Assembly (NCBI GenBank): GCA_022539475.1
Contig: VCMS01000476.1
Span: 1-23,987 of the forward strand
Source of the DNA: Gracilaria domingensis
Lineage: Eukaryota; Rhodophyta; Florideophyceae; Gracilariales; Gracilariaceae
Direction: 5' to 3'
DNA length: 23,987 nucleotides
Below the pieces are notes generated by a model. That model was not told where the DNA came from and did no database searches. It worked only from the letters and a program-made list of their open reading frames with translations. The translations under genes were made by a program, and so were the position numbers. The stretch's first letter is position 1, and every line of letters starts with the position of its first letter. Positions 1 through 23,987 of this stretch are shown here, piece by piece.

Positions 1-1638
1 AAGAATACGACTCTTGCCCCTCACTTTTTATACTTCCAAAGAATCGGGAGGACACCAGATGCAGATCCCATGAATCAAACGGATGTCATCTCCGGTAAGC
101 TTTTTCAGAAGATACATTACCTCCACCTAGAGTTAATCCTTGCGAACGGCAGGTTGAGCTCATGACATGGAACATTGTTCCATCTCCGACACCTCACAAT
201 TTCGTGCTCCCGTTGCCTAGCCGCCAGCAGGCAAAATTATGCTGAGTACTGTTGGCAGTCATGAAAGGAAGCGAGAGCGTCATTTTGGACGTCAATTCCC
301 AACTCATTTCCATTGGTTCCAAGTTTTCGGAAGTCCGGAAACAAAGCGATTGAGTCGCTCTCCACTTGGGGACTACCCCCATTGCTGCTCGACTGTCGAT
401 TCGACCAGCAGCCAAAGACTTCCACACCAATAGTGCTTCAAGCGAAGAGTCCTCCTCCTCAGCGTTCGGGGCGGTCTTGTTTGCCAGCCATCTTGAGAGT
501 TCGCGCTCACCGAAAGGTGCTTCAAATTCTTTCATGTCGTGTGTTTGGATGGACTATATTTCCCTTTGCGTGGTCAGCGAGCTTCTGGCCGTGGGCAGGT
601 TTTCTCAACTTAAGAAAGACAAGCAGCTGGCTTTTCACCGACTTCATGGCAATTAATATTGTCGGTTTTCGTATCGTTGCTATCTACACTTTTGCTTCAT
701 TCTTCGATCATTCCGTCGGTGAAATCATATAGCGTGCAACGGCTACCCGCCACAAGTAGAGGTGAACGATGTTTTGTTCGCGCTTCATGGGGCTATCATG
801 TGTTGCGCTCTGGTTTCGCAGCTGTTCATATATCCACCACCGTACGCCACCGAAGCGATATACTACGATTCCGGCGGCTATAGCACAAATAGCAGTTTTC
901 GTGGGGTTGTTGGGCTGCGTACTTCGAAAACTAGACTGGGTACAGTTACCTTCGAGTTGCTGGTGGAGTAAAAGTTGTGTCAAGCATTGTTAAGCATTTC
1001 CCCCAGGTTTATCTCAACTACAGTCGAACCAGCACTGTGGGCTGGAGTTTTTCAATGATTCTGTGTGACGTTGTCGGGGGTGTGTTCAGTATGGCGCAGC
1101 AGGTTGTTCGTTGCGTAATGATGGGTAACTTGGCGCCGTTCACAAGCAACATGGCTAAGACTGCACTTGCCGTCGAGTCGCTCATGTTTGACTTTTACTT
1201 CATCGCGCAACATTTGTGTTTCTACCCCGACCATACAGATATGGGATGTGGTTAAACTGAAGACAGCACATGAAGATTTGGAAAGCGGTCCAAAGTCTGG
1301 TAAGGTCGAGAACGTGGTTCACAAAGTTAACGGTAATGTTTCGCATGATGAGCCTACAGATCGGGTACCCTTGATGGTCGAATCAGAGCCCTAGTTGTTA
1401 TGCATTCTAACTTTCGATATATCCGCGATCCACTATACACGCGTATGCTATCTCTGTTGGTCCGTAGCCAGTTTCCTTCGTTCAAGTGGTTCTGGAACTC
1501 CCATCGCACGGACTGATACGCTAACATATGGGTTCAGCGGAAGCTCATGATCAAAAGCAGGCGTAAGTTACGGCTTTGGAAACGCAGTATTTTTGCGGGG
1601 CCCGCACCACTGTGCCCCGTTTGTATATTCTTGCAAGA

Positions 1639-1681
1639 GTTTACCCTTTCGCAGACTCTTTGAGCTACGAAAGGGGTAAAC
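1639..1681. repeat. Imperfect inverted repeat (hairpin)
   Basis: The left arm GTTTACCCTTTCG (1639-1651) is complementary to 1668-1681 except for one extra base, leaving a 16-base loop. A second small hairpin follows at once: CTCTCT, loop GTT, AGAGAG (1691-1705). No transposon end or RNA family is recognised. It may be a transcript hairpin or a remnant of a foldback element. Confidence 0.55.
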
Positions 1682-2449
1682 TGGCGTAGACTCTCTGTTA
1701 GAGAGAGGAGTTTGTCCATTTGTGTTTGAGTCGTTCCTATCACTGGCCAAAACGGCGTGTGTTTCAACTTCGCACCACTGTCCGTGGAGTGAACATACAC
1801 CGCCCGCCCCACCCCCCCCTGAAGTTTGATCCCCGCATGATGAGCATATTCAGTCTTTGTTGTAATCAAAAGAACCACAGTCCGAGGATCGCTGCCTGTG
1901 TTATATTGTTATGGTATATTATGCCCCGTTGCACGCTCGAGAGAAGGCAAGCAATTTGGTAGAGTTTATGGATTTGAGAAATACCAAGGTTAGTTGTAAT
2001 CAAAAAACACATTAACTTTCACTCAGCATTGTGGCAATGAAGAATGCGTTCCAAGACATCTGCCAGTATCTCCAGACGTGAGTGGTCAAACCAGAGAGGT
2101 TGACCATTGTTCGCAAATTTAGTCGGCCATGACAGAAGTGGCAACACGGTGGAAGTGGTTACCACTGGTAATTTACCCCCGTATGTCAATTTTGTATCAT
2201 TCTGCATCTTTGTTCGTGAACACGTCTTGGGCGCCATGCGTGTCACGCGGACAAAGAGATGGCGTTCGATGGAGAAGCAGGCAATGTGGTTTTTTGCAGA
2301 TCTAAGCATTTAGGATGCTTCGGGTTGAAATCAGAAGTAGTTTACAGTACTTGGTACACGTAAAGTTGTTGCTATCGCAGTTTGCATGAAATTCGTTCAG
2401 AAGTTTTTGAAGCAGAAGCGAAGTTTGATAATCCTGACAGTGACATAGA

Positions 2450-2480
2450 GGGAGACTCCCTCTCTCTTTCTCTCTCGCTG
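2450..2480. repeat. CT-rich simple repeat with palindrome
   Basis: GAGGGAG and CTCCCTC face each other around one base, then run into a CTCTCTTTCTCTCTC tract. It lies about 80 bp outside the left end of the DNA transposon and looks like ordinary low-complexity DNA. Confidence 0.6.
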
Positions 2481-2560
2481 TCCATCGCAGGCATGGGTCT
2501 GGGCCTCCCAATGGAGCCCCTCCAAGAGACAAGCAGATAAGGCAAACCCCGGGAGGCGAC

Positions 2561-2602
2561 CACATGTGTGAGGACATCCACTTTAATTACTCGCTATGGA
2601 AC
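2561..2602 (+). repeat. Left terminal inverted repeat of DNA transposon
   Basis: It begins CACATGTGTGAGGACATCCA and continues through TTTAATTACTCGCTATGG. It aligns with the reverse complement of 16870-16909 with a few mismatches and a two-base gap. It lies 150 bp beyond the transposase stop codon. Confidence 0.75.
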
Positions 2603-3138
2603 AATGACTGAAACGGAGAAAACGCATGAAACTTTCTTTCTGGCCCATTTGGCCTCACGACCAAAGTTACAGAGCTCTGAAAACGCTTTCGTCGGCACTT
2701 TACGGTGTCAGAAAACGGAGCTCCAGGTTTCAAGATATGAACCGAACACTATCAATATCTCCGGACCCAATTACTGCCGCAGTTGAAGTAGGCCTGCGCA
2801 AGTTCGGTATCGTTTGAGTAGAAACGCTGCAGCACGCTCTTAACGAGATAGTTCTTCCTGTTTCCTTCTTGCGCAGAGGGAACCAGTCCCAATTCTTTCC
2901 AAACTGCTGTTGACTGATGCAAATTGGCGTCAGAAGTCGCGGTCAGCAGTGTAGCAATGTTTACGTCTTTCTTCAATAAAGTGAACGACTCGCGCTCTGT
3001 GTCGGACGAAAACGCCTTTGCCTTCATGATACCCGGGTGCGACGCGTCAAATGTAAAGACATGATACTTAGTTATACGAAACGAGCTCGGTACCGAGAAA
3101 AATGCAGTTAAAACCTTCTTCCACTCTGTCCACATTAC

Positions 3139-3141
3139 TCA
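3139..3141 (-). other. In-frame TGA in transposase
   Basis: The TGA follows an Asn/Ser-rich stretch. The very same frame then reads on for 128 codons with family-like content (VMWTEWKKVL). It is most simply a nonsense mutation. TGA also ends gag and the haloperoxidase gene in this window, so a reassigned TGA is unlikely. Confidence 0.8.
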
Positions 3142-4292
3142 AGAAGACGGTATCACATTGTTACTGTTCGAACTATCATGTATGACAGTCATCATTTCCG
3201 CAGGGGTTTTAGCATCTCTCTCCTTCAATCTTCTCTTTACAAGACCAAATACGCCATCACAGACGTTCTTCGTATGTCCCGCCACCAAGAAATGAAGCGT
3301 TACTCGAGATTCTCTTCCAGATATCACCCTCCAGGCCAGGTAGAAAAGCATGTATTTGTTTTTGTTCTGTCCTGAACAATTATCAGCGTGAAAGGAGAGC
3401 TCTTTGACATTTGTACGATCCTGTTTAAAGCTTTCAATTGTGTGATGTAGCATCGATCCCACCTCATCTGTTGTCTTGTTGCCCGGCCAGTGGCTTTCAG
3501 GAAGCCCATACACGTTTGTATGTCCCACATTACTAACATGTACACCGAAGAAATCAAACTTGAGACCGGTAACGAAATGTAACTGCCCTGGCTGCCGCAA
3601 AAGATGCGGCAGTAAGACTTTTTCCCCAAAATCAAACACGAAATGCAATGATGTTGGCATAGTTCTTGCTCGCCCGTAAACTTCCTTGTAGTACTTAAAT
3701 TCGACTAGAGCCTCTCTACAGTGCTTTCCGAGGGCTTGACGAAGTGCGTCTTGAGTCGATGCGTCCGCGTTATTCTGCAGAGTGTTTTGAAGTTTCGTGC
3801 AAGTGTCACAAAAATCGCTACCCTTCTTCATGATCCGAAGTGTAGGATAGTTCAGTTTCCAAACCTTGCAAAACGAATTCTTAACTAATGGCATTTCCGG
3901 CCGTTTCATCGTCACTGGTTTCTCGTCGAAGTACGCATCCATGACTGCTCTCCATTCGGAGGTATATTTGTCAAACACAGAGGCTGTTGTGGTAGCAATC
4001 GGCAAGAACAAAAGTGGTCGCTCTTCGGACGACCCTCGCCCTGTCGGACATGCCATTGCATGGAGCTCAGCGTATCTGCGTAGAAAGGACAACGCTATGA
4101 TAGATTGGCGAGACAAGAAACCCTTTCTCCTGCTGCTTTCTTTTGCAGAAGGCAACGTGAATGATTCCTTTGAAACCACTTCTGTTGCAAATGATGTTAC
4201 TGTGCGTGGGTAGAGCTGTGTAATCGCGGAGAAAGCGTTGAGGCACAAACCAATTCCCCTCAACGCAAACTTTGTAGTAACTCTTGGCTTCT

Positions 4293-4297
4293 CAGCC
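4293..4297. repeat. Target-site duplication, left copy (CAGCC)
   Basis: CAGCC directly abuts the left LTR and is repeated exactly at 16208-16212 after the right LTR. A 5 bp duplication is usual for Ty3/gypsy integrases. Confidence 0.92.
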
Positions 4298-5059
4298 TGT
4301 TGTGCAAAACCCAGCGATGGGGAAAGACACGCAAAGGCGGTTCAGACCCTCTCTCAAGAGGCGAGCACAGCAGTAGAGCGCTCCCACAGGTACGACACGG
4401 CAATGCCGGGTGTAAGACCGGGGTCGACCCTTCCCAAGTAATGGAGGGAGCGAAGCGGCGAAGAAGAAGCGTCCAGCGGTAGAGAACACACGACACAAGT
4501 CGGCAGTAGCGTCACGTGCGTAGCACGCGGTACCCACGAGTGTGGCGATGACACGCGAGAGCGGTAATAGCCACGCGAGTGTGTCGAGCCACGAACGGTA
4601 TGCACCGGTACACCAAGTAGTGCTACCTGTATAACAGGGACAGAAATAAAGAAAACACACACAAAGTAAACACGCGAAAGCGGTAGTGGTGTTAATGATG
4701 CCGCGAGGCGGATGATGAACCCTGCACAAGGTGTCGACTCTCCGGGAGGAGGATATCGGTCACCAAGGGTGAAACATCAGAGCCGAACACTCGGTTGTTC
4801 CGTTTACTTCCCCGACAATGGGTGCAGCTCAACCTACTAAGTAGTGTAGAGTGCCACTGTCAAGTGTGCAACCGGGCTAACTAAAATAAATAATAAATAT
4901 CTAGAATATCCCAAAGTTGGCTGCCAACCGTCCATACACGTGTGTAGCCATCCAGCAATGATGTGCCAACCTCACCAGAGTCCTTGACCTCCACTGCACT
5001 GCAGGGGCAGTGATTTCACACCAAAAGCGAGCAAATACCGCATAAAGCGTGGCTCTACA
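4298..5059 (-). repeat. 3' LTR (left copy)
   Basis: This 762 bp copy starts TGTTGTGC and ends GCTCTACA on the plus strand, so it has TG...CA ends in either direction. Compared with the right LTR it has G for T near 4365, lacks one C of a CCC run near 4569, and has G for A near 4792. It is the downstream LTR because the polypurine tract adjoins it. Confidence 0.95.
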
Positions 5060-5071
5060 TATCCCCCTTCT
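5060..5071 (-). promoter_or_regulatory. Polypurine tract
   Basis: On the minus strand AGAAGGGGGATA sits immediately before the 3' LTR. A purine run at this spot is the plus-strand DNA primer left by RNase H in LTR retroelements. Its position fixes the element's orientation independently of the ORFs. Confidence 0.85.
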
Positions 5072-7390
5072 GAGGTGCGAACACTACGTCTTCATGACGG
5101 TTGAAGCACCGGACAAACCAACAACGTTGTGCATCCAACCGCAAGAGCGGTATCTGCGAGCGATCGTGATGAATTTGCGCCATCTTACCCGTTTCTGGGT
5201 CTATATGCGTCGTCCTGTACCTCCTATGAAGTTGCGATCACCGTCTATCGACGTGCCATAACGTTCCCGACATCGTCGTGAAAATGGTTGCAGCACGCCC
5301 AGATTGGGGTTCACTGCGTTTCATTCACGCCCAATAACGGTCCTGGAGCCCGCGCAATATGCGTTTGGGCTTCTCTAGTGGGTGCGCAACCAACGTCCTT
5401 GACGGTGCCCTTGCCCGCAGTACGGCGAGCCGACTTCCTGCCAAGCAGTGCTGCAGCAACGCTCGACACACCCGACCGGGAGCGGTCCTCCTGAACTTCG
5501 TTCACTGTCCCGGGGTTCCGGTGCTATACCTCTCTGAGGCGCCTATTTTCCCTTTCAGGGGCGGTTGCCACACTGTGGAATCGACAAGCGCGATCCAAGG
5601 TCACCCAGTACAGTAGCGACCCTTTCCTGCCCAATTCCTTCCTCTCCGAGGTCCACCGTCCCGTTATACGGTCGCTCACATCACGCAATCAAGCGGCACG
5701 TAGTCTCTAGATGGGTTCAGAAGTTACGACATTGTCGAATCAACGCTGCCGACGACGTTTCGGAAACTTCACACAAAGAAATTGGGAATTTGACATACCC
5801 GAAAAATTGTAGTCGCCATAACTTTTGAACCAGCTACGCTCTGAACAAACCCGATACATCGGAGAACTCCTGAGAATCAGAGCTTTCATTTGACAACAAA
5901 ACTGTTGGGATTGAACACCACTAAGTGGGAAAGCCCGACCCATTTCAGTTGACAAAAATGCGGTCTAAAAATAGATTGTTGAACCGAAACGGTGCCGTAG
6001 CTCCAAAGTTCTTCAAGACAATTGCGTTCGGTTTCCGCCAAAGTGTTTGTATACATCCAGTGACTACTGGTACAAAACCGTTGAAGAAACGAGCCAGTAT
6101 TCACCGAGTTACGGGTCTTTTGCAGATGACCCTCGCAAGGTACTGTAGAGGTGATACACCCGACATCGGAGAACCGCGAAAAAGACCAGAAACGACTGGT
6201 AATCGATACCAACGCCTTGTGCGGCTGTACCAGAGACCGCAGAAGCGTAAAAGACGGCCTCCACAACGGAGTGAACAGTAGTAGACGTGGTCGAAAGTCG
6301 TTGACAGCAGCAATTAAACCGGTAATCCGTGAAAACTTTCAACCGGATGACGGCGTACTAGACCTTAATCAAGGTTCAACCTCTACCGAGGGCAGTCACT
6401 AGACCTCACAGAGGGTTCGTGAAACCCAAAATCAAACACACCAGCAAGGCTGAGACAACAAATGACACCATAAAAATGGGTCGCAAAACAACAATGATCC
6501 TTCAACAAGATGTGTATCTTCCGGTCCCGTACCGTGCAGAACTCACGAGAACGTCTCGGTAAGCTTTCGAAAACCCGTGCAAACGGTGAGATGGAATGAT
6601 AGGCCGCAGTGCGGGCGCAAACGAAGCTCCAGAGATATCGGTTAACCAGAAACTATCCTCGACCACGAGAGTGACGAACCCTTACAAAGGTGATGATAAC
6701 CGATGAAGATCGGGGTTCTTCCGCAATATGCGTGACGGTTTCGAACCTCGGCCGCATGTGGCGTGCAGTGAGAACCGTGAAACGTGCAAAGACCGTCACT
6801 GACGAGAACGAACCCTGTTCAACGTGAAAGCCAAACGAACGAGCGGTGCTCCTCGAAAATGGCAAAAGGTGATCAAACCGGTAGATACACATGATGTACA
6901 CGGAAATTGTACACCCTTCTGCTAGGGAAAAACCGTGATTGCGGTCCACTATGGTAGTAGCGAACCCGCAAGCTGGACAAAAAACCTAACAGGTAAACAA
7001 CATCGAAAACGATTGAATAGCGATTAGACACGACATGAGTCGGATTCCAACCGCAAAATGCGAGCAACCAAGTGACCCCACATGGGTGAGAGTCACATGT
7101 GAAACTCCTTCTTCATAACTTCGCATCTGAATGACAATTCCTCTCCATAGAGTCTTCATTCTTCTTCCGAGTGTACTTCATCCTCTTCAGAGTGCAACTA
7201 AACTTCTCCTCACCTGAGGGCATAACTGATCTTGAACTCAACTCTCTTCTTCCTAGAGTGTCTCCTCACCACGCGAGTAGCGGTACAGTACTCCTCTGGA
7301 GGTTGTCGCAGTGTTCCTCGATTGAGTGTTGTCGTTCGTAGAACCGTTCGTGCGCGGTACGCGATACGCCTCCGTCTCCAACGACGTGTG
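5072..7390 (-). other. Retrotransposon 3' internal region without a recognisable gene
   Basis: About 2.3 kb separates the pol stop codon from the polypurine tract. No frame shows an envelope-like signal peptide plus membrane anchor or any other motif; the longest frames are near 120 codons and begin at non-ATG codons. Composition is strongly asymmetric: roughly 6400-7080 is A-rich and T-poor on the plus strand, then the skew flips near 7085, and 7085-7330 is purine-rich on the sense strand with recurring CTCTTC-type motifs (plus strand). It may be a long 3' UTR, a decayed accessory gene, or a region used in packaging or RNA export. Confidence 0.6.
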
Positions 7391-10300
7391 TTATCCGACC
7401 ATCGCTTGATGTAGGTTAGCCGGCAACGCCGTGTTAGTTCGACGATGGTACTGCACGATCTTCGATCGGGGTAAGTGCTCCACGGGTTCGTCCGAATCCC
7501 GCGACGGCGGATAGCCATACCAGCGTACCTGGTACTGAACATACCCCTTCGGATTCCAACTGTGTCCCACGATGTGGTCTACGACGAACTCTTTCGAGTA
7601 TACGCCCCGCTCGAGCTCTTCCTGCGAAGGGTCGTCAGCGCGCTGCGGAGGTGCCGTAACTTCGTGACCAGCGGTGCTGTGAGTTTCTCCTGACGCCTTC
7701 GGCGGTGGATTTGCCCTCTGCTGAGTGTTCGTTTCCCGTTTCCGGGCTTCTTTAAGCAGCTTCGCCGCTTCGGCGGGTCCGCGAACGGCTAGTTCACGCG
7801 GTAGTTCCCGTCTTGACGGTGAAGGCAGACGCGGAGGCGGGTTGTTCACCACGGCACGTGCCGGTTCACGTGACGACACGCGACGTTTCGCGGTGGTGGC
7901 ACTGCCACGAGCTGTGATTGGCCCATTGTGTGGCGCGCGCAGCGCGCCCCAAGATTTGTGGTGCGCAAGCGCTCCTGCAGCTGCAGTGTGCGTTTTCCCT
8001 AAATCAGGGCTGTAATCCGTATCTCCAAAGAGCGGTGCGCCGTCATGACTTAGCGAAACGTCATGACGTGCGACTTGCGACTTCCCCAAAGCTGGGTGCA
8101 ACGGTACACTACCATTACCCGAACCGGGGTGCTTGATCTTCGCTTCAGCGAGCGTCTTCTCTTCTTCCTGCTCTGCAGTGTCAACGATACCGGGATCTGC
8201 CGTGACTACCCTACAGCGCGCCTGCGAAGGCGGTTTGCGGCGGTCGTCAGCGGCGGAGTGCGGCGACTGCGCGTCCGGAATACTCCGTGATACAGTATCC
8301 AGCTTCGCTGTAGCCTTGCTCTGCCGAGAAGTCGGGTGTTCTTGATCAACTTCCGGCCTTGCCGTGGAAACTTCGCGAACGAGAGCATGCTCCGCGTCCT
8401 GCGTCCGTGCGACGATGGGCGCGTGTTCCTGTGACAATTCCCCAGATGGGTGAGCAATACCAGTATCCTGGGACAACCTTGAGTCCGTTCGTTGCGTGCG
8501 GTGTCCTTCCTGAAGGTCGCGATCCTTCGTGGAAGGTTGTGTATCCTCCGCAGAGTTCTGCGCGACAGCGGCCGACTGGAGCGCGTCCTTCGCGGCCTCA
8601 ACACGCGACAGCGGGTGATCCTTCCCACTGACAGTGGTGTCCGTAGCAACTACGTCTTCGACGGTGTCCTGAGGCGACCCCGCCTCCTCTTCATTATCTT
8701 CCCGTGAATCACGGTGCTGCGACGGTAGCGACACCGGTGACTCACTCTCCGCGACGACGCGTGAATCCTCCTCCCCCTCCTTAGGTGGAGCGTTACGGGG
8801 AGCAGTCATCACGTCTGTTGACGGTGTAATAGACGCCGTGAAACGCGATTTCACCAGCGGTGTATGTTCCGATATCTCGGCTTGGGACGATATAATCGGT
8901 ACCTCTGCGAGACCCCTTGCAGGGTTGCGAAGCCCCACAGTAGGTGTAGTGTTCTGCGACGAGAATTCTCGGTTCTGTGTCTGTCCAGCTTCCTGCTGTG
9001 AATCTGAAACTATTTCCGTGTGCACGGTTGGGCCCTGCACAACGCGATCGCGGGAGAAACGCTCATGAGCGTCGCCAACTTCCAGTACGACTGTGTCCGT
9101 ATTCACGCTAATAACGCGGTATGGACCATCAGCGATGGGTGAAAGCTTGTGGCGCCGCTCCTTTTCAGGGTTGTAGTACTCCTTCCTGACAAAGGCGAGG
9201 TTTCCCACTTTCAGTGGCGGTAGTGGTCTCCGTACCCGGGCATCAAAGTTCCGCTTGTAAGCGTGTTGTGCTTTCGCCATTGACGACCTGGCGACAGGTA
9301 CCATTGCGGATAACCACTGCTTCCATTGCAAGTAGTGATCCCGTATTGACGGTGACGTATCCAGCTTTGCTGATGGTTCAACCGCAACTGGCGGTGGTGT
9401 CCGTGAGAGCACGAGCTCAAAGGGCGATAAACCAGTTACTCTGTGAACTTGCGTATTATACGCATACGTCACGGTATCCGTGTAGAGATCCCAAGTTTTC
9501 GGGTGTTCAACAGTATAAGCCCGCAACGCGGAGAGCATCGTCCGGTTAAACCGTTCGACTTGCCCATTGCATTGGGGATGATACGTCGTCGTGAAGAGAT
9601 TCTTCACGTCGAGTATCCGACAGACATCCTGGAAGAAACGTGCAGTAAACTGCGGACCATTATCTGAGAGGAGATTGACCGGGGGACCGTAGACCATAAC
9701 CCAATGGCGAACGAATGCCTCTGCAACACTGCGTGCTGTAATCGACTTCAACGGAACTGTCCGGACTAGCTTACTGAATCTATCCGTAATAACGAGTAAG
9801 AACCGATTTCCTCGGGAAGTACGCAAGAACTCACCGAGTATATCGATGGCAATAAACTCCAACGGCGCCCTTGCGGGGAAAAGTGTTAGTTTCTTCGCAT
9901 GGCGACGCTGTTTAACTCGCTCGCGAGCACAATGTGTACACGCCTTCACGGTGGTGTAGCAGTCCAACGCTAACGCGGGCCAGTAGAAATCCCGACGCAG
10001 TGTCGTGTATAACCGCTTAGCACCCGGATGGGAAGCCATCCGCGAGTGATGCGAGAGATGCAATACCCTTGTTTGTAAGGAGTGAGGAACCACAATCTGT
10101 GGGGTAGAACGAACCACTCTGACGAGGTAACCTTGTGTGTTGACCCCGAACGGGATGTTAGCACCACCATTAATTTGGGAGCGTATCCTCGTACAGAACG
10201 GGTCAGATTGCTGTTCCCGCACCAGCTCTTCTGGAGTAATGGGGACGAATGTACCGGATTCCGGGTCTTCACCGTCTGCGACGAGCAAATCATCACAGAT

Positions 10301-12925
10301 GTCGTCCGACACGATGTCGTAGTCTTCATCACCCTCCTCCATGAGGAAACACGGGATATCTTCATCCTCGTCATCGACGGGTAAAGCTTCACCTTCAGTT
10401 CCTAGACGTGAAAGAGCATCCGCTTGCGCGTTTAAACAACCCTTCTTATAGGTGACCTCGTAGTCAAACTCGGCAAGCCGAAGACGCCAACGCATTAAGC
10501 GTCCGGAAGGCTCCGTGACTGACATTAACCAACGCAAGGCGGAATGATCCGTATTGACGGTAAAGTGCACACCCATAAGATATGGTCGTAGAGTCTGCAA
10601 AGCCCATACCATGGCGAGACACTCCTTCTCGGATACCGAGTAATTGCGCTCGTGCACGTTGAGTGTACGAGACCAATAGCCAATTGGTTTGCGTTCCCCT
10701 TCGGGTGTAGTCTGAAAGAGAGCGCAGCCAATTTGGTAATCGCTCGAATCCGTATCCACGGTGTACGGCAACCCGTTCTTTGGTAACGCTAACACGGGTG
10801 CCGTGGTAACAGCCTCTTTAAGAGAGTTGAAGGCCTCCACTTGCGTGGGGGTAAGTGGTCCCAATTTGGGCGGTTGTCCCTTCTTCAGGAGTTCGTTGAG
10901 CGGTCCCGCGATCTTCGCGAAGCGAGAAATGAACCGTCTATAAACGTTGCATAGCCCTAGAAAGGGGCGTAGCTCTCTCTGTGTAGTGGGGTGCTTCGCC
11001 TCTTTGAGGGACTTCACGCGAGCTTCCTCGATCAGTAACCGTCCTGGACGTATGACATGGCCCAGATACTTCACTGAGTGAGTGAAAAACTCACACTTCC
11101 TCAATTTGAGAGTAATTCCAGCATCCCGCAAAGCGGTCATTATCTCCCGAACATGTTCGAGGTGATCGTCCAAACTGTTGGAAAACACGATGATGTCATC
11201 GAGGTATACCAAGCAACTCCGCCATTTGAAGCGAGCTAATAAAATGTCCAGAGCACGCTGAAACGTAGCGGGGGCGTTCGTTAACCCGAACGGCATACGC
11301 TTAAAGCGGTATAGTCCTGAATGACAGGTAAACGCGGTCTTGTCACGGTCTTCCGGTCTAACTGGTACTTGCCAGTAACCCCAGTTTGCATCCAAAGTGG
11401 AGAAAACAGTAGCATCGCCAAGCGAGTCGATATACTCGTCCATACGAGGTATGGGGTACACGTCTTTGACGGTGACATCGTTCAAGCGACGATAGTCGAT
11501 ACAAAAGCGCCAGGACCCGTCGGGTTTCGGAGCCAGTACAACTGGAGATGCCCACGGCGACTGAGCCGGTTCTATCACGCCAGCGCGGAGCATTTTGTTG
11601 ATCTGAAACTCTTCCTCTTCCCGTGCTTTCGGGCCTGCCCTGTAAGGGTGCTGAGCAATCGGCTTGGTCTCCGGCAGGAGGTCAATCTGGTGTTCCGTAG
11701 TTGAAACCTCTCCGAGGGAGCCATCCCACATTGGTGTAAACTCTCGCAACATGTTGCGCAACTTCTCACGGTGTGAAACCGGTACATGACCGAGATTCAA
11801 TTCTTCTAACTCCTCGATAGGGTCAATCTTGTCATAACTCGTAGGAACGGTCCTAGCTTCCGAGTCATTCGTGTGTTCAACCGTCTGGGACGGGTCCGAC
11901 GCAGACGAGCGCGACGATTCTCCCTCCCCCTCCTTAGGGTGAAGCAAACCAGTGCGTTCTTCAGCAAGCCCGAGCATCTCGGCGGCAGTCACCTTTGTAG
12001 GGATAAGCGCCGTAGGGTGCGGTAAGACAGAACCAATTACTTGGTTCTTCACCAGATACTGGGGCTTCTTGCCAAAGTTGGCCAACAGAACCCGAAAGGG
12101 GTCTTCGCCGTTGATTTGAACAACTCCGTTCGCCAACGCGACCTGATACTTCTCGTATAACGAGTTCAATGGTTGAACAACCCGCAAACCACGCGGTGCG
12201 GCAGTAACATCAACCCAAACCTGGGATTCTGGCGGAATAGAAATTGCACGCGCTACGCGGAGCTTCGGCGACTCCTTCGGAGGTGAGGAATCCTGTAGAG
12301 GAGCGGGTAGTGGTACCAGCTTAGCTGACGCTCGGCGTAATGAGCGACGAACAATCGGTACAACCGAACCATCTTCCATTTCCACTTCACGCGCACGCGG
12401 TCGTATGGCTTCGACATATCTGTCGCAGAAGTCACACCCTAGAATGACAGGGGCAGCGAGCGTCTTGCAGACGATGAATTCTACCTGCTCGATGCAGTTA
12501 CCAATCCTGACAATCAGTGAAACCATTCCAGCCGTTTGTAACGGGTTATTGTTAGCATCTGCCACGTCCATGACGGGTCCAGAGCGGACTCGACAACGGA
12601 GTTCCGGCGGTAGTAATGACTCAACAATGAAGTTGGGGCCAGCACCTGTATCCAAGACAGAGAGATGACGCACCATATACTGGGTGGATAGGCCAAGGTC
12701 AGCAAATATCTTGTAGTTTCGCTTGGCCATTACCATGACTCGATCCGGGATCCGGTTGTTCCTGAACCGTATCCACGGGCGACGTAACACACCGATGGTG
12801 GTAGAGTCCACGTCTAAGACGGTCTGTTTCCTCGAAAGGATTTTGACCTGGGAGCGAGGCGGTGACGCCTCGGGCGCCGTAGACCTCGACTCGGGCGCCT
12901 CTCCATTGGAGACTCCCGTACTCAG
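7391..12925 (-). CDS. pol: Pol polyprotein (protease, RT, RNase H, integrase, chromodomain)
   Basis: It is expressed by -1 frameshifting from gag at 12925-12931; the frame is open from there to the TAA at 7391, with 38 codons before the GTG at 12811 used here as residue 1. Protease: DTGAGPN, catalytic D54. RT: about 380-600, with D474 in STLDANWGYW and YLDD at 536-539. RNase H: D686, E728, D755. An acidic patch follows at 811-852. Integrase: H922/H928...C958/C961 zinc site, then D990, D1050, E1086 (35 residues between the last two, as in DD35E), and a GPY module at 1229-1231. Residues 1258-1737 are a low-complexity linker. Chromodomain: about 1738-1790 (EFVVDHIVGH...VQYQVRWYGY), expected to target insertion to histone-marked chromatin. 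All motifs are intact. The linker, about 480 residues, is unusually long. Confidence 0.96.
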   Translation of the reverse strand: MSTGVSNGEAPESRSTAPEASPPRSQVKILSRKQTVLDVDSTTIGVLRRPWIRFRNNRIPDRVMVMAKRNYKIFADLGLSTQYMVRHLSVLDTGAGPNFIVESLLPPELRCRVRSGPVMDVADANNNPLQTAGMVSLIVRIGNCIEQVEFIVCKTLAAPVILGCDFCDRYVEAIRPRAREVEMEDGSVVPIVRRSLRRASAKLVPLPAPLQDSSPPKESPKLRVARAISIPPESQVWVDVTAAPRGLRVVQPLNSLYEKYQVALANGVVQINGEDPFRVLLANFGKKPQYLVKNQVIGSVLPHPTALIPTKVTAAEMLGLAEERTGLLHPKEGEGESSRSSASDPSQTVEHTNDSEARTVPTSYDKIDPIEELEELNLGHVPVSHREKLRNMLREFTPMWDGSLGEVSTTEHQIDLLPETKPIAQHPYRAGPKAREEEEFQINKMLRAGVIEPAQSPWASPVVLAPKPDGSWRFCIDYRRLNDVTVKDVYPIPRMDEYIDSLGDATVFSTLDANWGYWQVPVRPEDRDKTAFTCHSGLYRFKRMPFGLTNAPATFQRALDILLARFKWRSCLVYLDDIIVFSNSLDDHLEHVREIMTALRDAGITLKLRKCEFFTHSVKYLGHVIRPGRLLIEEARVKSLKEAKHPTTQRELRPFLGLCNVYRRFISRFAKIAGPLNELLKKGQPPKLGPLTPTQVEAFNSLKEAVTTAPVLALPKNGLPYTVDTDSSDYQIGCALFQTTPEGERKPIGYWSRTLNVHERNYSVSEKECLAMVWALQTLRPYLMGVHFTVNTDHSALRWLMSVTEPSGRLMRWRLRLAEFDYEVTYKKGCLNAQADALSRLGTEGEALPVDDEDEDIPCFLMEEGDEDYDIVSDDICDDLLVADGEDPESGTFVPITPEELVREQQSDPFCTRIRSQINGGANIPFGVNTQGYLVRVVRSTPQIVVPHSLQTRVLHLSHHSRMASHPGAKRLYTTLRRDFYWPALALDCYTTVKACTHCARERVKQRRHAKKLTLFPARAPLEFIAIDILGEFLRTSRGNRFLLVITDRFSKLVRTVPLKSITARSVAEAFVRHWVMVYGPPVNLLSDNGPQFTARFFQDVCRILDVKNLFTTTYHPQCNGQVERFNRTMLSALRAYTVEHPKTWDLYTDTVTYAYNTQVHRVTGLSPFELVLSRTPPPVAVEPSAKLDTSPSIRDHYLQWKQWLSAMVPVARSSMAKAQHAYKRNFDARVRRPLPPLKVGNLAFVRKEYYNPEKERRHKLSPIADGPYRVISVNTDTVVLEVGDAHERFSRDRVVQGPTVHTEIVSDSQQEAGQTQNREFSSQNTTPTVGLRNPARGLAEVPIISSQAEISEHTPLVKSRFTASITPSTDVMTAPRNAPPKEGEEDSRVVAESESPVSLPSQHRDSREDNEEEAGSPQDTVEDVVATDTTVSGKDHPLSRVEAAKDALQSAAVAQNSAEDTQPSTKDRDLQEGHRTQRTDSRLSQDTGIAHPSGELSQEHAPIVARTQDAEHALVREVSTARPEVDQEHPTSRQSKATAKLDTVSRSIPDAQSPHSAADDRRKPPSQARCRVVTADPGIVDTAEQEEEKTLAEAKIKHPGSGNGSVPLHPALGKSQVARHDVSLSHDGAPLFGDTDYSPDLGKTHTAAAGALAHHKSWGALRAPHNGPITARGSATTAKRRVSSREPARAVVNNPPPRLPSPSRRELPRELAVRGPAEAAKLLKEARKRETNTQQRANPPPKASGETHSTAGHEVTAPPQRADDPSQEELERGVYSKEFVVDHIVGHSWNPKGYVQYQVRWYGYPPSRDSDEPVEHLPRSKIVQYHRRTNTALPANLHQAMVG

Positions 12926-13916
12926 TTTAACTGAGTTCCATCCGTTCTAACGGGAACGGCGTCCTGTGCAGCAGGCATCTTCACAGATTCCTGTGGAACA
13001 GCGACAGAACTACCCGCAACAGCGGTTGCCGCCACGGCTTGAGCCGGTGAAACATTGACCTGGGTCGAACCAGAGTGCAGTAACGCAGCCAATTCTGCAG
13101 CAGACACCCTACGGGGGTACTCAGCCTTCGCACGCAGATATGCGGTTACCGGCACTGACGCCTGTTCGGCGGGGGTCAGCGCTTCAAAATTCGCCACAAC
13201 CGTGGGCATTTCCCTCATCGAGAGGTTGCAGTTCGGAGCTGCATGACCGTGGTTGTAACACGTGAAACAGATCAGGGGTGGTCTTCCGGAACTCCGTTGG
13301 TCTTGGAACTTCACCGTTCGCGGGTCTACCCAACCAGGTCGCTGGTAACGACTCCCTGAATAGGGTACTTGAGGACCGCGAACGCGTGGACGGTCTGCGT
13401 AAAGCAGCGCATCTTCCGTCTTCGACGAGGCTTCTGAAGTAGAAGGCAACTCCGTAGTCGGAATAGAATCCAGGTCCACCTGTGCGAGATGTAAGTTATC
13501 CACATCGTGGCCAGAAAAGTCCTGCGGTAGCAGTGAAGCTGATGACGACCCTCCTTCGAGGTGCAACGCTTTGGTTGAAACCCGGTATCCGATGCGTGCG
13601 CGCAAGGCGTCTCCCTCCGCCTTCGCGTACTGCACTAACTCCAGATAGGTAGTCTTCTTCCGGTCTTCCCGTCGCTGGGCAACCAGAGTGCGAATAGCCG
13701 GATTCAATCCGTTGATAAACAGCGTACAGCGCTCGTTTGAGGAGTAAACATTGCCACAACGGTGGAATGCCTTATTCAGGCGTACCGAGTACTCGGTTTC
13801 CGACTCCTTCGGGCGTTGTTTCGTCTCCCGCAACGCGGTGATTGCTTCCTCGATAGAGGTATTTGTCGCATACGAGCGCAACAAATACTGCACTGCTTCG
13901 GCCAGCAGGTGACCCC
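12922..13916 (-). CDS. gag: Gag, C-terminal part (rest of capsid, zinc knuckle)
   Basis: This continues gag in the -1 frame after the break at 13913-13916. The first ATG in this frame is not a real start: the frame is open from a TGA just upstream and picks up the capsid fold where the other frame leaves it. The retrotransposon-gag domain runs on through the ETKQRPKESETEYSVRLNKAF region. The nucleocapsid knuckle is CFTCYNHGHAAPNC, an exact C-x2-C-x4-H-x4-C, about residues 209-222 from the ATG at 13893. The frame ends at a TGA (12922-12924) directly after the slippery site feeding pol. Confidence 0.85.
12925..12931 (-). promoter_or_regulatory. Gag-Pol -1 ribosomal frameshift site (GTTAAAC)
   Basis: In the gag frame the minus strand reads G TTA AAC followed at once by the gag stop TGA. 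Pol is in the -1 frame and open through this point. GTTAAAC fits the slippery heptamer scheme and is, from memory, the site used by equine arteritis virus. Downstream, a 5 bp stem TCTCC/GGAGA starts 12 bases after the heptamer, two copies of GGCGCCCGAG follow, and then a 6 bp hairpin GAGGCG/CGCCTC with loop TCAC. These could stimulate slippage. The site is seen; its use is inferred. Confidence 0.8.
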
Positions 13917-15005
13917 TCCTTCAGAGGCGCGAGATGAACCTCTTACAGAGTTATACTGATCTTCAGCGAGTCCCCGTAGAAAATACGGTAAGGCAACATA
14001 AGCTTGCCCCTCACTCATGCCGAGGATGTCAGCTTCCGCTACAAAGCGTGAAAGAAAGTCAAGCACCAGAATGGGATCCTCCCCAGTGAACAACTGGTTG
14101 CGAAAGGTTAAGGACATGCGTTTGATGCAGTCCTTCACCTTACCCGTGCCACGGGGCGTCCGGTTCAGACTTGAATCTTCCAAACGGTAATACCGGTAAG
14201 ATAACAACCTTTTGAACAAGGGATTCGTCGGCTCCAGTTCCCTCAAACCTGAGTGCTTTCGCCCCCGTTTCCGGGTACCAAAAACACCATAGGTGGACGT
14301 AGAACTCCGCGAACGCGTAGAACGAGCGCGACGTTCACCGTCACTTGACGAGCTCGATGATAAGGAACCCGCCGAGCGGTTTGAAATACCAGAAGACTGT
14401 GACGAATCCGAGTCATACTCGTCGACATTCCTCTTCTTAGAGCGACTCTTCCCGGACTTCCGGTCACGTGTACCACGAGACACTCCCGCAGAGGCGGCAG
14501 CAGGGCCGTCATCCTCACGGATGGTGGCCTCTAACGTCTCAAGACGGCCAAGAATTCGAATGAACTTCGTGTCGACCTCCTCGGTGAAACCGGGATATCC
14601 TTGAAGAACCTCCAAGAGTGCATTAACATCCTTCCGTAAAATACGTAGATCATCTGATACACCTCCGTTGAGGGCTGCGTCAACCTTCAAACGAAGTGTG
14701 TCGACCTCGGAAACGAGTGCTTCATGAGAACTCCTCATGACAGCAGTCTGAGCCTCAAGCACACGAACTTGAGTCTCCAACTCGTTTACGAGCGCATCCT
14801 TCGCCGCGACAGCGGGTATAAGACCCTCCAAAGGAGCAGATGAGGGCCCAGCCACTGGGGCGTCAGACGACTTGACAGGCTGTTTCCGGTTTCCGGGTTT
14901 CTTTCCATCACCCTGTAGGGGTTCAGGAACAGACCGCAGACGCGGGGGCAAGCCAGAGCCAACGGAGCGAGACTTCGTAGGGCTCGAGCGCTTGCTAGAC
15001 ACCAT
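13776..15005 (-). CDS. gag: Gag, N-terminal part (coiled coil, basic/Ser-rich, start of capsid)
   Basis: The start is taken at the ATG 15003-15005; the upstream extension uses only a TTG. After a basic Ser/Pro-rich head comes a predicted coiled coil (VNELETQVRVLEAQ to ILGRLETLEA), then an Arg/Ser-rich stretch with runs of serine and acidic residues, then the first part of the retrotransposon-gag capsid domain (PILVLDFLSRFVAEADILGM, LPYFLRGLAEDQYNSV). Past 13913 the frame turns into Cys/Arg-rich nonsense and stops at 13776, while the family-like sequence resumes in the -1 frame. The natural protein is therefore this part plus the following entry. Gag forms the cytoplasmic virus-like particle and packages element RNA. 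Confidence 0.85.
   Translation of the reverse strand: MVSSKRSSPTKSRSVGSGLPPRLRSVPEPLQGDGKKPGNRKQPVKSSDAPVAGPSSAPLEGLIPAVAAKDALVNELETQVRVLEAQTAVMRSSHEALVSEVDTLRLKVDAALNGGVSDDLRILRKDVNALLEVLQGYPGFTEEVDTKFIRILGRLETLEATIREDDGPAAASAGVSRGTRDRKSGKSRSKKRNVDEYDSDSSQSSGISNRSAGSLSSSSSSDGERRARSTRSRSSTSTYGVFGTRKRGRKHSGLRELEPTNPLFKRLLSYRYYRLEDSSLNRTPRGTGKVKDCIKRMSLTFRNQLFTGEDPILVLDFLSRFVAEADILGMSEGQAYVALPYFLRGLAEDQYNSVRGSSRASEGGVTCWPKQCSICCARMRQIPLSRKQSPRCGRRNNARRSRKPSTRYA
13913..13916 (-). other. Frame break in gag (G-run)
   Basis: On the sense strand a run of four G is where capsid-domain coding passes from one frame to the -1 frame. The change equals one missing base. There is no good X-XXY-YYZ heptamer at the point, so a mutation or homopolymer sequencing error is more likely than programmed frameshifting. 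Confidence 0.7.
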
Positions 15006-15424
15006 CGTACACGACGAGAAACGACCAGAAAACTGGGAACAGGAAAGCAAACAACAAATTAACCTCGAATGAGTGTAGCGTCCTCACACGAGTGACGATA
15101 ACCGACAAATCGGACGAACCAACCGTACCAACGGGAACAGCCGTATACGGAATTAGGGCTGATTCGACCAGATTGCTGGGAACGGTAGACAACCCAAACG
15201 GGGTGACAACAACCGTACCGACGGGAATCACACACTACGGAAATAGGTAGTGCCACCGGTAGTAAACCGTGTCCAAACAACAACCCCAAATGAAGAAAGC
15301 AGTACCAACACGACGTCTGTCGGCAGAGCCTTCCAGTAGAAACTGTGTAGTGTATCTCCACGACCAGATACGAACCGGCAAACCGAAAATTGATCAGAAA
15401 ACCAACTTGCTGGATCAACGCGAC
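15006..15424 (-). other. Retrotransposon 5' leader
   Basis: About 420 bp lie between the primer-binding site and the gag ATG. It contains two diverged copies of a roughly 38 bp motif (15117-15155 and 15207-15245), each with ACCGTACCnACGGGAA followed by CTACGG- or TATACGG-type sequence. No ORF of note. Leader regions commonly hold packaging or dimerisation signals, and the repeat is a candidate for one. Confidence 0.55.
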
Positions 15425-15442
15425 TTCTAAGTCGGGAGACCA
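15425..15442 (-). promoter_or_regulatory. Primer-binding site (candidate tRNA-Tyr type)
   Basis: On the minus strand, two bases after the 5' LTR end, comes TGGTCTCCCGACTTAG. TGG pairs with the CCA of a tRNA. The first ten bases, TGGTCTCCCG, are complementary to a tRNA ending CGGGAGACCA, which as I recall is the 3' end of budding-yeast tRNA-Tyr. The tRNA of this host is unknown, so the identity is tentative; the location and TGG start are secure. Confidence 0.7.
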
Positions 15443-15444
15443 AT

Positions 15445-16207
15445 TGTTGTGCAAAACCCAGCGATGGGGAAAGACACGCAAAGGCGGTTCAGACCCTCTC
15501 TCAAGAGGCGATCACAGCAGTAGAGCGCTCCCACAGGTACGACACGGCAATGCCGGGTGTAAGACCGGGGTCGACCCTTCCCAAGTAATGGAGGGAGCGA
15601 AGCGGCGAAGAAGAAGCGTCCAGCGGTAGAGAACACACGACACAAGTCGGCAGTAGCGTCACGTGCGTAGCACGCGGTACCCACGAGTGTGGCGATGACA
15701 CGCGAGAGCGGTAATAGCCCACGCGAGTGTGTCGAGCCACGAACGGTATGCACCGGTACACCAAGTAGTGCTACCTGTATAACAGGGACAGAAATAAAGA
15801 AAACACACACAAAGTAAACACGCGAAAGCGGTAGTGGTGTTAATGATGCCGCGAGGCGGATGATGAACCCTGCACAAGGTGTCGACTCTCCGGGAGGAGG
15901 ATATCGGTCACCAAGGGTGAAACATCAGAGCCGAACACTCGATTGTTCCGTTTACTTCCCCGACAATGGGTGCAGCTCAACCTACTAAGTAGTGTAGAGT
16001 GCCACTGTCAAGTGTGCAACCGGGCTAACTAAAATAAATAATAAATATCTAGAATATCCCAAAGTTGGCTGCCAACCGTCCATACACGTGTGTAGCCATC
16101 CAGCAATGATGTGCCAACCTCACCAGAGTCCTTGACCTCCACTGCACTGCAGGGGCAGTGATTTCACACCAAAAGCGAGCAAATACCGCATAAAGCGTGG
16201 CTCTACA
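15445..16207 (-). repeat. 5' LTR (right copy)
   Basis: This 763 bp copy is the promoter LTR, since transcription runs toward lower coordinates through gag and pol. Ends are TGTTGTGC...GCTCTACA on the plus strand. It is nearly identical to the left LTR (two substitutions, one indel). Confidence 0.95.
16029..16050 (-). promoter_or_regulatory. Candidate TATA region in U3
   Basis: On the sense (minus) strand an AT-only block, ATATTTATTATTTATTTTAG, lies about 160 bases into the 5' LTR and stands out against a GC-balanced background. It is the best TATA-like site in the LTR and predicts a start roughly 30 bases further on. An identical block is in the left LTR near 4881-4903. No experimental support is visible. 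Confidence 0.4.
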
Positions 16208-16212
16208 CAGCC
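16208..16212. repeat. Target-site duplication, right copy (CAGCC)
   Basis: Exact match to 4293-4297, flanking the right LTR. Confidence 0.92.
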
Positions 16213-16304
16213 CTTCGCTGCCTTTTGCGTTGATGCGCGCGGTGAGCATGGCCTCCCATGAGCTCATTTGCAGATCCCAGTGGTGCTGCCAATGCCAACA
16301 AAAT

Positions 16305-16307
16305 TCA
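16305..16307 (-). other. In-frame TGA in transposase N-terminus
   Basis: The TGA interrupts the frame 111 codons after the ATG; coding-like sequence continues in the same frame to the insertion site. Most simply a nonsense mutation. A short intron is not convincing: the only nearby GT...AG pair is 28 bases and would break the frame. Confidence 0.65.
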
Positions 16308-16869
16308 TTTCACTGTAGTGATTCGTTGAGCTTCTGTCATGGACGCAAAGCTTATGGCCAGCTGAATACTTCTTTGAAAGCCACACTGTGGGTCACAGTT
16401 ACACTGCAAAATATACTTTGCGTGGTGATGGAGGGCGTAGTATTCAGTTCGCTGATCAACTTTTGGAGAATTGCTGTCCGATTGCGCCTGCGTAGTCGCT
16501 TGCGTTTCAATCTCACGCCCTTCCTCATCGCTATGCTCGTCGTTGCTGCTGTCTGTAGTGAGAGGTGGTGGTGTACCACAATCTTGTAAGTCGCGCTCTT
16601 GGATGGATTCAACATTGCACAAAACGTGGGTGCTGTCCATGACGCAGAAAGTTGGGGTTCGCGCTGGTTGGAACGTGGACCACCAACTCTGCTCGCCAAA
16701 TCATTTACGCTATATCTCTGTCATCGCTCGGAGTTATATTTGGAACCTTATGTATCGCATGAAATGTAGTTTCATGAATTGTAGAATCTATGTTAGAAAC
16801 AGACTGCATCATGAGAAAGCCCTTGAGCAGTGCTTTCGAGTGATATGCATATCTTTTGGTACTCCAAAA

Positions 16870-16909
16870 GTACCATAACGAGTATTTAAAATGGAAGACT
16901 ACACATGTG
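16870..16909 (-). repeat. Right terminal inverted repeat of DNA transposon
   Basis: Read on the minus strand it begins CACATGTGTAGTCTTCCA and continues TTTTAAATACTCGTTATGG, matching the left end. Just inside it is a hairpin with arms TGGTACT/AGTACCA (around 16857-16875). It lies about 230 bp upstream of the transposase ATG. Confidence 0.75.
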
Positions 16910-17298
16910 TTCTTGGCTGATTCGAGAGAGAGCAGTTCATAATTTAATATCGCGAAAGCAACCTTGAGGCTCCTGGACCAGCCTATACTGTAAATGGCTT
17001 GTCAATGTGGTTTATTCTGCTCCCCGCGATTATCACGATAGTAAGATACGGAATGAGCAACACGTTCGTGATCATCCGGCAGGTCACCGAAAGCATGTAG
17101 GCGGACAGAACGTAAAAATAGAGTTGTGCATGTGAAACACGGATCATCCAGCATGGAAGCAGCGCGTTGGAGATCACACACAGTGACGTACCGTAGCACG
17201 TACACATTGTGTACTACACAACGTGCTGGTGAACGTAATTTACAGTTGAGAACAACTGGTACGAGTGCGCTTGTTGAATTCAGACACAGCTGTTAACA

Positions 17299-17317
17299 AT
17301 CATGGATGATCCATGAT
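17299..17317. repeat. Perfect 19 bp palindrome
   Basis: Arms ATCATGGAT and ATCCATGAT around a central G. It is one of several odd-length perfect palindromes in this interval. Confidence 0.8.
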
Positions 17318-17919
17318 GGCGGGGATATGCAGGGCTCGATCGATAAGAAATCGCGATAATGACATCGAATGAGATCGTAATAATAGACACGGAAAAGAAT
17401 AACAATATCTCGAGTGGATGGTACGTATCGCGTAGACGTATCTGCGTAGACGTAGCGTAGATAGTCAGCACTACCCATCAACGTTGCGTACAGGTATGCT
17501 CGGCGTGGGACACAGTGGCGATCTACAGCTGTATGTCGCGGGCAAGGTACAGTATGAGAAGATATGAACGACAGTACTGAGCTTTGAGAGATTCCGACTG
17601 ACAACGGGAAAAAAACAATACCAGCGTCCGTACGGACGACCTCTTAGAAGATTCGTTGCGTAAGCTAGATAGATGGCATGGTCATCTGCGATAATCGCTC
17701 TGATTACTGATTCAGTGGGCGGCATGCAGGATGTAGTGAAGTGGTCCTGTGTGACGTATTGTTGTAGCTGATTGTTCATAGTGTTCTCGTACAAGTTACC
17801 GGACATACAGGGGTAGCCGAAGTCGTGCTTTCCAAACACGTGCAGCATGATTGGCGTGGTTGTCTGTGCGGAACGTATCGGATCAGAGCGTGGCGAGAGG
17901 CGCTGACAAAGAATTGCAC

Positions 17920-17934
17920 CTCTGGACTCCAGAG
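17920..17934. repeat. Perfect 15 bp palindrome
   Basis: Arms CTCTGGA and TCCAGAG around a central C, 49 bp from the next palindrome. Confidence 0.7.
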
Positions 17935-17983
17935 TCTGGAGATTGCACGCAACCGCAAATGAGATGCGCACGGTAGCCTTAGA

Positions 17984-18004
17984 TACTGTACCAATGGTAC
18001 AGTA
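17984..18004. repeat. Perfect 21 bp palindrome
   Basis: Arms TACTGTACCA and TGGTACAGTA around a central A. A single-base centre cannot form a normal hairpin loop, so as DNA this looks more like a dimeric protein-binding site than an RNA stem. Confidence 0.8.
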
Positions 18005-18279
18005 CCATCGGTGTTGGCAGCCTCACCAGTTTGACTCACAGCCTGCGTGGACCGATTGGCGACGTGCGGTGATCAGCCTTCTGCGAACGGCGCTCAACTC
18101 GTGCTAAATTTACCGCGTTCCTGCTCGGAATTGGAGGCAATCGGCGTGACCTCCCCGTGAAATTACACCCAACCGTTGCGAGTCGCGCCATGCTCAGCGC
18201 GCGTTGAGCGCAACCTCAAGAATAAATAGATGTCCAACTGTAGCAGTTGCCAGACCGAGAGACTGAAGTGCCGTGAGCA

Positions 18280-18306
18280 CTCCGAACTTCGGAGCGCTCA
18301 GAGCGC
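18280..18306. repeat. Two overlapping palindromes
   Basis: CTCCGAA/TTCGGAG around a C (18280-18294) shares its last base with GCGCTC/GAGCGC around an A (18294-18306). Confidence 0.7.
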
Positions 18307-18312
18307 GAAGGC

Positions 18313-18371
18313 GGACGGACGCATTGCACATTTGATCATCATCATGATCAACCTCCGTCAGGCGTCCGTCC
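18313..18371. repeat. Nested inverted repeat (two-stem hairpin)
   Basis: An outer perfect 10 bp stem, GGACGGACGC (18313-18322) with GCGTCCGTCC (18362-18371), encloses an inner perfect 8 bp stem, TTGATCAT (18332-18339) with ATGATCAA (18344-18351), loop CATC. It could fold as RNA or be the core of a small foldback element. No known RNA family is recognised. Confidence 0.75.
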
Positions 18372-19622
18372 TATCGATAAGGTGTCCACACTGTCACGGT
18401 AACTGCCGCGCTTAACTTAGAACAGTCGTGCGGCATGGCGCCGGCTGTGAAAGCGCGCGCCCACACAAATGTGACGTAACCGCTCGTAGTCATGCGCGCC
18501 GCGCCACCGCACGCCGCGCGTCGCGCCCCCGCCAACGGCAGAAGGCCCCCCTCCGCGTCGGCGCGCGGCTTCTGTAAAAGCGGCCCTGTAGGACGGTTGC
18601 ACGCGACGCTGATGTGGACGTCAGGCTGTCGATAAGCGTGATGACGATGTCCGGAGTGCGAATGGCCGCGCGCGGCGTTTGATCAGTCGTATGCGCCGCC
18701 ATTCCATTCATCTCGCGTCGACCGACCGAGGCACCTGCCGTGTCTGGCACCTGCGTGTCTGGCACTTGCCGCGTCTGCCGCGCTTGAGAACGCACCACAC
18801 AAGCGGAGCAGACAAGCCGCCATTCGTTGCTTCATGCATGACATGTTTCCGGCCGTTCAATCCAGGGCAATTGTACCCTTGTACAGAGTAGCTTGTTGAG
18901 CTTTGGTGTCAATTGGGACGCAATTCACTTTGATGCATCTCAACGTGTGCAAAAACGGTGCATCCATTCTTTTTACGACGAAGGGGGGCAACAAAACTCG
19001 CACCGCAACCAAATGCGGCCAAAGTATGTATCCGTCGAATAAACTAGCGGCACAGTTGCAATGCACACAAATGTCACCGGGATACACAGGCCCACCTCCA
19101 AATTCGTCGAAACGGCCGTCGACAACTTTCGCGTCAAATGACAGACACGCCAGCCGTAGATATTACTATGTTTTAGGTACAACACACATAGACACACATC
19201 CATATACACAAAACCGACCATAACTTCATCGTCATGGATCACAAATCATCATTGCTTCTATTCCGAAAATCACTCCTCTCACAACAAATGAATCGCACCA
19301 GGAAAAAAAAAAATAGTCAGCCGGCAGTCTGTACCCTGCTACATGGGTAGCCGTGCATGCCGGCGAACCACACAATAGAATTCACTTGCCACAGATTTGT
19401 GTAGACGCAATGATCAGGAATGTGTCTGGCACAAGACCACGTTTTGCACGCGCGCATTGCACAAAAACACATGCAGTGTGCCCATTCGTTACTTGATACA
19501 CAATATGAAATATACGCTTGCAGCTTGTCCTCTCTCTCTCCCCCACACACAAACCCCCCCTCATAACCGCCATGAATCAGTTCGTCCATTACAGCCACCC
19601 TTCCCGCACAATTCTTCCAGAA

Positions 19623-21134
19623 TCACCGTCCGAGAATTCCTTCAGAGAGACAACGAGTGCAGTTATTGGGCACACGTCCTTCTCCCAACGTCTTCATATG
19701 TTGAAATACGATCCGCCCAATTCCGCGTCCAATTCGCTCACCAGCAGGAAGCGCAGGCGGAAAGTGTACCCCGGCCCATAACCGACTTTGCGCGCAGTTG
19801 GCTGCTGCCTGAAGCGGGCTACCAAACGCCACGGTAGTGTCCTGCGGCAAAAAGAACGGCAAGCTTCCAGCAGCATATCGGATCTTGATGCTGGGAACGA
19901 ATCCCATTTTGTTGCGCACATATGTTTCAATGTGCTCCATGGCAGCAGTGCACAGAGCAGCACTTCCAGACGGGAACTCAGAATGTGGTTGAGCACTAAT
20001 CAACGAACGCCAATCCTCTGCGCGAACTTGGCCGAAGCCAACCTCCTCGCTGATAAATGAATTGAAGCGCTGGTTGCGTCGCAGATTGCGAATAAGAGTG
20101 CCAGGTCGAACGAGATCATGCCTGCGCTTCTCCCTCCACGTCAACACCAACGCATCGTGTTGACTAAGCATCTCACCCAAGAACTGCTGCGCCACCTGAA
20201 ACGGAGTCAGCTGCGCCGCGGTCTCGTAGAAGCCAGAAATGCCGCCCGTGGACAAGAGCTTGTTGTCCCACCATCTTGCGTAGAAGCGTTGCTGCGGGGT
20301 TACGGTGGCAGCCGTCTCCAGTACTTGATTGACGAGACGCTCTGCCACGCGTCGATCCCTGTAGCTAATTTTGCGAGCGTTTGGTCTCCGGAACGGCGGC
20401 GACACACGACGTTTGGCAGCCTCTGCTGCGGGCACAATGAGTGGATCGACAGCTCTGGCAATCTGAGGGACAACGTGAATTTGATGGGCCAAACGGGCGT
20501 TGCCCAAGTCGAGCTGATCCGGCACCCATCGCAGAGGACGTGCGAGTCGGAAGGGCTCATCGTACGGTGAGTTGACAGGTCGGTAGCCAGTAAAGTCTTC
20601 AAACGGAACGCGGCCCGTCTGTCTCGAGCGATCTCCCAGCGAATTCCAGCCGTCATTCTGGAAGAAATTCGCAAGGCGGTCTCCGGCCCTATTGGCCCAG
20701 CCGTTGAGCGTGGAGGGATCACGCGACGGGGACACGGGTTCGAGGTTTAAGCGGCGAAGGAAGTCGGCGTAGCCACTCATCTCGCTGGGGAACTCGCGCA
20801 GCAGGGCGCGAAAGGTGGCGTACGAGGCGAGGATGGCGTTGTTGTCAGGCTCGCAGAAGGAGGGTGGGACGGTGTCATTGGTGCCGAAGAAGGAGAGCGC
20901 ATCGGGCTCACAGGCGGCGCGGGCATCGTAAATGGCGGCGCCCCCGATCAAGGTGTAGCGCACGACGACGGGCGTCTCGGCAAACAGGAGGCGGGGCGGG
21001 GTGATGGCGCCGGCGGCGTCGTTGATGGGCAGGAAGTCGAGAAACAGCTGCTCGGCAAGCGACTCGCTGCGGGTCTGGACGGCGGTGGGGAAGAAGAGCG
21101 CGGAGAGAAGCGGGAGCAGGAGCAGCGGCGGCAT
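19623..21134 (-). CDS. Vanadium-dependent haloperoxidase-like protein, secreted
   Basis: A PAP2/vanadium-haloperoxidase superfamily enzyme that would bind vanadate (or phosphate) and, if a haloperoxidase, oxidise halide with hydrogen peroxide. The start is placed at the ATG 21132-21134, because it gives a clean signal peptide (MPPLLLLPLLSALFFPTAVQ); the open frame upstream to 21314 is proline-rich and GC-biased. Length is then 503 residues. In upstream-frame numbering the oxyanion ligands match by spacing: K396 and R403 (7 apart), S449-G450, R511 and H517 (6 apart, the covalent vanadate ligand). The usual acid-base histidine of the SGH motif is a serine here (EFPSGSAAL). The motif set resembles the NapH1/DUF6851-type branch. 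No introns needed; stop is TGA. Predicted extracellular or secretory. Halide preference cannot be read from sequence. Confidence 0.85.
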   Translation of the reverse strand: MPPLLLLPLLSALFFPTAVQTRSESLAEQLFLDFLPINDAAGAITPPRLLFAETPVVVRYTLIGGAAIYDARAACEPDALSFFGTNDTVPPSFCEPDNNAILASYATFRALLREFPSEMSGYADFLRRLNLEPVSPSRDPSTLNGWANRAGDRLANFFQNDGWNSLGDRSRQTGRVPFEDFTGYRPVNSPYDEPFRLARPLRWVPDQLDLGNARLAHQIHVVPQIARAVDPLIVPAAEAAKRRVSPPFRRPNARKISYRDRRVAERLVNQVLETAATVTPQQRFYARWWDNKLLSTGGISGFYETAAQLTPFQVAQQFLGEMLSQHDALVLTWREKRRHDLVRPGTLIRNLRRNQRFNSFISEEVGFGQVRAEDWRSLISAQPHSEFPSGSAALCTAAMEHIETYVRNKMGFVPSIKIRYAAGSLPFFLPQDTTVAFGSPLQAAANCAQSRLWAGVHFPPALPAGERIGRGIGRIVFQHMKTLGEGRVPNNCTRCLSEGILGR

Positions 21135-22193
21135 GACGAGGAGAAGAAGCGCGCGGTAGGGTAGCACGCAGTGCGGAGCCGGAGCGGAAAGCGCGGCGCG
21201 GCGAGCCACTTGGCCATGATGTCGGGGCGGGGGGGGTGGTACAGGTAGTGGGGGGGAGCGCGGCAGGGGGGGCCGGGCGCAACGGCAGTATCCACGGCGA
21301 CCCACGGCGGGCAAACGGTGGGGTGTAGGCGGCGCGGCAGCTACGCGGTCGGGCGCGCGCTAACGCACGCAGCGCTGCGTGCTGCTCACTTTACATGCGC
21401 AGCCAGCCGCCTGTTTACCGTTGGCGAACGCCACTGCGCGCCCGCGCTGCGCGCCTCCGCGCTGCGCCGCGCGCGCGCCGCGCGCACGCGCCGCCACGCG
21501 CGCGCCACGCGCGCCACGCGCCGTCATACGTCACGCCCGCCGTGCCGCGCCGCGCGCGCAGCGCGCGATGCGCCGGTTGACAGTGTAAACGGCGCGCGCG
21601 CGCGCATTCCCGCACTCGCGGTCACGGCCGCGCCACTCGCCGCCCGCTCGCGAGCGCGCGTGGCCGCGCCGCGATTTTGATTTTGCGAGACGCGCGATGC
21701 AGCGCAGCGCTGCAGCGCGCGCCCGAGAGCTTCGAGCGTCGAGAGATGACACGCGCTGCATCATCTTATAAACGCGTGGGACGCCGCTTTATTCCGGCCG
21801 TTTGGCGCCGCGCGCGCACGTTTCCATCCGCGCGCAGAGCGCCCACGCGCGCGCTGCGTCGCGCTGCAGGACGCGCGCCGCCATTTGCGCCGCCTTCGTG
21901 CGAGTCGAGCAATTCAGTGACGCGCGCTCGTACAAATCACCGCGTCTCTGCATACAGTGTAAGGCATAATCCACTCGCGCACCTCCACAAAAGCGGCGAG
22001 CAGCAAACATCGGCGCGCGCGCCAATGGCCTCGCGCCACGTCGCCAGCGACGGCGCCCGTGGCGCGCGCGCTTGCGCGCTGCGTGGAGCGCGCCGCCTGC
22101 GCTTCGCGCGCGCGCGCATCTGGGTGTGAGCGATCCTTTCGAGCCACGTTACTCTCCGCGCCGCGCCATCGCTGCGGCCTGATCCCCCGCGTC
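21135..22193. promoter_or_regulatory. GC/CpG-rich divergent intergenic region (putative bidirectional promoter)
   Basis: About 1.06 kb separates the divergent starts of the haloperoxidase and AIF genes. 21430-21720 and 22000-22190 are dominated by GCGCGC-type sequence, far above the rest of the window. TTATAAA at 21766-21772, about 420 bp before the AIF start, is the only clear TATA-like site. The left part is G-rich on the plus strand (21222-21280), with several runs of four or more G. Long overlapping open frames in all directions here are a by-product of the missing AT-rich stop codons and are not called as genes. Confidence 0.6.
21222..21280 (+). other. G-run tract with G-quadruplex potential
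   Basis: GGGGCGGGGGGGG, GGGGGGG, GGGGGGG and CCGGG occur within about 60 bases. This meets the four-run quadruplex pattern on the plus strand, which is the template for the haloperoxidase 5' region. Confidence 0.6.
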
Positions 22194-23936
22194 ATGTTCG
22201 CGCCGCGCCGCGCGCTTGCCGCCCTGCTGGTGGCCGCTTCCCCCCCCGCGCTCGCGCTCTCGGAAGCGCCGCCGGCCCCGCCTCCATCGCACCCCGATCA
22301 GCTGCGAGATCTGCTGCAAAACGCGAGGAGGCTGTCCGCGCACCCCGTCGCCGTCAAACCGCCCTTCGCTTCGATCGAGTCCCCCGCCGACCTGCACGCC
22401 GCTCGACAGCTCCTGGATCGCTACTATGCACTTTCTACAGACGCTATCCAGCAAGCCGCCCTTGCTGAACCGCGCGCCGTCACGCAGCCGCACGCCAACA
22501 AGTCAAAGCTCGCCCCGAAGAGAACGCCTGCGGACAAAGTCTTCCGACCGCTTCCTCCGCACACCTTTTCCGCCCCTGCGTGCGTCAAGTACCTTATTGT
22601 GGGCGGTGGCACTGCTGCATGGTCTGCCATTGACGCCATCTTACAGCATGACCCTCTAGCAGTCAACCAGGTCCTGCTCATTAGTCATGAGCCCCTTCTC
22701 CCGTACAATCGCACAATGCTCTCCAAGGAGCTCTTCGAGAGCGACCAGTTGCAGTCGCCCGTATCGCCTTCACATGTGCAATACGCCTACAAGCATTTCA
22801 AACCCGAGATGGAAAACGCAAAGGTGTCCGTCACCAACGAAACCGCCGTGTTGCTAGATCCAGATGACAAATTTGTACAGCTCTCTTCTGGTCATCGAGT
22901 AACATACAACAAGCTACTGCTTGCAACGGGCGGTGCACCACGAGCTGCGGCGTCCGTCACCCCAGCCTTGGGAGCGCCAGACATCAAACAACATGTTTCC
23001 ACATTCCGCACGTTGGAAGATTACCACAGTCTGCGAGACAAGCTACAGCACCCAGATCAATCAGTGGTGGTCGTCGGTGGCGGATTTTTAGGTACTGAGC
23101 TTGCGCTTGCCCTCACCGCTCTTTCCAACAATGTTACGCTGCTGATAACGATCCAGGCGTGCTCTTCGCGTGCTACCTCGCTACTTGTGCCAATTTCTTG
23201 CCAAAAAGCTCGGCAAAGCAGGTGTTAATGTTGTACAGAGTGCTGTCATCACAGATGCAACACCGTCGGCCGATCAACAATGCAACCTGACTTTACATGT
23301 TGACGCCACAGAGCCAACGCAGCTTGATGCCAATCATGTCGTTGTGGCAGTAGGCATCGATCCTTCCACACATCTCGCCAAGACTGGCGGTTTGGAATTG
23401 ATCCCAGCAACTCTGGGATCCGCGTTAACGATTTCATGATGGTTGAACCCGATGTGTTTGCAGCGGGCGATGTTGCCTCGTTTCATGACCGTGCATTGGG
23501 CCGTCGACGTGTTGAACATTGGGACCATGCTGTCGTCAGTGGCAAGATTGCTGGTGCTAACATGACCGGCGCTAGAGAACGGTACAAACTGCATCCATGT
23601 TTTGGAGCGATCTGTCTGCAATTGATGTACACTTTACCGCTGTTGGTCTTGTTGACTCTGCTCTACAAACAGTGGCTGTGTGGATCTTGCTAGTGAGGGG
23701 AGTCTTGATTTACCACGCTCAACGAATATCAATCTGGTGTCGTTTATTATCTAAACGAGCGAAGCGAAATTGTTGTGTTGTACTGTGGAATCCAAAGAGA
23801 GGTGCTGGCGCCTGCGAAGGGCAAGGGCTTTGGGTTGACGCGAAGACGAACGTTCAGGCTTCTTGACGAAGACACGCTTGCCGCCCTCGTCAACCGTCGA
23901 GGCAGGATGATTTGTCGCGCATACATACGAGACTAA
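22194..23936 (+). pseudogene. Apoptosis-inducing factor-like oxidoreductase, frame broken in 3' third
   Basis: A pyridine nucleotide-disulfide oxidoreductase of the AIF type: FAD/NADH flavoprotein, normally of the mitochondrial intermembrane space. The start is the ATG at 22194, giving an Arg/Ala-rich possible targeting segment (FAPRRALAALLVAA). FAD Rossmann motif YLIVGGGTAAWSA about 133-145; SHEPLLPYNRTMLSKEL about 164-180 is the conserved AIF block; LLLATGG about 241-247; NAD motif VVVVGGGFLGTE 291-302. The frame is intact to about codon 317. Then family-like sequence changes frame near 23145, 23168, 23416 and 23597, and probably near 23678, 23735 and 23776, each step equal to one lost base. 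VFAAGDVASF (second FAD site) and MFWSDL followed by an AIF C-terminal domain are all present. The last frame stops at TAA 23934-23936. Either a decaying gene or poor sequence at a contig edge; the latter is favoured. Uninterrupted pieces: 22194-23228, 23170-23439, 23436-23693, 23597-23866. Confidence 0.85.
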
Positions 23937-23987
23937 ATCCGCGCGGGGTGAAGAAAGCAAAGGTCATTCCGTGGGTCTAACTGGCCC
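23937..23987. other. Window edge downstream of AIF
   Basis: Fifty-one bases follow the last AIF stop codon; nothing is recognised. Confidence 0.5.

Follow-up and report, generated by a model that had tools for sequence, protein, structure and literature searches.

A conserved heptamer-stop junction between gag and pol in the chromoviruses of a probable red alga, and the case for -1 frameshifting

The 23,987-nucleotide stretch of DNA analysed here (the window) contains a retrotransposon in which the heptamer GTTAAAC stands directly before the gag stop codon while pol lies in another frame, and the question it raises is how ribosomes reading gag could come to translate pol. We conclude that they very probably do so by -1 programmed ribosomal frameshifting, a reading drawn from the conserved layout and the established heptamer rule, and supported because the register, the stop, and the downstream structure are conserved across copies, families, and other organisms.

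The element and its host

The window carries one LTR retrotransposon, on the minus strand at 4298-16207, with the following parts:

4293..4297, target-site duplication CAGCC, first copy, 5 bp
4298..5059, minus strand, 3' LTR, 762 nt
7391..12946, minus strand, pol frame, with DTGAGPN protease motif, reverse transcriptase (RT), RNase H, integrase, and chromodomain; -1 relative to gag
12922..13920, minus strand, 3' part of gag, whose frame runs on into the heptamer; homologs carry PF03732
13776..15083, minus strand, 5' part of gag, in a different frame in the window copy (copy-specific break)
15445..16207, minus strand, 5' LTR, 763 nt
16208..16212, target-site duplication CAGCC, second copy, 5 bp

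The two LTRs are near-identical, with three differences. The pol frame is open for 1851 codons and has Pfam matches to PF00078, PF17917, PF17921, PF00665, and PF00385, the order being RT, RNase H, integrase, and then a chromodomain near the end of pol (PF00385, 29 bits with a cut-off of 25.1). The element is therefore a chromovirus of the Ty3/gypsy group, as the LTRs and target-site duplication also indicate. In the Pfam search of the window proteins neither the protease piece nor gag gave a match, and the protease is assigned by its DTGAGPN motif, which begins 279 nt downstream of the heptamer's first base. Neither a tRNA scan of the window nor an Rfam search of it at gathering thresholds found anything.

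The host is probably a red alga near Agarophyton chilense, because the genome searched for relatives (77.9 Mb in 680 contigs) contains 11 stretches above the cut-off for the light-harvesting protein family PF00504, which scored in one of 14 control genomes (a cyanobacterium), and because the five closest named gag homologs are all from that alga, at 45-62% identity over 52-99% of the query. The plant or algal setting proposed from the sequence alone fits such a host. A fungal host, initially suggested by domains in the flanks, was dropped on this evidence; a hydrophobin search, in which no control genome scored, has no bearing on the choice.

In the window copy gag is itself split, near 13776-13920, a break that the sequence-only reading missed. 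We fetched 20 loci of the family, the window included, with a query spanning the junction, and in 13 of these (the window not among them) gag is open through all 656 captured codons. The split is thus damage private to some copies, whereas the junction is part of the design of the element. A second programmed shift in mid-gag was considered and is ruled out by the same 13 loci, which are open across that place. In some copies both frames are open throughout the captured stretch.

The gag-pol junction and its copies in the genome

The features at the junction, all on the minus strand, are as follows:

12925..12931, slippery heptamer G-TTA-AAC in the gag register, from the sequence, with the register kept in relatives
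12922..12924, gag stop codon TGA adjoining the heptamer, from the sequence
12920..12936, inverted repeat ACTCAG-TTAAA-CTGAGT, a possible 6-bp hairpin around heptamer and stop (tentative)
12850..12917, predicted four-way junction, from folds and covariation, separated from the heptamer by a 7-nt spacer

The last two gag codons are TTA and AAC with TGA directly next, and the heptamer sits just where it had been claimed to sit. The -1 frame, which is indeed that of pol, reads GTT AAA CTG AGT at the same place. As in known frameshift signals, the second open reading frame is in the -1 frame and overlaps the first (by about 25 nt), and an in-register heptamer of the form X_XXY_YYZ, here G_TTA_AAC, lies within the overlap. 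Stop-codon readthrough is ruled out, as the gag frame past the TGA closes after about 36 codons and is not the pol frame. A second GTTAAAC, at 9916-9910 within pol, is not in register, and we attribute it to chance.

The junction is abundant in the genome, with 124 matches to 28 letters around it at up to three mismatches. Both the sequence GTTAAACTGA and the heptamer with its stop are the same in all 20 family loci, and the protease is in the -1 frame in 19. These counts bear directly on the proposal that gag and pol were once a single frame, split by a one-nucleotide indel in the window copy or its assembly. The window copy does carry a frame break in mid-gag, but a junction repeated in this way, in diverged families and in other organisms besides, and in loci of which 13 of 20 have gag open, leaves that proposal a vanishingly small probability, and an indel or assembly accident is refuted as the origin of the junction frames.

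Further copies were reached with a degenerate DNA pattern for the protease motif from which the window's own codon form was excluded. This gave 187 and 27 matches, of which 127 were listed (100 of the 187 and all 27) and 52 fetched, 40 spread over the motif variants and 12 from two families so as to settle their frame. One of six slippery heptamers, a set chosen after inspection of the data, lies within five codons before the gag-frame stop in 40 of the 52. In 34 the heptamer within five codons of that stop is NNNAAAC, which in phase makes up 12 of 5220 heptamers (0.0023) in 11 gag frames, and the suggestion that the register is too precise for chance is borne out. Against a frameshift reading, 12 of the 52 copies lack a clean heptamer within five codons of the stop; seven of these have near-matches, and five have none within five codons of a stop. 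Among the 40 copies with a heptamer, the protease is -1 in 34, +1 in five, and in the same frame in one, and the six exceptions, whose distances are one base off those of sister copies, are probably indels. The odd frames of L026 and L051 were considered as a real layout and dropped, since further copies from these two families are -1 and the two look like indels.

The heptamer varies by family (GTTAAAC, GAAAAAC, GGGAAAC, GGAAAAC or GGAAAAA, and GTTGGGA). Junction patterns with four heptamer letters left free match 287 and 106 places in the genome, counts from which the invariance of the first G and last C cannot be inferred because the patterns fix these letters and the stop; the reversed pattern, searched as a control, has no match in the genome. 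Among the 100 matches listed for the first pattern are GAAAAAC (78), GGGAAAC (9), GAGAAAC (6), and seven others, and among the 100 listed for the second are GTTAAAC (99) and GTTGAAC (1). A tree of 29 chosen rows, midpoint-rooted for drawing only and with a long-branch warning from the program, has two deep groups, with heptamer letters changing along it. In the window's group the stop adjoins the heptamer in most rows (GAAAAAC, GGGAAAC, GTTAAAC), and in the other group it either adjoins (GTTGGGA) or comes one or five codons later (GGAAAAA, GGAAAAC, GGGAAAC). Among these 29 rows GTTAAAC is confined to the window's branch.

The pol frame could also be translated separately, from an internal AUG or by reinitiation, with the heptamer incidental. 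In the window family there are Met codons shortly ahead of the protease, the 66th and 68th from the heptamer, and many pol homologs are predicted to begin at the matching Met. However, in eight rows picked for an open pol frame the alignable part of the pol-frame protein reaches back to the heptamer codons, ahead of any Met (the first is at codon 31-70), and this speaks against internal initiation; there is no Met common to all eight rows between the heptamer and the matching Met, and the protein ahead of that Met can still be made out in P0001, a homolog from a different source. With the background for NNNAAAC at one given place near 0.002, separate translation is very unlikely.

A predicted branched RNA downstream of the heptamer

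Frameshift signals are expected to have a structure about 5-9 nt downstream of the slippery site, and at the junction a predicted outer stem that covaries among copies begins after the 7-nt spacer. This stem, GGGAGU/GCUCCC (12917-12912 with 12855-12850), encloses three hairpins in the predicted fold. Two candidate stems within 75 bases downstream had been picked out from the sequence; structure is predicted there, but that description understated it. RNAalifold applied to 19 junctions returned the outer stem enclosing hairpins, together with a hairpin around the heptamer.

We assessed both elements in an alignment of 37 rows, comprising 17 of the 19 earlier rows (L055 and L027 left out) and 20 new ones. 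The downstream structure has 24 pairs with 92.7% of cells paired. Pairs with changes on both sides number nine against 5.3 shuffled (8 of 500 shuffles), double-change cells 45 against 17.4 (0 of 500), and further pair types 28 against 25.8 (reached by 56 of 500), values that are inflated by related rows and come from a stretch that also encodes pol. When the partners are slid, pairing falls to 37-53% and double-change cells to 4-21. The hairpin around the heptamer is 83.8% paired in the same 37 rows, with nine cells against 3.9 (4 of 500 shuffles); one of its pairs fails in 12 of the 37, and it is broken in rows with CCG ahead of the heptamer. Its covariation is weak, and although the folds suggest that it may form, it is unproven.

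Folding of single sequences, with programs that predict no pseudoknots, gives the window RNA a four-way fold of -41.7 kcal/mol (z of -2.1). The z values for other copies are -3.4 (L023), -3.8 (L033), and -1.8 (L037), and in the second group -4.1 (L031), -2.6 (L047), and -0.2 (L029).

A short intron spanning the stop could in principle join gag and pol in a spliced mRNA, and two Agarophyton chilense gene models matching gag (P0042 and P0053) end in what by eye looks like pol sequence, as spliced models would. The heptamer register, the adjoining stop, and the covarying structure, however, would have no role in splicing, and we regard an intron as extremely unlikely.

Other organisms, proposed mechanism, and known systems

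Homologs from other sources carry traces of the same junction. Among 37 gag homologs 24 end in Asn, with 1.4 expected, for which the binomial value of 1e-25 is overstated as it treats related proteins as independent; at each of the eleven positions before the last there are zero to three Asn. The residue before the terminal Asn is Lys in 16, Gly in four, Glu in three, and Ala in one, and these terminal residues fit predicted NNA-AAC-stop endings. The homologs of the second group are less clear, with seven of 20 ending in Asn. For DNA from other organisms we used contigs of eukaryotic appearance within prokaryotic MAG records, with the upstream frame presumed from its position to be gag. Pol is -1 relative to that frame in seven of 13 loci, and a heptamer adjoins the upstream-frame stop in five of the 13:

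L096, GGAAAAC adjoining TGA
L097, GGGAAAC adjoining TAG
L100, GGAAAAC adjoining TAG
L103, GTTAAAC adjoining TAG
L106, AAAAAAC adjoining TAG
L101, TTTTTTC one codon ahead of TAA
L104, TTTAAAC 16 codons ahead of the stop

Elements with an adjoining stop include one, L103, whose best segment is only about 30% identical. Fold z across the seven stretches ranges from -3.7 to +0.8 (L106 at -0.8, L101 at +0.8). In the best folds of the five with an adjoining stop a stem begins within about 8 nt of the heptamer, and in L097 the best fold (-44.1) is favored by 10.7 kcal/mol over the four-way arrangement with its lower stem left out (-33.4). Among the remaining loci L105 has a different arrangement with no overlap, and L107 and L108 are too short. 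Comparison of related elements had been named as the check on the frameshift proposal; in L098, L099, and L102 a single long frame runs through pol, which counts against it. Scans of viral contigs found no relative.

The mechanism we favor for the window element is that ribosomes translating gag would slip back one base at GTTAAAC, just ahead of the gag stop, while held by the four-way RNA junction 7 nt past the heptamer. The tRNAs on TTA and AAC would re-pair on GTT and AAA, and reading would continue as CTG-AGT-ACG into pol to give Gag-Pol, with a predicted tryptic trans-frame peptide of TDGTQLNLSTGVSNGEAPESR. Ribosomes that do not slip would meet the TGA at once and release Gag, and this immediate stop would set the ratio of Gag to Gag-Pol. 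Under the pairing rules, GTTAAAC and GAAAAAC give only near-cognate re-pairing of the P-site tRNA, which counts against the proposal. The least certain steps are that the adjacent stop may itself aid slippage, a role that we infer by analogy with plant viruses, and that the small hairpin enclosing the heptamer may tune it.

In equine arteritis virus (EAV) the stop adjoins the heptamer, whose X (G) is, as in the window, unlike the next two letters. That GTTAAAC is known from an arterivirus is correct, since the EAV ORF1a/1b site is in print with GUUAAAC, a -1 shift, and a structure 5 nt downstream (PMC3835772, Table 1). The chromovirus junction resembles it in heptamer, direction of shift, and presence of a downstream structure, although EAV is a virus with a pseudoknot and here we have a retrotransposon with a predicted multibranch junction. 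In the luteo-, diantho-, and umbraviruses BYDV, RCNMV, and PEMV a stop lies directly or 3 nt after the slippery site, close by a stimulatory stem; the PEMV heptamer G-GAU-UUU has a P-site mismatch, a bulged hairpin that takes part in long-distance pairing stimulates its shift, and changing its stop to a sense codon takes shifting down 72% in vitro, while results on the BYDV stop disagree and the mechanism is, in the authors' words, unknown (PMC4737148). These polymerase sites are like the junction described here in having the stop adjoin the slippery site close to a structure, and unlike it in being sites of plant RNA viruses with UUU in the A site.

Among retrotransposons, a 2003 survey had LTR elements with pol in -1, and it placed pol in +1 in the two plant types whose frames are separate (cited in PMC5009743). 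The choanoflagellate chromoviruses Sroscv4 and Sroscv5 have a slippage motif at the gag/pol overlap, described as 6-bp motifs (PMC6875170). The window element is like Sroscv4/5 and the surveyed -1 elements in having gag and pol in different frames with a slippage motif at the overlap; the accessible portions of PMC5009743 and PMC6875170 make no mention of an adjacent stop or a branched junction for any of these. The anchoring helix of the HIV-1 frameshift element and the take-off stem loop of T4 gene 60 both pair bases immediately 5' of the recoding site with bases on its 3' side (PMC5009743). The small hairpin would pair across the recoding site similarly, but would enclose only heptamer and stop, and support for it is weak.

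The use of GTTAAAC in a retrotransposon had been called notable. The frameshift reading behind that remark is supported, but the surprise is somewhat smaller, since sister families use GAAAAAC or GGGAAAC, an adjacent stop is known in plant RNA viruses (PMC4737148), and GTTAAAC is also found in a distant element on a contig from another organism. There are precedents for GUUAAAC, for a stop next to the slippery site, and for a -1 shift from gag into pol. As far as the literature searched shows, what is new is that likely algal chromoviruses combine the three, that the P-site letters change while the layout stays fixed, and that the likely stimulator is a branched junction. No GUUAAAC frameshift in a retrotransposon was found in that literature, with subscription papers mostly outside the search.

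A broader proposal, which we advance tentatively and hold to be possible rather than probable, is that red-algal chromoviruses and their relatives in other eukaryotes share a compact recoding cassette of heptamer, fused gag stop, and branched junction at a fixed distance. The cassette would stay together through changes in its P-site letters (GAA, GTT, GGG, GGA), with the heptamer-closing hairpin co-varying and the adjacent stop part of the machine, so that retrotransposons would have arrived at the solution that plant luteo- and umbraviruses use.

The genome offers one frameshift signal in hundreds of natural versions, in which the slippery letters vary and the stop, spacing, and fold are largely kept. 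They form a test set for two questions, namely how much P-site mismatch the eukaryotic ribosome tolerates (GTT, GAA, and GGA against GGG), and whether the shift is aided by a stop that adjoins the slippery site. They would also add a likely algal lineage to the users of -1 gag-pol frameshifting, where the 2003 survey, as cited in PMC5009743, knew only +1 among plant elements with separate frames.

Surroundings of the element

Three frames with Pfam matches flank the chromovirus in the window, the last two of them host-like:

3139-4263, minus strand: frame with a DUF7869 match
19623-21314, minus strand: frame with DUF6851 and a vanadium haloperoxidase-type helical domain
22059-23228, plus strand: frame with a pyridine nucleotide-disulphide oxidoreductase match

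A gap of 34 bases separates the DUF7869 frame from the edge of the element, and the element may have inserted into another repeat or gene, or next to one.

Coding regions and the pol-LTR interval

The window copy of gag is interrupted as follows:

13776-13920, minus strand: mid-gene change of frame in gag

The gag of two other fetched loci (L001 and L020) is broken at about the same place, and 13 of the 20 loci of the family, a total that includes the window although the 13 do not, have a gag lacking the mid-gene break. In pol, a stretch of approximately 660 residues (7394-9499, minus strand) that follows the integrase core and precedes the chromodomain matched no Pfam family, and by eye it appears charged and of low complexity. 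Pol is separated from the 3' LTR by about 2.3 kb (5060-7390), in which no frame on the element's strand is much longer than 150 codons; AT skew is 0.27 at 6001-7000.

Relatives compared at the gag-pol junction

Loci L096-L106 are eukaryotic-type LTR retrotransposons on contigs assigned to bacterial or archaeal MAGs (named Moorena, Robiginitomaculum, and Limnohabitans, among others), and the bins holding them are likely contaminated with eukaryotic-type contigs.

In L047 and L048, second-group relatives from the same genome with GTTGGGA before the gag stop, CAGTTGGG includes most of this heptamer and, by eye, complements CCCAACTG, which is situated downstream within the loop of a AGGCCTTCC/GGAAGGCCT hairpin. 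Pairing of CAGTTGGG with CCCAACTG could possibly form a pseudoknot that takes in the slippery site itself.
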